Shown: piece by piece, positions 1 through 64,000 of the stretch | Layout of the letters: each line of letters starts with the position of its first letter | How positions within the stretch are numbered: position 1 is the first letter of the stretch | DNA from: an alpha proteobacterium BAL199 | GTDB lineage: Bacteria; Pseudomonadota; Alphaproteobacteria; Thalassobaculales; Thalassobaculaceae | Direction: 5' to 3' | DNA length: 64,000 bases | Assembly (NCBI GenBank): GCA_000171835.1 | Contig: ABHC01000001.1 | Location: 186,001 to 250,000, forward strand | Program-made: the position numbers and the translations under genes | The notes under the pieces: model-generated | Seen by the model: only the letters and a program-made list of their open reading frames with translations | Told to the model about the DNA's origin: nothing | Databases searched by the model: none

Positions 1-403
1 CGGCGGGCGTTCGTGGGTTCTGGGAGGCTGTCGGGTCGTTGGCGCGCACTGTGGGCGCAGCTTCAAGAGGGATGCCCAACCGGGTCTCGAGATCGGGATG
101 GGCGCGCCGGATGGCGGGGCCCATGACGCGCACAATTGACTGAAAGAATGCGGGTGACGTGTGATGCGACACAAACCATCGCCAGGCTTCGGTCAATCGG
201 GCGGCAATCAACGGTTCAAATGGATCGATCAGGGCCAGGAAGTTCTGCGGAGTGTTCGCCGGCACGGTCGGTCTCGGCATTGCCTGAGACAACCCGCGAT
301 ACAACTCCTCCGGCAGGCAGTCGACCCGCAGCAGATGGGCGAACGGGCTGTCGGACACATCAGACGGTGCCGCGCTGTCGAGGATCGAGTGTGTGCCGGT
401 CAT
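1..403 (-). CDS. Probable 2OG-Fe(II) oxygenase, N-terminal part, runs off the left edge
   Basis: An open reading frame on the minus strand starts with ATG at 403 and stays open to the window edge (134 codons seen). Residues about 20-45 (PFAHLLRVDCLPEELYRG) resemble the opening of 2-oxoglutarate/Fe(II) oxygenases found in surface-polysaccharide regions, where a hydrophobic segment with 'PFxHLxxxxxLPxELY' precedes the double-stranded beta-helix. The catalytic HxD...H residues would lie outside the window, so activity cannot be judged. It is transcribed in the same direction as the histidine kinase at 504-2006, 100 bp downstream of that gene. The family call rests only on the N-terminus and could be wrong. 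Confidence 0.45.
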   Translation of the reverse strand, partial: MTGTHSILDSAAPSDVSDSPFAHLLRVDCLPEELYRGLSQAMPRPTVPANTPQNFLALIDPFEPLIAARLTEAWRWFVSHHTSPAFFQSIVRVMGPAIRRAHPDLETRLGIPLEAAPTVRANDPTASQNPRTPA

Positions 404-503
404 GACCTGATGCCGGGAGCCTGTTGTGTTGCCATGAAGACAACCTACTGCAGCGACCGTTTCGCTGTCACTGTTTGCTCAGACCATTCAATACGGCGGT
501 CGA

Positions 504-2006
504 TCAGGCGATGATGTCGCTTTGGAACAGGATCTCGGCTCGGGTGCCTTGACCGGGCGTGCTCTGGATCTCCAACTCGCCTTTCATCGCTCCGACGATC
601 GATTTGGTGATCGCCAGTCCCAGCCCTGCACCGCGCTTGTCGACATGCCCGCCGGGTGATGCGAACGGCTGCCCGATCGCCTTGATCGTTTCGCTGGCCA
701 TACCGACTCCGGTATCGACCACTGCGATGCACACGCCGCCTGTGGGGGCGGCGCCCACCGATAGATCGACGGCGCCGCCACGGTGCGAGAACTTGATCGC
801 ATTCGACAGAAGATTCAGCAGGCATTGCTCCATTGCCCGCCGGTCGAGCAGAACCGCTGGGAAATCCTTCGGTACCGTGGTGCGTAGCCGTATGCCGGCG
901 TCCTGCGCGATCGGACGCACCATTTCAACGATGCTGGTCGTAAGAGCGTGCAGATTCAGGCGTTCAGGGGAGATTACGAAGCGACCGCTCTCGATCGCGT
1001 TCAAGTCCAGGATATCGTTGATCAGGGACAGCAGATGCTGGCCGCTTTTGTGAATTGCTGCGGCGTAGTCCGGGTAGCGCCCGCTATCCAGCGTGTCGCT
1101 CTTGATGATCTCCGAGAAGCCGAGGATGGCGTTCAACGGGGTTCGCAGTTCGTGGCTGACATTGGCAAGGAAATCCGACTTGGCCCTGTTGGCCGTCTCC
1201 GCCTCGTTCTTGGCGCGCTCCAGATCGGTCTCGCGTTGCCGTAATTCGGTCTGATCGCTGTTGATCAGGAAGGTGCTACCATCCTCTAGTCGAACCTCCC
1301 GAAGCAACAGGATCTGCCCGTCTTTGCGCCGCGACACGATTGCTTCGCCGGATGGGTGGCGATGCGCATCCATGCGGGCCTTCAGAAACTGGTCTTCCTT
1401 GCCAACCGCGTCGAGGATGCGCCCGCTGTCGAGATTGCGCCGAACCATTTCCTCGAACGTCATTCCGACGTAAATGTCGGGTGCCAGATCCGGGTTCAGT
1501 TCCTTGAATCGTGAGTTGCAGAATATGAGCTTGTCGGCCGGGTCGAAGAGAGCAAACGCGTCAGTCATGCTCTCCATGGCTTGTATGAAGAGATTGTGAC
1601 GGTAGTTGGCGGCGTTCTGAGCCTCCATTATCAGTGTTATATCGGTACCGGTTCCTATATATCCGGAAAATTGACCATCTGATTGGAATATTGGTCGTCC
1701 ACTGGACTTTATCCATACTTTGCGACCTGCGCGATTGACTCGAGAAATGATGACGTCACGGAAAATCTCACGGCGAAGAATAGGGTCAGTGCCGATCAAT
1801 ACTGAGATGCCGAGTTCTTCGCGAGTTTTCCCATAGTGCCATCCGGGTGGATCTCCTGTAACGGCTTCCACGCGATTGGAAAAATAGATATAGCGAAGAT
1901 CGGAATCCATGATCCAGAACCAGTCCGACGTCATTTCGAACAGGTCGGCGACATCGTTTTCCGCAGTGTCTCCAAGTGTCTCGAGAATTTTAATAAAATC
2001 AATCAT
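504..2006 (-). CDS. Soluble PAS-PAS sensor histidine kinase
   Basis: A 500-residue two-component sensor kinase. No transmembrane segment or signal peptide is visible, so it should sense a cytoplasmic signal. Two PAS-like regions (about 25-135 and 140-255) precede a HisKA dimerisation domain with the phospho-acceptor His285 in SHELRTPLNAIL. The HATPase domain has the N box (Asn402 in SNAIKF), the G1 box (DTGVG, 431-435) and the G2 box (GAGLGL, 459-464), so it looks catalytically complete. No response regulator gene is adjacent, which makes it an orphan kinase. The gene upstream across a 200-bp gap is divergent. The PAS ligand is unknown. Confidence 0.9.
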   Translation of the reverse strand: MIDFIKILETLGDTAENDVADLFEMTSDWFWIMDSDLRYIYFSNRVEAVTGDPPGWHYGKTREELGISVLIGTDPILRREIFRDVIISRVNRAGRKVWIKSSGRPIFQSDGQFSGYIGTGTDITLIMEAQNAANYRHNLFIQAMESMTDAFALFDPADKLIFCNSRFKELNPDLAPDIYVGMTFEEMVRRNLDSGRILDAVGKEDQFLKARMDAHRHPSGEAIVSRRKDGQILLLREVRLEDGSTFLINSDQTELRQRETDLERAKNEAETANRAKSDFLANVSHELRTPLNAILGFSEIIKSDTLDSGRYPDYAAAIHKSGQHLLSLINDILDLNAIESGRFVISPERLNLHALTTSIVEMVRPIAQDAGIRLRTTVPKDFPAVLLDRRAMEQCLLNLLSNAIKFSHRGGAVDLSVGAAPTGGVCIAVVDTGVGMASETIKAIGQPFASPGGHVDKRGAGLGLAITKSIVGAMKGELEIQSTPGQGTRAEILFQSDIIA

Positions 2007-2102
2007 CAGGTGATCTCGAGTGTTCCTTCCGCCGCATTGCAGCCCTCGACGATTGGAAAAGTCTTTATCGAGTGCTCAATGGTGTTACCGAACGCCAAGG
2101 CT

Positions 2103-2142
2103 CTACTTTTCCACAATGTTACACGCCGTGATGAAAAAGTAG
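2103..2142. repeat. 8-bp inverted repeat with 24-bp spacer
   Basis: CTACTTTT (2103-2110) and AAAAGTAG (2135-2142) are perfect inverted copies in the AT-rich gap between the divergent kinase and FkbM genes. It abuts the Fur-like box. It may be a weak hairpin or a regulator site; no T-tract follows, so it is not a good terminator. Confidence 0.35.
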
Positions 2143-2160
2143 TTAATGAGAATTATTGTC
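2142..2160. promoter_or_regulatory. Fur-like operator
   Basis: GTTAATGAGAATTATTGTC matches 15 of 19 positions of the classical Fur consensus (GATAATGATAATCATTATC). It sits 48 bp before the first possible start of the FkbM gene and 136 bp before the histidine kinase start, in the only AT-rich stretch of this region. Fur boxes of this form are known from many proteobacteria; whether this organism's Fur/Mur recognises the same motif is inferred. Confidence 0.45.
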
Positions 2161-2207
2161 GAATGCGAACAATCGCGCGTTGAGCATGGACGCTCGGCCA
2201 CAGCGCG

Positions 2208-3278
2208 TTGCATGGTAAGTTGGGCGATGTCGGCTTAGGTGAAGGTTGGATCGGTATGGAACACAGCGGGCGAGGCGACCTGCGTCGGGACATAGTGCAG
2301 GCTCCCGGTGACATTGGGATGCGCGGCTGGCGCCTGTTGGCGGCGAGCCTTGAACCAAAGCACTTGGCCCAGAAGGTTCGGTGGCTGCGGACTGTGGTGC
2401 CGGCTGCGGTGGTCGAGCGTTTGCGCAGTGACACCTACCGCTACATGGTCGGCCGTATAGCGCGAGCCGATGTGATCAAGACACCGAAATACGCCAACAC
2501 CAAGCAGATCGGCGGCGTTTCGGTGAAGTACGGCGCCTATCAGAAGGCGATCTCCAAGTTCGCTCTGTCGCTCTTCAAATCGGCTGAGTTTACCCACGAG
2601 CCGCAGGTCGTCCGATACCTGATCGATACGATGGATCATCGATGCCTGTTCGTCGACGTGGGGGCGCATTTCGGATACTTCTCGTGTCTGGTCGCGGCAC
2701 GTGGGGGGACTGTGATCGCGGTCGAGTTGCAGCGGACGCTATGCCTGAACATCGAGGCGAATGCCCTGCTAAACGACCAGTGGCGTGTGCACGTTGTGTG
2801 CGCCGCCATCGGCGCCGTGCCGGGGGTGACGCAGGTTGAACGCATGGATCCGTCGCCGGGCAAGCAAGCGACCGAGGAAGGCATCCGGCCGAACGTCTAT
2901 CCGCTGTCCAGCGTGAATCATGAGATCGTCCCGGTCGTCACTCTCGACAGCCTCATCGACCGGCGCGCCACTTCGGAGTTCGACCGTATCATCGTCAAGC
3001 TCGACATCGAGGGTGCGGAAATAATTGCCCTGCGCGGAGCGACCCGGACCATCACCGAGCGGCAAGCCATCTTCATCGTCGAGATCCACCGGCAGCATGT
3101 GGCCATGTTCGACGGCACCGTTGAGGAAGTGCTCGACCACTTCCCGGAAGCCGGATGGGCCATGGTGTTGATGAAGGATGACGGCGACATTGCGATAACC
3201 CGTGACGAGTTCCTGTCAGCCACCGTTGGCTATCTCGACACCGAGAACATTTGCGTCCGGTTCGAGCCGCGAGTCTGA
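2208..3278 (+). CDS. FkbM family SAM-dependent methyltransferase
   Basis: FkbM-type O-methyltransferases methylate hydroxyl groups, often on sugars or polyketides. The SAM-binding motif VDVGAHFGYF lies at 149-158, the family motif VVTLDSLI at 243-250 and KLDIEGAE at 264-271. The start is uncertain: codon 1 (2208) has no Shine-Dalgarno sequence; Met17 (2256) follows AAGGTTGGA and is a better candidate; Met38 (2319) is also possible. A glycosyltransferase-like gene follows after 13 bp, so the pair probably acts together on a surface glycan. The substrate cannot be told from sequence. Confidence 0.85.
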   Translation: MHGKLGDVGLGEGWIGMEHSGRGDLRRDIVQAPGDIGMRGWRLLAASLEPKHLAQKVRWLRTVVPAAVVERLRSDTYRYMVGRIARADVIKTPKYANTKQIGGVSVKYGAYQKAISKFALSLFKSAEFTHEPQVVRYLIDTMDHRCLFVDVGAHFGYFSCLVAARGGTVIAVELQRTLCLNIEANALLNDQWRVHVVCAAIGAVPGVTQVERMDPSPGKQATEEGIRPNVYPLSSVNHEIVPVVTLDSLIDRRATSEFDRIIVKLDIEGAEIIALRGATRTITERQAIFIVEIHRQHVAMFDGTVEEVLDHFPEAGWAMVLMKDDGDIAITRDEFLSATVGYLDTENICVRFEPRV

Positions 3279-3291
3279 GCGTGGCGTGGTC

Positions 3292-4533
3292 ATGACGGAT
3301 TCAGAAATGCCCTCCGACGCAGGGCAGCGCGCTGTCCAACCGATCACCGTACAGACCCTGAACCGACTCAGCACGTTGGTCATCCCGCACCTGACGCCGG
3401 GTGGACCGGTTCTGGTCTACGTACTGCACCAGTGGCGCCGCATCGGCCACCTGACGATCGAGCCGCAGATTCTGTCGACGCTGTACGGCGAGCGGTACCA
3501 AAAGATCGTAATCATCACCGGCAATCTCGACCTGCCGGGCTCCAACCGCGCGGTGGCGCAGTGCTTGGACGACCGGATCGTCATCGTCGAGACCGACTGG
3601 CGGGACGTACTTGCCCTTGGGACGGTCGATGGCGGGTTGATAGATCTGCGCCATCTGCATCTGCTGGCGATGTCGGCCCGGTCGCTGATCGTGGCATTCT
3701 GGCGCGCCGTCGTCGCCGGTCGGCGCCCGAATGGACTACGCTTGCCGGACAATCTGCGTGAACGGGCGCACGACAGGCTGGTTGCCCAGGGTATCGACCC
3801 GACGGCGCCGTTCGCCCTGTTCCACACTCGCACCATGCAGTACCTGCCCGGTGAAACCCACCACGGGCATCGCACGGCCTCGATCGAACGCTATGAGCCG
3901 TCGATCCGCCGCGTCCTGGATGCCGGGTACCAAGTGCTGCGCATCGGTGAGCCTGGGCTGGAGACCTGGGATCGGTCGCCCGATGGCTATCTCAGCCTAG
4001 CCGACGCGTTTCCGGACGATCGCTGGATCGACCTATTCGCCTGCGCCGGCTGCGCCTTTGCCACCGCCCAGAACTCCGGGCCGATCTGGGTGGTCGCAGC
4101 CTTCGGCAGGCCGTCACTGCGCACCAACACCCCGCTGGAACACTTGAACCTGCCGTACAACGACGACTTGTCGATGTTCAAGCGCTACCGACGGGTCGGG
4201 GACGACCGGTATCTGACTTACAGTGAGATCCTCGACGCGCGCCTGCCCGGGGTGTTCCGCGATGCCGAATTCGCGGAGCGCGGCATCGAACTGGTCGAAA
4301 ACACCGCCGACGAGATCGAAGCGGCGACTGTGGAGATGCTGGTGAAGATCCGAGGCGAATGGGTACCGGACGCCGGTCGGCATGAACGGTTCCGCGCCCT
4401 GGGCCGGGCCTATGAGGAAGCGATCCAAGCCGAGGAGTGGTTCGTTGCCGAGGACCTCGCCTTTTATGGCTATGCCCATCCGTTCGGTTGGGTTGCCGAC
4501 GCGACGCTCAATGACCGCGCCTTTCTTGGGTGA
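3292..4533 (+). CDS. TIGR04372-like putative glycosyltransferase
   Basis: A 413-residue protein without membrane segments. The pattern of an N-terminal Rossmann-like half, then 'APFALFHTRTMQYLPG', 'GYQVLRIGEPG', 'IDLFACAGCAFATAQNSGPIW' in part and 'AFGRPSLRTNTP' fits the TIGR04372 family of putative glycosyltransferases linked to surface polysaccharide genes. The start at 3292 was chosen over an upstream ATG at 3202 that would overlap the methyltransferase by 77 bp. It lies 13 bp after the FkbM gene and is likely co-transcribed. Donor and acceptor sugars are unknown. Confidence 0.6.
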   Translation: MTDSEMPSDAGQRAVQPITVQTLNRLSTLVIPHLTPGGPVLVYVLHQWRRIGHLTIEPQILSTLYGERYQKIVIITGNLDLPGSNRAVAQCLDDRIVIVETDWRDVLALGTVDGGLIDLRHLHLLAMSARSLIVAFWRAVVAGRRPNGLRLPDNLRERAHDRLVAQGIDPTAPFALFHTRTMQYLPGETHHGHRTASIERYEPSIRRVLDAGYQVLRIGEPGLETWDRSPDGYLSLADAFPDDRWIDLFACAGCAFATAQNSGPIWVVAAFGRPSLRTNTPLEHLNLPYNDDLSMFKRYRRVGDDRYLTYSEILDARLPGVFRDAEFAERGIELVENTADEIEAATVEMLVKIRGEWVPDAGRHERFRALGRAYEEAIQAEEWFVAEDLAFYGYAHPFGWVADATLNDRAFLG

Positions 4534-4590
4534 ATGACGGCTAGGTTGCGCCCGACGCTATCGTCGAGCCAAGTGCCCGATCAGCGGTTC

Positions 4591-5001
4591 CTATCCAGAA
4601 GTAGACGACGTAGCCGAGATCTGCCGGTTGTATTCAACCGCGTCGAACCAGCCACGGGAGGCCACCACCTTTGCCTCAGGATTCAGATCCCATTCCTCCC
4701 AACCGCCGATTTTGACGTGATTCTTGGTGTCGACGTGATGGCCCTCCAAGGTCCATACGAAGATCGCATGCGGTCCAGCCCCACGGGCGTCGTCGCAGTA
4801 GACCTGGAGATCGGGAAACTCGGCAAAGAACCCGGCGGCCATTTCGCTGATCGCCGTGCGGCCGCGCAGTATCTCGCCGCCGTTGATCGATATGGTTCCA
4901 TCGGAGGCGTAGAAGGCGGCGACCGAATCGGGATTAAGGGAACTCCAGGCTTCAGCGTAGGCGGTCCCAAGTCGCTTCAGTGCGTTCCCGTCAACGGCCA
5001 T
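4591..5001 (-). CDS. SnoaL-like / NTF2-fold protein
   Basis: A 136-residue protein of the nuclear transport factor 2 fold, used by small isomerases, hydrolases and ligand-binding proteins. Typical pattern: an N-terminal helix (AYAEAWSSLNPDSVAAFYASDG), then 'GRTAISEMAAGFFAEFPD' and a beta sheet ending with 'EEWDLNPEAKVV'. The start at 5001 is set by an AGGGACAGGAA ribosome binding site; an upstream ATG at 5073 lacks one. It converges with the glycosyltransferase gene (58 bp between stops). No substrate can be proposed. Confidence 0.75.
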   Translation of the reverse strand: MAVDGNALKRLGTAYAEAWSSLNPDSVAAFYASDGTISINGGEILRGRTAISEMAAGFFAEFPDLQVYCDDARGAGPHAIFVWTLEGHHVDTKNHVKIGGWEEWDLNPEAKVVASRGWFDAVEYNRQISATSSTSG

Positions 5002-5205
5002 TTCCTGTCCCTCTAGGTTTGAAATGAAACTCGACAATTCCTGCAGTCTTTCGATAGGCGCGACAGGCAGCAAGGGGCAACGTGTTCGGTGAGAGAGCCT
5101 GATGGGCGTATGAAGGTGATAGGGGGCAGGAAGCCCACCGCTTTACCCTCGCCGGTCCGCTGGCTAGCATCCGGTGGTTACAGAACCAGACGATCGGTTG
5201 CCGCA

Positions 5206-6288
5206 ATGCCGTTGGAGTTCGAGGCGTCTGCTGCGTGGCGGGTTGAGCATATGCAACGCGACCGCAGTTGGATTTTCACCCTCGACGATCGGAGCCGGGC
5301 GCAGTTGGCGCGGGCAGCCCGGGATGCCTTTGATCCGGATCGGCGGTTGTTCGATTACAGCCGAGCGGATTTCGACCTGGGTCCTGCCTGGGCAGTCATC
5401 GCCGCCGCCGCCCGCGAGGTGCATTTCGGGCTCGGCGTGACCTTGGTGAAGGGCCTGCCCCGGGAGGAGCTGAGCGCCGAGGAGTTCCGGCTGCTGAACT
5501 GGGCGATCGGACTCAACCTGGGTGTGGCGCGGCCGCAAGGTAAGGCGTCGCAGTACATGTCCGAGGTCCGGGCGACCGGGACCGACTACCGGTCGGCCGG
5601 CGGGCGCGGGTACAGCTCGAACGCCGGTCTGGATTTTCACGTGGACTCCTGCGATCTGGTCACGCTCGCCTGCTACAACAAGGCGAAGGCTGGCGGGCAG
5701 AGCATGGTGTCGAGCAGCGTCACCGCCTGGCAGATCCTGGTCGCCGAGCGGCCGGACCTGGCAGAGGTCGCCCGCCAGGACTTTCATTTCAGCCGCAACC
5801 AGGAAGAGGCGGCAGACGAGACCCCGTTCTACGGCCAGCCGCTGTTCGACTTCGAGGGCGGCCGCCTGTTCTGCAAATGGAATCGCAATCGGGTGCGCAC
5901 GGCTCAAGATCTTGAAGGTGTGCCGCCGATGTCCCAGGCCCAGCGCGACTGTGCCGACCTGCTGGACGCCATCCTGCAGCGTCCGGAAGTGATGTTCACG
6001 ATGTGGCTGGAGCCGGGCGACCTGCAGATCATGAACAATCACGTCATGTTGCATTCGCGCACCGCGTTCGAGGATTTCGCCGAGCCGGAGCGCAAACGGC
6101 TGCTGTACCGGCTGTGGCTGGCCCCGCCGGATTCCGTGCGGTTGCCCGAGACCTGGCGCCCCTACTTTCGCTCTATCGACCCCGGCACCGTGCGCGGCGG
6201 CTTCCGCGGCCACCACCACGGCGAGACCTGTCGGTCATTCGAGCGGCGTCAGGCGGAGAGCCTCGGCATGCCGACGACGATCGTTTGA
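5206..6288 (+). CDS. TauD/TfdA family Fe(II)/2-oxoglutarate dioxygenase
   Basis: A 360-residue non-haem iron dioxygenase. The facial triad is visible: His145 and Asp147 in LDFHVDSCD and the distal His283 in MLHSRTAF. An Arg near 302 (LLYRLWLAP) would bind 2-oxoglutarate. The family oxidises taurine, aryloxyacetates, gamma-butyrobetaine and many other acids; the substrate here is unknown. The ATG at 5206 was preferred because residues encoded upstream (from 5089) look non-coding. The gene stands alone, convergent with the reductase gene at 6334. Confidence 0.85.
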   Translation: MPLEFEASAAWRVEHMQRDRSWIFTLDDRSRAQLARAARDAFDPDRRLFDYSRADFDLGPAWAVIAAAAREVHFGLGVTLVKGLPREELSAEEFRLLNWAIGLNLGVARPQGKASQYMSEVRATGTDYRSAGGRGYSSNAGLDFHVDSCDLVTLACYNKAKAGGQSMVSSSVTAWQILVAERPDLAEVARQDFHFSRNQEEAADETPFYGQPLFDFEGGRLFCKWNRNRVRTAQDLEGVPPMSQAQRDCADLLDAILQRPEVMFTMWLEPGDLQIMNNHVMLHSRTAFEDFAEPERKRLLYRLWLAPPDSVRLPETWRPYFRSIDPGTVRGGFRGHHHGETCRSFERRQAESLGMPTTIV

Positions 6289-6333
6289 GTGGATGGGGCG
6301 CCCGGCGTAGCCGCTGCGATTGCTCGACGGCGG

Positions 6334-7242
6334 TCATCCCCGGGGGCGGTGGCGGCCTTTCTCGGCCAGTTTCACCACGACCTGAAGCGCCTGGTTGGTC
6401 GGCGTCGCGATGCCGGTTTCACGCCCTTTGCGGACCACATAGCCGTTCAGGAAATCGATCTCGCTCGGTCGACCGTGCCGGAAATCCTGGGCGGTCGACG
6501 ATTTCTGGTCCGGCATGCTCTCGGCCAAGGCCAGCGTGCTGGCGACGACGTCCTGCGGTATCGACACGCCGCAGGCCGCGGCAACCGCCATGCACTCGCG
6601 CAGGACCTCGGTCATGACCTCTTTCGTTCCAGCCATCTCCAGCATCGGGCGGTACGCGATGTCCCCGACCGCGGAGAGCGCGTTGTAGGCGCAGTTGATC
6701 ATCAGCTTGATCCAGAGCGCCTGGGCGATGTCATCGGCGATCGACGTCGGGATTCCGGCCCCGGATAGGGTCCGCGCGGTCGCCTCGCTGGACGCCGAGG
6801 CACCGATCACCAGTTCCCCACGGCCGTGGTGCTTCACGTGACCGGGCCCGGCCATCTCGGTCCCGACATAGACGATGGCCGGGATCACCGCATGGCCACC
6901 GAGAGTCGCGCCGAGGCGTTCGGCGTTGTCGACGCCGTTCTGAAGGCTGAGCAAGACCGTCCGGGGCGACAGCCGCGCCTTCAGCGCCCGCCCGGCCGCC
7001 TCGGTGTCGGACGACTTCACGCACACCAGCACAAGGTCCGGCTCGGCGATGCCGGCCGCATCCACCGCAGCCTTGGCCGGGACGAATTCACGGAAGCTCT
7101 GGGTGTCGAGCAGCAGGCCGTTGGCGTTGATCGCCTCGACATGCGCGGCGCGGCCGATGAAGGTAACGTCGTGCCCGGCGCGCGCCAACATTCCGCCATA
7201 GTAGCAACCGACGGCGCCGGCCCCGAACACCGCAACCCGCAT
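6334..7242 (-). CDS. Ketopantoate reductase family (PanE/ApbA-like) protein
   Basis: A 302-residue NADPH-binding protein that opens with the dinucleotide motif GAGAVGCYYG (residues 7-16) and has the C-terminal helical domain of 2-dehydropantoate 2-reductases, including the segment 'SSTAQDFRHGRPSEIDFLNG' near 260. Members reduce ketopantoate or, as accessory copies, other 2-oxo acids. It lies upstream of no pan gene and next to a GMC dehydrogenase operon, so it may be a paralogue with another substrate rather than the housekeeping PanE. Confidence 0.85.
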   Translation of the reverse strand: MRVAVFGAGAVGCYYGGMLARAGHDVTFIGRAAHVEAINANGLLLDTQSFREFVPAKAAVDAAGIAEPDLVLVCVKSSDTEAAGRALKARLSPRTVLLSLQNGVDNAERLGATLGGHAVIPAIVYVGTEMAGPGHVKHHGRGELVIGASASSEATARTLSGAGIPTSIADDIAQALWIKLMINCAYNALSAVGDIAYRPMLEMAGTKEVMTEVLRECMAVAAACGVSIPQDVVASTLALAESMPDQKSSTAQDFRHGRPSEIDFLNGYVVRKGRETGIATPTNQALQVVVKLAEKGRHRPRG

Positions 7243-7318
7243 ATTCAGTTCCCGTTTGGCGATGATTTCCAGAGTTCAGACCTATCCGATTGCGGCCTCC
7301 CGGGAAACGGCGGTGGGC

Positions 7319-7759
7319 TCAGCGCCGATAGCCCTTGCCGCGGGCCGTGACCGCTTCGAGCGATGACAGGTCCCCGGCTGGAATGGAATGGCCGTTCGGG
7401 AACGGCGGGCCGGGGCGGGCACCGATGGCGGCGCACACCCGGTCGTTCTGATAGTAGCTGTCGTAGACGCGGAACAGCAGGCGTCTGAATGCTGCGGCGT
7501 CGCTGCCCGAAAAGTCGCGGACCAGATCGACGCGCCGGCTGAGTGTCAGGTCGGGAAAGTTGTCGTCGAACCGGTCGAGGATTCCGATCAGTTCTGCCTG
7601 GAAGTCGGGTGCCTGCTCTCTCAGATACGCCAGGAAGTCGATCTCGCGGGCGCTGGGTAGGGTGCCGTCCTCGCTGGCCGGCAGGACGGTGTCCAGCAGG
7701 GCCGACAGCCGCTGGAGTTGCCCCTCGGTGCATGCGGATGCGGTCGTCGCGTTCTCCAC
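7319..7759 (-). CDS. Gluconate 2-dehydrogenase subunit 3-like protein
   Basis: A 146-residue protein with the subunit-3 pattern 'LDTVLPASEDGTLPSAREIDFLAYL' and a C-terminal 'YYQNDRVCAAIGARPGPPFPNGH' region. In the family this small subunit escorts and stabilises a GMC-type flavoprotein and usually carries a twin-arginine signal; none is visible here. The gene follows the GMC dehydrogenase by 12 bp, so the two are almost certainly one operon and one complex. The usual cytochrome c subunit is not encoded nearby. Confidence 0.75.
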   Translation of the reverse strand: MENATTASACTEGQLQRLSALLDTVLPASEDGTLPSAREIDFLAYLREQAPDFQAELIGILDRFDDNFPDLTLSRRVDLVRDFSGSDAAAFRRLLFRVYDSYYQNDRVCAAIGARPGPPFPNGHSIPAGDLSSLEAVTARGKGYRR

Positions 7760-7771
7760 GTGTCCGGCCCC

Positions 7772-9403
7772 TCAGTCGTCGAACAGGTTGGCGAGATTGG
7801 CTTTGATCCGGTCGCCGATGTAGAGCGCCAGCGCCTGGATGGTGCTGGTCGGGTTTACCCCGCCGGCGGTCACGAAAACGCTGCCGTCGACGATGAACAG
7901 GTTCTTCACGTCGTGGCTGCGGCCCCACGCGTTCACCACCGATCGGTCCGGATCGGTGCCCATCCGCGCGGTGCCGAGCAGGTGCCAGCCGCTGGGCCGC
8001 AACAGGGGGGTCTCCAGGATCTCCTTGGCGCCCGCTGCCCGCATCACTTCCTTGCCCCGCTCGAGGCCGTGGGCCAGCATTTTCTTGCTGTTCTCACTGA
8101 GCCGGTAGGTGATCTTCGGCGCTGGGATGCCGTTGGAGTCCGCCAGTTCGGGATCGAGCGTCACCCGGTTGCATTCCTCGGGCAGGTCCTCGCAGACCGC
8201 CAGCACCTGCACGGTGTGGTCGAAGCGCTGGCGGAACTTCTCGTGATGGCCCGGACCCCAGGGGATGTCGCCGCTCGCCAGGCCCCGTATCGCCGTCGCC
8301 AGCGGCCCGCCGGCGCCGCGGGTGACCTGCATGTTGTAGCCACGGACGAAGCCGCGATCCGGATCGGTCTCGTAGAACTCCTTGCTCAGGATGCAGCAGC
8401 CATTCGGTCCCTTGTGGGTGTCGAGCCGCTCCTCAAACACACCGGTTGCCAGGGCGACCGGGTGGAACATCAGGTTCTTGCCGACCAGGCCGCTGCGGTT
8501 GGCCAAGCCATCGGGAAATTGCGGCGACTTCGAGTTCAGGAGGATGCGCGGCGTGCCGACGCCGTTGCAGGCCATGATCACGACCTCGGCCTTCTGCACG
8601 CATTCCCGGCCGTCGGCGTCGTAGTAGATCACCCCGTCCGCCATTCCGTCCTCGTTCACCGTCACCTCGCGCACCCGGCAGCGGGTCCGCAGCTTGACGC
8701 CGGCTCTGATCGCCTGCGGCCAGTAGGTGATGTCGGTGCTGCCCTTCGCACCCTGCGAGCATCCGGACATGCAGGGATTGAGGTTCAGGCACTTGTCCCG
8801 ACCCTCATAGGGCTGGGACAGGATCGCGGCATCGGACGGCCACCAGTGCCATCCCAGCCGGTCGAAGCCGCCGGCCACGACCTCGCCGACCCGACCGATC
8901 GGCAGTGGTGGCAGCGGCGGCTGCTTCGGCGGGTACATCGGATCGCCCGCCAGGCCGGACACCCCCATGATCCGGTCGTTCTGCACGAAATACGGTTCCA
9001 GGTCGTCATAGGTGACCGGCCAGTCGTCGGCGACGCCGTCCAGGGTCCTGACCCTGAAATCGGAGGGGTGCAGCCGGGGAAAGTGCGCGGCGTAACCGAT
9101 CGTGCTGCCGCCGACCGCGTTGAAGTTCAGCACGTCGATGGGCGAGTCGGTGTTGTTGACCGGATAGTCGGCCTCCAGGCCGCGAACGTTCGGATCGACG
9201 TGAAAGGCGCCGAACTGCTGGGCCTCCCAGTTCTTCCGGGTCGTCGGATACTGCGACGACACCATCCAGTCCCCCTGCTCCAGGCACAGGATGCGCATTC
9301 GCGTCTCGGTCAGGCTCCAGGCGATCGCCGCACCCGACGCACCGGCGCCGATGATCAGGACGTCCACCGGTTCGTTGCTCGGCGATGCATTCATCTTGGC
9401 CAC
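7772..9403 (-). CDS. GMC family FAD-dependent oxidoreductase
   Basis: A 543-residue glucose-methanol-choline type flavoprotein, likely a sugar or polyol dehydrogenase large subunit. The FAD-binding motif GAGASGAA is at about 20-27, followed by the acidic end of the second strand (CLEQGDW). The C-terminal GMC domain ends with 'NLFIVDGSVFVTAGGVNPTST' in part, where the catalytic His/Asn pair is expected in the preceding segment (SGWHLLGTARMG). Cys-rich CMSGCSQG near 220 matches gluconate dehydrogenase-type large subunits. It is followed by its small subunit. The substrate is not determinable. Confidence 0.9.
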   Translation of the reverse strand: MAKMNASPSNEPVDVLIIGAGASGAAIAWSLTETRMRILCLEQGDWMVSSQYPTTRKNWEAQQFGAFHVDPNVRGLEADYPVNNTDSPIDVLNFNAVGGSTIGYAAHFPRLHPSDFRVRTLDGVADDWPVTYDDLEPYFVQNDRIMGVSGLAGDPMYPPKQPPLPPLPIGRVGEVVAGGFDRLGWHWWPSDAAILSQPYEGRDKCLNLNPCMSGCSQGAKGSTDITYWPQAIRAGVKLRTRCRVREVTVNEDGMADGVIYYDADGRECVQKAEVVIMACNGVGTPRILLNSKSPQFPDGLANRSGLVGKNLMFHPVALATGVFEERLDTHKGPNGCCILSKEFYETDPDRGFVRGYNMQVTRGAGGPLATAIRGLASGDIPWGPGHHEKFRQRFDHTVQVLAVCEDLPEECNRVTLDPELADSNGIPAPKITYRLSENSKKMLAHGLERGKEVMRAAGAKEILETPLLRPSGWHLLGTARMGTDPDRSVVNAWGRSHDVKNLFIVDGSVFVTAGGVNPTSTIQALALYIGDRIKANLANLFDD

Positions 9404-9495
9404 CCGGTCGCTCTACCGACACACGCTCGAACGCGATTGTCGGGCGGTTCGCTGGAGTATCCAAGCCCGATTGTTCGAAGCAGGCGCGTATCCGG

Positions 9496-10023
9496 TCATC
9501 GACCGGCCGGCAGGACCGGCGTGGACGGGCTGGTCAGTTGGGTGTCGGCGGGCGCGGTAGGGAAGAAAATCAGATCCCGGCCCGCCATGCAGCCGGGAAA
9601 CATGCCGCGGATGACGGTGATGAACTCGCGCTCGGGAAATCCCAGTTCGGAAGTCGAGTAGACCGGCGTGTTGCCCGTGCGCGCATCGCTTATCTCGGCC
9701 AGGCGAAGATGCAAGACGCGGGGGTCCACGATGTCCTGCAGGTGCTGCCCCGTCAGGTCGCATCCGATCAGGTCCGCCATAGCCGTTCCGAACAGCCTGT
9801 ATCTGTAGGTCTCGGGTTCGACCAACTCGAGGATCTGCATCCAGGGCATGATCTGCACGACATCCAGGGGATCGAAGTCCTCGCGATGCAGGCACCCGTC
9901 GGCGCGTCGCTTCGCAAGGAAATATTCCTGGAAACGGCGGACCGGGTGGCCATTGGGGATGTCGTGTGCATGCAGCCTGCGACAGCCGGTCTGCGTTGGG
10001 AGGCTTCGCGGCGACATGGCCAT
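9496..10023 (-). CDS. PAS_5-type single PAS domain protein (copy 1)
   Basis: A 175-residue protein made of one PAS-like domain of the PAS_5 kind: 'DPLDVVQIMPWMQILELVEPE', then 'YRYRLFGTAMADLIGCDLTGQ', then 'FITVIRGMFPG'. These stand-alone proteins are abundant in Rhodospirillales; no catalytic domain is attached and the role is unknown, perhaps sensing or scaffolding. The start at 10023 is set by AGAGGCAAGTG just upstream; the frame is open further upstream to 10200 but that part looks non-coding. Two relatives occur in this window (31575-32162 and 48725-49276). Confidence 0.7.
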   Translation of the reverse strand: MAMSPRSLPTQTGCRRLHAHDIPNGHPVRRFQEYFLAKRRADGCLHREDFDPLDVVQIMPWMQILELVEPETYRYRLFGTAMADLIGCDLTGQHLQDIVDPRVLHLRLAEISDARTGNTPVYSTSELGFPEREFITVIRGMFPGCMAGRDLIFFPTAPADTQLTSPSTPVLPAGR

Positions 10024-10247
10024 GCACTTGCCTCTGACCCTGAACGAGAACGGCTTGCTATCGATTCTGAACCGGGATTCCCAATGTGAGGCACCGGTTC
10101 CTGATCGAGGATGATCCAGGGTCGCCGAACATGCAAACTTGAGGCCCGGATACTTGGGTCCCGAGGTGCGGCGTCTCGGGGGTACGTTCAACGAAGTCAC
10201 CCCACGTGATCAAAGACCGTGGGAGCGTCCATACCCACTTAAGTGAG

Positions 10248-11342
10248 TTATCTGTCAGATTTCATTAGTATTCGCTCAAGGTGCTCACAGAGTAGATCGC
10301 CAGCTTTCCGATCGACTCCCAGGTGGGATACGATTCGCACTGTCCGTTCCCCAAAAACTCCAACTCGTACGCCGCTTTTCAGTAGGTCCTCGACCAGCGT
10401 TGCGGCAGTCGGCCCGTTCCTGGCGATCTCGAAGATTACGATATTGGTCTCTACCGGGAGTACGCGTTCAATGAGTGGAAGCTTCGCAATTCTCTCACCG
10501 ATGACGGCTGCGAGCTCGTGATCCTCGGCAAGCCGGTCCACATGATGGTCGAGCGCATAAAGACCGGTCGCCGCAATGTACCCTGATTGCCGCAGACCAC
10601 CACCGCATTGCTGTTTGAGTTTCCATGCGTCGTTTATGAACTCTCGGGAGCCTGCAAGGACTGCTCCAGCGAATGACCCAAGACCTTTCGTCAGATCGAT
10701 CCAAACCGAGTCAAAAAGTTCACAATAGTCTTGGACCGAAACCCCTGACTTTACGGAGGCATTGAACAGGCGCGCACCGTCCATGTGGGTCGAGAGGCCA
10801 TGTTCCTTCGCCGCGGTCGCTACTGCCCGTAGTTGGTCCAGAGGCCAAACCCCGCCCCCTCCAAGGTTGGTTGTTTGCTCCACCGCGACCAAACGACTGT
10901 CAGGTGAGTAGCGTGAAGGCGGGCGGATAGCGCTACGAACCTGATCCGCAGTGAACATTCCAAATGCACCATCCACCGCATGGATCATGACCCCGCTCAA
11001 CGCCGCCGGTCCACCGGCCTCAAAATTCACGATATGGCAAGACCGATCGCATATGACTTCGTCTCCTGGCCCGCAATGCACCTTGAGCGCGATTTCGTTG
11101 CACATGGTACCAGTCGGCAGTAGGACTGCAGCCTCCTTCCCCGTCAACTCCGCCACTCGTTGGCAGAGTTCGTTCGTGGTTGGATCCTCACCCTTTTGTT
11201 CGTCACCGACTTTGGCTCTAAGCATCGCCTGCAGCATGCCGTCGGTTGGAATGGTTTTCATGTCGCTGTAGAAATCCGCCAGAATTCCATCTGTGCTTGC
11301 GGGGTGTGGAGTCCATTGTGTCCCTGTTGCTTCGCCAGCCAC
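10248..11342 (-). CDS. Low-specificity L-threonine aldolase family protein
   Basis: A 364-residue fold-type I PLP enzyme. It shows the family start 'DFYSDMKTIPTDGM', the motif 'GDEQKGEDPTTNEL', 'HMDGARLFNA' with the PLP-binding Asp, and the Schiff-base lysine in DLTKGLGSFAGAVLAG (Lys219). The reaction is L-threonine (or related beta-hydroxy amino acid) to glycine plus aldehyde. The GTG at 11342 was chosen because GGAGGGCGTC lies directly upstream; the frame is open to a GTG at 11369, but that codon lies inside a palindromic operator. It is divergent from a MarR-type regulator that probably controls it. Confidence 0.85.
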   Translation of the reverse strand: MAGEATGTQWTPHPASTDGILADFYSDMKTIPTDGMLQAMLRAKVGDEQKGEDPTTNELCQRVAELTGKEAAVLLPTGTMCNEIALKVHCGPGDEVICDRSCHIVNFEAGGPAALSGVMIHAVDGAFGMFTADQVRSAIRPPSRYSPDSRLVAVEQTTNLGGGGVWPLDQLRAVATAAKEHGLSTHMDGARLFNASVKSGVSVQDYCELFDSVWIDLTKGLGSFAGAVLAGSREFINDAWKLKQQCGGGLRQSGYIAATGLYALDHHVDRLAEDHELAAVIGERIAKLPLIERVLPVETNIVIFEIARNGPTAATLVEDLLKSGVRVGVFGERTVRIVSHLGVDRKAGDLLCEHLERILMKSDR

Positions 11343-11367
11343 GACGCCCTCCAATGTTTCGGGTAAC

Positions 11368-11380
11368 ACGAATGATTCAT
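11368..11380. promoter_or_regulatory. Palindromic operator 1, probable MarR site
   Basis: ACGAATGATTCAT is an imperfect palindrome (ACGAAT-N-ATTCGT type). It is one of two 13-bp copies with 18 bp centre-to-centre spacing between the divergent aldolase and MarR genes. About two helical turns separate them, so both could be bound on the same face. Confidence 0.5.
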
Positions 11381-11385
11381 ATTTG

Positions 11386-11398
11386 ACGAATTATTCGT
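11386..11398. promoter_or_regulatory. Palindromic operator 2, probable MarR site
   Basis: ACGAATTATTCGT is a perfect odd-centred palindrome and the better copy of the pair. It lies 72 bp before the MarR start and 43 bp before the chosen aldolase start, so a bound regulator could control both divergent promoters. Confidence 0.55.
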
Positions 11399-11470
11399 TA
11401 GTCAACTATGAAATCCAACTCCGTCCGATCGCGATGGCTCGCGGTTGGTCTCTGACACGGTAGATCGCAA

Positions 11471-11911
11471 ATGGCAGTGAAACGCGCCCAGACGACCTCA
11501 ACCAGCACCAAAGGAGAGGAACTTGGCTTGGCGTTGGCCGAACTTTACTATCGCGCTCGCCGAGAGTACGAGATCGACTTGACGCACCGGGCAATCCGGG
11601 TCCTTCAGTTCATCTCCCATCATGAAAAGGCGCCAGGGCTAGACGAGATAACGAAATTTCTTGGTAGCGCCCCGAGCACTGCGTCGGAATTGATAAAGCG
11701 CCTTCAGAACAAGGGATTGGTCGTCCGTAGACGATCAAGTCAAGACGAACGAACTATCGAGATTGAACTCACGGGATCGGGAAGGGCAGCATTGACCGAA
11801 CACACGTCCCTGAATCCCCGCAAACTTCAGAATGGTTTGCAGGCTCTGGGCGATCTTGAGCAAGAATATTTGATAGGTTTTATTAAGAAAGTCACTGAAG
11901 CAATTCGCTAG
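11471..11911 (+). CDS. MarR family transcriptional regulator
   Basis: A 146-residue winged-helix protein. The recognition region 'ITKFLGSAPSTASELIKRLQNKGLVVRRRSSQDERTIEI' (given here in parts: ITKFLGSAPSTASELI, then RLQNKGLVVRR, then DERTIEIELT) is classic MarR, including the wing Asp-Glu-Arg. It is divergent from the threonine aldolase gene, with two palindromes between them, so it probably represses that gene and itself. The codon use is more AT-rich than its neighbours, which may point to transfer together with the aldolase. The ligand is unknown. A strong terminator follows directly. Confidence 0.85.
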   Translation: MAVKRAQTTSTSTKGEELGLALAELYYRARREYEIDLTHRAIRVLQFISHHEKAPGLDEITKFLGSAPSTASELIKRLQNKGLVVRRRSSQDERTIEIELTGSGRAALTEHTSLNPRKLQNGLQALGDLEQEYLIGFIKKVTEAIR

Positions 11912-11937
11912 ACTGCAAAGGTTGCAGTCAACATTTT
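11911..11937 (+). terminator. Rho-independent terminator of the MarR gene
   Basis: GACTGCAA and TTGCAGTC (11911-11918, 11922-11929) form a perfect 8-bp stem with a 3-base loop, followed by AACATTTT. It starts at the last base of the MarR stop codon. Confidence 0.75.
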
Positions 11938-12060
11938 CCGGACCAACAAAGGTACACGGCCGACTGGCGGACATCGATCAAGCTATGGACGTCAACGCTC
12001 AGACAACAACGGACCCAACGTCGCGGGCTCAAACCATCAGTTTGGCGTCCGAACAAAAAT

Positions 12061-12137
12061 TGGTCGGGGAGAGAGGATTCGAACCTCCGGCCCCTGCCTC
12101 CCGAAGACAGTGCTCTACCAGGCTGAGCTACTCCCCG
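12061..12137 (-). tRNA. tRNA-Pro (anticodon CGG)
   Basis: The 77-base minus-strand gene folds as a full cloverleaf: acceptor stem CGGGGAG/CTCCCCG, D arm GCTC...GAGC, anticodon stem CTGTC/GGCAG around the loop TTCGGGA (anticodon CGG, reading CCG), T arm with GGTTCGAAT and an encoded 3' CCA (complement TGG at 12061-12063). C1-G72 and G37 are normal for proline tRNAs. Confidence 0.97.
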
Positions 12138-12374
12138 ACCGGTACGGGCGATAGGCTGCCCGCCGGGATGCGAGGGCGTGATATAGCCGCTCGCCGGTGC
12201 CGCATCAAGCCCGGATCGTCCATTGCGCCATATGAAATGCACCGGCGTGTCGAGGCCCCCGCCGCAGGCGGTTCCGGAGGGTTTTCGACGGTGCGTTCCT
12301 CTGGTTAGCTGTCGGCCTGTCAGCGCTGGAACGCGAGATCCGTCCGCTGCGCCATTTGTCCGAGGAGACCTGCC

Positions 12375-13388
12375 ATGGCCACCGTCCGTCTCAGCCTCGA
12401 CGAGGTGCACGCGCTGGCCGCGCGATGCCTGACCGCCAACGGCTGCGACGCCGAGAACGCCCGTGCGGTGGCCGACATCGTGAGCGCTGCGGAACGCGAC
12501 ATCTGCCTGTCGCACGGCCTGTTCCGGATCCCGGGCTATGTCGCCTCGCTGCGCAGCGGCAAGGTCGACGGCAGCGCCCGGCCGGTGGTCGACGATCTGG
12601 CGCCGGCAGTAGTCCGGGTCGACGGCAAGGGCGGCTTCGCGCCGCTGGCTCTGGAGGTCGGCAGGCCGCCGCTGATCGCCAAGGCGCGCTCTCAGGGCGT
12701 GGCGGCGCTGGCGCTGAACGACATCCACCATTTCGCGGCCCTGTGGCCGGAGGCCGAGGCGCTGGCGGAGCAGGGGCTGTGCGCGTTCGCGTTCACCGCC
12801 GCTTTCCCGTACGTCGTGGCGGCCGGTGGGCGCAAGCCGATCTACGGCACCAACCCGATGGCCTTCGCTTGGCCGCGTCCGGGCCGCCATCCGCTGGTGT
12901 TCGACCAGGCGTCGTCGGCGCTGGCCCGCGGCGAGATCATGATTGCCGCCCGCGAGGGCCACGAAGTGCCGCCGGGCACCGGCATCGACTCCGCGGGTCG
13001 TCAGACCACGGACCCCAACGCCATCCTGGACGGCGGCGCGCAGTTGCCGTTCGGCGGCTACAAGGGGGCCTCGATCGCCTTGATGATCGAACTGCTGGTC
13101 GGCGCGCTGATCGGCGACAAGTTCAGTTTCGAGGCCCTGGCCGCCGATAACAACGACGGCGGGCCGCCGAAGGGCGGCGAGTTGCTGCTTGCCATCGATC
13201 CGGCGCGCTTCGGTGACCCCGAGGGCTTTGCCGCCCATGCCGAACTGCTGTTCGGCGAGATCACGTCAGAGGACGGCGTGCGGTTGCCGGGCGACCGTCG
13301 GCGGCGCAACCGGGAGGTTACGGCTCGCGACGGCGTGGCGGTCGACGCGACCCTGCACGGCAAGCTGACCGAACTGGCGGGTGGGTAG
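12375..13388 (+). CDS. Ldh family (malate/L-lactate-type) NAD(P)-dependent oxidoreductase
   Basis: A 337-residue member of the malate/L-lactate/ureidoglycolate dehydrogenase family, which is unrelated to classical LDH. Visible family features are the catalytic His in 'ERDICLSHGLFRIPGY' (about residue 47), 'NDIHHFAALWPEAE' near 115, 'YGTNPMAFAWPR' near 157 and the GGYKGASIALMIE segment near 225. Accessory members act on malate, 2,3-diketogulonate, ureidoglycolate or cyclic imino acids (Dpkr), so the substrate is open. A GAGGAGA ribosome binding site precedes the ATG. It stands alone, convergent with the VOC gene. Confidence 0.85.
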   Translation: MATVRLSLDEVHALAARCLTANGCDAENARAVADIVSAAERDICLSHGLFRIPGYVASLRSGKVDGSARPVVDDLAPAVVRVDGKGGFAPLALEVGRPPLIAKARSQGVAALALNDIHHFAALWPEAEALAEQGLCAFAFTAAFPYVVAAGGRKPIYGTNPMAFAWPRPGRHPLVFDQASSALARGEIMIAAREGHEVPPGTGIDSAGRQTTDPNAILDGGAQLPFGGYKGASIALMIELLVGALIGDKFSFEALAADNNDGGPPKGGELLLAIDPARFGDPEGFAAHAELLFGEITSEDGVRLPGDRRRRNREVTARDGVAVDATLHGKLTELAGG

Positions 13389-13391
13389 CGC

Positions 13392-13790
13392 TCACAGGGG
13401 ACGGGCGAAGCTGATCTCGTGCCCGTCCGGGTCGACCATGTGAAAGTAGCGTTCGCCCCATGGGGCGTCGCGCGGCGCGAATTCCGGCTTCACACCGCGT
13501 TCCACGACGGCGCGGTAGCTCGCGTCGACGTCGGCGACGTGCAGGATCACCCGTCCCCACCAAGCCGGGGTCCCGCGGCCGGCCTCGGCAGTGAGGTTGA
13601 GGCGTTGCTGTCCGGCGACCAGTGTGGTGAAGGAGGCGTTTGGACCTCCGGCTGCCACTTCAAGGCCGAGCCGGTCGTAGAACGCGACCGCGCGCGCCAT
13701 GTCGCCGGTCGACAGCGTGATCGCACTGATCGATTCGATGCTGGGTACGCCGGTGAGCAATGGTTCGTCGTCCGGCACCGCTGCGATCAC
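13392..13790 (-). CDS. VOC (glyoxalase/bleomycin resistance) family protein
   Basis: A 132-residue single vicinal-oxygen-chelate domain: 'ITLSTGDMARAVAFYDRLGLEV' at the start, 'GRVILHVADVDASYRAVVERG' in the middle and the C-terminal 'YFHMVDPDGHEISFARPL' with the metal-binding Glu. Members are metal-dependent lyases, dioxygenases or resistance proteins. Its start codon overlaps the stop of the 62-residue gene upstream (ATGA), so it is the last gene of a three-gene overlapping operon. Confidence 0.85.
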   Translation of the reverse strand: MIAAVPDDEPLLTGVPSIESISAITLSTGDMARAVAFYDRLGLEVAAGGPNASFTTLVAGQQRLNLTAEAGRGTPAWWGRVILHVADVDASYRAVVERGVKPEFAPRDAPWGERYFHMVDPDGHEISFARPL

Positions 13791-13975
13791 CGTTTCGGGT
13801 CGAGGGTTGGCCGGGTGGGCCGCTTCTTGGCCTTGCCGTCCTTGTCGTGATCGGGAGCGCCCGATCCAGTTCCCGGAGTGTTCGACGGCGGATCGCTGGC
13901 AGGGAATGAATCTTCCAGTTCCTGATCGAGGTCTCGATCCTGCTGGCGCTTAGATTTGCTGTCATTGTCAGTCAT
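13787..13975 (-). CDS. Small hydrophilic conserved protein with SFPASDPPS motif
   Basis: A 62-residue very polar protein with the motif DQELEDSFPASDPPS at about 16-30. Short proteins with an 'xxLExSFPASDPxS' motif are common in alphaproteobacteria, often beside stress-related genes, and have no known function. It overlaps the upstream PfpI remnant by 8 bases and the downstream VOC gene by 4, so translation is probably coupled. It is likely disordered. Confidence 0.65.
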   Translation of the reverse strand: MTDNDSKSKRQQDRDLDQELEDSFPASDPPSNTPGTGSGAPDHDKDGKAKKRPTRPTLDPKR

Positions 13976-14327
13976 CGGTGCGTCCTCGCTTGGTCTCCGG
14001 CGGCGGATGAGCCGAACCGCTGGGCGTTGGCGTGCCCCGGGACAACCCTCCCATCGGTGGTGCGGTTCCAGCGCTGTCGGGGATGTCAGGCGGTCGCCGA
14101 CCCTGGCTTGGCGCCTTCAATCTCTCGATGACGGCGGCAATGAACGCTGGGAGATCCTTTGGCGATCGGCTGGTGATGATTCCGCCATCGGCCGCCACCT
14201 CGGCGTCGATCCAACGCGCGCCGGCGTTTTCCAGGTCGCGACGGATTGACGGGTAAGAGGTTACGTCCCGGCCACGAACCGCATCGGCCTGCACCAGACG
14301 CCGGAGCGTGTCACGGATGTCGGGCAT
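13968..14327 (-). pseudogene. Orphan C-terminal fragment of a DJ-1/PfpI family protein
   Basis: A 119-codon frame begins at 14327 after GGGAAAACGATC. Residues about 12-70 (QADAVRGRDVTSYPSI, then DLENAGARWIDAEV, then DGGIITSRSPKDLPAFI) match the C-terminal half of PfpI/YhbO-type DJ-1 proteins just after the nucleophile elbow. The Cys-His catalytic part is missing and no trace of it is visible upstream. A Pro/Gly-rich tail of about 45 residues follows. It is either a decayed gene or a recruited domain; it keeps a start, a ribosome binding site and overlap with the next gene, so it may still be translated. Confidence 0.65.
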
Positions 14328-14598
14328 GATCGTTTTCCCGGGGATTGGCGTCACGATATGGTCGTCAGGCCAGGAGACTGCGGCGCGGGAGCGGTTGTTC
14401 CACCGCTCGGGCAGGCGGTCTCGGGACTTTTGATTTGATCCGCGGAGCCAGAACGCGGATGTTCCGGCCGATGGGGTGGTCGCCCGAAACACGACCCGCG
14501 GGATTTGAACGGGCAGCTTGCGACCGCGACACCAAATGCTAAAGCGCCACGGGGAGATGCTCCGTGGGCCCTTGTTTGGAACAGGGCGGAGGATTCCC

Positions 14599-14865
14599 AT
14601 GGCGGGACCCGACCAGAATCAGACCGAGCATAGCAACAGCGTTGCCAGCAAACCGCAGCGCGTGGTGACCACGCATCGCCGCTCGTTGGCCAAGACGGTG
14701 AGTTGGCGCGTCACCGCGACCATCGACACCTTCATCATCAGCTTCTTCGTGACCGGCAGTTTCACCTGGGCCAGTTCAATCGCCGGGCTGGAGGTGCTGA
14801 CTAAGATGGGGCTGTACTACCTGCACGAACGCGCCTGGGCGCGTGTGCAATGGGGCGGATTGTAG
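14599..14865 (+). CDS. DUF2061 family small membrane protein
   Basis: An 88-residue protein with the DUF2061 pattern: 'HRRSLAKTVSWRVTATIDTF' in part, a hydrophobic segment (FIISFFVTGSFTWASSIAG) and 'MGLYYLHERAWARVQWG'. Two membrane segments are expected. The family has no established function; in other bacteria it occurs fused to adenylylsulfate kinase-type proteins. A GGAGG six bases before the ATG at 14599 fixes the start. It converges with ispB, 6 bp between the stops. Confidence 0.85.
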   Translation: MAGPDQNQTEHSNSVASKPQRVVTTHRRSLAKTVSWRVTATIDTFIISFFVTGSFTWASSIAGLEVLTKMGLYYLHERAWARVQWGGL

Positions 14866-14871
14866 GCTGCG

Positions 14872-15963
14872 TCAGTAGGCCCGTTCGACGCAGAAATCGA
14901 CAAGTTCCTCGAGCGCCGCGCGGTAGGGGTTGGCCGGGAAGCTGCGGAGTGCTGCCTGTGCCGCGTCGGCGTAGTCGCGTGCTCGGTTCAGCGATGCCTC
15001 AAGCGTTCCGTGCTTGGCCATCAGGCGTTGCGCTTCAGCCAGATCGTCATCGCGCTGGTCGAGGTCGCCGATCGTACGCTTCCAGAAGGCCCGCTCGGGA
15101 TCGTCTCCGGCCTGGTACGCCAGGATGACTGGCAGGGTAACCTTGCCCTCCCGGAAATCGTCGCCGACGGTCTTGCCCAGCGCTGCCTGCTCGGCGGCGT
15201 AGTCCAGCACGTCGTCGACTAGTTGGAAGGCGACGCCGAGGTCACGGCCGAAGCCTTCCAGCGCCATCTCTTCGGCTTCCGGACGCTCGGCTACCACCGG
15301 TCCGATCTGGGCGGCGGCCGCGAACAGCTGGGCGGTCTTGCAGCGGATGACCTCGAGGTAGGCCGCCTCGGTGGTGTCGATGTCGTTGGTGGTGATCAAC
15401 TGGTGGACCTCGCCCTCGGCGATGATTGCCGACGCGTCCGACAGGATCTTCAGCACCTTCAGCGACCCGTCGCCGACCATCAGCTGGAACGCCCGGCTGA
15501 ACAGGAAGTCGCCGACCAGCACGCTGGCCTGATTGCCCCACACCGCGTTGGCGGTGTCCTGGCCGCGCCGCAGGTCGCTTTCGTCGACCACGTCGTCGTG
15601 CAGCAGGGTGGCGGTGTGGATGAACTCCACGCAGGCTGCCAGCCCTATGTGCCGCTCGCCGGTGTAGCCGCACAATCCCGCGGTCGCCAGGGTCAGCATC
15701 GGCCGCAGCCGCTTGCCGCCGGACGCCACGATGTGGCCGGCCAGTTGCGGGATCAGGGCGACCGGACTCTGCATGTGTTCCAGGATTGCCCGGTTCACTT
15801 TCAGCATGTTGGCGTCGACCAGTCGGCGCAGGGCGTCCACGCTCGCTTGACGAGGCGTTCGGTCGGCGTTCACCGGGGCGGCGATCGGTGGCACGGCATC
15901 TCCTGCGTCGCTTGACGCCTCAGGGACTGGCAGCGAGCATAGAAAGGTCCCATTCTCGGTCAA
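14872..15963 (-). CDS. ispB: All-trans polyprenyl diphosphate synthase (octaprenyl/decaprenyl type)
   Basis: A 363-residue trans-prenyltransferase that builds the ubiquinone side chain from isopentenyl diphosphate. Both aspartate-rich motifs are intact: LHDDVVDESDLRRG (Asp123, 124, 127) and FQLVDDVLDY (Asp250, 251, 254), and the 'GGKRLRPML' and 'VRCKTAQLF'-like (IRCKTAQLF) substrate motifs are present. The first 40 residues are a non-conserved Pro/Ala-rich leader, so a later start is possible. It is divergent from the DUF2007 gene with a 42-bp gap. The chain length cannot be read from sequence with certainty. Confidence 0.93.
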   Translation of the reverse strand: MTENGTFLCSLPVPEASSDAGDAVPPIAAPVNADRTPRQASVDALRRLVDANMLKVNRAILEHMQSPVALIPQLAGHIVASGGKRLRPMLTLATAGLCGYTGERHIGLAACVEFIHTATLLHDDVVDESDLRRGQDTANAVWGNQASVLVGDFLFSRAFQLMVGDGSLKVLKILSDASAIIAEGEVHQLITTNDIDTTEAAYLEVIRCKTAQLFAAAAQIGPVVAERPEAEEMALEGFGRDLGVAFQLVDDVLDYAAEQAALGKTVGDDFREGKVTLPVILAYQAGDDPERAFWKRTIGDLDQRDDDLAEAQRLMAKHGTLEASLNRARDYADAAQAALRSFPANPYRAALEELVDFCVERAY

Positions 15964-16005
15964 GTCAACAACCGGTCACCCACCAACGCGGAGGCTTAAC
16001 GCCGC

Positions 16006-16224
16006 ATGCGAGAGTTGCTGCGCACCAACGATCTGGTCCGACTGTCCTATCTTGAGGCATTGCTCAAGGCGGAATCGATCGAGGTCATGATCCTTGATGG
16101 CCATACCAGTGTGCTCGAAGGCAGTGCCGGGGCGATCCCGAGACGGCTGATGGTCGACGAAGAGGATTACCACGCGGCGCGCCAGACCCTGGAGGCGGTG
16201 GGTGAGCGGCTCGACGAGCGCTGA
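16006..16224 (+). CDS. DUF2007 domain protein
   Basis: A 72-residue protein with the DUF2007 pattern 'LLRTNDLVRLSYLEALLKAE' followed by 'RRLMVDEEDYHAARQTLE'. The fold is a small alpha/beta domain annotated as a putative signal transducer; the function is unknown. The next gene starts inside it (23-base overlap), a conserved coupling in alphaproteobacteria. Confidence 0.88.
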   Translation: MRELLRTNDLVRLSYLEALLKAESIEVMILDGHTSVLEGSAGAIPRRLMVDEEDYHAARQTLEAVGERLDER

Positions 16225-16963
16225 ACCGGCGATCACTGACGACACATTGCTCGACGGTCGGGTCCGATTTCTGCAACCGCGCGACGGCTACCGTGTCGCG
16301 GTTGACCCGGTGCTGCTGGCAGCCTCGGTTCCGGTACGGGCGGAGCAGCGCGTTCTAGACCTTGGCTGCGGAGCTGGCGCGGTGTTTCTCTGCCTGTTGG
16401 CGCGGTTTCCGCAGCTCTCGGTGGTCGCCGTGGAGCGGGATCCGACGATGGCCGGATTGGCGCGTGACAACGTGGCGCGAAACGGTGTGGCGGAACGGGC
16501 GACGGTTGTAACCGCCGACCTGTCAGCGTTGCCGGCGTCGTGGGAAATGGCGGCATTCGATCAGGTCGTCACCAACCCGCCTTTCCTGCCGGCCAATCGG
16601 GCCGACCCGTCGCCGCAGCCCGGCCGGGCGTCGGCCGGTGTCGAGGCTACGGCGGATCTCGGTGTCTGGATCGACCGCGCCCATCGTTGCCTGAAGCCCA
16701 AGGGGCGGATCTCGGTGATTCACCGCGTCGACCGGCTCGACGATCTGCTGGCGGCGCTGGCCGGTCGGTTCGGTGGGATCGTGGTGTTTCCGCTGTGGCC
16801 AAAGGCCGGGCGGGACGCCAAGCGCCTGATCGTGACGGCCAGGAAAGGTGTGCGTTCACCGCTGCGCCTGTCCGCCGGCCTGGTGCTGCACGATGAAGCC
16901 GGCGGCTATACGAAAGAGGCCGACGCCGTGTTGCGCGGCGCCGGCCTCGATCTGGTTGGATGA
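16202..16963 (+). CDS. tRNA1(Val) (adenine-37-N6)-methyltransferase-like protein
   Basis: A 253-residue class I SAM methyltransferase of the TrmN6/YfiC kind, with a GTG start inside the preceding gene. Visible features: 'RFLQPRDGYRVAVDPVLLAA' in part (the family's N-terminal signature), the SAM motif DLGCGAG (53-59) and the amino-methyltransferase motif NPPF (125-128), which means N6-adenine chemistry. The E. coli relative methylates A37 of tRNA-Val. The overlap with DUF2007 suggests coupled translation. Confidence 0.85.
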   Translation: MSGSTSAEPAITDDTLLDGRVRFLQPRDGYRVAVDPVLLAASVPVRAEQRVLDLGCGAGAVFLCLLARFPQLSVVAVERDPTMAGLARDNVARNGVAERATVVTADLSALPASWEMAAFDQVVTNPPFLPANRADPSPQPGRASAGVEATADLGVWIDRAHRCLKPKGRISVIHRVDRLDDLLAALAGRFGGIVVFPLWPKAGRDAKRLIVTARKGVRSPLRLSAGLVLHDEAGGYTKEADAVLRGAGLDLVG

Positions 16964-16970
16964 TCTGGGA

Positions 16971-18275
16971 TCAGGAGATCAGGACGAACTTGGCTACGAA
17001 CGCCGCGCCGATGACATAGACGGCAGCCGACACCTTGCTGGCCTGCCCGGTCGCGACCTTGATGACGACATAGGAGATGAACCCGAACCCGATGCCGTTG
17101 GCGATCGAGAAAGTCAGCGGCATCGAGATCGCCGCGATGACCCCCGGAGCGGACTCCGTCATGTCTTCCCAGTCGAGTTCCGCCAGGCCGCGGGCCATCA
17201 GGCAGGCCACATAGACCAGCGCCGGGGCGGTAGCGTAGGCCGGGATCGTTCCGGCCAGCGGCGAGAAGAACAGACCGAGCAGAAACAGGACGGCGACCAC
17301 GCAGGCGGTGAGGCCGGTCCGACCGCCGGCCCGGATGCCGGCGGCGCTTTCGATGTAGCTGGTGGTGGTCGAGGTGCCGAGGCCGGAACCCACGACGGTG
17401 GCGACCGAGTCGGCCATCAGGGCCTTCTTGAGGCGCGGCAGGCGACCCTGTTCGTCCAGCAGGCCGGCCCGGTGCGCGACGCCGACCAGGGTGCCGGCGG
17501 TATCGAACAGGTCGACGAAGAAGAACGCGAAGACTACGGCGATCAGCCCGACGTTGAGCGCGCCCATGATATCCAACTGCATCAGGGTTGGCGCCAGGCT
17601 CGGCGGCACCGACATGATACCGCCCGGCGGGCTGATGCCCATGAGCACGCCGACTAGGGTGACGCCGAGGATCGACAGGATGATCGCGCCCGGTACCCGC
17701 AGATGGTCGAGGATGACCATGGCCAGGAAGCCGGCGCAGGCCAGTAGCACCGCCGCCGATGTGATGTCGCCAAGCCCGACCAGCGTCGCCGGGTGGTCGA
17801 CGACCAGTCCAGCGTTCTTCATGCCGATGATCGCCAGGAACAGCCCGATGCCGGCCGAAATCGCGATCTTCAGCGAGCGCGGGATAGCGTTGACCACCCA
17901 TTCGCGTACCGGCAGCAGCGACAGAATGACGAACAGCACACCGGACAGGAACACCGCGCCAAGGGCGACCTGCCACGTGTAGTTCATGCCCAGGACAACG
18001 CCGTAGGTGAAGTAGGCGTTCAGGCCCATGCCGGGCGCCAGCGCGATCGGGTAGTTGGCGTACAGCCCCATGATAGCGGTGCCGATCGCCGCCGCCAGGC
18101 AGGTGGCGACGAACACCGCCCCCGGGTCCATGCCCGCATCCGACAGGATCATCGGATTGACGAACATGATGTAGGCCATCGTCAGGAATGTGGTGATGCC
18201 GGCCAGTACTTCCGTGCGGACCGTCGTACCGTGCTCGGAGAGCTTGAAGGTGGATTCAAGCATGCGAACCCCCAT
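16971..18275 (-). CDS. NCS2 family purine permease (AzgA-like)
   Basis: A 434-residue membrane protein with about 12-14 hydrophobic segments. The N-terminus 'STFKLSEHGTTVRTEVLAGITTF' in part, 'NPMILSDAGMD', 'PIALAPGMGLNAYF' and 'FVDLFDTAGTLVGVAHRAG' in part match the adenine/guanine/hypoxanthine permease branch of NCS2 (AzgA/PbuG/PurP). It should import purines with protons. Met5 (18263) is an alternative start. No purine riboswitch is recognisable upstream. In related genomes the methyltransferase is often directly followed by the S49 peptidase, so this gene looks like an insertion into that pair (inference). Confidence 0.92.
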   Translation of the reverse strand: MGVRMLESTFKLSEHGTTVRTEVLAGITTFLTMAYIMFVNPMILSDAGMDPGAVFVATCLAAAIGTAIMGLYANYPIALAPGMGLNAYFTYGVVLGMNYTWQVALGAVFLSGVLFVILSLLPVREWVVNAIPRSLKIAISAGIGLFLAIIGMKNAGLVVDHPATLVGLGDITSAAVLLACAGFLAMVILDHLRVPGAIILSILGVTLVGVLMGISPPGGIMSVPPSLAPTLMQLDIMGALNVGLIAVVFAFFFVDLFDTAGTLVGVAHRAGLLDEQGRLPRLKKALMADSVATVVGSGLGTSTTTSYIESAAGIRAGGRTGLTACVVAVLFLLGLFFSPLAGTIPAYATAPALVYVACLMARGLAELDWEDMTESAPGVIAAISMPLTFSIANGIGFGFISYVVIKVATGQASKVSAAVYVIGAAFVAKFVLIS

Positions 18276-18476
18276 GAAAGGACCGGACGCCCCCCGCCCA
18301 GTCGACGCCGAGCAGTGTGCGAGCCGTAACCACCGCTGTCGAGCGACAGCCGGCGGAGACCGGAACCATTGAGGTTTGCGGCAATCGGCCCTGCGGGCGG
18401 CACGGTGGAAGTCGACCGGGAATCGGGTCGTGGCTTGCGCATTGTGGTGCAGCGCTTGGTGCCCTATTTAGCGTAG

Positions 18477-19340
18477 ATGTCCTGGTATGATCCGATCATC
18501 GACAGGGTGCGCGGCCGTCCGCCCATCGTGTCCGTCGTTCCGTTGCGCGGAGTCATCGGCAATCTCGGTCCGATGAACCGCGGCCTGACCATCGATGCGC
18601 TGGCCCCTTTGCTGGAGGCGGCCTTTCGTCCACGCTCGGTAACGGCCGTCGCCCTGGTGGTGAACTCACCGGGCGGCTCACCGGTCCAGTCCGAGCTGAT
18701 TGCCGGACGGATCCGCGATCTGGCGGCCGAATGCGACAAGCCGGTGGTCGCCTTCGTCGAAGACGTGGCGGCATCGGGCGGTTACTGGTTGGCCTGCGCC
18801 GCCGACGAGGTCCGGGTGACCGGAACCTCGATTATCGGCTCGATCGAGGTGATCAGTTCCGGCTTCGGGTTTCAGGAAGCGATCGGCAAGCTCGGTATCG
18901 AGCGGCGGGTACACACCGCCGGCTCCCGCAAGGCGCTGCTGGATCCGTTTCAGTCGGAGCGACCGGACGATGTCGCCCACCTGAAGGCGATCCAGGCCGA
19001 GATGCATGAGCGGTTCATTTCCTGGGTGCGGTCGCGTCGCGGCGATCTGCTGAAGGTGGACGACGAACCGGAGTTGCTCGAGGGCAAGTTCTGGACCGGC
19101 GCCCGCGGTGTTGCCCTGGGGCTGGCCGACGGCGAAGGCGAGCTTCGGCGGACCCTGCGCGAACGCTACGGCGCGCGGACCCGCTTCCGTGTGCTGAAGC
19201 GCAAGCAAGGCCTTGCCCGTCGGTTCGGGCTGGCTCAGTCGGAGTGGGGTAGTGCCGGCGAGTTACCGTTTGCCGGCTGGGCGGATGGCCTGATCGCGGC
19301 GGTCGAGGAGCGGGCGCTCTGGTCGCGGTTCGGCCTTTGA
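18477..19340 (+). CDS. S49 family peptidase (SppA/SohB-like)
   Basis: A 287-residue serine protease with the Ser/Lys dyad of S49 peptidases: Ser100 in VAASGGYWLA and Lys152 in GSRKALLDPF. The oxyanion motif VNSPGGSP is at about 62-69. No N-terminal signal or membrane anchor is evident, unlike E. coli SppA, so it may be cytoplasmic or peripherally bound. S49 enzymes digest signal peptides or membrane protein fragments. A small membrane-anchored gene follows 95 bp later and the two probably share the terminator at 19676. Confidence 0.88.
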   Translation: MSWYDPIIDRVRGRPPIVSVVPLRGVIGNLGPMNRGLTIDALAPLLEAAFRPRSVTAVALVVNSPGGSPVQSELIAGRIRDLAAECDKPVVAFVEDVAASGGYWLACAADEVRVTGTSIIGSIEVISSGFGFQEAIGKLGIERRVHTAGSRKALLDPFQSERPDDVAHLKAIQAEMHERFISWVRSRRGDLLKVDDEPELLEGKFWTGARGVALGLADGEGELRRTLRERYGARTRFRVLKRKQGLARRFGLAQSEWGSAGELPFAGWADGLIAAVEERALWSRFGL

Positions 19341-19435
19341 ACCACGAATGCAGTTTCTGGGTAGTGCCGGTAGTGCTGATATCGGCTCAGCCGCGGCAGG
19401 CTTGCGTTGGCGCGGGTGCGGGGTAAAACGGGACC

Positions 19436-19696
19436 ATGTTAGGATTCAGTCTCTCAAAGCTCATGGTGCTCGCCGCCATCCTTGGCGCGGTCTGGTATGG
19501 ATTCAAGCTGATCGGCCGGCTGGATGAGGCACGCAAGCGCAAGGTCGACTCAACCGGGCGCGGCGACCACGGTCGAACCGAGCATGGACGACCAGATCCG
19601 AGGCAGCCCGCGTCGCGACCGGACGGCGTCGTCGATCTCATCCAGGACGAGACCGGGGCCTATGTCACCAAAGAAAAACGGGACGATCGTATCTGA
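19436..19696 (+). CDS. Small single-pass membrane protein
   Basis: An 86-residue protein: an N-terminal hydrophobic helix (about residues 4-26, 'LMVLAAILGAVWYGFKLIG'), then a charged linker and a C-terminal motif 'VVDLIQDETGAYVTKE'. This arrangement (one helix plus a zinc-ribbon-less acidic tail) is seen in short hypothetical proteins beside S49 peptidase genes in Rhodospirillales. Its last codons form the 5' arm of a terminator. The function is unknown. Confidence 0.65.
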   Translation: MLGFSLSKLMVLAAILGAVWYGFKLIGRLDEARKRKVDSTGRGDHGRTEHGRPDPRQPASRPDGVVDLIQDETGAYVTKEKRDDRI

Positions 19697-19712
19697 TCGC
19701 CCCGTTTCCTTA
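19676..19712 (+). terminator. Rho-independent terminator
   Basis: AAACGGG-A-CGATC pairs with GATCG-C-CCCGTTT (19676-19688 with 19695-19707) around a 6-base loop, followed by CCTTATTCTT. It overlaps the 3' end of the small membrane protein gene and ends the S49 operon. It also separates it from the convergent helicase gene. Confidence 0.8.
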
Positions 19713-19735
19713 TTCTTGACTATCGTCGGTCGGCT

Positions 19736-21076
19736 TTAGGCGGACGGACGAGCCTCGGCCGAACGCCTCGGGCGCCGGTTGCTGTCATTGCTCGACGACT
19801 TGCCCTGCGGCCGGCCGCGACGTTGCGCGTCCTGCTGCGGGCGACCGCCACCGCCGCCGTTGTTGTTGCGGCGGGCACGCTGCGAAGCGGCTACCGGCGG
19901 CCGGCGGCCGGAGCGGTACTGCGCTTCGATTGCGGTGTCGTGGAAGCTGTGGGTCGAGTCGACGTCGATGGTGCGCCGGATCTCCGACTCGATCGCCATG
20001 AAGTTACCGATCTCCTCGTTCTCGCAGAACGAGACCGCAATCCCGCCAGCGCCGGCGCGCGCGGTGCGGCCGATGCGGTGGATGTAGGTTTCCGGCACGT
20101 CCGGCAGGTCGAGGTTGATGACGTGGCTGATCTCGTGCACGTCGATGCCGCGCGCCGCGATGTCGGTCGCCACCAGGATCGGCAGGCGCCCGCGCTTGAA
20201 GGCGTCCAGCGCAGTCTGGCGGGCACCCTGGCTCTTGTTGCCATGCAGGCCCTCGGCCGTCAGGCCGTCGCGCCGCAGTGAATCGACCACGCGGTCGACA
20301 CCGTGCTTGGTACGGACGAACACGATGGCCCGGCTGACGTCGGGTGCGCCCAGCAAGCGGGCCAGCAGGGTCCGCTTGTTGGCGCGTGCGACGAACATCA
20401 CGCTCTGCTGGATGCGTTCGATCGGAGTCGAGGTCGGCGTGATCTGGACCCGTTCCGGATTGCGCAGCAGGCTCTCGGTCAACTCGATGATCGACTGCGG
20501 CATGGTCGCCGAGAACAAGGCAGTCTGCCGGTTTGCCGGCACCAGGGCAGCGATCCGCTTGACGTCGCGCACGAAGCCGAGGTCGAGCATGCGATCGGCC
20601 TCGTCGAGCACGAAGTACTCAACCTTGTCGAGGAACACGGCGCGCTGATTGATCAGGTCGAGCAGGCGACCCGGGGTCGCGATCATCACTTCGACGCCGC
20701 GCTGCAGGGCGACCGCCTGGGGCCGCGCCGAAACGCCGCCATGGACCAGGGCGTGGCGCAGGCCGATCGAACGGCCGAAGGTCTCGACGACCCCGGCAAT
20801 CTGAACGGCCAGTTCGCGGGTCGGTGTCAGGATCAGCGCACGCGGCGCCTTGGGGATGCGCTTTTCGCCGGCCGCAGCCAAGCGGTGCAGCATCGGCAGG
20901 GTGAATGCCGCGGTCTTTCCGGTCCCGGTTTGAGCCAGGCCGATCAGATCACGACCGGCCAACAGCGGTGGAATCGCTGCGACCTGAATCGGGGTGGGGG
21001 TCGTATAGCCGCACGTGGCGGCGGTCCGCAGAAGCGACTCGGCGAGGCCGAGCGAGCGGAAATCTTGAACAGTCAT
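19736..21076 (-). CDS. rhlE: DEAD-box ATP-dependent RNA helicase (RhlE-like)
   Basis: A 446-residue helicase with all core motifs: Q motif (PTPIQVAAIPPLL), Walker A AQTGTGKT (about 46-53), PTRELAVQI, the DEAD box in VLDEADRMLDLGF, SAT (FSATMP) and the C-terminal HRIGRTARAG. The tail is Arg/Gly/Asn-rich, as in cold-shock helicases that bind RNA or ribosomes. It is the third gene in line after cspA and infA, all on the minus strand, which fits unwinding of RNA structure in the cold. Met at 21076 fits the family start better than the one at 21088. Confidence 0.9.
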   Translation of the reverse strand: MTVQDFRSLGLAESLLRTAATCGYTTPTPIQVAAIPPLLAGRDLIGLAQTGTGKTAAFTLPMLHRLAAAGEKRIPKAPRALILTPTRELAVQIAGVVETFGRSIGLRHALVHGGVSARPQAVALQRGVEVMIATPGRLLDLINQRAVFLDKVEYFVLDEADRMLDLGFVRDVKRIAALVPANRQTALFSATMPQSIIELTESLLRNPERVQITPTSTPIERIQQSVMFVARANKRTLLARLLGAPDVSRAIVFVRTKHGVDRVVDSLRRDGLTAEGLHGNKSQGARQTALDAFKRGRLPILVATDIAARGIDVHEISHVINLDLPDVPETYIHRIGRTARAGAGGIAVSFCENEEIGNFMAIESEIRRTIDVDSTHSFHDTAIEAQYRSGRRPPVAASQRARRNNNGGGGGRPQQDAQRRGRPQGKSSSNDSNRRPRRSAEARPSA

Positions 21077-21116
21077 ACAAGTCCTCAAATGCGCCCGCGG
21101 CGCCGGACGGATCCCG

Positions 21117-21395
21117 TCAACGGCGCTTTCGCGGGGGAGGACGCCGCACGCCTGGCCCGGGGGCTCCGGCGCGTTCGTCCTTGTGTCGGAAGTTGATGCG
21201 CCCCTTTGTAAGGTCGTAGGGCGTCATCTCGACGGTCACACGGTCTCCCGCCAGAATACGGATCCGGAACTTCTTCATCCGGCCGGCGGTGTAGGCAATG
21301 ATATCGTGACCGTTATCGAGCTCTATCCGGTAGAGCCCATCCGGTAGGACGTCTTTCACGACGCCCTCGAATTCAATTAGATCGTCTTTGGCCAT
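21117..21395 (-). CDS. infA: Translation initiation factor IF-1 (paralogue)
   Basis: A 92-residue S1-fold protein: '[20 protein letters not shown]' and '[20 protein letters not shown]' in part followed by '[18 protein letters not shown]' are standard IF-1. The canonical length is about 72; here a 20-residue basic, Pro/Arg-rich tail is added. Many alphaproteobacteria carry two infA copies, one of them beside a cold-shock gene, as here. It should bind the 30S A site and, with the linked CspA and helicase, support initiation at low temperature (inference). Confidence 0.93.
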
Positions 21396-21424
21396 GCTCG
21401 CTCCTCAGCGGTTGGCGGAGGGAC

Positions 21425-21447
21425 GCGCCCGGCCTGCGGCCGGGCGC
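21425..21447 (-). terminator. Strong GC hairpin between cspA and infA
   Basis: GCGCCCGGCC and GGCCGGGCGC form a perfect 10-bp stem with a 3-base loop, 20 bases after the cspA stop. No T-tract follows on the minus strand, so it is more likely a partial terminator or a 3'-end stabiliser that lets cspA mRNA accumulate above infA. Confidence 0.5.
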
Positions 21448-21466
21448 GAGTTCGAGCGGTGCCCAG

Positions 21467-21673
21467 TCAGAGGGGACGCAGATCGGTAGCGGCATACTTG
21501 CCGTTGCGACCGCGCTCGACATCGAACGAAACCTTCTGACCCTCGTTGAGGGACGCGATTCCGGCGCGTTCAACAGCCGAGATGTGGACGAAGACGTCCG
21601 CGGAGCCATCCTCGGGCTCAATGAAACCATAACCTTTGGTCGCGTTGAACCACTTAACAGTACCGGTAGCCAT
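21467..21673 (-). CDS. cspA: Cold-shock protein (CspA family)
   Basis: A 68-residue cold-shock domain with RNP1 (KGYGFIEP, residues 13-20) and RNP2 (VFVHIS, 27-32), the nucleic-acid binding motifs. It would act as an RNA chaperone. The start at 21673 follows GGGAGA with 7 bases between. The upstream leader contains an inverted repeat that covers this ribosome binding site. First gene of a cspA-infA-rhlE run. Alphaproteobacteria carry several CSP paralogues, so the exact one is not defined. Confidence 0.95.
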
Positions 21674-21680
21674 TGGGGTA

Positions 21681-21747
21681 TCTCCCAAACGTGGAACATC
21701 CCGCCGCATCTTTGCAGCGAGGGGTAATCAAACTGCAGTTTGGGAGA
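21681..21747 (-). promoter_or_regulatory. cspA leader: candidate RNA switch hiding the ribosome binding site
   Basis: In the transcript, UCUCCCAAAC (21747-21738) is perfectly complementary to GUUUGGGAGA (21690-21681), whose GGGAGA is the ribosome binding site 7 bases before the AUG. The 5' arm also lies inside a 14-base palindrome CAAACTGCAGTTTG (21742-21729) that can form its own small hairpin. The two structures exclude each other, so one state hides and the other frees the site. E. coli cspA mRNA is a known thermosensor; this one is inferred only. Confidence 0.5.
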
Positions 21748-21805
21748 AAACCAACTTCGCGGTCGTGCCGTGACTCGGAGACACCCAAGCGCGTTCGATT
21801 GCGCC

Positions 21806-21834
21806 TATATGATGCACATCGCCCGGTTGCGCAA
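21806..21834 (-). promoter_or_regulatory. Candidate sigma-70-type promoter of cspA
   Basis: On the minus strand TTGCGC (21834-21829) and CATATA (21811-21806) are separated by 17 bases. Transcription would begin near 21799, giving a leader of about 125 bases that includes the predicted RNA switch. Confidence 0.4.
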
Positions 21835-21902
21835 GATAATATCGTACTGGGATGGCGCCCGCCGGACCCTCATAGAGTGATCCATCTGGCGTGCCCAACC
21901 CG

Positions 21903-23111
21903 TCACCGAGTTCGTTCATCGAACTTCCATATGGGGCGGCGTACCCGCGACAGCAACAACAAAATGCCGCCGGCGATCAAACCCCAGAACGCGGCGCCGA
22001 TTCCGAAGAACGACAGACCCGAGGCCGTGGTCACGAAGGTGAGGACGGCTGGCAGCCGATCTTCCTCGCGAACGAACGCGCCGGCCGCCGCGGCACCCAG
22101 GCTGCCGAACAGCGCCAGGCCGGCGACCGCCTGTATCAGCAGCGGCGGCGAGGCGGTGACGAACGCCGCAGCGACCCCGGCGAACAGGCCGATCACCACA
22201 TAGGCGGCGCCAGCGATTGTCGATGCGATCCACCGGCGCGACGGATCGGGGTGGGCGTCCGGGCCGGCGCACAAGGCGGCGGTGATCGCGGCAAGGTTGA
22301 CCGCGTGCCCGCCGAACGGGGCGCCGGCGGCGCTGGCCAACCCGGTCGCCACGAAGATCGGCCGGACCGGCGGTTGGTAGCCGTTGGCGTTCATGACCGC
22401 GAGGCCCGGCAGGTTCTGCGCCGCCATGGTGACGATGAACAGCGGCAGCGCGATGCCGATGGCGGCGTCGACCGAGAAAATCGGGGTCACCAGGACCGGC
22501 GTCGGCCATGAACCTTTCAGGATGCCTTCGGGAATTTCGGTCGCGAACGCGATGACCCCGACCGTGACCAGGACCGCGATCGGTACCGCATACGACCGCG
22601 CGTACCGCCAGGAGATTGCCCAGGCCAGCACGATCGGCAGCGCCAGTTCCGGCATTGCGCCGACCGCGCGCATCGGGGCGAGGCACAGATCGAGCAGTAC
22701 ACCGGCCAGCATGGCGCTCGACAGCGCCGGCGGGATCGACGATACGGCACGGGCGAACGGCTTCCACAGCCCGGCGGCGACCACGAGGATGGCGCTGATC
22801 AGGAACGCCCCGACCGCCTCCGGAAACCCGCCGTCCGGCATGCCGGTGGCGATCAGCAGGACCGCGCCGGGCGTCGACCACGCGATGCTGATCGGCATCC
22901 GCATCCGCACGCTCAGCCAGATCGCGACCAGCCCCTGGGCGATGCACAGGGCCAGCAGTCCGGATGCCGCCTCGGCCGGCGAGGCGCCTGCCGACGCCAG
23001 CCCCTGGAGAACGATGGTGAACGCACTGGCGAAGCCCACGGTCGCGGTCAGCAGGCCGACTGACAGTAGTTGCAGTGCGGATCCCGGCGGCTCGGTCGTC
23101 TGGTCGGTCAT
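21903..23111 (-). CDS. BenE family benzoate/proton symporter-like permease
   Basis: A 402-residue protein with about 12 hydrophobic segments and the BenE features: 'GFASAFTIVLQGLASAGASP' near 26-45, 'ISIAWSTPGAVLL' near 75, 'MAAQNLPGLAVMNANGYQPP' near 230 and 'GAPFGGHAVNLAAITAA' near 265. BenE imports benzoate with protons. No benzoate degradation genes are seen in the window. It is divergent from a GntR regulator with an operator palindrome between them, so it may be controlled by that regulator. Confidence 0.88.
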   Translation of the reverse strand: MTDQTTEPPGSALQLLSVGLLTATVGFASAFTIVLQGLASAGASPAEAASGLLALCIAQGLVAIWLSVRMRMPISIAWSTPGAVLLIATGMPDGGFPEAVGAFLISAILVVAAGLWKPFARAVSSIPPALSSAMLAGVLLDLCLAPMRAVGAMPELALPIVLAWAISWRYARSYAVPIAVLVTVGVIAFATEIPEGILKGSWPTPVLVTPIFSVDAAIGIALPLFIVTMAAQNLPGLAVMNANGYQPPVRPIFVATGLASAAGAPFGGHAVNLAAITAALCAGPDAHPDPSRRWIASTIAGAAYVVIGLFAGVAAAFVTASPPLLIQAVAGLALFGSLGAAAAGAFVREEDRLPAVLTFVTTASGLSFFGIGAAFWGLIAGGILLLLSRVRRPIWKFDERTR

Positions 23112-23184
23112 GGATGCTCCGCGCGTGGTGCCCGGAACGATGCAGGTGCGACCGGGCTGTTGTCGGAAACGAGTTTAGCGTAGA

Positions 23185-23215
23185 ATTGGATCCAATCAAC
23201 ATTCGGTTATTGGAT
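23185..23215. promoter_or_regulatory. Candidate GntR operator, full palindrome plus half site
   Basis: ATTGGATCCAAT (23185-23196) is a perfect 12-bp palindrome; ATTGGAT occurs again as a half site at 23209-23215, directly before the GntR start codon. FCD-type GntR regulators commonly bind short palindromes of this size. It lies between the divergent benE-like and GntR genes. Confidence 0.5.
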
Positions 23216-23216
23216 T

Positions 23217-23921
23217 GTGAATGCGAGAACTGTGGTGACATCCAGCCTGGAAGCCCTGACGGTCGACGGTGCGCCGCGCCACCGCACCGCGACCGAGTTC
23301 GTCGAGGCAACGCTGAAGGCGGCGATCCTGGACGGCCGGCTGGCCGGCGGGCTGCCGCTGCGCCAGGAGGAGGTGGCGGCGGTGTTTGGGGTCAGCCGGA
23401 TGCCGGTGCGCGAGGCGATGCGCCGGCTGGAGGCCCAGGCCCTGCTCGACTTCGTGCCGCACAAGGGGGCGGTGGTCACCGAGATCTCGGCCGAGGACGC
23501 CGCCGACAACTATGCGATCCGCCGGGCGTTGGAGCCGGCGGCGCTGACTCTGTCGATCCCCAACCTGACCGCCGACGACTTCGCGCGGGCGGCGGACCTG
23601 ATCGCGGAGATGGATGCCGAGACCGACGAAAGCCGGGTCGGCGAGCTGAATCGGCGCTTCCACATGGCGCTGTACGCCCGCGCCGGCCGCGCCAAGCTGC
23701 TGGCGCTGGCCGAGCAGCAGTTGGCGGTCGCCGACCGCTACCTGCGCTTCCACCTCGCCGCCAAGGGCCGCGAGCACCTGTCCCAGGATGAGCATCGCGC
23801 CCTGCTGGCCGCCGCCGAGCGTCGCGACACGGACGCCGCGGTGGCGGTGCTGTTGGGGCACGTTGATACCGCAGCGGCCACGATCGCCGCCTTCTTCCGG
23901 GAACGGGGCGGTAGCCGGTAG
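23217..23921 (+). CDS. GntR family regulator, FCD (FadR) subfamily
   Basis: A 234-residue regulator with a GTG start. The winged helix is at about 20-90 ('LRQEEVAAVFGVSRMPVREA' in part), and the FCD ligand domain follows with its metal-binding pattern, Asp in 'ELNRRFHMALY' and His in 'DEHRALLAAAERRD'. FCD regulators sense organic acids. A perfect palindrome upstream suggests autoregulation and control of the divergent BenE-like permease. Control of the convergent RraA/kinase operon is possible but not shown by sequence. Confidence 0.9.
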   Translation: MNARTVVTSSLEALTVDGAPRHRTATEFVEATLKAAILDGRLAGGLPLRQEEVAAVFGVSRMPVREAMRRLEAQALLDFVPHKGAVVTEISAEDAADNYAIRRALEPAALTLSIPNLTADDFARAADLIAEMDAETDESRVGELNRRFHMALYARAGRAKLLALAEQQLAVADRYLRFHLAAKGREHLSQDEHRALLAAAERRDTDAAVAVLLGHVDTAAATIAAFFRERGGSR

Positions 23922-23942
23922 CGAGCGAAGGGCCGATTGCCG

Positions 23943-24641
23943 CTATCCCCGCCCGTCCAGGAACGCCGCCATGTGGAACGCCTGCTGGTCGTCGCTCCAT
24001 GCCCAGTCCGGCCCGACCGGGCAGGCGTGGCGGGCTCCGCAGCCGTGCTGGCGGCAGGCGGTGCCGGTTGGGGCGCGGACATGGCTGGCGCAGGCGGCAA
24101 CGCCGTAACGGCTGCCGTCGAAGGCGCCGACTGGGCAGGCGGTCAGGCACGGTTTGGCGGCGCAGGTCGCGCACGGCGACGGCGCCTCGGCGCGGGGCGG
24201 AACCTCGTGACGCTCAGGGAACACCAAGGCGGCGCGCAGGGCGAGCCACAGGCCGTACTGCGGGTGGATCAGCAGGCCGAGCGGGCTCGGGTGCACCGCT
24301 TCGGCGCGCATCGCCCAGCGCTGGAACGGTTGATACGGCGGGCCGTCGTTCGGCAGAACCAGGACGGCGCCGGCTGCCACTGCGATCGGCGCCAGCACCG
24401 CGCGGGTCCAGCGGTCGAGCGGGTCGGGGCCGGGGAAGCCGCCGCGCTCGGCGCTGAACCGCTCCCAAAGTTTCGGCCCAGCGTGGCCGATCACCACCAC
24501 GGTGCCGACCGGCGGCGCGAGGCCGGCGGCGTCGGGGTCGTTCGGTTCGGGCTGGAAGCCGCCGTTGAGTCGGAAGCCGAGGGCCTCGACCGGGGCTGCA
24601 AGCTCGGCCCACCACTCCCCGCGGCCGGCGCCCACGGTCAC
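23943..24641 (-). CDS. Ferredoxin-like 4Fe-4S protein
   Basis: A 232-residue cytoplasmic protein with a Cys-rich C-terminal part: Cys157, 160, 165 and 169 in PCATCAAKPCLTACPVGAF form a 4Fe-4S ferredoxin motif, and Cys184, 196, 201 and 207 could hold a second cluster, although the spacing is unusual. The first 150 residues resemble the base of QueG-like proteins without their cobalamin site. Such 'ferredoxin' proteins are widespread in alphaproteobacteria and uncharacterised. It overlaps the glycerate kinase gene by 4 bases (ATGA). Confidence 0.65.
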   Translation of the reverse strand: MTVGAGRGEWWAELAAPVEALGFRLNGGFQPEPNDPDAAGLAPPVGTVVVIGHAGPKLWERFSAERGGFPGPDPLDRWTRAVLAPIAVAAGAVLVLPNDGPPYQPFQRWAMRAEAVHPSPLGLLIHPQYGLWLALRAALVFPERHEVPPRAEAPSPCATCAAKPCLTACPVGAFDGSRYGVAACASHVRAPTGTACRQHGCGARHACPVGPDWAWSDDQQAFHMAAFLDGRG

Positions 24642-25942
24642 GGCAGCACCAGCACCGCGCGGAAGTCGTTGACGTTGGTGAGGGTTGGCCCGGTGACCAG
24701 CAGTCGGTCAAGGGCTTCGAACGCGCCGTAGCCGTCATTGTTGGCGAGGTGTGCCACCAGGTCGACGCCGGTGGCGCGGGCACGCTCCAGATCGCCGGGC
24801 AGGAACAGCGCGCCGGCATTGTCCTCGGTGCCGTCGATGCCGTCCGTGTCGCCGGCGACCGCGGCGATGCAATCGGCGATGTCGGCGCAGCGCCGCCCGA
24901 CCGCGACCGCCAGCGCCACCAGGAACTCGGCGTTGCGCCCACCCCGGCCCCTGCCGCGCACGGTCACCGTGGTCTCACCGCCGGACAGAAGAACGGCGGG
25001 GGCTTCGGCCGGCTGACCGTGGCGGGCGATCTGCGCGGCGATACCGGCCATCACCGTGGCGACCTCGCGGGCCTCGCCCTCGATGGCGTCGCCGAGGATC
25101 ACCGGGGTTACCCCGGCGGCGCGAGCCACTTCGGCGGCGGCCTCCAGGGAAGCTTGCGGGCGGGCGACCATCACGGTCTCCACGCCGTCGAACAGCTTGT
25201 CGCCGGGCTTGGGTGTCTCAAAGGCCGGATCGGACAGCGCGCGTGCGACCGCAGCGGGCGGCTCGATGGAGAACTTGGCGAGCACGGCGCGAGCGTCGGC
25301 CAGGGTGGTCGGGTCCGGCACGGTCGGCCCGGAGCCGATGACGTCAAGATCGTCGCCCGGCACGTCGGAGATCAGGAAGGCGTGCAACCGGGCCGGTGAA
25401 GCGGCGGCGGCAAGACGGCCGCCCTTGATGGCCGACAGGTGCTTGCGCACCGCGTTCATCTCGTGGATCGAGGCGCCGGATTTCAGCAGAGCGCGGTTGA
25501 CCGCCTGCTTGTCCTCCAGGGTCACGCCGTCAGCCGGCAGGGCCAGCAGCGCCGACGCGCCGCCGGAGACCAGGGCGATCACCCGGTCATCGGCGCCGAG
25601 GCCGCGCACCAGCTCCAGCATCCGGGCCGCCGCGTCGCGTCCGGCGGCGTCCGGCACCGGGTGCGAAGCCTCCACCACTTCGATGCGCTCGGTCGGGCAG
25701 CCGTGGCCGTAGCGGGTGACAACCAAGCCCTCGATCGCGGCGTCTGGCGCGTGCTGCGTCCATACCGCTTCGGTGGCGGCGGCCATCGCAGCGGCAGCCT
25801 TGCCGGCGCCGATCACTACGGTCCGGCCGGCGCAGGGTGCGGTGGCCAGCGGCACCAGGAACGGCGGCAGGCAGATCTTCGGGTCGGCGGCGTCCAGGGC
25901 GGCCTGGAACATCCGCCGCAGCAGGGCTTCGGCGTCGATCAC
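24638..25942 (-). CDS. Glycerate 2-kinase, MOFRL family (GckA/TtuD)
   Basis: A 434-residue type II glycerate kinase, once annotated as hydroxypyruvate reductase. The N-terminal DUF4147 domain shows 'VIGAGKAAAAMAAA' (about 43-56) and 'ALVSGGASALL' (about 122-132) and the C-terminal MOFRL domain shows 'LLSGGETTVTVRGRGRGGRNAE' in part and 'AGDTDGIDGTEDNAGA'. It phosphorylates D-glycerate to 2-phosphoglycerate. It overlaps the RraA-like gene upstream (ATGA) and the ferredoxin gene downstream (ATGA), so all three are translated together. Confidence 0.9.
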   Translation of the reverse strand: MIDAEALLRRMFQAALDAADPKICLPPFLVPLATAPCAGRTVVIGAGKAAAAMAAATEAVWTQHAPDAAIEGLVVTRYGHGCPTERIEVVEASHPVPDAAGRDAAARMLELVRGLGADDRVIALVSGGASALLALPADGVTLEDKQAVNRALLKSGASIHEMNAVRKHLSAIKGGRLAAAASPARLHAFLISDVPGDDLDVIGSGPTVPDPTTLADARAVLAKFSIEPPAAVARALSDPAFETPKPGDKLFDGVETVMVARPQASLEAAAEVARAAGVTPVILGDAIEGEAREVATVMAGIAAQIARHGQPAEAPAVLLSGGETTVTVRGRGRGGRNAEFLVALAVAVGRRCADIADCIAAVAGDTDGIDGTEDNAGALFLPGDLERARATGVDLVAHLANNDGYGAFEALDRLLVTGPTLTNVNDFRAVLVLP

Positions 25943-26667
25943 GGCTTGCTCGCTCCCGATGCCTTCCAGGCGTCGTATTCGGCCTTGGTCTCGGGGTTCG
26001 GCGGGTACAGGCCGATGGTCGGCCGGCCTTCCTCAACCCGGGCCTGAACCCAGCGTTCGAACCGGTCCTGCTCGACCGCGTCGGCAGCCACTTCGTGGGC
26101 CAACTTGCGCGGCACCACCACCACGCCGTCGCCGTCGCACACCAGGATGTCGCCGGGGAAGATCGTCACGTTGCCGCAGGCGATCGGACCCTGCACGCCG
26201 CCGCCCGACATCTCGGTCAGCGAAGCGGGGGCCGCCGTGCCCAGGCACCAGATCGGCAGACCGGTCGCGGTAACGCCGACCCCGTCGCGCACGGCGCCAT
26301 CGGCCACCACCGCGGCGACGCCGCGCTTGGCGAGTCGCGCCGCCAGAATGTCGCCAAGCGAGCCGGTGGTGGAAATGCCGCGGGCCTCCACCGCCAGAAT
26401 GGCGCCTGGGGGGCATTCCTCGATCGCGGCGCGCGGCCCGTATCCGGGGGCACCGAGAATCGATGGGTCGGACAGGTCCTCACGCAGCGGCAGGAAGCGC
26501 AGGGTATAGGCCTCACCGACCACGCAGCCCTGGCCGGGCGTCAGCGGTTTCACTCCGGCGATCGAGGTGCGGCGCAAGCCGCGTTTCAGCAGTTGCATCG
26601 ACACGGTCGCCGTGCCGACCGCGCGCAGGCGATCCATGGTCTGGGCGAGCGCTTCGTCCTGAGACAT
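25939..26667 (-). CDS. RraA-like / HMG-CHA aldolase family protein
   Basis: A 242-residue member of the RraA superfamily, which includes RNase E inhibitors and class II 4-hydroxy-4-methyl-2-oxoglutarate/4-carboxy-4-hydroxy-2-oxoadipate aldolases. The aldolase-type active site is kept: 'GDILAARLAKRGVAAVVADGAVRD' in part (GxxxA and the Arg-Asp pair) and 'FPGDILVCDGDGVVVVP'. The family's pyruvate aldolases give pyruvate from 2-oxo acids. First gene of an operon with glycerate kinase, which suggests a C3/C4 hydroxy-acid route rather than RNA turnover. Confidence 0.85.
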   Translation of the reverse strand: MSQDEALAQTMDRLRAVGTATVSMQLLKRGLRRTSIAGVKPLTPGQGCVVGEAYTLRFLPLREDLSDPSILGAPGYGPRAAIEECPPGAILAVEARGISTTGSLGDILAARLAKRGVAAVVADGAVRDGVGVTATGLPIWCLGTAAPASLTEMSGGGVQGPIACGNVTIFPGDILVCDGDGVVVVPRKLAHEVAADAVEQDRFERWVQARVEEGRPTIGLYPPNPETKAEYDAWKASGASKP

Positions 26668-26727
26668 CCAACGTCCTCCGTGGGAACGCGGGCAGTCTGC
26701 CGCGCCCCGCCGGGCAGGACAATCGGA

Positions 26728-26976
26728 TCAGTGAGACGGCGGATCGAAACGGTGATCGATTTCCGGAACGAGCGCGGATGCAAGCTTCCGCACGCTGGGG
26801 TGCAGCGTTTCCAAGGCCGTTGATAAATCGAACGGGGTAGCCGTCCTAGCTGAGATCGATGCAGCTGCTGCTTTCAGATCTTCGGCAGCCGACTCGAGCA
26901 CCGCGCGTTGGTCGGGCGGCAGGGACCGGGCGACATCAAGGACGATCTCGGCAGCGAGCAACAGGCGTCCTGGCAT
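26728..26976 (-). CDS. Small protein of unknown function, tandem paralogue A
   Basis: An 82-residue soluble helical protein with no known domain. It shares its start (MPxRLxLAAEIVxDVA) and a C-terminal block (HPSVRKLASALVPE against LPSIRHLAVVFCPE) with the product of 27160-27402, so the two are tandem duplicates that have diverged strongly. AGAGGACATTCC before the ATG is a good ribosome binding site. The function is unknown. Confidence 0.6.
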   Translation of the reverse strand: MPGRLLLAAEIVLDVARSLPPDQRAVLESAAEDLKAAAASISARTATPFDLSTALETLHPSVRKLASALVPEIDHRFDPPSH

Positions 26977-27077
26977 GGAATGTCCTCTTTCGAGTACGAG
27001 CGTGCCAGCCGACGCCTTGTGTTGGTGCAGAGAGCGACGCAGACCTTTGTGGCTAAAGAATATTAAATTTTATGAAT

Positions 27078-27116
27078 TACGGTTGGTATTGTGATTTATA
27101 CGGATGTCCAACCGTA
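27078..27116. promoter_or_regulatory. 9-bp inverted repeat in AT-rich gap
   Basis: TACGGTTGG (27078-27086) and CCAACCGTA (27108-27116) are perfect inverted copies with a 21-bp spacer that itself begins and ends in GTAT/ATAC-like bases. It lies between the two paralogous small genes, upstream of paralogue A, and could be an operator or an RNA stem. Confidence 0.35.
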
Positions 27117-27159
27117 GGTACCGGCCAGTTCGCTGTGAACGGATCCGTTGCTCGTGGGG

Positions 27160-27402
27160 TCAGTCGCGCAGCGGAGAAGCGGTTTCCGGGCAGAACACGA
27201 CGGCCAGATGCCGGATGCTCGGCAGAATACGCTGCATCTCGGCGTCCAGATGCGGGCTGAACTTATTGAGTGCCAGGAGCCGCTTGCTCTCGGCTTCCAA
27301 GGTCTCAGCCAGCTTGATGAGCGCGTCGCGATCAAGAATGACCGAGTCATTGGCGGCGACGTCCCGGACAATCTCGGCGGCGAGGATGAGGCGTCGCGGC
27401 AT
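27160..27402 (-). CDS. Small protein of unknown function, tandem paralogue B
   Basis: An 80-residue helical protein, paralogous over its length to the 82-residue product at 26728-26976. It has no membrane segment, Cys motif or known domain apart from one Cys near the C-terminus (VVFCPE). The frame is open upstream to 27567, but the match to its paralogue begins at Met 27402. The ribosome binding site is weak. It is divergent from the ThDP enzyme gene. Confidence 0.55.
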   Translation of the reverse strand: MPRRLILAAEIVRDVAANDSVILDRDALIKLAETLEAESKRLLALNKFSPHLDAEMQRILPSIRHLAVVFCPETASPLRD

Positions 27403-27581
27403 GTGTGATCCAACAGAGAATGAATTAGCGCGTACGAATAGAAACGATTCGTGCGCCCTGGTAAACGACTCTCGTGCCAATTTCAAACAAATGCGTTGCA
27501 AAAGCAGTGTCATTCCGGTGGCCGGCTTGTCTTCGGCAACCGCTCGCGTATCGTCCGCGGGTTCCATAGCCGTATGACAAG

Positions 27582-29315
27582 TTGAGAGTGACGCAGATGA
27601 CCAGCCAAAAGCCGGCCGACAGCAGCAACCGGATGAGCGGCGCGGAGGCAGTGGTCCGCACCCTGCAGGCGCATGGCGTCGACCGGATCTTCGGGTTGTG
27701 CGGCGATACCAGCCTGCCGTTCTACGACGCGTTGCATGGCGTCGGCGGCGGCATCAGCCACGTCCTGACCCGTGACGAACGGTCGGCCGCCTACATGGCC
27801 GACGGTTATGCCCGGGTGTCCGGCAAGGTCGGGATCTGTGAAGGCCCGTCCGGCGGCGGCGCCACCTATATTCTGCCGGGCGTGGTCGAAGCCAATGAAA
27901 GCTCGGTGCCGATCCTTGCCATAACCACCGATATCTCCGTCAGTTCGCGCGGCAAGTATGCGCTGACCGAACTGGATCAGAAGGCGCTGTTCCGGCCGCT
28001 GGCCAAGTGGAATGCCGTGCTGGATCGTGCCGAGGACGTGCCACGCACCCTGCGCGCGGCGTTCCGGGCCATGACCACCGGACGGCCGGGTGCGGCGCAC
28101 ATCGGCCTGCCGTTCGACGTGCAGAAGGGGGCGGTCGACGCCGACGACGTCTGGGGCGACCCAACCTTGGGAACCTGGCCGGCGCGGCGCAGCGCGCCCG
28201 ACCCGGCGGCGGTCGAAGCCGCGGCTGACGCCCTGGCTTCCGCTAAATTCCCTGTGATCATTGTCGGCGGCGGTCCGGTCATTGCCGGTGCGTTCGACGA
28301 GCTGCGCGCCGTCGCTGAAGCGCTGGGCGCGGTGGTGGCGACTACGATCAGCGGCCAGGGCGCCATTGGCGATGGCCATCCGCTGGCGCTGGGCGTGGTC
28401 GGCAGCAATGGCGGCGTCGTCGAAACCCGCGACGTGGTGACGGCGGCCGATCTGGTGTTCTTCGTCGGCTGCCGTGCCGGGTCGGTCACCACGGAACGCT
28501 GGCGGTACCCGGAGCCAGGTCGTACTCGGATCGTGCACCTGGACAGCGACCCGCAGGTCATTGGGGCGAGCTACCCGACCGAAGTGGCGCTGGTCGGCGA
28601 CGCCAAGCTCGGCCTCGCCGCCGTGGCTGCGGCGCTGGCCAAGAAGGGCGTGGCGCGTGACGGCGCCGATGCGACGGCCAAGGTGGCTGACGCGCGGCGC
28701 CGCAAGTACGCGTCGTTCCGCGCGTTGGCGGAGAGCGACGAAATGCCGATCCGGCCGGAGCGGCTGGTGGCGTCCCTGCAACGCGTGCTGCCGGAGGATT
28801 CGGTGGTGGTCGCCGATCCCGGAACACCGTGTCCGTACCTGTCGGCGTATCTCGATTGGGAGCAGACCGGGCGGCGGTTCTTCTCCAACCGGGCGCACGG
28901 GGCGCTGGGCTACTCGATGGCCGCGGCGACCGGCGCGCATTACGGCAGGCCCTCCGCTAAAGTCGTCAGTGTCATGGGCGACGGCAGCTTCGGATTCACC
29001 GCCGGCGAACTCGAGACCATCGCCCGGCTGAAGGCGCCGATCACCATGATCGTGGTGTCGAACGCGGTGTATGGCTGGATCAAGGCCGGCCAGAAGACCG
29101 GCTTCGGCGCTCGCTACTATTCGGTCGATTTCTCGCGCACCGATCATGCCCGGGTCGCCGAGGCGTTCGGCGTCAAGGCCTGGACGGTCAGCGACCCGGC
29201 CGAGCTGGACGCGACGCTGAGAAAGGCGCTGGAGCACGACGGGCCAACGCTGGTCGATGTGCTGTGCCAGCCGCTGCACGAAGCGCGTGCGCCGGTCAGC
29301 GAGTGGATCGCGTAG
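27582..29315 (+). CDS. Thiamine diphosphate-dependent enzyme (acetolactate synthase-like)
   Basis: A 577-residue member of the ThDP superfamily with the three-domain order: N-terminal pyrimidine-binding domain with the activating Glu66 in LTRDERSAAYMADGYAR, central domain, and C-terminal domain with the ThDP motif GDGSFGFTAGE...VVSN. The family covers acetolactate synthase, benzoylformate decarboxylase, sulfopyruvate and oxalyl-CoA enzymes; no small regulatory subunit follows, so it is probably a catabolic decarboxylase or lyase rather than IlvB. Met at 27597 or 27633 is an alternative start. Its 3' end overlaps the convergent LysR gene by 20 bases. Confidence 0.85.
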   Translation: MRVTQMTSQKPADSSNRMSGAEAVVRTLQAHGVDRIFGLCGDTSLPFYDALHGVGGGISHVLTRDERSAAYMADGYARVSGKVGICEGPSGGGATYILPGVVEANESSVPILAITTDISVSSRGKYALTELDQKALFRPLAKWNAVLDRAEDVPRTLRAAFRAMTTGRPGAAHIGLPFDVQKGAVDADDVWGDPTLGTWPARRSAPDPAAVEAAADALASAKFPVIIVGGGPVIAGAFDELRAVAEALGAVVATTISGQGAIGDGHPLALGVVGSNGGVVETRDVVTAADLVFFVGCRAGSVTTERWRYPEPGRTRIVHLDSDPQVIGASYPTEVALVGDAKLGLAAVAAALAKKGVARDGADATAKVADARRRKYASFRALAESDEMPIRPERLVASLQRVLPEDSVVVADPGTPCPYLSAYLDWEQTGRRFFSNRAHGALGYSMAAATGAHYGRPSAKVVSVMGDGSFGFTAGELETIARLKAPITMIVVSNAVYGWIKAGQKTGFGARYYSVDFSRTDHARVAEAFGVKAWTVSDPAELDATLRKALEHDGPTLVDVLCQPLHEARAPVSEWIA

Positions 29316-30231
29316 CCGGCCGGGGCGGCGAAAGGTCCCAGGGCGGACTGCGGAAGCACTCGGCCAGGTGATCGACAAAGGCCCGGACCTTCGCTGCGAC
29401 ATGCCGGCTCTGATGATGAACCGCATGGATGTCGAGGTCGGGAACGCCCCAATCCGGCAGCACGGGGACCAGCCGTCCGTCGGCCAGATACGGACCGAGG
29501 ATGAAATCCGGCTGCAGGATGATTCCGGCACCGCCTGCCGCTATCTCGGTCAGAACGTCGCCGTTGTTCGCGGTCAAACGCGGTCCGAGGCGGACGACAG
29601 CGTCGCGGCCGTCCGCGCTGGTGAACCGCAGGCCGGCGACCCCGGTCGAATAGGTGTAGCCGAGCCAGGTATGGTCGGTCAGGTCGTTCGGCGTCGTCGG
29701 TATTCCGTGCGCAGCCAGATAGGCGGGGCTGGCCGCCAGCCGGACCGCGACGGTCCCGAGACGCTTGGCGATCAGACTTGAGTCCGACAGCCGGCCGATC
29801 CGGATGGCGACGTCGTAGCCCTCCTCGATCAGGTCGACGACGCGGTCGTTGACCGTCAGTTCCACACTGAGCCCGGGATGCCGCACCAGGAAGCTCGGCA
29901 GGGTTGCGGCGAGATGGGCACGGCCGAAGGAGACCGGCCCGTTGACCCGCAAGGTCCCGCGGGGTGTTGCGCGTTCCCCGCGCACTTCGGTTTCGGCGTC
30001 GTCGAAATCCGCCAGCAGCCGGCGGGCACGTTCCAGATAGCCGAGGCCCGCTTCCGAGAGGCTGACCCGCCGGGTGGTTCGGTGCAGCAGGCGGACGCCG
30101 AGCCGGTCTTCCAGCACCTGGACGTGCCGGCTGGTCATGGCTCGCGACAGGCCAAGACGGTCGGCCGCGGAGGAGAATCCTCCAGTGTCGGCGACGGCGA
30201 CGAAGGTCTGGAGGAGCGTGAGGCGATCCAT
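29296..30231 (-). CDS. LysR family transcriptional regulator
   Basis: A 311-residue LysR protein: helix-turn-helix at about 1-60 ('GFSSAADRLGLSRAMTSRHV' in part) and a periplasmic-binding-fold sensor domain at about 90-295. It belongs to the large group related to YafC/DmlR. It is divergent from the doxX-like gene with a 125-bp gap that contains a possible LysR site, so it most likely controls the doxX-dioxygenase pair. Confidence 0.9.
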   Translation of the reverse strand: MDRLTLLQTFVAVADTGGFSSAADRLGLSRAMTSRHVQVLEDRLGVRLLHRTTRRVSLSEAGLGYLERARRLLADFDDAETEVRGERATPRGTLRVNGPVSFGRAHLAATLPSFLVRHPGLSVELTVNDRVVDLIEEGYDVAIRIGRLSDSSLIAKRLGTVAVRLAASPAYLAAHGIPTTPNDLTDHTWLGYTYSTGVAGLRFTSADGRDAVVRLGPRLTANNGDVLTEIAAGGAGIILQPDFILGPYLADGRLVPVLPDWGVPDLDIHAVHHQSRHVAAKVRAFVDHLAECFRSPPWDLSPPRPATRSTR

Positions 30232-30236
30232 TGTCT

Positions 30237-30261
30237 ATCAGTATGAGATAATAATTCTGAT
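30237..30261. promoter_or_regulatory. Candidate LysR binding site
   Basis: ATCAG (30237-30241) and CTGAT (30257-30261) form an interrupted palindrome with 15 bases between, in the AT-rich gap right upstream of the LysR gene. The size fits LysR sites (T-N11-A type dyads). ATTGTCT also occurs twice (30230 and 30271). Confidence 0.35.
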
Positions 30262-30356
30262 GTGAATGAAATTGTCTCGCACGATCCGCACCGCATCTTT
30301 GGTCTCAGTGATCGACCCGCCGATAGCCGGAGGGCGACGAAGGTGGAGACAGAGAT

Positions 30357-30779
30357 ATGACTGACGACAAGGCAGCTTCGTACGCAGCGCTGCTGCTGCG
30401 CCTGACACTTGGCGCGGCGCTGGTGGCGCATGGCGCGCTCAAGGTGTTTGTATTCACGGTTCCGGGAACCGTGCAGTTCTTCGAATCCCTGGGCTACCCT
30501 GGCATCTTCGCCTATCTGGTCATCCTGGCTGAAGTCGGCGGCGGAGCGGCGTTGTTGCTCGGCGTTGCGGTGCGCCCGGTGGCGCTGGCACTCATCCCCG
30601 TTATGATCGGCGCCACACTGCAGCACGCTGGCAATGGTTGGCTGTTCAGCGCGCCGGGCGGCGGCTGGGAGTTCCCCGCGTTTTGGACCGTGACCCTGGT
30701 CGTGCAGGCATTGCTTGGTGCGGGCGCTCTCGCTGTTCACCTGCCGGTACCTGCGGTGGTTCCGGTCTGGGCGCGCTGA
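30357..30779 (+). CDS. DoxX family membrane protein
   Basis: A 140-residue protein with four hydrophobic segments and the DoxX pattern: 'LLLRLTLGAALVAHGALKVF', then 'FFESLGYPGIFAYLVILAEVG' in part and 'GVAVRPVALALIPVMIGAT'. DoxX proteins are quinone-linked or redox-partner membrane subunits; accessory copies are common next to dioxygenase genes. The dioxygenase gene follows after 25 bp. Confidence 0.88.
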   Translation: MTDDKAASYAALLLRLTLGAALVAHGALKVFVFTVPGTVQFFESLGYPGIFAYLVILAEVGGGAALLLGVAVRPVALALIPVMIGATLQHAGNGWLFSAPGGGWEFPAFWTVTLVVQALLGAGALAVHLPVPAVVPVWAR

Positions 30780-30804
30780 ACCGTCAGGGAAGAGGAGACA
30801 ACTC

Positions 30805-31590
30805 ATGGCAACCATGCCCGCGCTGTTCGTCAGCCACGGTGCGCCGACGCTGGTGCTCGATGATGTCCCGGCCCGCGCCTTCCTGGCGCGGGTTGGAGAA
30901 GACTTGGGACGCCCGTCGGCGATCGTGGTCGTCAGCGCCCACTACGAGACATCCGGCGTCAGGGTGAACAATGCAGCGCAACCCCGGACGATCCATGATT
31001 TTGGCGGCTTCCCGCCTGCCCTGTACGAGATTCAGTACGGCGCGCCGGGTGCTCCGGATCTGGCCGAGGAGATCGTGGCTCTTGTCCGGAAGGCCGGCAT
31101 GGACGCCGCGACTGACCAGAGCTGGGGCTTCGACCACGGCGTATGGGTCCCGTTGTCGCTGATGTATCCGGATGCTGACATTCCTGTCGTGGCGGTATCG
31201 GTCGATCCCCAGGCCGGGCCGGCACATCACCATGCCGTGGGGGGCGCGCTGTCGGCGCTGCGCGAGCGTGGCGTCCTGATCGTCGGCTCAGGGTCGTTCA
31301 CCCACAACCTGCATGAAATTCCGCGACCGTTTCGCCAGATCGACACCGCTGCGCCAGGCTGGGTCCAGGAATTCGCCGACTGGGCGGCCGCAGCCATTGT
31401 CGAGGGACGCACCGACGAACTGCTTCACTACCGCCGCTTTGCTCCGCAGGGGCAACGGAACCATCCGACCGAGGAACATTTCCTGCCGTTGTTTGCCGCC
31501 ATGGGCGCAGGCGGAGGGGGACCGGGCCGGCGGCTGCATGAAAGCACGACCTTCGCGGTTCTGCGGATGGATGCCTACGCCTTCGATTGA
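30805..31590 (+). CDS. DODA-type extradiol aromatic ring-opening dioxygenase (LigB family)
   Basis: A 261-residue class III extradiol dioxygenase like YgiD. Zinc/iron ligand candidates are His11 in FVSHGAPTL, His46 in VVSAHYET and a later His in 'GFDHGVWVPL' and 'GSFTHNLHE'. The family includes 4,5-DOPA and gallate-type dioxygenases, so the substrate is a catechol. AAGAGGAGACAACTC sets the ATG at 30805, 90 bases after an upstream in-frame ATG. Operon with doxX. The 3' end overlaps the convergent PAS_5 gene by 16 bases. Confidence 0.88.
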   Translation: MATMPALFVSHGAPTLVLDDVPARAFLARVGEDLGRPSAIVVVSAHYETSGVRVNNAAQPRTIHDFGGFPPALYEIQYGAPGAPDLAEEIVALVRKAGMDAATDQSWGFDHGVWVPLSLMYPDADIPVVAVSVDPQAGPAHHHAVGGALSALRERGVLIVGSGSFTHNLHEIPRPFRQIDTAAPGWVQEFADWAAAAIVEGRTDELLHYRRFAPQGQRNHPTEEHFLPLFAAMGAGGGGPGRRLHESTTFAVLRMDAYAFD

Positions 31591-32162
31591 AGGCTATCGG
31601 CGGTGACGGGCAGGTGGCGGGCCTCGATGTAGGTGATCTTGATCCGTCGGTCCGCCTCCGCCAGTGCCCCAACTGCGCCGGTTCGGACGGTGAGGCCGAT
31701 CAAGCCGGTGACCGGCCCGTTGTCGATTTCTGACAGCGGGAGCAGCAGCCGCTCGCCAATCGCCGCGCGGTTGGACAGGCTGTAGATGAGTCCCCGCATG
31801 TGGACGATCGCACCACGCTCGGGCAGCGGCTTCCAGCGCTTGATCACCATGGCGGCTTCAGACGGCACCAGCAGCTCGTCCAGGTGCATGCCGCGGACGC
31901 TGTGCCGGCCGGTAAAGTCGGTGTACATCGCTTCGACTTCCGAACCGGCAACACGATACCGGAACCGACCCGACGCTAGATCGTAGTCGACCAGATACAG
32001 GCGGGAGAGGGCCCAGGGGATGTCGGTGGGATCGATATCGCCCCGCGTCGGCATGATCCGGCCAGTGCGCTTGATCAGCCAGTAGTCGGCGAGGCGGCGG
32101 AGGTCACGGTGCTGCACGACCGAGAGATCGCGCCCTTCGAACCGGCTCTCCGCAACAGCCAT
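31575..32162 (-). CDS. PAS_5-type single PAS domain protein (copy 2)
   Basis: A 195-residue protein with one PAS_5-like domain: 'LADYWLIKRTGRIMPTRGDI' and 'DYDLASGRFRYRVAGSEVEA' are family hallmarks, followed by 'RHSVRGMHLDELL'. No output domain is attached. Its upstream region has an FNR/FixK-type box at 32219-32232, which ties it to oxygen or redox control. Other copies in the window: 9496-10023 and 48725-49276. Confidence 0.75.
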   Translation of the reverse strand: MAVAESRFEGRDLSVVQHRDLRRLADYWLIKRTGRIMPTRGDIDPTDIPWALSRLYLVDYDLASGRFRYRVAGSEVEAMYTDFTGRHSVRGMHLDELLVPSEAAMVIKRWKPLPERGAIVHMRGLIYSLSNRAAIGERLLLPLSEIDNGPVTGLIGLTVRTGAVGALAEADRRIKITYIEARHLPVTADSLQSKA

Positions 32163-32218
32163 GGATCACAATCCCTGCTCGGCAACGACCGAGCCGCAAA
32201 ATCGGTGTCAGATATGGT

Positions 32219-32232
32219 TTGACCCAGATCAA
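32219..32232. promoter_or_regulatory. FNR/FixK-type box
   Basis: TTGACCCAGATCAA differs at one base from the FNR/Anr/FixK consensus TTGAT-N4-ATCAA; its complement TTGATCTGGGTCAA is a common natural form. It lies 57 bp before the PAS_5 start codon, a fitting place for activation near -41. Low-oxygen induction of that gene is inferred. Confidence 0.6.
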
Positions 32233-32310
32233 GCACAAATCAATCTATTTGTTGCAAATTAATTTATTATTGCAGACGTCGAGAACAACAGTAACCGTTT
32301 AAATTACTGG

Positions 32311-32862
32311 TTACGCCGAACTCTTCCATTTGATGGAGCATCCCATTGACGGCGTCTGCTCGAACGGTGCGGCGCCGGTTGCTGCAATCTGGCGCATGGC
32401 TTCGAGCAGTTCCCGTGGAGCGCCTGCCACCAATGTGGTCTTCGATGCATCCAACCGTCCACGGTATCGCAGCACGAGGTCAGAATCGTAACCGAAGAAG
32501 TCCGGGGTGCACACGGCGTCGAAGGCCCGCGCGACTTTCTGGCTCTCGTCCAGCAGATACGGAAACGGCAGGCCGTGTTCGGCGGCAAACGCGCGCATCT
32601 TGTCGGGTGCATCGTCCGGATAGGCGCGGTGATCATTAGACATGATCGCCGCCACCCCGACGCCCTCGTCGAGCAGGGCTCGGGAATCCTCGGCGATTCG
32701 TCCGATTACCGAGCGAACGTAGGGACAGTGATTGCAGATGAACATGATGACGGTGCCCCGCTCGCCACGGACATCGGCAAGCCGTACCGTGTCCCCGTGG
32801 AGATCCGGCAATGCAAAATCCGGCGCGCGTGACCCGAGACCGGATGACGGCGGTACCGTCAT
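32311..32862 (-). CDS. Thioredoxin-fold redoxin (AhpC/TSA-like)
   Basis: A 183-residue single-domain redoxin. The fold is typical: 'RAPDFALPDLHGDTVRLADV', then 'GTVIMFICNHCPYVRSV' with Cys43 and Cys46 in a C-N-H-C motif, and 'TPDFFGYDSDLVLRYRGRLD' near 120 with the cis-Pro. A third Cys is in the C-terminal 'PSMGCSIKWK'. This pattern defines a conserved but uncharacterised 'thioredoxin family protein' group of proteobacteria. No signal peptide is seen. Confidence 0.85.
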   Translation of the reverse strand: MTVPPSSGLGSRAPDFALPDLHGDTVRLADVRGERGTVIMFICNHCPYVRSVIGRIAEDSRALLDEGVGVAAIMSNDHRAYPDDAPDKMRAFAAEHGLPFPYLLDESQKVARAFDAVCTPDFFGYDSDLVLRYRGRLDASKTTLVAGAPRELLEAMRQIAATGAAPFEQTPSMGCSIKWKSSA

Positions 32863-32887
32863 GAACGAGCCTCCGGCTGGAAGCCAG

Positions 32888-33037
32888 TCACCCTGACAAC
32901 GCTTCGATCAACCAAGCGTAAGCGGCGATGGCAGCCGCCATCATGGTGCCGACAACGAGGGTCTCGGAGAGATCGGCTCGGCCGGCTCTTGCGGTCAGAG
33001 GGCTGCGGCACTGGCAGCGGCGCAAACACTCCATCAT
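32888..33037 (-). CDS. 49-residue small membrane protein
   Basis: A short frame with a perfect AAGGAGG ribosome binding site (33049-33043) before a double ATG at 33037 and 33034. The product starts with a Cys-rich basic part (MMECLRRCQCRSPLTARAGR) and ends with a hydrophobic helix (VVGTMMAAAIAAYAWLIEAL). The strong ribosome binding site argues for real translation. No homologue is recognised. It lies 25 bp upstream of the redoxin gene on the same strand and may be co-transcribed with it. Confidence 0.55.
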   Translation of the reverse strand: MMECLRRCQCRSPLTARAGRADLSETLVVGTMMAAAIAAYAWLIEALSG

Positions 33038-33159
33038 GGCATCCTCCTTGTCGAACCCGGGAGGACGAGTCATCCCCGCTTTCGCCCCGGGTCTGCATCC
33101 CGCTATCATGGTCGAACGGGACAACGACTAAAAGCCCATCATCGGAATAGGGCAGCTTC

Positions 33160-34095
33160 ATGGCAACGCGACGACAACTCCCCGGTTCCGGCGAGACGTT
33201 TCTCGACCATCTCGGGCATTTTGTACCGGACATGGAGGCGGCGCATCGCGCTTTGGCCAGGCTCGGCTTCGTGCAAACTCCCTATACTGTGCACCAGACG
33301 ACGCCCGGTCCGGGCGCCGCGTCGGTTCCGGGCGGCACGGCTAATCGATGCGTGATGCTGCACGAAGGTTACATCGAAGTGCTATGCGTGGTTGATCGCG
33401 ACCACCCTACCGGTGCACGCACCCAGCGCCAGCTGGAGCGCTACACCGGCGTTCACATTGTAGCGATGACCGATCCTGACGCCCTGGCACGCCGCGATCG
33501 CCTGGAGGCTGCCGGGTTCGAGACCCAGGACCCGGTCAACCTACGCCGTGCCGTGCCGCTCGCGAACGGCGGAGAGGGCATGGCGGCGTTCACCGTGTGT
33601 CGGACGCCGGCCGACGCGATGGCCGAAGGTCGGGTGCAGGTCCTGACTCAATTGACCGAGGAACTGGTCTGGCAGCCGCGCTGGATGAACCACGAAAACG
33701 GCATCGTCGCGCTGCGCGATGTCGTGATCCTGCCCGAGGATCTGGACGAGGCGGCCGACCGATATGCCCGGTTCACGGAGGCGTCGCCGAAACGCATTGC
33801 CGAGGACATGATCCGCCTGGAATTGGCACGCGGTGGGGTGGTTCTCACGACACCCGCCGGCGCCGCCCGCCTGTTTCCCGGCGCCACTGTTCCGCCGGTG
33901 CCCGGTGTCGTCGGCTACGGCCTGCTGTCGGACACGCTGTCGGCGACCCGAGCGTTCTTCGAAGGGCGCGGTTTCCCGGTGCGTGACACCGGCCCGGGGC
34001 TGGCGTGCCTGACGCTGCCCGCCAGCCTCGGCGGCGCCTGGTTGATCGCCGACGACGAACAGGCGTTTCCGTGGAACAGGCGAGCGGCGGGGTAA
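33160..34095 (+). CDS. Glyoxalase-like (VOC, PF13468-type) protein
   Basis: A 311-residue protein with a glyoxalase-like fold: 'FLDHLGHFVPDMEAAHRALARLGF' in part is the start of the first VOC module and 'NHENGIVALRDVVILPEDLD' and 'GYGLLSDTLSATRAFFEGRGF' in part that of the second. Metal ligand positions are plausible (His17, Glu in YIEVLCV). Function unknown; relatives are annotated as glyoxalase-like or VOC proteins. It stands alone, with the broken GST gene convergent beyond a 149-bp gap that holds nothing recognisable. Confidence 0.8.
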   Translation: MATRRQLPGSGETFLDHLGHFVPDMEAAHRALARLGFVQTPYTVHQTTPGPGAASVPGGTANRCVMLHEGYIEVLCVVDRDHPTGARTQRQLERYTGVHIVAMTDPDALARRDRLEAAGFETQDPVNLRRAVPLANGGEGMAAFTVCRTPADAMAEGRVQVLTQLTEELVWQPRWMNHENGIVALRDVVILPEDLDEAADRYARFTEASPKRIAEDMIRLELARGGVVLTTPAGAARLFPGATVPPVPGVVGYGLLSDTLSATRAFFEGRGFPVRDTGPGLACLTLPASLGGAWLIADDEQAFPWNRRAAG

Positions 34096-34383
34096 AGGCT
34101 GCGCCCCCAGGCTGTGCCAAAACCCAGCGGGCAAGCCGCTGACCCTCCGGCGCATCTTGTGAGCGGGCGTTCCTGACGTCGTCTGGGAGCGAAAGGTGGG
34201 GTGCGACGCATCTCGCCGAAGCCGGACCTCAAAGTCCCATTGGTCTAACCAATTTCTACCTTCTTCTCGTCGCCCGCAGCGAAGTGCGCCACCTGATCGG
34301 CATGGGCCTTTTTGAATGACGGGCGATCTGTGATTCGTGCCACATAGGACTCCGTCGCTGGTCGATCTCCGAAAGCGCGAACT

Positions 34384-35481
34384 CTAGTGGATAGAATCCA
34401 ACACTTGGTGCCCACGCCTGACGGCGGCGATGATTTTGTCGGGATCGGCTGTCCAGTTGAAGGGCTTCGGATCTGAGGCGTTGTGCTCGTCGAGGAAGCG
34501 GTTGATGGCGGCCTGGAGGTCGGCGACAGAGCGGAAGACGCCGCGCTTGAGGCGGCGCTTGGCGAGCCTGGCGAAGAAGCCTTCGACGGCGTTGAGCCAG
34601 GAACATGAGGTCGGCACGAAGTGGAAGGTCCAGCGGGGATGGCGGTGCAGCCAGGCGCGGACCTTGGGGTGCTTGTGGGCGGCGTAGTTGTCGAGGACGG
34701 CGTGGATCACCTTGCCGGCCGGAACCTGGGCCTCGATGTGGTTGAGGAAGCGGATGAACTCCTGGTGGCGGTGACGCTGCATGTTGCGGCCGATGACGGT
34801 GCCGTCGAGCACGTTGAGGGCAGCGAACAAGGTGGTGGTGCCATGGCGCTTGTAGTCGTGGGTCATGGTGCCGGCGCGGCCCTTCTTCAGCGGCAGGCCG
34901 GGCTGGGTGCGGTCGAGCGCCTGGATCTGGCTCTTCTCGTCGACGCTGAGCACGATGGCGTGGGCCGGCGGGTCGACATAGAGCCCGACCACGTCGCGCA
35001 GCTTGGTCACGAACTCCGGGTCGTTCGAGAGCTTGAACTGCCGGATCCGATGCGGGGCCAAACCGTGAGCACGCCAGATCCGCTGCACCGAACTAACCGA
35101 GATGCCGGTCTGTGCCGCCATCGTTGCGGCGGTCCAGTGGGTCGTCTCGCCGGGCGGATCGGTCAGGGTCAGGGCGACGACGCGCTCGGCCACCGAGGGG
35201 TCCAGCGGCGGGATCCGCGACGGGCGCGTCTTGTCCCGCAGCAGCCCGTCCACGCCTTCGGCGGCGAAGCGCTCCTGCCAGCGCCAGACCGCCGTCTTGG
35301 CGACCCCGGCCTCGCGCATGATCGCGTTGGTGCCCAGGCCCGCGGCGGTGAGCAGCACGATCCGGCAGCGCCAGACGTGCTTTTGCGGGCTGTTGCGGTC
35401 CGCCACGATCGCCTCCAGGCGGGCGCGATCGGCGGTACTGACGGTGAAGCTGATCCCGGTGCGCATGCCCCAGACTCGCAC
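34384..35481 (-). CDS. IS630 family transposase
   Basis: A 365-residue DDE transposase with two N-terminal helix-turn-helix motifs (KHVWRCRIVLLTAAGLGTNA region and the 'TMAAQTGISVSSVQRIWRAH' in part region) and the DDE catalytic residues: Asp in VLSVDEKSQIQALDR, Asp in AVLDNYAAHKHP and Glu in SWLNAVEGFFARLAKRR. No frameshift or stop interrupts it, so it looks active. The stop codon TAG is formed together with the target TA at 34384-34386. Confidence 0.95.
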   Translation of the reverse strand: MRVWGMRTGISFTVSTADRARLEAIVADRNSPQKHVWRCRIVLLTAAGLGTNAIMREAGVAKTAVWRWQERFAAEGVDGLLRDKTRPSRIPPLDPSVAERVVALTLTDPPGETTHWTAATMAAQTGISVSSVQRIWRAHGLAPHRIRQFKLSNDPEFVTKLRDVVGLYVDPPAHAIVLSVDEKSQIQALDRTQPGLPLKKGRAGTMTHDYKRHGTTTLFAALNVLDGTVIGRNMQRHRHQEFIRFLNHIEAQVPAGKVIHAVLDNYAAHKHPKVRAWLHRHPRWTFHFVPTSCSWLNAVEGFFARLAKRRLKRGVFRSVADLQAAINRFLDEHNASDPKPFNWTADPDKIIAAVRRGHQVLDSIH

Positions 35482-35535
35482 GCCACCGAACCCGCGGGAA
35501 TCCTGAGCGGGATTCTAATGTCGGATTTTATCCAC
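34387..35535 (-). mobile_element. IS630 family insertion sequence, 1,149 bp, intact
   Basis: The terminal inverted repeats are GTGGATAGAATCCAACA (left, 34387 onward) and GTGGATAAAATCCGACA (right, reading inward from 35535). They are flanked by a TA duplication (34385-34386 and 35536-35537) inside the preferred IS630 target CTAG. The single transposase gene fills the element. It interrupts the GST gene. Confidence 0.93.
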
Positions 35536-36157
35536 TAGCAACGCGCAGGACGTCGGCCATCAGCAGGTCTGCGCCGGTGAAGCGATCGGCGACCAGCCAT
35601 TCCCGCTCGCTCAGGATGCGCTCCATGTGATCGAGGCGGCTTTTCAACCAGCCGGCAAGATGATTGTCTTTTGCGCCGGTCACTTCCAGGAACCACCAGG
35701 GAACCGTTACCATCTCAATCGAGTTGAGCGCGGCGATCACCCATTGCAGCGTCTGAGCTTCTCCAACCGGATCGCGCGGCATCAGCTTTTCGCTTTTGCG
35801 GGCAAGATGCAGAAGCCCCGCTCCGCTCTCGAATATTTCAATCTCGCCATCGCTGAGGAATGGGATTTGACCGAATGGTTGACGCGCCAGATGATCGGCC
35901 CCCCGGTCGCTGAAAGGGACTGTTCGAACGGAATAATCGAGCCCGGCTTCCTCGCACGCCCATCTCAGCCGTACGTCGCGCACAAAACTGCGGGGACCTT
36001 CAGGCACCCAATCATAGGTCCAAACGATCAACTCGCTCATCGCAGAGAGCCTTTCCTATACCAATCGTCGAACCATCCCGCCGCCGCCCGCGAGCGGCCC
36101 GGCAAGGTTGAACACAGGTCGTTGGCGTAGCCGCTCACCTTCACGAACCAGACCTTC

Positions 36158-36174
36158 ATAAGTTCGCTTATAAT
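36158..36174 (+). promoter_or_regulatory. Candidate promoter with overlapping dyad
   Basis: TATAAT (36169-36174) is a perfect -10 box about 70 bp before the second FkbM gene. ATAAG-TTCG-CTTAT (36158-36171) is a perfect dyad that overlaps it, a possible operator. The -35 region is poor. Confidence 0.4.
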
Positions 36175-36246
36175 CCGGACGGTCACGACCCAAAATTTCT
36201 CCAGAAAGCGCGTGACCCGCAGGTTCCTCCGCATCCGAAGAGTGCC

Positions 36247-36999
36247 ATGTCGCTTACACTTAAAATCCCTCGCAGCTGCGTGGTCGGCGATCAGGTCATG
36301 CTGCCCTGCCACCGCACGCCCGACCGTTACACGATGCCGATTCCGACATCGCTGCTGTCCGACGAAGCAGCGCTCTATCTGATCTACCAGGAACTCAACG
36401 ACGGATGGGAACGCCGCGAACGCGACCTGCTCGACGAAGTCCTGGGCCCCGGCAGCGTTTTCATCGACGTCGGCGCCCATTGGGGAATCCACACTCTGCA
36501 CGCCGCCACGGCGGGCGCGGCTGTGATCGCAGTCGAGCCTGATCCGTTCAACCGCTCGATGCTCAGTGCCTGGCTGACCAGAAACGGTCTGACCGGCCGC
36601 GTGACGGTTGTCGACGCGGCGGTGGGCGACATGGACGGCACCGCTTATCTGCAACGCAATACCAGCATGGGGCATTCGCTGGTTTTCACGCCGGAGGATC
36701 CGGACGCGACCTATGACGGTGGACCATTCGACAAGCAGCCGATGTACACGCCGACGGCCATTCGTCGGCTCGACGGCATCAAGCTGCCCGAGGGAGCGCC
36801 CGTCGTCCTGAAGGTCGATGTCGAAGGCGGTGAACTTGCGGTCCTGCGCGGGGCGGTCGGCCTTCTCGAAACCGGGCGTGTGACCCAAGTCATCTGGGAG
36901 ATCAACACGGGCTACGAAGCGGTCAGCGGGTTCCTGTCCGGGTACGGTTACCGCACGACCCGGATCAATTCGGACAACGCCCTGTCGACATTGGGGTAA
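36247..36999 (+). CDS. FkbM family SAM-dependent methyltransferase (second copy)
   Basis: A 250-residue FkbM protein with the SAM motif FIDVGAHWGIHTL (about 73-85), the acidic loop AVEPDPFN and 'VVLKVDVEGGELAVLRGA' near 180. It is shorter than the copy at 2208-3278 and shares only the core domain. It may methylate a lipid- or sugar-linked hydroxyl. It stands alone, divergent from the broken GST gene. Confidence 0.87.
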   Translation: MSLTLKIPRSCVVGDQVMLPCHRTPDRYTMPIPTSLLSDEAALYLIYQELNDGWERRERDLLDEVLGPGSVFIDVGAHWGIHTLHAATAGAAVIAVEPDPFNRSMLSAWLTRNGLTGRVTVVDAAVGDMDGTAYLQRNTSMGHSLVFTPEDPDATYDGGPFDKQPMYTPTAIRRLDGIKLPEGAPVVLKVDVEGGELAVLRGAVGLLETGRVTQVIWEINTGYEAVSGFLSGYGYRTTRINSDNALSTLG

Positions 37000-37072
37000 C
37001 CGCCGGTGTGCTGGTGTCCCTCGTTCGCTTCCGGCGAAGCGGGGCCAACCAGTCGGCCGTCGTTGGTATGTC

Positions 37073-37534
37073 CTACAACTTCGCTGGCCGCTTGCCGTGA
37101 CTCGGAGCCGGTGTACCTGGATTCAGCGAGACGTGGCTGTGGATTGCCTTCCATTTGGCGTTCTTGCGCGCTCTCGACAACGCGACGGTGGCGCGGCCGG
37201 GGCGGTTGAAGCGGTTGCCGTCGGGGCCGATGCCGGTGGACGAGAAGGTGATGACCGCCATCGCGAGGCGTTGGTCGGGCGATATCGCGACCTTCAGAGT
37301 TGGCAGGTTGAAGCTGAAGTCCTCGATGGTCGGCCAGACCGACCGCCACTGATCGTTCTCCAGCGCGTCCAGCCCCTCGACCACGTCCATGTGGGTGCCG
37401 AAGCTCGCGACATTGTCCTCGAACAGCGCCCGGGCCGGCACGAAGTCGACCTCGGCGACGTTAACGCTCCACTCCGCGAACCACTGGCGGATCGCGTTGT
37501 AGTCGTCCTCGGGAACGTTCCAGGTGAGGGTCAT
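37073..37534 (-). CDS. SnoaL-like / NTF2-fold protein
   Basis: A 153-residue small-ligand binding fold: 'AIRQWFAEWSVNVAEVDF', 'ARALFEDNVASFGTHMD' and a C-terminal beta part 'WKAIHSHVSLNPG'. It carries the His (VASFGTH) often used in ketosteroid-isomerase-like proteins. It follows denD after 30 bp on the same strand, so it may be part of the erythronate transcript, although such proteins are generic. No function can be given. Confidence 0.75.
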   Translation of the reverse strand: MTLTWNVPEDDYNAIRQWFAEWSVNVAEVDFVPARALFEDNVASFGTHMDVVEGLDALENDQWRSVWPTIEDFSFNLPTLKVAISPDQRLAMAVITFSSTGIGPDGNRFNRPGRATVALSRARKNAKWKAIHSHVSLNPGTPAPSHGKRPAKL

Positions 37535-37564
37535 GACGCCTTCCTTTCGTGGTCCAGCGGGCTC

Positions 37565-38530
37565 CTACGCAGGGCGGTTCGGCAACTCGTCCTCGATGAA
37601 CGCCTTGATCACCGACTCCATGCCCGGGTCACGATGGAAGCCCATGGCGTCGGCCCGGACGGTCTCGAAGCGTGCCGGCCAACCATAGACGATTTTCTCG
37701 ATCAGCGGGTCGCGCTGCCACTTCACGCGCGCCGCCACTTCCGGGCCGGCGATCGCCTCCAGGGCGGCGACCATCTCGCCGACCGTGGTGGTGAAGCCGG
37801 GCAGGGCGACGGCGCGCCACGGCCCCCAGGCGTCAGCCGGCAGGTCGTGGGCGCGCCTCGTGTTGGCGACGATGGTGCGGGGGCTGGCCAGCCACATCGC
37901 GGTCTCCGGCGCGACTGGGCAGACCGCGTCCTGGCCCTGCAACGGCTCTCGGATGATCGAGCTGGCGAAGGTCGAGGCCGCCTTGTTCGGCTTGCCCGGC
38001 CGCACCACCACCGTCGGATAGCGCAGCGCCCGGCCGTCAACGAAGCCCTTGCGGCTGTAGTCGTTGATCAGCAATTCGCCGATCGCCTTCTGAACGCCGT
38101 AGGAGTTCTGCGGGGTGAGTTGCTGGTTGTCGGTCACCACTTCGGGCAGATCGCCGCCATAGGCCGCGCAGGAACTGGCGAACACCAGCTTGGGCCGGTT
38201 GCCGTGGCGGCGGGCGATTTCCAGGATGGTGCGGGTAGCGTCCAGGTTGACCCGCATGCCCAGGTCGAAATCGGCCTCGGCGCCGGCGCTGACCACGGCG
38301 GCCAGATGGAACACCGAATCGGTGTCCGGTCGGATCGCCTCGGCCAGCAACTCCTCTTCAGCGGCGTCGCCGGTGACCGACACCACCCGGCCGTCGGTCG
38401 CGAGGTCGGACGGCGGGGCCACCATGTCGACCAGGGTCAGCCGCTCGACGCCGAGCGCGTTGTCGGCCAGCAGCGAGCGGGCGAGCTTGACGCCGAGGAA
38501 GCCGGCGCCGCCGGTGATCGCGATCTTCAC
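37565..38530 (-). CDS. denD: D-erythronate dehydrogenase
   Basis: A 321-residue short-chain dehydrogenase of the extended (epimerase-like) type: dinucleotide motif GGAGFLG (residues 7-13), Ser and Tyr-x3-Lys in 'ASSCAAYGG' and 'NSYGVQKAIGE'. The sequence and neighbours fit DenD, which oxidises D-erythronate to 2-oxo-tetronate with NAD+. It follows otnI by one base and faces otnK, the arrangement of the D-erythronate pathway known from several bacteria. The call rests on family resemblance plus context. Confidence 0.85.
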   Translation of the reverse strand: MKIAITGGAGFLGVKLARSLLADNALGVERLTLVDMVAPPSDLATDGRVVSVTGDAAEEELLAEAIRPDTDSVFHLAAVVSAGAEADFDLGMRVNLDATRTILEIARRHGNRPKLVFASSCAAYGGDLPEVVTDNQQLTPQNSYGVQKAIGELLINDYSRKGFVDGRALRYPTVVVRPGKPNKAASTFASSIIREPLQGQDAVCPVAPETAMWLASPRTIVANTRRAHDLPADAWGPWRAVALPGFTTTVGEMVAALEAIAGPEVAARVKWQRDPLIEKIVYGWPARFETVRADAMGFHRDPGMESVIKAFIEDELPNRPA

Positions 38531-38531
38531 G

Positions 38532-39305
38532 TCAGATTCCCTTCATCCAGGACAGGCCCTCGACCGTGCCGGCCTTCGGACGGTACTCGCAGCCGACCCA
38601 GCCGTCGTAGCCGAGCCGGTCCATCAGGTCGTACAGATACGGGTAGTTGATCTCGCCCACATTGGGTTCGTGGCGTTCCGGCACCCCGGCGATCTGCACG
38701 TGGCGGATCAGGTCGAACTGCGCCTCGAAGGTCTTGGCGAGGTCCCCCTCGACGATCTGCACGTGGTAGAAATCGAACTGCAGGCCGACGTTGTCGCACG
38801 CAACGGCTTCCAGGATGGCGCGGGCCTGGGCCTGGGTGTTCAGGAAGTAGCCGGGGATGTCCCGGGTGTTGATCGGCTCGATGATCAGGGTCTTGCCCTT
38901 GGCGGCGGCGATCGGCGCGGCCCGCTTCAGGTTGGCGATCAGGGTCTCCGTGCAGGCGTCCTTGCTGACGCTGACCGGCACGATCCCGCTCATCACGTGC
39001 AGCAGATCGCAGTTCAGCACCTCGGTGTAGGTCAACGCCAGTTCCAGGGCGGCATCGAAATCCGCCTCGCGGCCGGGCATGGCGCCGAATCCACGATCGC
39101 CCTTGGAGAAATCCCCCGGCGGCAGGTTGAACAGCGCCTGGGTCAGGCCGGCGGCCTCCAGCTTGGCGCGCAGCTCGACCGCGTCCCATTCATAGGGGAA
39201 CAGGAACTCCACGCCCTTGAAGCCGGCCATGGCGGCGGCGTCGAACCGGTCCAGGAAGTCGACCTCGTTGAACATCATCGACAGGTTCGCGGCGAACTTC
39301 GGCAT
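38532..39305 (-). CDS. otnI: 2-oxo-tetronate isomerase (hydroxypyruvate isomerase family)
   Basis: A 257-residue TIM-barrel protein of the Hyi/OtnI group: '[20 protein letters not shown]' in part, '[11 protein letters not shown]', '[17 protein letters not shown]' with the catalytic Glu, '[13 protein letters not shown]' and '[11 protein letters not shown]'. OtnI converts 2-oxo-tetronate to 3-oxo-tetronate, the second step after DenD. Lies directly before denD, one base apart, on the same strand. Confidence 0.87.
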
Positions 39306-39398
39306 GGCATCCTACCCTTGCGCTTCTATGATTGCGCCGACGATACGCGCGGCGGGACGGTCGCGCCAAGCCTGCAGACCAAAGAAGCTTAAGAGGAC

Positions 39399-40679
39399 TT
39401 GCCTATGCCGCCGATCCTGGGATGCGTGGCCGATGATTTCACCGGCGCCACCGATCTTGCCAACAACCTGGTCCGCGGCGGTCTGCGCACGGTCCAGCTG
39501 ATCGGCGTGCCGGCGCCCGGGACCGCCGTGCCGGATGTCGACGCGGTGGTGGTTGCGCTCAAGTCGCGGACCAGCCCGGCGGCCGACGCGGTGCGGGAAT
39601 CGGTCACCGCACTCGACTGGCTGAAGGCGGCGGGCTGCCGGCGGTTCTTCTTCAAGTACTGCTCGACCTTCGACTCCACCGACGACGGTAACATCGGCCC
39701 GGTCGCCGACGCGCTGCTGGACAGGCTCGGCGCCGAGTTCACGATCGCCTGCCCGGCGTTCCCGGAGACCGGGCGAACGATCTTCAAGGGCCACCTGTTC
39801 GTCGGCGACACTCTGCTGTCCGACAGTTCGATGCGCCACCACCCGCTGACCCCGATGACCGATTCCAACCTGGTGGCGGTGCTCGGCCGCCAGACCGGGC
39901 GCAAGGTCGGGCTGATCCAGCACCGCGACATCACCGGTGGCGCCGACGCGATCCGCGCGCGGATCGACGCGCTGAAGGCTGACGGCATCAGCTACGCGAT
40001 CGTCGACGCGATCGACGACCACCAGCTTCACGAGATCGGCGAGGCGATTGCCGACCTGGACCTCGTCACTGGCGGTTCCGGCGTCGCGATCGGCTTGCCG
40101 GACGCCTACCGGCGGCGCGGACTGGTCGGAACGACCGGCGGCAGTGCGGCCGAAGTGCCGGCGATCGCGGGCAAGGCGGCGGTGCTGGCCGGGTCGTGCT
40201 CGGCGGCGACGCTCGGGCAGATCGCCGAGTGGGAGAAGGCGCGTCCGTCCTACAACATCGACCCCATGCGGCTGGCCAACGGCGAGGACGTCGCGGCTGA
40301 GGCGCTGAACTTCATCCGGGCGCGCATGGCCGACGGTCCGGTGCTGGTCTACGCCAGTGCGCCGCCGGAAACCGTCAAGGCGGTGCAGGCCAAGCTGGGC
40401 CGCGCCGAAGCCGGCGAAATCGTCGAGCGCGCCATGGCCCGGATCGCCAAGACCCTGGTCGACGAAGACGGCGTGCGCCGCCTGGTGGTGGCCGGCGGCG
40501 AGACCTCGGGGGCCGTGGTCTCGGCGCTCGGCGTGACCGGCCTGCGGATCGGCGCCCAGATCGACCCGGGCGTGCCGGGCACGGTGACGCTGAACGAACC
40601 GTCGATCGCGCTGGCGTTGAAGTCGGGCAATTTCGGTGGTCCGGACTTCTTCGCCAAGGCCCTGGCGGCGATGCTGTGA
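39399..40679 (+). CDS. otnK: 3-oxo-tetronate 4-kinase
   Basis: A 426-residue four-carbon acid sugar kinase (DUF1537 family): N-terminal sugar-binding domain starting 'LGCVADDFTGATDLANNLVR' in part, 'KYCSTFDSTDDGNIGP' near 88 and a C-terminal nucleotide-binding domain with 'VAGGETSGAVVSALG'. OtnK phosphorylates 3-oxo-tetronate at C4. The next enzyme, the decarboxylase OtnC, is not in the window. It is divergent from otnI-denD with a 93-bp gap that likely holds both promoters. No dedicated regulator is nearby. Confidence 0.9.
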   Translation: MPMPPILGCVADDFTGATDLANNLVRGGLRTVQLIGVPAPGTAVPDVDAVVVALKSRTSPAADAVRESVTALDWLKAAGCRRFFFKYCSTFDSTDDGNIGPVADALLDRLGAEFTIACPAFPETGRTIFKGHLFVGDTLLSDSSMRHHPLTPMTDSNLVAVLGRQTGRKVGLIQHRDITGGADAIRARIDALKADGISYAIVDAIDDHQLHEIGEAIADLDLVTGGSGVAIGLPDAYRRRGLVGTTGGSAAEVPAIAGKAAVLAGSCSAATLGQIAEWEKARPSYNIDPMRLANGEDVAAEALNFIRARMADGPVLVYASAPPETVKAVQAKLGRAEAGEIVERAMARIAKTLVDEDGVRRLVVAGGETSGAVVSALGVTGLRIGAQIDPGVPGTVTLNEPSIALALKSGNFGGPDFFAKALAAML

Positions 40680-40756
40680 ACTCTCTGTCGCCCCTCGAGG
40701 GGATGGCGAAGTAGGCCGCGAATGGCAGTGACGGCGGAGAGGTGATCAGGATCGCT

Positions 40757-41200
40757 TCAAGCCGCGACCCGCTCCCGCGCCACCGCACTGCGGATCGCCT
40801 CGACCCTGGCGACCTCGGCCCCGGCGACCCAGTCACCCTCGGCGACGTCGCGGTACAGCACCCAGACCCGCCGTCCTTCGGCCGGGCTCCACGGCGTGCC
40901 CTCTGCGGCGAGGCAGGCGCGGGCCAGCCGTTCGGCCAGGGCGGCCTTGCTGTCGGCCCCCAGCGAGCCGATCGGCGTGGCGATCTCGATCCGCCACAGC
41001 GGCCGGGCCGGTGCCGCGCCCGATTTGGTGACGGCGGTGTCAGGCAGCGCGTGCAGGTAGACCCAGGACAGCCCGGCAGCCAGACGGCTGTCGCCATAGC
41101 CTTCGGCCTCCCGCACCTGCCGGGCGATGGCGTCGGCCAGGACCTGCCGGTCCTCAACATCCAGGACAGACTCGCTCAGATACACGTCGATCAGCGGCAT
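40757..41200 (-). CDS. Tautomerase family protein
   Basis: A 147-residue tautomerase-like protein that starts Met-Pro (MPLIDVYLSES), so processing would expose the N-terminal proline used as base in 4-oxalocrotonate tautomerase and relatives. Its length matches MSAD/Cg10062-type or two-repeat members. GGAGGGCGCA just before the ATG at 41200 sets the start; a further in-frame ATG at 41311 would overlap the divergent gene. It is divergent from a GlxA-type regulator. The substrate is unknown. Confidence 0.72.
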   Translation of the reverse strand: MPLIDVYLSESVLDVEDRQVLADAIARQVREAEGYGDSRLAAGLSWVYLHALPDTAVTKSGAAPARPLWRIEIATPIGSLGADSKAALAERLARACLAAEGTPWSPAEGRRVWVLYRDVAEGDWVAGAEVARVEAIRSAVARERVAA

Positions 41201-41286
41201 TGCGCCCTCCATTGCGTTGTTCGGTGGCGTAAACATCGCGCTTGCGTGCTGATTCGGACAGATGGCAAGATCGACAATATTGATGG

Positions 41287-42336
41287 ATGAATAGGACAGG
41301 AGAGTTCCCATTGCGCCGATTGATCCGGGCGGTGCTGTTGATCCGCGACGGCGGTTTCGCGTCGGCGATTGCCGGTCCGACCGAGATCCTGCGGATGGCC
41401 GGGGTGGCGCCGCGGGTCCTGGCCGGCCGGCCGTCGCGGCCGTGGTTCCGGGTGACGGTGGCGTCGCCGATCGGAACGGCGGTCGCCTGCACCGGCGGGC
41501 TGAGCATCCAGGCCGAGGCGAAACTGTCCGACCTGTCCGCGCCGGATCTGGTGCTAGTCAGTTCGGCGGGGATCGCCGGCTTGGCGCGCGGCGAGGAACC
41601 GGCGGTCGAGGACGGGGCCGTGGAGTGGCTGCGCGCCGCCCATGACGCGGGAGCGGTGGTCGCGGGCGTATGCTCCGGCGTGTTCCTGATGGGCCGGGCC
41701 GGGCTGTTGGACGGTCGTCGCTCCACCACCCACTGGGCCTATGCCGACCATCTGCGCCGGGCGTTCCCGCTGACGGACGTGCGGCCGGCCAACATGGTGG
41801 TCGAGGACGGCCGGGTGATCACCGGCGGCGGGGTCCATGCCGCCACCGACCTCGCGCTGCATCTGGTGGAACGGTTCTGCGGGCGCGACGAGGCGCGGGA
41901 TCTGGCGAACGCGCTGGTGCTCGACCTGCCGCGCGCGGCCCAGTCCGAGTATGCCGGATGGCTCGGCTCGGCGTCCCATGGCGACGACGCTGTCGCCCGG
42001 GTCCAGCGGGCGATCGCCGAACGGCCGGAAGCGGTGGACGGAGTCGACGCCTTGGCGGCGTCGGTGGCGATCAGCCCGCGCAGCCTGGCGCGCCGATTCC
42101 GCGCTGCCACCGGGGAGACGGTGGTGGAGTGCATCCAGCGCCTGCGGGTTGCTAAGGCCCGCGAACTGCTGGAGGAACAGCGGTTGTCGGTCGACGTGGT
42201 GGCGCGCCGGGTTGGGTACGAGGATGTGGCGTTCTTCCGCCGACTGTTCCGCAAGTACACCGGCCTGACCCCCACCGGCCACCGCCAGCGGTTCGGGCGG
42301 CCGCGCGCGTCGGCGGCGTCTACAGCGGGACTTTAG
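41287..42336 (+). CDS. GlxA family AraC-type regulator (DJ-1/PfpI fused to HTH)
   Basis: A 349-residue regulator: a DJ-1/PfpI-like sensor domain (about 15-190, 'LVSSAGIAGLARGE', 'GVCSGVFLMGRAGLLDGRR' in part with the nucleophile-elbow Cys) fused to an AraC helix-turn-helix pair (about 225-340, 'SPRSLARRFRAATGETVVEC' in part, 'RRVGYEDVAFFRRLFRKYTG' in part). GlxA/GbdR-type proteins control carnitine, choline, glycine betaine or arginine use. A TTG at 41311 after AGGACAGGAGAG is a likely true start (8 residues shorter). The 3' end overlaps the convergent DUF1223 gene by 17 bases. Confidence 0.87.
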   Translation: MNRTGEFPLRRLIRAVLLIRDGGFASAIAGPTEILRMAGVAPRVLAGRPSRPWFRVTVASPIGTAVACTGGLSIQAEAKLSDLSAPDLVLVSSAGIAGLARGEEPAVEDGAVEWLRAAHDAGAVVAGVCSGVFLMGRAGLLDGRRSTTHWAYADHLRRAFPLTDVRPANMVVEDGRVITGGGVHAATDLALHLVERFCGRDEARDLANALVLDLPRAAQSEYAGWLGSASHGDDAVARVQRAIAERPEAVDGVDALAASVAISPRSLARRFRAATGETVVECIQRLRVAKARELLEEQRLSVDVVARRVGYEDVAFFRRLFRKYTGLTPTGHRQRFGRPRASAASTAGL

Positions 42337-43066
42337 CGGCTCCCCAGATCGTACCGCGGTCGGCGGCTTGCAGCAGGACGACCAGCGTGTCGGCGCCGCG
42401 ATGCCAGGCGGTACCCGGCACCGTCACGGCGAACTCCTTGCCGTGCCAGATGCCGATCCGCTGGATGCTGCGCACCACGCTGTAGTCGGCCAGGACCCGC
42501 CCGGAATTCTCACCGCGCTTGACCTCGGTCACATGCTCGGAGTCGACCGCCGCCAGCAGCACGTCGGCCGGGCCGGTGGTCACGGCGGCCGGGACAATCA
42601 CCGTGATCGCGCCGTCGGAGCGCAGCCCGTACTCGACCGGAATCGACACCCGTTCCGCTGGGCTCATGTTCAGGCGGTCGCGGATCGACGCTTCCACGTC
42701 GCCCCGGCGCGAGCCGACCACGTGAGTGGTGCCGTCGACCACCAACTGCGGGGTGTAGATCGTGCGCTGGCCGAGAAACGCAGCGTAGGCTCGCTGCCGG
42801 GCGGTGAACTTCGAATCGCCGAACGGATCCTTCCAGCCGATGTAGTCCCAGTAGTCGACGTGGAACGCCAGGGTGATGACGTCGTCGCGCTTGGCCAATT
42901 CGCCAAGCAGCGCGTCGGCTGGCGGACACGAACTGCAGCCCTGGCTGGTGAACAATTCGAGGACGACCGGCCGCTGCTGAGACTGGCCGACCGCGCGGAC
43001 GGGTCTCGCCGCCGCTGCAAGGCCGGCGGCGATCCCGGAAGCCGTAAAGGCGCGTCGCGTTATCAT
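42320..43066 (-). CDS. DUF1223 secreted thioredoxin-like protein
   Basis: A 248-residue protein with a twin-arginine-like signal (TRRAFTASGIAAGLAAAA, cleavage near residue 25) and the DUF1223 core: 'VLELFTSQGCSSCPPADALL' near 35-54 with a CxxC motif, then 'VDYWDYIGWKDPFGDSKFTA' in part and 'TPQLVVDG'. It is probably a periplasmic thiol-redox protein; the family has no confirmed substrate. It is upstream of no partner gene on its strand. Confidence 0.85.
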   Translation of the reverse strand: MITRRAFTASGIAAGLAAAARPVRAVGQSQQRPVVLELFTSQGCSSCPPADALLGELAKRDDVITLAFHVDYWDYIGWKDPFGDSKFTARQRAYAAFLGQRTIYTPQLVVDGTTHVVGSRRGDVEASIRDRLNMSPAERVSIPVEYGLRSDGAITVIVPAAVTTGPADVLLAAVDSEHVTEVKRGENSGRVLADYSVVRSIQRIGIWHGKEFAVTVPGTAWHRGADTLVVLLQAADRGTIWGAAKVPL

Positions 43067-43120
43067 GCCGGGAAAGGTAGTGGCGGCCTCCGCTCACCAC
43101 CAGTGACGAGGCCGTGAACC

Positions 43121-43633
43121 TCAGGGCGCGGGAGCCGAAGCCGGTCGGAACACGTCCCAGGCGTATTCGTTGGTGACGAAGATCGCGGTGTCGGTCAGGA
43201 AGTTAGCCGCCACGAATCCGGTGGCCGCGGCGACGCTGCCGCCAAACGCGTAGCCCAGCGCGAAGTTCCGGCTGGAGTTGAACATCCGGTACAGCACGGT
43301 CTTCGCGGCGACGGTCTGGTGGGTCTTGTCCTCCGGCGCCGGGCCGAGGCTCTGCCACGTGTATTCGAAGGTGTAGTACAGCGCCGCGGCCGACGCGGCG
43401 TTGATCGCGAAGAACCCGCCGCCGGCCGCCACGGTGCCGCCGAGCAGCAGGTCGTAGAGCACCAGGTCCGAGAGGTTCGCCGCCGCTTGGTAGGTCAGGG
43501 TCTTGTACAGCGTCCGCTCCCAGACCGGCAGCCGATCGGGAACGGCTGGAGCTGCGTCTTGCGCACGAGCCGGGGCCGCAGCCAACAGAAGGCACCAGAC
43601 GCCGATCACGATCGCAATGCGGCGAACTGACAT
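43121..43633 (-). CDS. Exported protein with two DUF2061-like repeats
   Basis: A 170-residue protein with a signal peptide (SVRRIAIVIGVWCLLLAAAP, cleavage after PARAQ). The rest is two repeats of one pattern, 'RTLYKTLTYQAAANLSDLVL...YYTFEYTWQSLG' and 'KTVLYRMFNSSRNFALGYAF...VTNEYAWDVF', each like a DUF2061 module (KT-x-Y...D...hydrophobic...YY-xx-E-xx-W). The single-module relative is at 14599-14865. So it may be a duplicated, exported form. The ATG at 43633 was taken; the frame is open to a GTG at 43762. Confidence 0.65.
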   Translation of the reverse strand: MSVRRIAIVIGVWCLLLAAAPARAQDAAPAVPDRLPVWERTLYKTLTYQAAANLSDLVLYDLLLGGTVAAGGGFFAINAASAAALYYTFEYTWQSLGPAPEDKTHQTVAAKTVLYRMFNSSRNFALGYAFGGSVAAATGFVAANFLTDTAIFVTNEYAWDVFRPASAPAP

Positions 43634-43826
43634 CGACCCGCTCCCGGAAACCAGCCTCAACCTGACACGGAAAGCCTTGCAGCCGACACAAGCGAAGTCA
43701 AAGTCCGCAACGCCTCTCCTGCGGCGTTGGTCGGCGTACCGGTGGCGGCTATTGTCGACCACAGGCCATGATTTCCCACGCCATCGTACGGATCTTGGCG
43801 CGTGGAGTGAAGCAGCGGGAGCACCT

Positions 43827-44861
43827 ATGTCGGTAGCCGATCACGTCAAACGAGCCGACTGGCTGGAGCTATTCTTCGATCTCGTGTTCGTCTACGCGAT
43901 CGCCAAGACCACCCACGTCATTGCCCATCCGCACGGCGGGCACATCGCGTTGGCGGATTACGGACTGTTCGCGCTGATCCTGGTTCCGGTCTGGTGGGCC
44001 TGGACCGGTCACACGTTGTTTTCGACCCGGTTCGGCACCGGCGACACACTGCACAGACTACTGACTCTGGGGCAGATGCTGGGAGCTCTGTTCCTGGCGG
44101 TGTTCATCAACCCGGACTTCGACGCGACCTATGTCGGCTTCCTGCTGTCCTACCTGACAATCCGCCTCCTGTTGATTGTCATGTATCTGCGTGCCGGGTC
44201 ACGGCAGCCGGAAGTGACGCCGGTGACCGGCCGGATGGTGTCGGGCTTCGGCCTCGGCCTGCTGGTTGTTGCCAGTTCCTTCCTGGCCGACCCGCCGCTC
44301 CGGTATGTCGTGCTGTACGCCGGAATCTTCATCGAGGTCCTGACGCCGATCCTCCTGCGATCCCGACTGACGACCATGCCGGTAAACACCCACCACCTGC
44401 CCGAGCGCTTCGGCCTCCTCACCATCATCCTGCTCGGTGAGTCCGTGGTCGCGCTCGGCGCACCGTTGAGCGAAGGTGCCCTTTCCGCGATCGGCGTCTT
44501 GGCCGTGATTGTCGGCTTCATCATGCTGTCGGCGGCGTGGTGGCTGTATTTCGATCTGACGGACCGGCGGCTGGTGGGGCATCACCTGGGGCATGGCCAG
44601 CGCGTCGTGTACGGCCATCTTCCGCTCTATGCCGGCCTTGCGGTTCTGGCGAACTTTGGTCGCTTCGCGGTCGATCCGGCGCTGCGGATCCAGGACCACC
44701 TGATCATGGGAGCGCTCGGCTTGACGTTGTTCCTGGGCGCTCTCTGGTTCATGCACGGCCGTGCTCTGTGGGTTAGCCCCTGCGCGCGCATAGCAATCCC
44801 GGTCCTGCTGACCGGTGCAGGCGCTGCTCTGCTTTTGAGCCGGATGGGCGCTGGAGGGTAG
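43827..44861 (+). CDS. Low temperature requirement A (LtrA) family membrane protein
   Basis: A 344-residue membrane protein with about 9-10 hydrophobic segments. The LtrA signature 'WLELFFDLVFVYAIAKTTHV' lies at the start (about 11-30), followed by repeated helices and 'ERFGLLTIILLGESVVALGA' near 192. LtrA was named for cold growth in Listeria, but the function is unknown. Ribosome binding site AGCGGGAG before ATG 43827; an open frame extends upstream to 43503 but is antisense to the previous gene. Convergent with acnA. Confidence 0.85.
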   Translation: MSVADHVKRADWLELFFDLVFVYAIAKTTHVIAHPHGGHIALADYGLFALILVPVWWAWTGHTLFSTRFGTGDTLHRLLTLGQMLGALFLAVFINPDFDATYVGFLLSYLTIRLLLIVMYLRAGSRQPEVTPVTGRMVSGFGLGLLVVASSFLADPPLRYVVLYAGIFIEVLTPILLRSRLTTMPVNTHHLPERFGLLTIILLGESVVALGAPLSEGALSAIGVLAVIVGFIMLSAAWWLYFDLTDRRLVGHHLGHGQRVVYGHLPLYAGLAVLANFGRFAVDPALRIQDHLIMGALGLTLFLGALWFMHGRALWVSPCARIAIPVLLTGAGAALLLSRMGAGG

Positions 44862-44886
44862 AAGTCGAAGGCCTGCACGGATCGGG

Positions 44887-44921
44887 CGAAAACGAAAGCG
44901 GGCGCCCCCGAAGGAGCGCCC
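44887..44921 (-). terminator. Terminator of acnA
   Basis: GGGCGC and GCGCCC (44900-44905, 44916-44921) form a hairpin with a further CC/GG pair inside; on the minus strand it is followed by CGCTTTCGTTTTC. It lies 30 bases past the acnA stop, between convergent genes. Confidence 0.65.
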
Positions 44922-44951
44922 GTCCGTTGATCGGATATCAACCGGTCGCGA

Positions 44952-47639
<2,688 letters not shown>

Positions 47640-47761
47640 GGCTGTCTCCTATCGGTTGACTGCGCGGCCGTCCGAGGTGCGCCTCGGCCCGGTCGGCTTC
47701 TCCAGGGATTGCGCGCACCTTATAGTCTCACAACGCGCGAATCGGAAGGGCGCAGGTGGGA

Positions 47762-48607
47762 TCAGAGCGTCGCGAGCGTGCGACGCACCGCCTCGGTCAC
47801 CGTCGCCGCGCAGTCCACGTGGGGCGCATGCCCGCACGCTTCCAGCAGCAGCGGTTCCGTCGGCCCGGCGACCCCGCCGACGATGGCGTGAACCTGCTCC
47901 GGGGTGCCGTACTGGTCGTCCAGTCCCTGGATGGCCAGCACCGGGCAGCGGATCTCCGCCAAACGCTCGGTCATCACCCAGTCGGCAAACGGCGGCGACA
48001 GCCAGGCGTCGGTCCAGCCGTAGAACACCCGGTCGACGCGTTCCTCGCCGTGATGGCGGGCGAGGCCGGCGCGCAGCCGGCTGTCAGGCGCCTCGTAGGC
48101 CGCCAAGGCCTCGCGGATGCCCTTCAGCGTAACTGGTTCGACGAACACGTGGGCCGCTTCGGTGATGCAGACGGCGATCCGCTCAGGGGCGTTCGCGGCG
48201 GCCAGCAGAGCGATGGTGCCGCCATCGGAGTGGCCGAACAACACCGCTTGCGGGACCGCCAGACGGTCCAGGACCTCGACCAACGTGTCGGCTTCACGGG
48301 CGTGATAATCCAGCTTACGACCGCCGCGCACCGGGCCGTCGAGCGGCTCGGAGCGTCCGTGACCCCACCGGTCGATGATGATCCCGGCGCGGCCGAGGGC
48401 GGCGCAGAGCCGGGCCGGGAAGTTCTTCCACATCGTGATCGCACCGAGGCCTTCGTGCAGGAACACCAGCGGTGGCGCATCCGACAGGCCGGTCGATTGT
48501 GTGCCGATCGTGTTGATGAAAACCGTGTGGCCACCGGCGCATATGGTTTGCTCGGAGGAAGCGTGATTCATAGGGCGCGGCTTAGGGTTTTCGGCCATGG
48601 AAGGCAA
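47762..48607 (-). CDS. Alpha/beta hydrolase
   Basis: A 281-residue alpha/beta hydrolase: oxyanion region 'LVFLHEGLGAITMWKNFP', nucleophile elbow GHSDGG (Ser at about 125), Asp in 'LDDQYGTPEQ' and His in 'GHAPHVD' complete the triad. The HEG variant at the oxyanion hole is common in a broad hydrolase set. Several Mets near the N-terminus (residues 1, 4, 13) could start it. No substrate is indicated by context. Confidence 0.87.
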   Translation of the reverse strand: MPSMAENPKPRPMNHASSEQTICAGGHTVFINTIGTQSTGLSDAPPLVFLHEGLGAITMWKNFPARLCAALGRAGIIIDRWGHGRSEPLDGPVRGGRKLDYHAREADTLVEVLDRLAVPQAVLFGHSDGGTIALLAAANAPERIAVCITEAAHVFVEPVTLKGIREALAAYEAPDSRLRAGLARHHGEERVDRVFYGWTDAWLSPPFADWVMTERLAEIRCPVLAIQGLDDQYGTPEQVHAIVGGVAGPTEPLLLEACGHAPHVDCAATVTEAVRRTLATL

Positions 48608-48724
48608 GAGGGTCGCCGCCGGTCATCATGGGAGTGCGGTTTCGCACTGTTTCGGGTAAAGTTTTGACGAAGGTGCAACTGGCAAACGCCTGCGCCCCTA
48701 TTGGCGGGTACATGGTGGGGACCG

Positions 48725-49276
48725 ATGACCGCAAGCGCTGCCGAAGACCCAGACGATGCTGTTCGATTCGAAGCGGCCTCGCACGATCCCGTTACGGCGC
48801 CGCATGCTCGGTTGGTGGCAGCCTACCAAGCCTGGATGGATGCGCCCAAGGTCGACGGCATTCCGCTGCGGAATTCGCTGGCGTTGGAACGCATCCCGGA
48901 CGCGGTCGGCCAGATCGGTATCGTCGACGTACTGCCGGACGGCGGATTCCGGTACCGCATGTTCGGCTCGGCGCTGGTCGGTGCGCTCGGATACGACGCT
49001 ACCGGCTGGCTGACCGTCAATCTCAGACCTGCTGCCTATGCCGACCTTATCACCCGGCAATATCAAGAAGTCGTGACCGAACGTCGGCCGATCCTCCACG
49101 AGCTGCGCGGAGGATTCGATGACTCGTCCGAGCACCGGTACTTCCGGCTGACGGCACCGTTGACGGTTAGCGATGGCCGCGTTGACCATTTGTGGATGAC
49201 GGTGGCGCTGCTGAGTTCGTTCGGGCGCGAGGTGTTCCTGTCGGCCGGTTCATCATTCTTCAGGACTCGCGACTGA
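48725..49276 (+). CDS. PAS_5-type single PAS domain protein (copy 3)
   Basis: A 183-residue single-PAS protein: 'RLVAAYQAWMDAPKVDGIPL', 'DVLPDGGFRYRMFGSALVGALGYD' in part, and a C-terminal 'YFRLTAPLTVSDGRVDHLWM' in part are PAS_5 features. The Met at 48725 after GTGGGGACCG was chosen over one 8 codons earlier. No output domain is present. The other two copies in the window are at 9496-10023 and 31575-32162. Confidence 0.75.
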   Translation: MTASAAEDPDDAVRFEAASHDPVTAPHARLVAAYQAWMDAPKVDGIPLRNSLALERIPDAVGQIGIVDVLPDGGFRYRMFGSALVGALGYDATGWLTVNLRPAAYADLITRQYQEVVTERRPILHELRGGFDDSSEHRYFRLTAPLTVSDGRVDHLWMTVALLSSFGREVFLSAGSSFFRTRD

Positions 49277-49529
49277 TGGACGCTATCACGGGGTAGTTGC
49301 TTGCGGTTTCGCACGAGTTCGCGTAATCCAGAGCGCTCTCGCCGCCGAGCGTGGCGGGTACAAAGGTGATGAGCAATCGTTCGATCGAGCCGTGGATAAC
49401 GTGGCCGGTGACAGGACGGTAGAGCGAACTGGGATGGGACACGCTGGGCAAGAGCCGTACCGCGAACATCGCGCGGGCGCCCCTGTTCCTGATCCTGTTC
49501 GCCTTGGGGCAGGGGAGGAACTACGGCCG

Positions 49530-51455
49530 ATGAGCTATCCTGATCCGACAGTCCACGACACGTTGCCGAAGGTGCTTCGGCACAATGCCCGGTCGCATCC
49601 CGACGAGGTCGCGCTCCGGCTCAAGGACTACGGGATTTGGCACGAGACCACCTGGGCGCAGTATCTGGCGCAGGTGCGCAGCACGGCGCTGGCGTTCCGG
49701 GATCTCGGGATCGGCCCGGGCGATGTGGTGGCGCTGATCGGCGACAACGACGTCGACTGGATCGCGACCGAGATCGCCGCACACTCAGTGGGCGCGATGA
49801 CCCTCGGCATCTACCGAGACGCGCTGGAAGAAGAGGTCGGCTATCTGGTCGACTATGCCGGTGCCAAGCTGGTGTTCGCCAAGGACCAGGAGCAGGTCGA
49901 CAAGCTCATCAGCCTTGGCGACATGGCAGCCAGCGTTCAGCACATTGTTTATGAAGAGACCCGCGGAATGCGCAAGCAGACCGATCCGCGGCTGCACGAA
50001 CTGGCCGTGCTGATCAAGCGCGGCGAGGAACTGCATCAGGCCGATCCGGCGGCGTTTGACGCGCTGGTCGATGCGACGTCCGGCGAGGATGTGGCCATCC
50101 TCTGCACCACCTCCGGAACGACGGCGCACCCCAAGTTGGCGATGTTGCCGCACGGGCGGTTCATCCGGCACGCCATCACCTATCTGGGCGCCGATCCCAA
50201 GGATCACACCGACGAATACGTCTCGGTGCTGCCGCTGCCCTGGATCATGGAACAGGTTTACTGCGTCGGCTTCGGGCTGGTCGCCCGGATGATCGTGAAC
50301 TTCCCGGAGAGCCAGGAGACGATGTTCCAGGATCTTCGGGAGATCGGTCCGACCTTCCTTTTGTTGGCACCGCGGCTGTGGGAGCAGATCGCGGCCGACA
50401 TGCGGGCTCGCGTCATGGACGCCTCGTCGATCAACCAGTGGATCTTCGACAAGGGCATCAAGCTCGGCATGAAGGCGATCGAAGCGGGGCGGCGTTCCAC
50501 CCTGGCCGATGTCATGCTGTTCAGCGCGTTGCGTGATCGCCTCGGCTTCAGCCGGGTCCGATCGGCCGCCACCGGCGGGTCGGCCATGGGGCCTGAGACC
50601 TTCAAGCTGTTTCTGGCGATGGGCGTGCCGCTGAAGCAGTTGTATGGCCAGACCGAGACGCTCGGCGCCTACACCCTGCAGACCGGCGAGGATCTCGACG
50701 TCGACACCGTCGGTCCGCCGTTCCAGGGCTGCGAGGTTACCATCCTGAACCCGGACTCCGAGGGTGTCGGCGAGATCGTTACCCGCCATGAGAACATGTT
50801 CACCGGCTACTTCCGGAACGAGGAAGGCACCAAGGCGGATCTGCGCGACGGCTGGATGCACACCGGCGATGCCGGGTTCTTCGATGCCAAGGGCCGTTTG
50901 GTGGTGATCGACCGGCTGAAGGACATCGCCGAAACCGCGTCCGGCGTCCGGTTCTCGCCGCAGTACATCGAGAACAAGCTGAAGTTCTCGCCGTATGTCG
51001 GCGAGGTGGTGATCCTCGGGTCGGAGCGTGATTGCCTGACCGCGATCGTCTGCGTGCGCTTTTCGATCCTCTCCAAGTGGGCCGAGAAGAACCGCATTGG
51101 CTTTACGTCATACACCGGCCTGTCGGCCGAGCCGCGGGTCTACGAGTTGATCCGGGTGGAAATTGAACGCGTCAACCAGTCTTTGCCGGAAAAGCAGAGA
51201 GTTCAACGGTTCCTGCTGCTCTACAAGGAACTGGACGCCGATGACGGCGAGTTGACGCGGACCCGCAAGGTGCGGCGCAGCGTGGTCTCCGAGCGTTACG
51301 AGCAGATCATCGAGTCGCTCTACAACGGCTCGACGAGCGCACACCTGGACACCGAGGTGACGTTTGAAGATGGGCGCAAGGGCCGGGTGAAGGCCGACAT
51401 GCGGATCATGGAAGTCGGCACGACGCCGACGACGGAACTCAGAAAGGCGGGCTGA
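49530..51455 (+). CDS. AMP-binding acyl-CoA synthetase
   Basis: A 641-residue adenylate-forming ligase that activates a carboxylic acid to its CoA thioester. The P-loop TTSGTTAHPK (193-202), 'YGQTETLGAYT' and 'GWMHTGDAGFFDAKGRLVVI' in part are the A3, A5 and A7/8 motifs; the lysine-bearing tail '...SFKTRKV'-like segment is 'TRTRKVRRS' near the C-terminus. The FACL-like size (FadD-class) suits long-chain or aromatic acids. GGGGAGGAA precedes ATG 49530. First gene of a co-directional operon with a Liv-type ABC importer. Confidence 0.9.
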   Translation: MSYPDPTVHDTLPKVLRHNARSHPDEVALRLKDYGIWHETTWAQYLAQVRSTALAFRDLGIGPGDVVALIGDNDVDWIATEIAAHSVGAMTLGIYRDALEEEVGYLVDYAGAKLVFAKDQEQVDKLISLGDMAASVQHIVYEETRGMRKQTDPRLHELAVLIKRGEELHQADPAAFDALVDATSGEDVAILCTTSGTTAHPKLAMLPHGRFIRHAITYLGADPKDHTDEYVSVLPLPWIMEQVYCVGFGLVARMIVNFPESQETMFQDLREIGPTFLLLAPRLWEQIAADMRARVMDASSINQWIFDKGIKLGMKAIEAGRRSTLADVMLFSALRDRLGFSRVRSAATGGSAMGPETFKLFLAMGVPLKQLYGQTETLGAYTLQTGEDLDVDTVGPPFQGCEVTILNPDSEGVGEIVTRHENMFTGYFRNEEGTKADLRDGWMHTGDAGFFDAKGRLVVIDRLKDIAETASGVRFSPQYIENKLKFSPYVGEVVILGSERDCLTAIVCVRFSILSKWAEKNRIGFTSYTGLSAEPRVYELIRVEIERVNQSLPEKQRVQRFLLLYKELDADDGELTRTRKVRRSVVSERYEQIIESLYNGSTSAHLDTEVTFEDGRKGRVKADMRIMEVGTTPTTELRKAG

Positions 51456-51458
51456 CCC

Positions 51459-52283
51459 GTGGCGGAAGCGGAAAACGTGCGGGCGGAGCCGTCCGCGCAA
51501 ACCCGAGTCTTCGGCGAACCGGTATTGACGCTTGAGAACATCGAACTCGGGTTCGGTGGCGTGAAAGCCATCGACAATGTGAGCTTCGAGGTCCGCAAGG
51601 GCGAAGTGCTGGCGATCATCGGGCCGAACGGCGCCGGCAAGTCCTCGATGCTGAACTGCATCAACGGCTTCTATAAGCCGCAGTCCGGGTCGATTACCTT
51701 CAAGGGCCGCAAGCTGCCCGGGATGGATCCGCATTTCGCCGCGGCCAACGGGGTCGCCCGGACCTTCCAGAACATCGCGCTGTTCCGCGGCATGTCGACC
51801 CTCGACAACCTGATGACCGGGCGCGTCCTGAAGATGAACCGCAATTTCCTGTGGCAGGCCCTGTACTGGGGCCCGGCGCAGCGCGAGGAGATCGAACACC
51901 GGGCCTATGTGGAGAAGGTGATCGACTTCCTCGAGATCCAGGCGATCCGTCGCACCCCAGTCGGACGGCTGCCCTATGGGTTGCAGAAGCGTGTCGAACT
52001 CGGCCGCGCGCTCGCCATGGAGCCGGAGATCCTGCTGCTGGACGAGCCGATGGCCGGCATGAACGTCGAAGAGAAGCAGGACATGTCGCGCTTCGTCCTC
52101 GAGGTGAATGAAGAGTTCGGGACCACCATCGTGTTGATCGAGCACGACATGGGCGTGGTCATGGACATCTCGGACCGCGTGGTGGTGCTGGACTACGGCC
52201 GCAAGATTGCCGACGGCACACCGGACGAGGTCCGGGCAAACCAGCATGTCATCGACGCCTATCTTGGCGTTGCACACGACTGA
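51459..52283 (+). CDS. ABC importer ATP-binding protein (LivG type)
   Basis: A 274-residue ATPase of the branched-chain amino acid (HAAT) importer type: Walker A GPNGAGKSS (about 49-57), the LivG-specific C-loop 'RLPYGLQKRVELGRAL', Walker B 'ILLLDEPMAG', and the C-terminal 'DYGRKIADGTPDEVRAN' extension. GTG start 3 bases after the ligase gene; coupled. It pairs with the LivF-type ATPase at 55854. Confidence 0.93.
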   Translation: MAEAENVRAEPSAQTRVFGEPVLTLENIELGFGGVKAIDNVSFEVRKGEVLAIIGPNGAGKSSMLNCINGFYKPQSGSITFKGRKLPGMDPHFAAANGVARTFQNIALFRGMSTLDNLMTGRVLKMNRNFLWQALYWGPAQREEIEHRAYVEKVIDFLEIQAIRRTPVGRLPYGLQKRVELGRALAMEPEILLLDEPMAGMNVEEKQDMSRFVLEVNEEFGTTIVLIEHDMGVVMDISDRVVVLDYGRKIADGTPDEVRANQHVIDAYLGVAHD

Positions 52284-52304
52284 GCGGCGGAGACACGACA
52301 CCCC

Positions 52305-53246
52305 ATGTCCGAGTTCTGGTTCTTTCTCGAGGTGCTGCTCAGCGGACTGTTCGCCGGCACCATGTATTCGCTGGTGGCGCTCGGCTTCGTGCTGATCTTC
52401 AAGGCATCCGGCGTGTTCAACTTCGCCCAAGGGACCATGGTGCTGTTCGCAGCGCTTTGTTTTGTCGGGTTTCTGGAGATGGGCTGGCCGGTTGCGGTGG
52501 CGGCGATCGTGACCGTCGGCATCATGGTGGCCTGGGCCTATTCGGTCGAACGTCTGGTCCTGCGCCATCTCGTCAACCAGGCACCGATTATCCTGTTCAT
52601 GGCGACCATCGGCATCGCGTTCTTCCTGGAGGGCTTCGCCGAGTTCATTTGGGGCAGCGACGTGCATCCGCTGAACGTCGGCATCCCGAATGACGCTTGG
52701 TTCGTCGGGCCCGAAGGCGAGATGATGATTCAGCAGTTCGATCTGGCGGCTGCGATCATCGCTGGCCTGCTGGTGACGGTGCTGGCGCTGTTCTTCCACT
52801 ACACCCGGATCGGCCGGGCGTTGCGGGCGGTCGCTGACGACCACCAGGCGGCGCTGTCCGTGGGCATCCCGCTGAACCAGATCTGGGTGATCGTGTGGTC
52901 GGTCGCCGGGTTCGTGGCGCTGGTCGCGGGTATCATCTGGGGTTCGCGCCTCGGCGTGCAGTTCGCGCTGTCCATCATCGCGCTGAAGGCGCTGCCGGTC
53001 CTGATCCTCGGTGGCTTCACCTCGGTTCCCGGCGCGATCGTCGGAGGCCTGATCATCGGCGCCGGCGAAAAGCTGGCGGAGATCTATGGTGCGCCAGCGA
53101 TTGCGGAACTCGTGTCGTACATGTCCGGCATCAACAACATCTCTCTCGGCGGTGTCGAGGAATGGTTCGCCTACGTCCTTGCGATGTTCTTCCTGTTATT
53201 CCGTCCGCAGGGCCTGTTCGGCGAGCGGATCATCGAGCGAGTGTGA
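52305..53246 (+). CDS. ABC importer permease (LivH type)
   Basis: A 313-residue inner-membrane permease with about 8 helices and the LivH pattern 'LLSGLFAGTMYSLVALGFVL' near 11-30, the EAA-like 'ALRAVADDHQAALSVGIP' loop near 175 and the terminal 'FRPQGLFGERIIERV'. It forms the channel with the LivM-type protein that starts 6 bases downstream. ABC importers of this class move branched amino acids, urea, aromatic acids or short amides. Confidence 0.93.
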   Translation: MSEFWFFLEVLLSGLFAGTMYSLVALGFVLIFKASGVFNFAQGTMVLFAALCFVGFLEMGWPVAVAAIVTVGIMVAWAYSVERLVLRHLVNQAPIILFMATIGIAFFLEGFAEFIWGSDVHPLNVGIPNDAWFVGPEGEMMIQQFDLAAAIIAGLLVTVLALFFHYTRIGRALRAVADDHQAALSVGIPLNQIWVIVWSVAGFVALVAGIIWGSRLGVQFALSIIALKALPVLILGGFTSVPGAIVGGLIIGAGEKLAEIYGAPAIAELVSYMSGINNISLGGVEEWFAYVLAMFFLLFRPQGLFGERIIERV

Positions 53247-53252
53247 GGCCAG

Positions 53253-54329
53253 ATGTTTTACCGTGAAGCCGGTATCTTCAAGACGAGCTACGCTGCGGAT
53301 CAGGCGTTGTTCCGGATTCCGCTCGATCGGTTGTTCGTCATCGGGGTCGTGGTGGCGGCGATCGTGGTGGTGCCGCTGATCAGCAACGAATACTGGCTGG
53401 GCTCGATCATGATCCCGGTGCTGATCCTGTCGATCGCGGCGCTGGGGCTGAACATTCTGACAGGGTATTGCGGGCAGGTCAGCCTGGGCACCGGGGCGTT
53501 CATGGCAGCCGGGGCCTACATGGCCTACAAGATCGCGACGAACTTCACGTGGATGCCGATCCCGCTGGTCATTGTCCTGGGCGGGCTCTGCGCCGCTTCG
53601 ATCGGCTTGGCGTTCGGTCTGCCGAGCCTCCGGATCAAGGGCTTCTACCTGGCGGTGACCACGCTGGCCGCGCAATTCTTCCTGCTGTGGCTGTTCCAGA
53701 AGGTTCCGTGGTTCGTGAACAACTCGGCCTCGGGTGTTCCAACGGCGCCGCCGCGATCCGTGTTCGGTGAGTTGGTAACCGGCGCCGAGGCGACACCGGA
53801 GGCGCGCTACCTGTTCGTCTTAGCCTTTACCGTCGTCCTGGCGGTGATTGCCGGTAATCTGGTCCGTGGCCGCATCGGCCGGACCTGGATGGCGATCCGT
53901 GACATGGACATCGCGGCCGAACTGATCGGCATACGACCCTTGCACACCAAGCTGTCGGCGTTCGCGATCAGCTCGTTCTACTGCGGGGTATCCGGTGCGT
54001 TGTGGTCGTTCTGCTACATCAACACGGTGGAATCGTCGGCTTTCGACATTTTCCGATCGTTCATGATCCTGTTCATGGTGATCGTCGGCGGTTTGGGCAG
54101 CGTGCTGGGCTCGTTCCTCGGGGCGTTCTTCATCTTCCTGCTGCCCATCGCGCTGAACAACGTGGTCACCACATTCGGGCTGCCGATCGCCACCGAGACG
54201 ATCTCCCACATCGAGTTCATGGCGTTCGGCGGACTGATCGTGTTCTTCCTGATCGTCGAGCCGCATGGCCTGGCCCGGCTCTGGCAGATCGCGAAGGAGA
54301 AGCTTCGTCTGTGGCCGTTCCCGTACTGA
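53253..54329 (+). CDS. ABC importer permease (LivM type)
   Basis: A 358-residue permease with about 10 helices. LivM hallmarks: 'GYCGQVSLGTGAFMAAGAY', 'GFYLAVTTLAAQFFL', the EAA loop 'AIRDMDIAAELIGIRPLHTK' and 'EPHGLARLWQIAKEK' at the end. Heteromer partner of the LivH-type permease. The 107-bp gap to the next gene carries only its ribosome binding site and some upstream AT; nothing else is recognised. Confidence 0.92.
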   Translation: MFYREAGIFKTSYAADQALFRIPLDRLFVIGVVVAAIVVVPLISNEYWLGSIMIPVLILSIAALGLNILTGYCGQVSLGTGAFMAAGAYMAYKIATNFTWMPIPLVIVLGGLCAASIGLAFGLPSLRIKGFYLAVTTLAAQFFLLWLFQKVPWFVNNSASGVPTAPPRSVFGELVTGAEATPEARYLFVLAFTVVLAVIAGNLVRGRIGRTWMAIRDMDIAAELIGIRPLHTKLSAFAISSFYCGVSGALWSFCYINTVESSAFDIFRSFMILFMVIVGGLGSVLGSFLGAFFIFLLPIALNNVVTTFGLPIATETISHIEFMAFGGLIVFFLIVEPHGLARLWQIAKEKLRLWPFPY

Positions 54330-54436
54330 CGGAGCGGCCTTGGTTCCCGGCGGCAGGGGGCCATGATAGAATTGCCGTCAACTGCCGCGTGCTGACAACA
54401 AGGCAGATCATTCAAGAACAGGGAGGATCGACGACC

Positions 54437-55753
54437 ATGCGCATTCGCAATCTGACACTAGCCCTCGCGGGAGCGGCGGCCGGCCTGATGGGCCTGGCCG
54501 GGACCGCTTCGGCGGCCGAAGGGATCTATATCCCGAACCTCGTGTACAAGACCGGCCCGTACGCGCCGAGCGGCACTCCGGTGGCGCACGGCTTCGCCGA
54601 CTATCTCGCGATGATCAACTTGCGCGACGGCGGCGTGAACGGCGTGCCGATCATCTACGAAGAGTGCGAGACCGGCTATAAGACCGACCGCGGCGTAGAG
54701 TGCTACGACCGGGTGAAGGGTGAGAACGGCGGCGCCGTGGTCATCAATCCGTGGTCGACTGGCATCACCTACGCGCTGATCGAGAAGGCGACCGTCGACA
54801 AGATCCCGCTGTTCTCGATCGGTTACGGCCGCACGTCGGCCGCTGACGGCCGGGTGTTCCCGTACGTCTTCAACTTCCCGTCGACGTATTGGAATCAGGC
54901 GACCGCGATCGTCCGGTACATCGCCGATCAGGAAGGCGGGTTCGACAAGCTGAAGGGCAAGAACCTCGGTTTCGTCTATCTCGACCACCCGTACGGCAAG
55001 GAGCCGATCCCGACGCTGGACATCCTGGCGGAGAAGTACGGCTTCACCTACGACAAGTATCCGGTTCCGCCGGCCTCGATGACCGAGCAGAAGTCGATCT
55101 GGCTGCAGATCCGCCGCTCCAAGCCGGCCTACGTCGTGATGTGGGGCTGGGGCGCGATGAACTCCACCGCGGTGTCCGAGGCGGCCAACGTCAAGTATCC
55201 GATGGACAAGTTCATCGGCAACTGGTGGGCGGCGGCTGAGCCGGACGTGATTCCGGCCGGCGACGGCGCCATCGGCTACAAAGGCGCGACCTTCAACGGC
55301 GTCGGGACCGATTTCAAGATCTATAAGGATATCAACGATCTGTACGGCGCCGGAAAAGGCACCTGGACCAAGGATCAGATCGGCGGCGTGTTGTACTCGC
55401 GTGGCGTCGCCACCGCGGCCTACATCGTCGAAGCGATCAAGACCGCCCAGTTGAAGTTCGGCAACCGGGTCATCACCGGCGAGGAGATGCAGTACGGGCT
55501 GGAAAACCTGAAGCTCGACGCTGCGGCGATCGAGAAGCTGGGCCTGACCGGGCTGATGCCGCCGGTGGAAATCACCTGCGCCAATCACGAAGGCCAGAAT
55601 CCGGCCATCAAGATCCAACAGTGGAACGGCAAGGTCTGGGAGATCAAGACCGACTGGATCCCGGCGGATACCGCCCTGGTCCGGCCGCTGATCGAGCAGG
55701 ATGCCGCTCAGTACGCCAAGGAGAACAACATCACCCCGCGCAGCTGCTCGTAA
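54437..55753 (+). CDS. ABC importer periplasmic binding protein (LivK type)
   Basis: A 438-residue substrate-binding protein with a signal peptide (residues 1-26, 'LALAGAAAGLMGLAGTASAAE'-type hydrophobic core then AXA cleavage). The mature part is a type 1 periplasmic fold: 'LVYKTGPYAPSGTPVAHGFA' near 32, 'YEECETGYKTDRGVECYDRV', 'FNFPSTYWNQATAIVRYIAD'. It binds the solute and delivers it to the LivHM permease. The ligand cannot be read, but CoA ligases on both sides suggest a carboxylic acid rather than leucine. Confidence 0.93.
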   Translation: MRIRNLTLALAGAAAGLMGLAGTASAAEGIYIPNLVYKTGPYAPSGTPVAHGFADYLAMINLRDGGVNGVPIIYEECETGYKTDRGVECYDRVKGENGGAVVINPWSTGITYALIEKATVDKIPLFSIGYGRTSAADGRVFPYVFNFPSTYWNQATAIVRYIADQEGGFDKLKGKNLGFVYLDHPYGKEPIPTLDILAEKYGFTYDKYPVPPASMTEQKSIWLQIRRSKPAYVVMWGWGAMNSTAVSEAANVKYPMDKFIGNWWAAAEPDVIPAGDGAIGYKGATFNGVGTDFKIYKDINDLYGAGKGTWTKDQIGGVLYSRGVATAAYIVEAIKTAQLKFGNRVITGEEMQYGLENLKLDAAAIEKLGLTGLMPPVEITCANHEGQNPAIKIQQWNGKVWEIKTDWIPADTALVRPLIEQDAAQYAKENNITPRSCS

Positions 55754-55779
55754 GCGGCAACGGTTGATGTGAGGTTGGG

Positions 55780-55808
55780 ACGCCGGGGCCACACAGCCCC
55801 GGCGTTTC
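55780..55808 (+). terminator. Hairpin between livK-type and livF-type genes
   Basis: ACGCCGGGGC and GCCCCGGCGT (55780-55789 and 55796-55805) form a perfect 10-bp stem with a 6-base loop, followed by TTTCC. It probably causes partial termination and protects the upstream 3' end, so the binding protein is made in excess, as is typical for importers. Confidence 0.7.
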
Positions 55809-55853
55809 CACGATACGCTTTGCGACGTCCATCGGACGTCGGGGAGGACTGAG

Positions 55854-56687
55854 ATGAGCGTCGCCACCGAAGCCACCGCCCCGGAAGCTGCACTGCTGCG
55901 GGTCAACAACATCGAGGTCATCTACGACCACGTGATCCTGGTGTTGCGCGGCGTGTCGCTAGAGGTCGAGAAGGGCGGCATCGTGGCGCTGCTTGGCGCG
56001 AACGGCGCCGGCAAGACCACCACCCTGAAGGCGATCTCCAACCTGCTCGGCACCGAGCGCGGCGAGGTCACCAAGGGATCGATCGAATTCGAAGGCGTCA
56101 ATGTCGAGGCGTCCAGCCCGAATGCGCTGGTCAAGCGCGGCTGCATCCAGGTGATGGAGGGCCGGCATTGCTTCGAGCACCTGACCGTGGAAGAGAACCT
56201 GCTGACCGGCGCGTTCACCCGTGGCGGTGACCGTGCGGGCATCCAGGCCGACCTGGAGATGGTCTATGACTATTTCCCTCGGCTGAAGGATCGACGCGGC
56301 AGCCAGGCCGGATACACCTCGGGCGGCGAGCAGCAGATGTGCGCGATCGGCCGCGCCCTGATGAGCCGGCCGAAGATGGTGTTGCTGGACGAGCCTTCCA
56401 TGGGGCTGGCGCCGCAGCTGGTCGAGCAGATCTTCGAGATCGTGAAGAAGATCAACGAGCAGGAAGGCGTAACCATCCTGCTGGCCGAGCAGAACACCAA
56501 CATCGCCCTGAAATACGCCCGCTACGGCTATATCCTGGAGAGCGGTCGGGTGGTGATGGAAGGGGCGGCTGATACGCTGCGCAACAACGAGGACGTCAAG
56601 GAGTTCTACCTTGGCCTCGGTGGTGAGGGCCGCAAGAGCTTCCGCGACGTCAAGCAGTACCGCCGTCGCAAGCGCTGGCTGGGCTGA
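55854..56687 (+). CDS. ABC importer ATP-binding protein (LivF type)
   Basis: A 277-residue ATPase: Walker A GANGAGKTT (about 44-52), signature 'YTSGGEQQMCAIGRALM', Walker B 'MVLLDEPSMGLAP', and 'LLAEQNTNIALKYARYGYIL' in part. It has a C-terminal extension (GEGRKSFRDVKQYRRRKRWLG in part) longer than E. coli LivF, a feature of the aromatic/organic-acid importer branch. It pairs with the LivG-type ATPase. Confidence 0.93.
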   Translation: MSVATEATAPEAALLRVNNIEVIYDHVILVLRGVSLEVEKGGIVALLGANGAGKTTTLKAISNLLGTERGEVTKGSIEFEGVNVEASSPNALVKRGCIQVMEGRHCFEHLTVEENLLTGAFTRGGDRAGIQADLEMVYDYFPRLKDRRGSQAGYTSGGEQQMCAIGRALMSRPKMVLLDEPSMGLAPQLVEQIFEIVKKINEQEGVTILLAEQNTNIALKYARYGYILESGRVVMEGAADTLRNNEDVKEFYLGLGGEGRKSFRDVKQYRRRKRWLG

Positions 56688-56725
56688 CCCGCTCGCCGGC
56701 TGCCGCTACCACAGGGGAGGCCGGA

Positions 56726-57961
56726 ATGGCCGAGTTCTACGACGACCTCGAGACCCGCAGCGCCGACGCGCGCGCCGTTTCCCTGGCGGAACGCCTGCCG
56801 AGACAGATCGCCCACGCCAAGGCGAACAGCGCGTATTTCGGCAAGGCCCTGGCCGGGATCGATGCCGTGGCCATCACCGATCGGGCCGCGCTCGCGGACT
56901 TGCCGGTGCTGCGCAAATCGGACCTGCTGGAATTGCAGACGGCTAATCCCCCGCTGGGCGGGCTGAACGCGACGCCGATCGACCGGCTTGCCCGGGTGTT
57001 CATGTCGCCGGGGCCGATCTTCGAGCCGGAAGGCTACGGGACAGACGCCTATCGTTTCGCCCGCGCGCTGTTCGCCGCCGGATTCCGCAAGGGCGAGTTG
57101 GTCCACAACACCTTCGCCTACCACCTGACCCCGGCCGGGCGGATCGCCGAGAGCGGCGCCCATGCGCTGGGCTGCCCGGTGTTCCCGGCAGGCGTCGGCA
57201 ACACCGAACAGCAGGTCCAGGCGATCGCCGGCCTGAAGCCGCGCCATTACATCGGCACCCCCTCCTTCCTGAAGATCATCCTGGAGAAGGCGAAGGAGAT
57301 GGGGGCCGACGTCTCGTCCCTGCGCCACGCATTGGTGTCGGGCGAGGCGCTGCCGCCCAGCTTGCGCGCCGAACTGGCGGAATACGGCGTGGCGGTGCTG
57401 CAGGCCTATGCGACCGCCGATGTCGGGCTGATTGCCTACGAGTCCGAGGCCAAGGAGGGCCTGATCGTCGATGAGGGGGCAATCGTCGAGATCGTGCGCC
57501 CTGGCACCGGCACCCCGGTGCCGGACGGCGAGGTCGGCGAGGTGGTGGTTACGGTGCTGAACCCCGACTATCCGTTGGTCCGCTTCGGCACCGGCGACAT
57601 GTCGGCGGTGTTGACCGGCACCAGCCCGTGCGGGCGCACCAATCTGCGCATCAAGGGTTGGATGGGCCGCGCCGACCAGACGACCAAGGTCAAGGGCATG
57701 TTCGTGCACCCAGGCCAGATCGCCGAGATCGCCAAACGGCACCCCGAGGTCGTGCGGGCGCGCCTGGAAGTGACCGGCGAGAAGGGCCAGGACGTCATGA
57801 CGCTGGTTTGCGAAACCGCGTCCAGCAATGCAGCCCTGATCGATGCGGTGGCGCAGAGCCTGTCGTCGGTCACCAAGCTGCGGGGGGCCATCAAGCTGGT
57901 GGGACCCGGCGAGTTGCCGAACGACGGCAAGGTGATCGCCGATCTGCGCAGCTACGAATAG
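56726..57961 (+). CDS. Phenylacetate-CoA ligase (PaaK)-like protein
   Basis: A 411-residue member of the PaaK branch of adenylate-forming enzymes: 'LPVLRKSDLLELQTANPP', 'GVGNTEQQVQAIAGLKP', 'LVSGEALPPSLRAELAEYGV' in part and the C-terminal AMP-binding fold with 'KVKGMFVHPGQIAEI'. The usual phosphate-binding loop SSGTTGxP is absent; the equivalent is MSPGPIFEPEG, known from a subfamily with unclear activity. Last gene of the operon, 38 bp after livF. It may not activate acids by itself. Confidence 0.78.
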   Translation: MAEFYDDLETRSADARAVSLAERLPRQIAHAKANSAYFGKALAGIDAVAITDRAALADLPVLRKSDLLELQTANPPLGGLNATPIDRLARVFMSPGPIFEPEGYGTDAYRFARALFAAGFRKGELVHNTFAYHLTPAGRIAESGAHALGCPVFPAGVGNTEQQVQAIAGLKPRHYIGTPSFLKIILEKAKEMGADVSSLRHALVSGEALPPSLRAELAEYGVAVLQAYATADVGLIAYESEAKEGLIVDEGAIVEIVRPGTGTPVPDGEVGEVVVTVLNPDYPLVRFGTGDMSAVLTGTSPCGRTNLRIKGWMGRADQTTKVKGMFVHPGQIAEIAKRHPEVVRARLEVTGEKGQDVMTLVCETASSNAALIDAVAQSLSSVTKLRGAIKLVGPGELPNDGKVIADLRSYE

Positions 57962-57965
57962 CCGG

Positions 57966-59384
57966 CTACCCGGATACCGGCGCCACCGTCTCCTTCAGCC
58001 AACGCGCGATTCCCGCCGTCCGCCAGTCGTCGTCGTGGCGGCCGACGATCTGCACGCCGACCGGCATGCCGCCGATGGCCAGCATCGGTACTGTTACCGC
58101 CGGACAGCCGATTGCCGAGGTCCAGGCGTTGTAGGCCGGCAGGCCGGTGGTGTGGGTGATGCCAGGCTCGCCCTTGGCGTTCGGGTCTCCCATCAGCGGC
58201 GCCGGGCCGGCCGAGGACAAAGTGATCATCGCGTCGGCGGTGGCGGCCACCGAGCGGAACCGCGAGCGCATGGTCTCGCGCTTGGCGAGAGCAGCGCGAT
58301 AGTCGTCCTGGGTCATCGCCTCGGCCATTTCCAGCCGGACCCGCATGCTGGGGCTCAGCTTGGTCACGTCCTTCTCGGCAAGGTTCCGCAGGGTCCAGCG
58401 CAGTTCCCACCCGCAGATGTCGCGGCACAGGACCAGGCTCTCGGTGATCTCGCGCTCGAACGCTTCAAGGTCGGCATGGCCTTTCCGGCGCACTATGGCG
58501 ACGCCGCTGGCCGCCACCTGGCCCAGCAGTTTTTCGAATGCAGTGAGCGTGGCGTCGTCGGTCAGGGCCCAGCCTTCGGTTTCGGCGACGATCAGCCGGC
58601 GGGGAGCCGTGGCGGTCGGCGCATCTTCTGGGCCGTACAGGCCGGGGCAGCCGGGGTCGCCACCGGTGAATCGCGCGATGGCGTGGCTGACCGCCCATAG
58701 ATCGTCGACCCCACCGGCGTGGACGCCGAGATGGCTGTGGCTGAGGCCTTGGCGCTCGCCGCGGTGCAGGGCGCCGAGGGTCGGTTTGATCGCGGTGTTG
58801 GCGCAGAAACCCGCCGGCCGGATGATCGAGCCGACGACCTGGCTACCCAGGGTGGCCGGGACCATCGCCGCACCGATCGCCGCCGCCGATCCCGACGAGG
58901 AGCCGCCGGGGGTGCAGGCCGGATCGAACGGGTTGGTGGTCGGTCCGGGGTGCGAGAAGCCGAGCTCGGTGGTGACCGTCTTGCCGAGGATCGCCGCACC
59001 GGCCAGGCGCAATGCCTGGACGCAGGCGGAGTCCTCGCCGGTGCTGCGGCCGGCATACAGCGGGCTACCCATCTGGGTCGGCATGTCCTTGGTCATGTAC
59101 AGGTCCTTGACCCCGATCGGCATGCCGTCGATCGGGGACAGCGGCTTGCCGTCGCGCCAGCGCTTGGTGGCGGCAGCGGCAGCGGTCTTGGCTCCGGCTT
59201 CGTTCAGGACGACCCAGGCTTTCACCGCCGGTTCGCGGGCTGCGATGGTCGCGAGGCAGCGTTCCAGATACGCGCTGGGACTGTCCGTGCCGGAGCGGAA
59301 GTCGTCCAGCCGATCGGACCAGGTGAGCGGCTGATGGGTCACCGGATCGTATCCCGTCTTGCCAAGCGTCGCGCTGTCAGTCAT
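57966..59384 (-). CDS. Amidase (amidase signature family)
   Basis: A 472-residue amidase-signature hydrolase. The catalytic triad is visible: Lys93 in GMPIGVKDLYM, cis-Ser163 in TPGGSSSGSAAA and Ser186 in SQVVGSIIRPAGFCAN. The usual 'TDTGGS' before the nucleophile reads SQVVGS here, as in AtzF-like and other accessory amidases. Members hydrolyse amides, allophanate or ureidos; the substrate is unknown. It converges with the PaaK-like gene (4 bp between stops). Confidence 0.87.
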   Translation of the reverse strand: MTDSATLGKTGYDPVTHQPLTWSDRLDDFRSGTDSPSAYLERCLATIAAREPAVKAWVVLNEAGAKTAAAAATKRWRDGKPLSPIDGMPIGVKDLYMTKDMPTQMGSPLYAGRSTGEDSACVQALRLAGAAILGKTVTTELGFSHPGPTTNPFDPACTPGGSSSGSAAAIGAAMVPATLGSQVVGSIIRPAGFCANTAIKPTLGALHRGERQGLSHSHLGVHAGGVDDLWAVSHAIARFTGGDPGCPGLYGPEDAPTATAPRRLIVAETEGWALTDDATLTAFEKLLGQVAASGVAIVRRKGHADLEAFEREITESLVLCRDICGWELRWTLRNLAEKDVTKLSPSMRVRLEMAEAMTQDDYRAALAKRETMRSRFRSVAATADAMITLSSAGPAPLMGDPNAKGEPGITHTTGLPAYNAWTSAIGCPAVTVPMLAIGGMPVGVQIVGRHDDDWRTAGIARWLKETVAPVSG

Positions 59385-59416
59385 CGCTGCCTCTTCCGTG
59401 GTCTGGTTGTTGGCTG

Positions 59417-59632
59417 ATGTCGCTGGAACTCACCGTCATTCTCTTGATTGCCGCTATCGGGTTGTCGGTCCTCGCCTGGATCATGCAGCGGCGCCCGCGC
59501 GAGGGCTTCGACCCGCCGCTGGTGCCGTGGACGGCGGTTCAGGTGGTGGCGGTGGTCATCGCCTTGCTGATGGCCGCTCATCTGGTCTCGCTTGCGACCG
59601 GCAAGCCGTTCACCGGCCGCCGCGGCCTGTAG
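59417..59632 (+). CDS. Small two-helix membrane protein
   Basis: A 71-residue protein with two hydrophobic segments ('LTVILLIAAIGLSVLAWIM' and 'VPWTAVQVVAVVIALLMAAH' in part) joined by a charged loop 'QRRPREGFDPPL'. It ends with 'TGKPFTGRRGL'. Short proteins of this form are found in Rhodospirillales; the function is unknown. It is divergent from the amidase gene with a 32-bp gap. Confidence 0.7.
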   Translation: MSLELTVILLIAAIGLSVLAWIMQRRPREGFDPPLVPWTAVQVVAVVIALLMAAHLVSLATGKPFTGRRGL

Positions 59633-59680
59633 TCCTCCATCCAGAGTGTCGGCCTGAGGGCGTCTGTGGGGAGGGCCCGT

Positions 59681-60487
59681 TCAAGTTCCCGTGAAGTTCG
59701 GCTTGCGCTTCTCCATAAACGCGGTGCGGCCCTCGGTGTAGTCGGCGCTGCCGAAGCATTTCGAGACGGCCCGGTCGACGGCGGCAAGATCCCAGTCCTT
59801 CTGCGGCTTGGCCAGTTCGATCAGGCTGTGCTTGACCGCGGCGATCGACAGCGGGGCGTTGCCGGCGATCCGTTCGGCCATCGGCCAGACCGTGTCATCG
59901 AGTTCGGCCTTCGGCACCACCCGGTTGACCAAGCCCATGATCCGCGCCTCCTCGGCGTCGAACTGCCGGGCGGTGTAGAAGATCTCCGCCACGAACTGCG
60001 GCCCGACGATGTCGTACAGCCGGCGCACCCCGTCGAAGCCGTAGCCGATACCGAGCTTGGCGGCCGGCACGGCGAACCGGGAATCGTCCGAGGCGATCCG
60101 GATGTCGCAGTCGAGCGCAATCGCCAGGCCGCCGCCGATGCAGTAGCCGTCGATCCGCGCGATGGTCGGCTTCGCCAAGTTCTGGACGGTGTCGTGATAG
60201 GCTGAGACCGCGTCATTGTAGACCTCGATGTGCTCGACTGAGGCGCGCTCGTTCTCGAACTTCGAGATGTCGGCGCCAGCCACGAACGCCTTGTCGCCGG
60301 CCCCGGTGAACACCACGCAGCGTACGGCGTCGTCGTCGGCGAAGGTGGCGATTGCCTTGGCGGCGCCCAGCCACATGTCGAGCGACATGGCGTTGTGCCG
60401 GGCCGGGTTGTTGAAGGTGACGACGCCGACCCCGCCCCTGCGTTCAACGATGATCGGTTCGGCGGCGGCAAGTTCTTGAGTAGCCAT
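59681..60487 (-). CDS. Enoyl-CoA hydratase/isomerase family protein
   Basis: A 268-residue crotonase-fold protein: oxyanion-hole segments 'GAGDKAFVAGADISKFENER' in part and 'DGYCIGGGLAIALDCDIRIA' in part. One of the two usual catalytic Glu positions is Gly/Ala-rich here, so it could be an isomerase or hydrolase rather than a true hydratase. CCGGAGAGACC precedes the ATG at 60487; the frame is open upstream to 60715 but lacks a family match there. It may serve acyl-CoA made by the ligases nearby. Confidence 0.86.
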   Translation of the reverse strand: MATQELAAAEPIIVERRGGVGVVTFNNPARHNAMSLDMWLGAAKAIATFADDDAVRCVVFTGAGDKAFVAGADISKFENERASVEHIEVYNDAVSAYHDTVQNLAKPTIARIDGYCIGGGLAIALDCDIRIASDDSRFAVPAAKLGIGYGFDGVRRLYDIVGPQFVAEIFYTARQFDAEEARIMGLVNRVVPKAELDDTVWPMAERIAGNAPLSIAAVKHSLIELAKPQKDWDLAAVDRAVSKCFGSADYTEGRTAFMEKRKPNFTGT

Positions 60488-60718
60488 GGTCTCTCCGGTT
60501 GCTCCGATGCTGCGAACGAAGGCGCGGCGGAGCCGTGCAGGGTGTGTGGACGCGGTGCGGGCTGGATTGGCGGCCCGGTGGCGCGTGATCGGCGAAGGGA
60601 CCAGAACACTAAACCAGGGTCTTGCCAGCGCCAATCCCATGGGCGGGGTCGCTTGCGGCGGGGTGTCGCACCTGACAGAGGGACTCGAAACCAGAAGACC
60701 CACTTCCCATATCAATCA

Positions 60719-60834
60719 TAAGGCCAGTTCGGACCTACACCGGCTGGCCGAACGGGATCACTCCCGTTTGAGACTGGAAGCGGCGCCGACACTCCCTCCC
60801 CCCCCGCAGTGCGGTGCCGCTTCCTTTTCCTTTC
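60719..60834 (+). ncRNA. Candidate small RNA or ccm leader attenuator
   Basis: Three tandem hairpins on the plus strand: SL1 GGCCAG...CTGGCC (60722-60749), SL2 AACGGGA-TCAC-TCCCGTT (60751-60768, perfect), SL3 GGAAGCGGC...GCCGCTTCC (60776-60824). SL3 is followed by a T-rich tract and has a C-rich loop (CCCTCCCCCCCC) that resembles anti-Shine-Dalgarno loops of regulatory RNAs. No upstream plus-strand gene needs a terminator here. No known RNA family is recognised; the 5' end is a guess (possible CATATC -10 near 60708). Confidence 0.45.
60776..60834 (+). terminator. Rho-independent terminator upstream of ccmA
   Basis: GGAAGCGGCGCCGACACT pairs with AGTGCGGTGCCGCTTCC over 16 of 17 bases with small bulges; TTTTCCTTTC follows. 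It would stop transcripts about 55 bp before ccmA. It points the same way as ccmA, so it either ends a small RNA or attenuates the ccm operon. Confidence 0.7.
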
Positions 60835-60888
60835 CTCACAACATCAAGTGTCGTGGCCGGCTGGCCTGTTGAACGCTATAGAGGCGTC

Positions 60889-61542
60889 ATGACGGGGAAT
60901 GACCGGCTCGACGTGATGGACCTCGCCGCCCGACGCGGCGGCCGACCGGTATTCCACGGACTCTCGTTCACGCTCGCGCCTGGTGGTGCGCTGCGGCTCG
61001 CCGGGCGCAACGGCGGCGGCAAGACCACGCTGCTCCGAATCCTCGCGGGCCTCGGCCGCGCCGATCGGGGCGTGGTGCTCTGGAACGGCGATCCGATCGG
61101 CGACGACCGCGAGGCGCACGCTGCGCGGCTGGGTTGGCTCGGCCACGCCGACGCTCTCAAGCCGGCGCTGTCAGCCCGCGAGAATCTGGAAGCGGCCTTG
61201 CGCATCGCCGACCGGCCGCTTGCTGGGCTGAACAATGCCCTGGACGCTCTCGGTCTCAGCAATCTGGCAGATCTGCCGGCCGGCTGGCTGTCCTCCGGGC
61301 AACGCCGCCGGGTGGCGCTGGCGCGGGTGCTGGCCGGAGCCGCTCCGCTCTGGCTGCTCGACGAGCCGACCGTCGGCCTGGACATCGCATCCGTGGCCGC
61401 GCTGGAGCGAGCGATTGCTTCGCATCGGGCAGGCGGCGGAATGGTCGTCGCTGCCACCCACACCGCTCTCGACCTCGGCCCCGATACAGTCAGCCTGGAT
61501 CCGGCGGCGCATGCCGGGGCAATTCCGGAGCCGATCTCTTGA
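60889..61542 (+). CDS. ccmA: Haem exporter ATP-binding protein CcmA
   Basis: A 217-residue ABC ATPase: Walker A GRNGGGKTT (39-47), signature 'LSSGQRRRVALARVL' and Walker B 'LWLLDEPTVGLD'. With CcmB and CcmC it drives release of haem-loaded CcmE in cytochrome c maturation system I. The GTG-free ATG at 60889 follows GAGGCGTC. First gene of ccmABCDEF; the next gene begins inside its stop codon (TTGA). Confidence 0.95.
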   Translation: MTGNDRLDVMDLAARRGGRPVFHGLSFTLAPGGALRLAGRNGGGKTTLLRILAGLGRADRGVVLWNGDPIGDDREAHAARLGWLGHADALKPALSARENLEAALRIADRPLAGLNNALDALGLSNLADLPAGWLSSGQRRRVALARVLAGAAPLWLLDEPTVGLDIASVAALERAIASHRAGGGMVVAATHTALDLGPDTVSLDPAAHAGAIPEPIS

Positions 61543-62204
61543 ACGGGTTTCTCGCCTTGATCGGCCGCGACCTCCGTCTGGCCCGACGCCAAGGGGCCGA
61601 TGTTGCCATGACACTGGCGTTCTTCGTGGTGGTGGTGGCGCTGTTTCCGCTCGGGCTTGGCCCGACGCCGGCTCTGCTGGCCCGGATCGCCGGCGGCGTG
61701 TTGTGGGTCACCGCGTTGCTGGCCGCGATGCTGTCGTTCGACCGGCTGTTCCAGCAGGACGCCGATGACGGTGGGCTCGATCTGCTGGCGCTGTCCGGCT
61801 TGCCCCTGGTCCTGGTTGCCCTGGCAAAGGCGGTCGCGCACTGGCTGACCACCGGCCTGCCGACGGTACTGCTGGCGCCGTTGCTGGCGCTGACCCTGGA
61901 TCTGCCGGCTGCGGCCTATCCGGCGCTGGTAATCGGACTGTTGCTAGGGACCCCGACGGTCAGCCTGCTGGGCACGGTCGGCGCGGCCTTGGTGGTGGGG
62001 GCCCGCCGGGCCGGCGTGCTGGTCGCGCTGATCGTGTTGCCGCTAACTATTCCGGTGCTGATCTTCGGGGTGGCGGCGGTGGAGGCGGGTGGCGCCGGCC
62101 TGCCGATCCAGCCGCACCTGACACTGCTGGCGGCGTTGCTGGCGGCCGCGATTCCTCTGGCGCCCCTGGCCGCCGGTGCGGCCTTGCGTCAGGCGGTCGA
62201 GTAG
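61539..62204 (+). CDS. ccmB: Haem exporter permease CcmB
   Basis: A 221-residue membrane protein with about six helices, 'FLALIGRDLRLARRQGADVA' in part at the start and 'FFVVVVALFPLGLGP' as the first helix. It has the usual CcmB length. The start is TTG at 61539, overlapping the ccmA stop by three bases, which means coupled translation. It forms the CcmAB complex. Confidence 0.93.
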   Translation: MNGFLALIGRDLRLARRQGADVAMTLAFFVVVVALFPLGLGPTPALLARIAGGVLWVTALLAAMLSFDRLFQQDADDGGLDLLALSGLPLVLVALAKAVAHWLTTGLPTVLLAPLLALTLDLPAAAYPALVIGLLLGTPTVSLLGTVGAALVVGARRAGVLVALIVLPLTIPVLIFGVAAVEAGGAGLPIQPHLTLLAALLAAAIPLAPLAAGAALRQAVE

Positions 62205-62218
62205 GCGATATCCGGATC

Positions 62219-62938
62219 ATGCATCGCTTCGCCAATCCCACCCGGTTCCTGCGGCTCGCCAACGCGCTGCTGCCGTGGCTCGCCGCCGCCGCGGTGCTGC
62301 TGCTCGGATCCGGGCTGTGGCTGGGGCTGTTGCGCTCGCCGGCCGACTACCAGCAGGGCGAGACGGTTCGGATCATGTACGTGCACGTGCCGGCTGCCTG
62401 GATGGCGATGGCCGGCTACACCACACTGGCGCTGTCCAGTCTGGCATTCCTGGTCTGGAAGCACCCGCTGGCCGACCTTGCCGCCCGTGCGGCATCGCCG
62501 ATCGGTGCCAGTTTCACCGCGATCGCGCTGGTCACCGGGGCGTTGTGGGGCCAGCCGATGTGGGGAACATGGTGGGTGTGGGACGCGCGGCTGACCTCGG
62601 TTCTGGTGCTGCTCTTCCTGTATCTCGGGCACATGGCGCTGACCAACGCGTTCGACGATCCGGAGCGTGGCGGCCGGGCCGGCGCGGTGCTGGCCCTGGT
62701 CGGTGTGGTCAACCTGCCGATCATCAAGTTCTCGGTCGACTGGTGGAACACGCTGCATCAGCCGGCCAGCGTGCTGCGTCTCGGTGGCTCGACCATCGAT
62801 CCCGCCATGATGAAGCCGCTGTTCTTGATGGCCGGCGGCTATCTCGCCGTGTTCGGCGTCGCGCTCATCCTGCGCATCCGGGCGCTTTATGCCGAGCGTC
62901 GGCTGCGCCAGCTTCGCCTGTCGCTCACCGATGCGTGA
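62219..62938 (+). CDS. ccmC: Haem-handling protein CcmC
   Basis: A 239-residue protein with six helices and the haem-binding WWD motif 'WGTWWVWDARLTSVLVL', flanked by conserved His residues ('MYVHVPAAWMAM' near 57). CcmC presents haem to CcmE. It lies 14 bp after ccmB. The sequence is intact. Confidence 0.96.
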   Translation: MHRFANPTRFLRLANALLPWLAAAAVLLLGSGLWLGLLRSPADYQQGETVRIMYVHVPAAWMAMAGYTTLALSSLAFLVWKHPLADLAARAASPIGASFTAIALVTGALWGQPMWGTWWVWDARLTSVLVLLFLYLGHMALTNAFDDPERGGRAGAVLALVGVVNLPIIKFSVDWWNTLHQPASVLRLGGSTIDPAMMKPLFLMAGGYLAVFGVALILRIRALYAERRLRQLRLSLTDA

Positions 62939-63034
62939 GGGTGCCGCGGGGATGGTTCCCCGCCTTGGCTCGACGGGTGGTATCCCTTAGGTTCTACGGG
63001 GGCGGGAACCAGGACGAACGGGAGCGGTCCGGCA

Positions 63035-63229
63035 TTGTCGGAATTTTTCGCGATGGGTGGGTACGCAGGCTTCATCTGGCCATCGTACGCGGTTGCCTTC
63101 GGCGTCATGGCCGGGCTGCTGCTGTGGGCGTGGCGGACCGCACGGCAGGGTGAGGCCGAGGTTGAGCATCTGCGGGCCGTGGGGCTTGACCCGCGCCGCC
63201 GCCAGGACGCCGGGGTGGATGTGCCATGA
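63035..63229 (+). CDS. ccmD: Haem exporter small subunit CcmD
   Basis: A 64-residue single-helix protein. The CcmD signature '[18 protein letters not shown]' leads into a helix and a charged tail with '[14 protein letters not shown]'. The TTG start at 63035 is chosen because it follows GGGAGCGG and fits the usual length; the next ATG (Met7) would cut into the conserved start. CcmD helps release holo-CcmE. Confidence 0.88.
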
Positions 63230-63702
63230 GTCGACGCCCGCACCGGTCCCGCAAGAACCAGCGCCTCGCATTGATCGTCGGAGGCCTTGCGTTCCTGGGA
63301 ATTGCCGCCGCTCTGGTGCTTACCGCGTTCGAGGACAGCGTGGTGTTCTTCTTCAGTCCGACCGATCTGGCCGCCAAGCCGATTGATCCGGAGCGCCGGA
63401 TCCGGATCGGTGGCCTGGTCGAGGAAGGGTCGGTCGCGCGCGGTCCTGGCGACGGAGAGATCCGCTTCCTGGTGACCGATGGCACGACCACATTGCCGGT
63501 ACGCTTCGTCGGCGTGCTGCCCGATTTGTTCCGCGAGGGCCAGGGGGTGGTGGCCCAGGGACGGCTGGCCGGCGCCACCTTTGAGGCCGACGAGGTGCTG
63601 GCCAAGCACGACGAGACCTACATGCCGCCCGAGGTGGCGGATGCGCTGAAGAAACAAGGCCATTGGCAGCCCGAGTCGGCGGCGAAGGGGAAGGGCTCAT
63701 GA
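63226..63702 (+). CDS. ccmE: Cytochrome c maturation haem chaperone CcmE
   Basis: A 158-residue periplasmic haem chaperone anchored by one N-terminal helix (about 13-35). The covalent haem His128 and Tyr132 are in '[13 protein letters not shown]'. It overlaps ccmD by 4 bases (ATGA) and ccmF by 4 bases (ATGA). It takes haem from CcmC and passes it to CcmF. Confidence 0.96.
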
Positions 63703-64000
63703 TTGCCGAACTCGGGCATAGGGCGCTGTCAGTCGCGCTGGTCGTCGCCATCCTGCAGTCGACCGTGCCGCTCTGGGGGGCGTCGCGCGACGATACCGGC
63801 CTGATGGCGTTCGCCCGGCCGGCGGCGCTGGTGCAGTTCGGGGCAATCGCCCTGGCGTTCGGCGCCCTGACCCACGCCTATCTGGTCTCCGACTTCTCGT
63901 TGCTGAATGTCGCGACCAACTCGCACTCGACCAAGCCGTTCATCTACAAGCTGGCTGGGGTGTGGGCGAACCATGAAGGCTCGATGCTGCTGTGGGTGCT
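63699..64000 (+). CDS. ccmF: Haem lyase subunit CcmF, N-terminal part, runs off the right edge
   Basis: The first 100 codons of CcmF are seen, starting with ATG inside the ccmE stop. They encode '[20 protein letters not shown]' and the typical '[20 protein letters not shown]' in part, just before the WWD haem-binding segment expected downstream. CcmF ligates haem to apocytochrome c. No defect is seen in the visible part. Confidence 0.95.

Follow-up and report, generated by a model that had tools for sequence, protein, structure and literature searches.

Temperature-dependent folding of cold-shock mRNAs is known in detail from Escherichia coli. In the expression platforms of translational riboswitches, a shared strand pairs either with the Shine-Dalgarno (SD) sequence or with an upstream competitor (sequestrator and anti-sequestrator). 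The E. coli cspA mRNA is described as a cis-acting thermosensor with an open form in the cold and a less accessible form at 37 °C (Giuliodori et al., 2010, as cited in PMC9947658), and CspA itself helps the closed cspA fold to be translated in the cold (PMC9947658). Among alphaproteobacteria, the 227-nt 5′ UTR of Agrobacterium tumefaciens cspA has been called a thermosensor on the basis of a match to the Rfam cspA family and a Northern blot (PMC3738593), and the Sinorhizobium small RNA GspR acts on cspA5 at its SD region (PMC5928217).

We analysed a 64,000-nt stretch of the genome of the alpha proteobacterium BAL199 (hereafter the window), whose minus strand carries cspA at 21467..21673 (68 aa; cold-shock domain, Pfam PF00313, E 7.7e-27), a paralog of infA (IF-1) at 21117..21395 (92 aa; PF01176) and a DEAD-box RNA helicase at 19736..21076 (PF00270 and PF00271; start codon uncertain). 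The infA paralog adjoins cspA in both congeners of the window species (G001 and G002), where the order cspA, infA paralog, DEAD-box helicase is also found, and the helicase is likely in the same operon as cspA. The infA behind cspA is the longer paralog; the genome also has a second, shorter infA, at G000:C64:82068-82295. Between cspA and the infA paralog, positions 21424-21448 of the minus strand hold a very stable perfect hairpin (CGCGCCCGGCC GCA GGCCGGGCGCG) with no U run, which may serve as a partial terminator or in RNA processing or stability.

The promoter-like sequence proposed in an earlier, sequence-only reading of this DNA is present on the minus strand as TTGCGC (21834-21829), a 17-nt spacer and CATATA (21811-21806), and both hexamers are kept in all three species. 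Conservation is far stronger in the leader than upstream of the promoter, where the three sequences no longer align well. The TTG of the -35 hexamer lies at -36 or -37 relative to UCGA in 23 of 26 leaders from families f1, f10 and f44, and at -36 or -35 in eight of nine Rhizobiales leaders, a spacing that would set UCGA at the extreme 5′ end of transcripts in these groups; Rhodobacterales differ. From this conserved spacing, the window transcript probably starts at about 21800-21797, upstream of 21738, which agrees with the earlier claim that the whole element described below sits in the leader.

Within that leader (all features on the minus strand), the anti-SD arm UCUCCCAAAC (21747-21738) is a perfect 10-bp complement of the SD arm GUUUGGGAGA (21690-21681), which contains the ribosome site GGGAG (21686-21682) upstream of the cspA AUG (21673-21671); this complement, like every other position given in the sequence-only reading, had been correctly located. 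Dinucleotide shuffling produced Watson-Crick pairing of this length (10 bp) between the upstream leader and the SD region in 4 of 3000 cases, and none of the 101 other starts of long ORFs in the window has such a helix; with G-U pairs counted, 369 of 3000 shuffles reached this length. On the Watson-Crick count, the helix is unlikely to have arisen by chance. Both arms are kept in the two congeners except for one A->U change in G001, which breaks a pair and reduces the contiguous helix to 8 bp. The shuffles, the other starts and the congeners all support the proposal that the SD can be sequestered in this way. No covariation of the SD helix was found within the window's genus, and no coevolution of SD/anti-SD complementarity was seen in the f1/f10/f44 set; the strong SD helix is characteristic of the window's genus. 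In G001 and G002 an in-frame ATG, absent from the window species, overlaps the end of the SD (GGGAGATG; L002:1617-1626 and L003:1617-1626), three codons before the cspA start.

When the window construct includes 36 nt of coding sequence, the SD helix has a predicted probability of at least 0.85 across 5-60 °C (0.96 at 50 °C and 0.85 at 60 °C). We therefore rejected a zipper-type RNA thermometer, in which the SD helix melts on heating. The same persistence would fit a one-state SD hairpin that only the ribosome, CspA or the operon helicase opens, giving autoregulation without an intrinsic switch, as would the presence of a DEAD-box helicase downstream in the operon and the help that CspA gives to translation of the closed cspA fold of E. 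coli in the cold (PMC9947658). Because a one-state hairpin leaves the conserved 5′ end of the leader and its UUUGAU stretch unexplained, we consider it improbable.

The sequence-only reading had proposed two mutually exclusive folds, with the 5′ arm of the SD helix folding alone as a 14-nt palindrome (CAAACTGCAGTTTG, 21742-21729) in the second. Two such folds exist, but the palindrome is not the competitor. It shows no significant fold alone, its hairpin probability not exceeding 0.05 between 5 and 60 °C (ViennaRNA), and it is not conserved, a stem pair being broken in one congener and the loop altered in the other; on these grounds the palindrome hairpin was rejected as the second fold. Folding with the SD forced open, and folding of growing prefixes, identified instead a helix made by the 5′ end of the leader, in which AUCGAAC..UUGGG (21799-21784) pairs with CCCAA..GUUUGAU (21744-21727) and occupies the bases that hide the SD. 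In its outer part, P1, the arm AUCGAAC (21799-21793), at the putative transcript 5′ end, pairs with GUUUGAU (21733-21727); the UCGAA core of the first arm is invariant in the family described below, and UUUGAU of the second is conserved across families. In P2, UUGGG (21788-21784) acts as an anti-anti-SD and pairs with CCCAA (21744-21740), the part of the anti-SD arm common to both folds. A hairpin, P3 (21721-21700), lies between P1 and the SD.

The partner of P1/P2 overlaps the anti-SD exactly in the window's genus. There, its 3′ stretch varies at two sites only (A->U in G001 and U->A in G002), both of them unpaired in the 5′-end fold of the window species. In prefix folding, the open fold was the first to appear in all three species, which suggests that it would be made first in each. 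Because the SD of the window leader is still able to form a weak local hairpin in the P1 fold, open here means free of the long helix rather than fully bare.

The two folds of the window leader lie within about 4 kcal/mol of each other. With 0, 3 or 60 nt of coding sequence, the 5′-end fold is predicted to prevail in the cold, its probability being 0.97-0.98 at 10 °C, 0.22-0.59 at 37 °C and 0.09-0.38 at 42 °C; from 12 to 36 nt, the SD-closed fold is favoured whatever the temperature. These probabilities point to two folds of similar energy in the window sequence. The sequence-only reading had taken the pattern for that of a thermosensor, which is plausible: for the window leader, cold favours the open fold at three of the six transcript lengths modelled, whereas the leaders of G001 and G002 are predicted to be closed at almost all lengths and temperatures. 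The modelled shift from open to closed on warming has the direction expected of a cold-shock gene, and it is not robust to transcript length or species. Temperature is a plausible trigger of the fold choice on these predictions.

We then built a covariance model (R1) from 20 leaders stripped of SD and coding sequence, the window sequence among them, and ran it over 385 alphaproteobacterial genomes. R1 matches the whole leader element of the window at 21800-21686 (minus strand; 57 bits, for a training member), where P1 (putatively 5′-terminal UCGAA with UUUGAU) and then P3 stand directly upstream of csp; csp leaders of f10 and f44 have the same layout. At E <1e-3, R1 found 13 places in the 385 genomes, 10 of them directly upstream of csp genes, including those of families f52, f54 and f79, all outside the training set. 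In named records, R1 also matches the csp leaders of Azospirillum ramasamyi (E 1.8e-8), A. brasilense (2.7e-6) and Roseomonas marmotae (9.6e-6). With weaker matches upstream of csp genes in f61 and f36 among the 385 genomes, the leader lies directly upstream of csp in six alphaproteobacterial families and, less clearly, in two more. The three exceptions at E <1e-3, not directly upstream of csp, are L276, L277 and a second site in G078. This last match (L266:2891-3004, minus strand, also L236:2909-3022; E 3.4e-6) lies 1.3 kb from the csp match of the same genome, on the opposite strand and upstream of small ORFs without a Pfam match.

Applied without guidance to an alignment of 23 leaders, RNAalifold picks both P1 and P3. 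In an alignment of 38 members, which was fitted to R1 and is biased towards the model, standard pairs fill 90.3% of pair cells, compared with 80.2% in shuffles and at most 47% when the pairing is slid, and there are 47 two-sided pair changes, compared with 14.0 and at most 15, respectively. Most of these fall in P3, where seven of eight pairs have two-sided changes. An unfitted MAFFT alignment (A4) gives the same picture, with 22 two-sided cells against 9.4. In P1, two pairs have two-sided and three have one-sided changes across the 38 members. Compensatory change in relatives, which the sequence-only reading had named as a check, is thus strong in P3 and weaker in P1, but none was found for the SD helix in the genus. 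A conserved block that is merely promoter or DNA-level sequence, with a helix arising by chance and no RNA function, would account for the joint conservation of the promoter and the 5′ element. The two-sided changes in P3 largely refute it, the changes in P1 are compatible with pairing, and a model holding no coding sequence finds csp genes in other families; we regard this account as very improbable.

Other searches delimit the family. Searched for as DNA in other genera of the order, the leader gave no match, and of 385 genomes only that of the window has, upstream of csp, the 5′ element in a strict pattern that keeps the window's spacing; the wider family was detected only through family-wise searches and the covariance model. 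The conserved 5′ block was rejected as a genome-wide box, since its class-wide matches (at most one mismatch) are scattered and mostly within coding sequence; outside the genus, none of them adjoins a csp gene. CUGG/CCAG was rejected as a further helix in f44, where no convincing covariation was seen by eye. No Rfam family reaches its gathering score in the window leader or in eight other loci examined, and no paper describing this csp leader was found in the open-access literature. The element is a real, conserved and uncatalogued csp leader, and its P1/P3 architecture is shared across families.

Two genomes of one genus in the window's family (G006 and G015) have the infA paralog without a csp gene before it, and the region upstream of this paralog carries a 5′ block, TCGAACGCGATTGGGCGTTTC, one base from that of G001. 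At L118 (1276-1520, plus strand) and L121 (minus strand), from genus g5 of that family, TCGAACGCGATTGGGCGTTTC stands at promoter distance before an infA paralog that no csp precedes, and UCCCAACCGUCUGAU follows later. The g5 region is possibly the same leader with csp lost or gained. R1 gives no clear match to the infA leaders of L118 and L121 (best 5.9 bits), though the 5′ block matches.

The core U-A and C-G pairs of P1 never vary in the 38 members, and the invariant core includes one G-U pair. Such constancy, beyond the needs of pairing, also fits sequence recognition and argues against a choice between folds. The 5′-terminal UCGAA, UUUGAU and P3 might therefore form a binding platform or 5′-end stabiliser for CspA, another RNA-binding protein or a small RNA, with the SD helix of the window's genus acting mainly as a constant damper. 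The dominance of the closed fold in the congeners, the absence of SD coevolution in f1/f10/f44 and the targeting of the cspA5 SD region by GspR (PMC5928217) are in keeping with a platform. Against it, the P1 arms remain complementary across lineages, one variable P1 pair being C-G, U-A, U-G and G-C, and the P1/P2 partner overlaps the anti-SD exactly in the window's genus. We judge a platform rather unlikely, yet a serious contender.

Further csp leaders of the class resemble this layout. Those of Rhizobiales begin AUCGA and have a matching CAA..CGA stretch. At nine Rhizobiales loci (L040, L052, L056, L059, L060, L071, L075, L077 and L108) the start reads AUCGAUA(C)UUUG or similar, and the complementary stretch adjoins a pyrimidine-rich, anti-SD-like run; for L075 and L077, the SD is predicted to be far more exposed at 10 °C than at 37 °C. 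The leaders of Rhodobacterales have UCGACC..CUG and CAG..UCGAUC: at L034-L104, UCGACC..CUGUCUCC and CAGUC..UCGAUC blocks are conserved about 110 nt upstream of the start codon, in a region with a strongly covarying hairpin and a UCUCC stretch that covaries with the SD.

Across 62 leaders, a P1-like arm fits the partner in its own leader better than the partners in other leaders; none of 5000 permutations, with kinship ignored and arms located by pattern, did as well. Covariation of the SD with the upstream domain in Rhodobacterales was unmatched in 3000 permutations (kinship ignored), and three control regions were not significant. We take the arm matching and the SD covariation as hints rather than proof. 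Homology to the window leader is not claimed for these further leaders; on those of Rhodobacterales, RNAalifold does not pick P1. It is tentatively conceivable, at somewhat less than even chances, that alphaproteobacterial csp leaders share a class-wide layout, with lineage-specific sequences (Azospirillum-like, Rhizobiales, Rhodobacterales), in which the mRNA 5′ end pairs back against an SD-sequestering stretch, as a switch opened by cold whose construction differs from that of E. coli cspA.

The folding models and the conservation make a csp leader with a translational on/off fold the likely reading of the window. As polymerase leaves the promoter, AUCGAAC..UUGGG would pair with CCCAA..GUUUGAU, taking the anti-SD bases; P3 would form after P1/P2, and the SD would thus be free of its long helix. 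Once the SD emerges, CCCAA may switch to UUUGGGAGA, closing the ribosome site. Cold would favour the long-range 5′-end fold and slow the exchange, so that translation of csp would go on in the cold and be damped on warming. What we have computed are the helices, how they are conserved and the standing of P1/P3 as a cross-family csp leader; that fold exchange controls translation, with temperature (perhaps together with CspA or the operon helicase) as its driver, is what we infer from them. To the fuller proposal, our best explanation, that this conserved structured leader sets translation by a choice between two folds of which cold favours the open one, we give roughly even odds.

A second, alphaproteobacterial leader design would, if true, provide an independent test of the repeated evolution of cold sensing by mRNA. 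The leader has a searchable model and offers defined positions for mutation; should a protein or a small RNA be the trigger instead, R1 still marks its target site in many genomes.

Set beside E. coli cspA (RF01766), the window leader is likewise a structured csp leader, proposed to be open in the cold and less accessible when warm, but its own putative 5′ terminus would be the competing strand and its SD helix lies within the leader. Membership in RF01766 was rejected: the score is 50-50.6 bits against a gathering threshold of 78, the aligned part is the coding sequence and a downstream hairpin only, and the leader alone gives no match up to E 10. A. tumefaciens cspA, set beside the window leader by description, is likewise an alphaproteobacterial csp gene with a long leader and a thermosensor assignment, whereas no P1/P3 architecture is described in the accessible part of that report (PMC3738593). 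GspR and cspA5 also exemplify translational control at the SD of an alphaproteobacterial csp mRNA (PMC5928217), but GspR acts in trans, whereas the SD complement of the window leader sits in the same transcript. As in translational riboswitches, one strand of the window leader has two alternative partners, the SD and an upstream competitor; in contrast to them, no ligand domain was identified in the leader.

Follow-up and report, generated by a model that had tools for sequence, protein, structure and literature searches.

A candidate small RNA gene with a C-rich terminator loop directly before the cytochrome c maturation gene ccmA in Alphaproteobacteria

Among the described small RNAs (sRNAs) closest to the locus studied here, the alpha-r14 RNA NfeR1 of Sinorhizobium is reported to block ribosome-binding sites through C/U-rich loops that mimic the anti-Shine-Dalgarno (aSD) sequence (PMC10746234), the alpha-r8 RNA SisA is reported to work via a C-rich seed (PMC12559287), and the CcsR RNAs of Rhodobacter are reported to be under RpoHI/RpoHII (PMC10253847, PMC8307010). 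An RNA before ccmA is not described in the available portions of the literature covered, which was mostly open access. The available portions of a Magnetospirillum transcriptome paper (PMC9549626) likewise describe no RNA before ccmA, and those of the main text of an Azospirillum sRNA paper (PMC7685610) mention neither ccm nor the family names. The candidate RNA gene reported here has no description in the sources covered, and it lacks the three-loop motif of alpha-r14, the core of alpha-r8, and the Rfam score and gene neighbourhood that define CcsR.

The locus lies in a stretch of 64,000 nucleotides from alpha proteobacterium BAL199 (contig ABHC01000001.1, positions 186,001 to 250,000), the whole of which is called the window. 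Its features are as follows, in window coordinates.

59681-60487, minus strand: enoyl-CoA hydratase gene, the divergent neighbour (PF00378; bounded by the ORF end)
60654-60670, plus strand: TGCGGC-GGGGT-GTCGCA, a PrrA/RegA-like site (exact match to YSCGGC-N5-GWCRMA)
60684-60712, plus strand: putative promoter CTCGAAA-N15-CCCATAT of the RpoH (sigma-32) type (pattern in 16/16 family loci)
60722-60749, plus strand: hairpin 1 (H1; from the fold, pairing kept despite sequence change)
60750-60769, plus strand: hairpin 2 (H2; from the fold, compensatory change among relatives)
60776-60824, plus strand: hairpin 3 (H3), the terminator stem-loop and most conserved part (from the fold and a 16-sequence alignment)
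60792-60805, plus strand: C-rich loop of H3, CTCCCTCCCCCCCC, the proposed anti-Shine-Dalgarno seed (C-rich in 16/16 family sequences; enriched class-wide)
60825-60833, plus strand: T-tract TTTTCCTTT after H3 (from the sequence)
60877-60883, plus strand: TATAGAG, a probable separate -10 box of ccmA (found in 10/16 family genomes)
60889-61542, plus strand: ccmA, heme exporter ATPase and first gene of the ccm cluster (PF00005; TIGR01189 over its cut-off, 5.6e-60)
62219-62938, plus strand: ccmC, cytochrome c assembly protein (PF01578)
63226-63702, plus strand: ccmE (PF03100)

We folded positions 60719-60834 of the plus strand and obtained three hairpins in series with a minimum free energy (MFE) of -60.5 kcal/mol, which corresponded to a z-score of -6.75 against 200 dinucleotide shuffles (mean -36.3, sd 3.6), none of which was as stable. 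The antisense strand folded more weakly (z = -3.29), and the same three hairpins were recovered when the folded region was widened to 60690-60840. The original prediction of three successive hairpins, the last ending in a T-tract and bearing a C-rich loop, was thus borne out, while its description of two of them as perfect was slightly generous: the H2 stem pairs without interruption, a single base bulges from H1, and one of the 13 pairs in the lower stem of H3 is G-U. This G+C-rich lower stem and the U-rich tract that follows it give H3 the make-up of an intrinsic terminator, which a simple terminator scan overlooked because it allowed loops only up to 8. It had also been predicted that nothing upstream on the plus strand would need termination, and this holds for the window, since the neighbouring enoyl-CoA hydratase gene is on the minus strand and no known plus-strand gene upstream needs the terminator.

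The pairing is preserved through sequence change among relatives. In H1, GGCCAG/CTGGCC corresponds to GGTCAG/CTGACC in one relative (G001), and in H2 a compensatory change separates CGGCGG/CCGCCG (G006) from CGGTGG/CCACCG (G015). Over the 16 sequences aligned for H3, 95.7% of cells were paired and 10 cells had both partners changed; shuffles gave 4.1 (sd 1.6), and 0/500 reached 10. Double changes fell in 3/13 pairs of H3, against 2.6 in shuffles, and further pair types numbered 8 against 8.6, neither of which was an excess. A 6-sequence alignment, in which H1 was poorly aligned, gave double changes in 8/27 pairs with a covariation term of about zero; a further alignment (A3) contained antisense matches and was left out. 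Judging from these changes, the RNA pairing is under selection.

Homologues were sought by blastn (E < 1e-6), which found the RNA in 6/41 genomes with the window's own counted, and by R1, a covariance model made from those six sequences. R1 gave one match per genome in 16 of the 36 genomes of the window's family (an order-level search covered the same 36), so that ten of the positive genomes were newly found, the model having been built from the other six. Sixteen of the 20 other family genomes have a ccmA over the cut-off and in none of these 16 was the RNA found; it is therefore carried by 16/32 family genomes with ccmA. No locus among 80 named ccmA loci was positive with R1. All 16 family matches lie directly before ccmA on the same strand, and the enoyl-CoA hydratase gene is a near neighbour in 3 of these loci and lies about 1.4 kb off in 5; in the other 8 the locus showed none. 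The candidate RNA gene therefore adjoins ccmA strictly while the upstream genes vary. The comparison of the gap between the echA-like gene and ccmA in relatives, proposed with the original prediction, thus found the hairpins conserved in the 16 R1-positive genomes.

Some family genomes show other states of the locus. In G007 (locus L302), 400 nt ahead of ccmA, the RpoH-like promoter is preserved and H3 is broken with its C-rich arm lost, so that this copy is decayed, while the sister genome G023 of the same genus keeps the RNA. Two single-contig genomes of 1.5 Mb (G013, locus L317; G021, locus L316), which are grouped in a genus with 5 Mb genomes, keep ccmA in A+T-rich surroundings and do not have the RNA.

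Directly upstream of H1, all 16 family loci carry the pattern CTCGAMA-N14/15-MCYATMT (15 with N15 and one with N14), and these sites are its sole matches on both strands of 1.54 Mb of loci. In the window, this conserved promoter-like element would place the transcription start at about 60719-60720, and it differs by one -35 base from the RpoH1 promoter consensus reported for Sinorhizobium, CTTGAA-N15-16-CCTATAT (PMC4843759; a similar form is given in PMC4167512). The putative RNA promoter is thus close to published RpoH promoters and may be under RpoH control. Two checks, a genome pattern count and the groES promoters of relatives, left RpoH control unconfirmed: CTYGAM-N16-CCYATMT occurs only twice in the window's genome and is therefore no marker of a large regulon, and the family groES promoters, where found (4/22 groES-like genes searched), read CTTGAC-N16-CCTACAT with a -35 unlike that of the RNA. 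A sigma-70 reading of the promoter is also possible, as TCGAAA-N17-TATATT in genus g2.

Further upstream, the window matches exactly the motif published for PrrA, YSCGGC-N5-GWCRMA (PMC5506826; a related form is given in PMC5435760). This PrrA-like site, which was first spotted by eye and tested afterwards, is exact in 6/16 family genomes and present in a relaxed form in 9/16, always 29-30 nt before the -35 and including 9/10 genomes of genera g1, g4, g5 and g12; it is absent from 7/16. The relaxed form occurred three times in the 1.85 Mb made up by L068 and the later loci, a set that contains the window's own site a second time. Since the exact motif has fewer matches in the 6.1 Mb genome (80) than its reversal (114), the motif by itself means little and the evidence lies in its fixed position across genera. 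A RegA-type DNA-binding domain is encoded in 8/9 family genomes searched, including the window's, and RegA/PrrA may be the regulator of the site.

We then looked for related terminators across the class. A covariance model of H3 only, R2, run over 385 class genomes, gave 20 weak matches outside the family that resembled coding sequence or G+C-rich terminators of a generic kind, none with a CcmA match within its locus; the H3 model does not carry the wider class. Among the 80 named ccmA loci, R2 gave eight weak hits, three of them immediately before ccmA (L069, L071 and L077), and C-rich loops borne by unrelated stems were seen in several of the 25 upstream sequences read. Terminators whose loop contains CCCC or CCTCC, a pattern defined after seeing examples, were then scanned for directly; five lay upstream of ccmA (L069, L071, L072 from Azospirillum melinis, L077 and L080) and 38 elsewhere in these loci, against about 1.4 expected in the upstream stretch. 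The scan is of limited sensitivity, its earlier form having detected the terminator in 11/16 family loci.

An even class sample was drawn from 192 genomes, 141 of which have a ccmA over the cut-off. The sample of 130 loci did not include the nine genomes with the weakest ccmA matches, nor G000 and G003, whose loci were already covered; of the 130 loci 129 were analysed, one (L272 from G176) being dropped as its ccmA was not located by tblastn. On the plus strand upstream of ccmA, 28 C-rich-loop terminators were found in 25/129 loci, compared with none antisense, 15 in 647 kb of flanks, an expected number of about 1 to 3, and a mean of 3.3 (maximum 9) in 60 runs of dinucleotide shuffles of the upstream regions. 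C-rich loops were present in 25/59 terminator-like hairpins before ccmA, against 12/565 in the flanks and 0/37 antisense. The 25 positive loci span 20 GTDB families beyond the window's, with one locus (from G111) doubtful. By these counts, a C-rich terminator loop recurs before ccmA far beyond the family, on seemingly unrelated stems. The predicted likeness to anti-Shine-Dalgarno loops gains from this strong class-wide enrichment at a single site, and pairing with targets would follow by analogy. C-rich words beyond the loop (CCTCCCC, TCCCCCC) are also enriched immediately 5' of the terminator, and many of the 25 loci have further C-rich motifs on its 5' side.

Two further elements were observed in these searches. 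About 60-400 nt before the C-rich terminator of the 25 loci (L148-L277), AATCACA (7/25) and GCCACTTT (6/25) are enriched and form an element like AAATCACA-N4-YCGCCACTTT, possibly the promoter of the RNA or a regulator site outside the window's family. Separately, a hairpin with the C-rich loop CACTCCCCCCTCCCACC, preceded by TTGCGACA words, was seen at 1501-1558 of a locus outside the family and not near ccmA (L048 from G277), and could be a further RNA of the C-loop kind.

Between the terminator and ccmA, TATAGAG is found shortly before the ccmA start in 10/16 family genomes, namely all 10 of genera g1, g4, g5 and g12. Outside the family, a similar box stands at this place in 14/24 class members, against 4.9 in shuffles, by a pattern chosen after looking and with the doubtful positive (L252 from G111) left out. 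In the window the ccmA start codon comes five bases past the box, and the message may therefore be nearly leaderless; the other two genomes of the genus have the same arrangement (window 60877-60891). A conserved -10 box after the terminator speaks for two units in series, first the RNA and then ccm, and against an attenuator.

Considering these features, we judge that the locus is probably a free-standing sRNA gene with its own promoter, which ends at H3 and whose C-rich loop would silence mRNAs in trans, with ccmA expressed from a second promoter. In this model, the space that separates ccmA from the divergent gene holds an RNA gene about 110 nt long, which would be transcribed from its own RpoH-like promoter and whose transcript would terminate at H3; in most close relatives, a RegA/PrrA-like activator site precedes that promoter at a short distance. 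The C-rich loop would be the seed: like the alpha-r14 and alpha-r8 RNAs, it would pair with target mRNAs at their G-rich Shine-Dalgarno stretches and thereby silence them. The silencing would probably occur under heat, oxidative or redox stress, which the RpoH-like promoter and the RegA-like site suggest, and ccmA would be transcribed from a second promoter downstream of the H3 terminator. Several features speak against this model: the promoter departs from RpoH1 at one -35 base and from the family groES promoters, the PrrA-like site is missing from 7/16 family genomes, half of the family genomes with ccmA do not have the RNA, and the link to ccmA is stronger than action in trans alone needs.

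It is because of this strictness that a cis role on ccm, while unlikely, has to be weighed first. As a leader or attenuator, transcription from the promoter at 60684 would stop at H3 and sometimes read through, setting ccm expression. The strict place before ccmA in 16/16 family hits and 25/129 ccmA genes class-wide, with varied upstream genes, fits such a role, and so does the order of promoter, terminator and ccmA, which follow one another on one strand. The separate -10 box between terminator and ccmA (10/16 family genomes and 14/24 outside) does not, and the RNA has a single dominant fold, with no antiterminator in the MFE or centroid structure. An attenuator also has no need of a C-rich loop, yet the loop is conserved while the stems change. 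The conserved promoter of the RNA and the separate -10 box of ccmA make the free-standing sRNA gene the likelier of the two. The original prediction had offered an undescribed small RNA or an attenuator as its alternatives, and it is the first that agrees with the conserved hairpins, the RNA's own promoter, the terminator and the lack of an Rfam family, while the second is disfavoured by the -10 box and the missing antiterminator.

The loop could also act by binding protein, as a decoy for an RNA chaperone, a cold-shock protein or Rho, or could only stabilise or position termination. The loops are long C runs rather than exact CCUCC and their stems look unrelated between families, which would suit such a role; we nevertheless consider it improbable, given that few other terminators in the same loci have C-rich loops (12/565) and that related alphaproteobacterial RNAs with such motifs are reported to work by base pairing (PMC10746234, PMC12559287).

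Returning to the free-standing sRNA gene, we tentatively put forward a broader and somewhat doubtful extension, in which at least 21 families of Alphaproteobacteria would share one old sRNA gene before ccmA whose stems have turned over completely while the C-rich loops were kept. Under RpoH or redox control, it would make the translation of numerous mRNAs dependent on the state of cytochrome c assembly, and the nearly leaderless ccmA message would escape. The sequences of the class members would be compatible with one gene by descent and with repeated inventions alike. The results point to an sRNA class tied to a single gene, ccmA, in much of the Alphaproteobacteria, with Azospirillum as a named example. 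Sequence-based RNA family searches miss such a class because only the loops are conserved, and, given its fixed site, it can be located and tested in culturable strains. It offers a lead on a possible coupling between cytochrome c biogenesis and stress control at the post-transcriptional level, and the search illustrates RNA discovery through gene position and loop chemistry.

We also compared the RNA with known families. At gathering level, Rfam scans found one tRNA only in the whole window (12064-12137, minus strand) and nothing but tRNAs in 16, 16 and 20 related loci, which fits the prediction of an undescribed RNA. A permissive scan of 60300-61000 gave CcsR1 (RF02791) as its best match, with 18.1 bits and an E-value of 0.088 where the gathering cut-off is 65.3. 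Searched with the CcsR1 model, the window's genome gave nothing above chance and control genomes scored equally; TCCTCCC showed no excess over its reversal in the window's genome.

The candidate memberships were not supported. For CcsR1, the score is far below the cut-off and the neighbours are the enoyl-CoA hydratase gene and ccmA, not the DUF1127 gene ccaF1; alpha-r14 (cuckoo) requires CCUCCUCCC in three loops, while here only H3 is C-rich, with the loop CTCCCTCCCCCCCC instead; and for alpha-r8 (mmgR/SisA), UUUCCUCCCU is absent from 60719-60834 and no Rfam match of alpha-r8 type lies nearby. That the RNA is a diverged true member of CcsR or alpha-r14 is accordingly very improbable: the aSD-type loop, the identity of the best Rfam match and the RpoH-type promoter reported for CcsR (PMC10253847) would be explained by it, and the score, the single C-rich loop out of three and the want of an adjoining DUF1127 gene would not. 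Least probable of all is an ordinary terminator or insulator for neighbouring transcription, with no regulatory function, as the terminator stem and T-tract would fit it and a bidirectional role is conceivable, but in the window the neighbouring gene upstream is transcribed divergently, 11/25 class members have their best upstream ORF on the minus strand (14/25 being codirectional, with ORFs called roughly from G+C at codon positions), and the promoter is conserved, two more hairpins lie upstream and the loop chemistry is specific.

Compared with described systems, the RNA resembles AbcR1/2 in its three stem-loops, AbcR1/2 being reported to have unpaired CU-rich aSD motifs (PMC7143759); AbcR differs in reportedly having two such motifs, tandem genes beside lsrB and Hfq binding, and has no Rfam match in the window. 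With the alpha-r8 RNAs (mmgR, and SisA-D of Caulobacter) it would share a C-rich seed that binds mRNA 5' regions (PMC12559287), with the difference that the alpha-r8 seed is reported as single-stranded beside a weak hairpin, and here it would sit in a strong terminator loop. The resemblance to CcsR1-4 of Rhodobacter sphaeroides lies in a C/U-rich loop on a last stem of GCGGCG type; CcsR has an RpoH-type promoter (PMC10253847, PMC8307010), and the putative promoter in the window would be of this type, with one -35 change from the RpoH1 consensus. The CcsR RNAs, however, are reported to be cut from a transcript with ccaF1, and the available portions of the same sources show no link to ccm. Alpha-r14/NfeR1 is alike in its length of about 120 nt, three hairpins, a C/U-rich aSD-mimicking loop and variable stems with conserved loops (PMC10746234, PMC7143759). 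Whereas alpha-r14 carries its motif in all three loops and can be multicopy, the window RNA has a C-rich terminator loop only, with a longer C run, is single copy, stands always before ccmA and has a different promoter.
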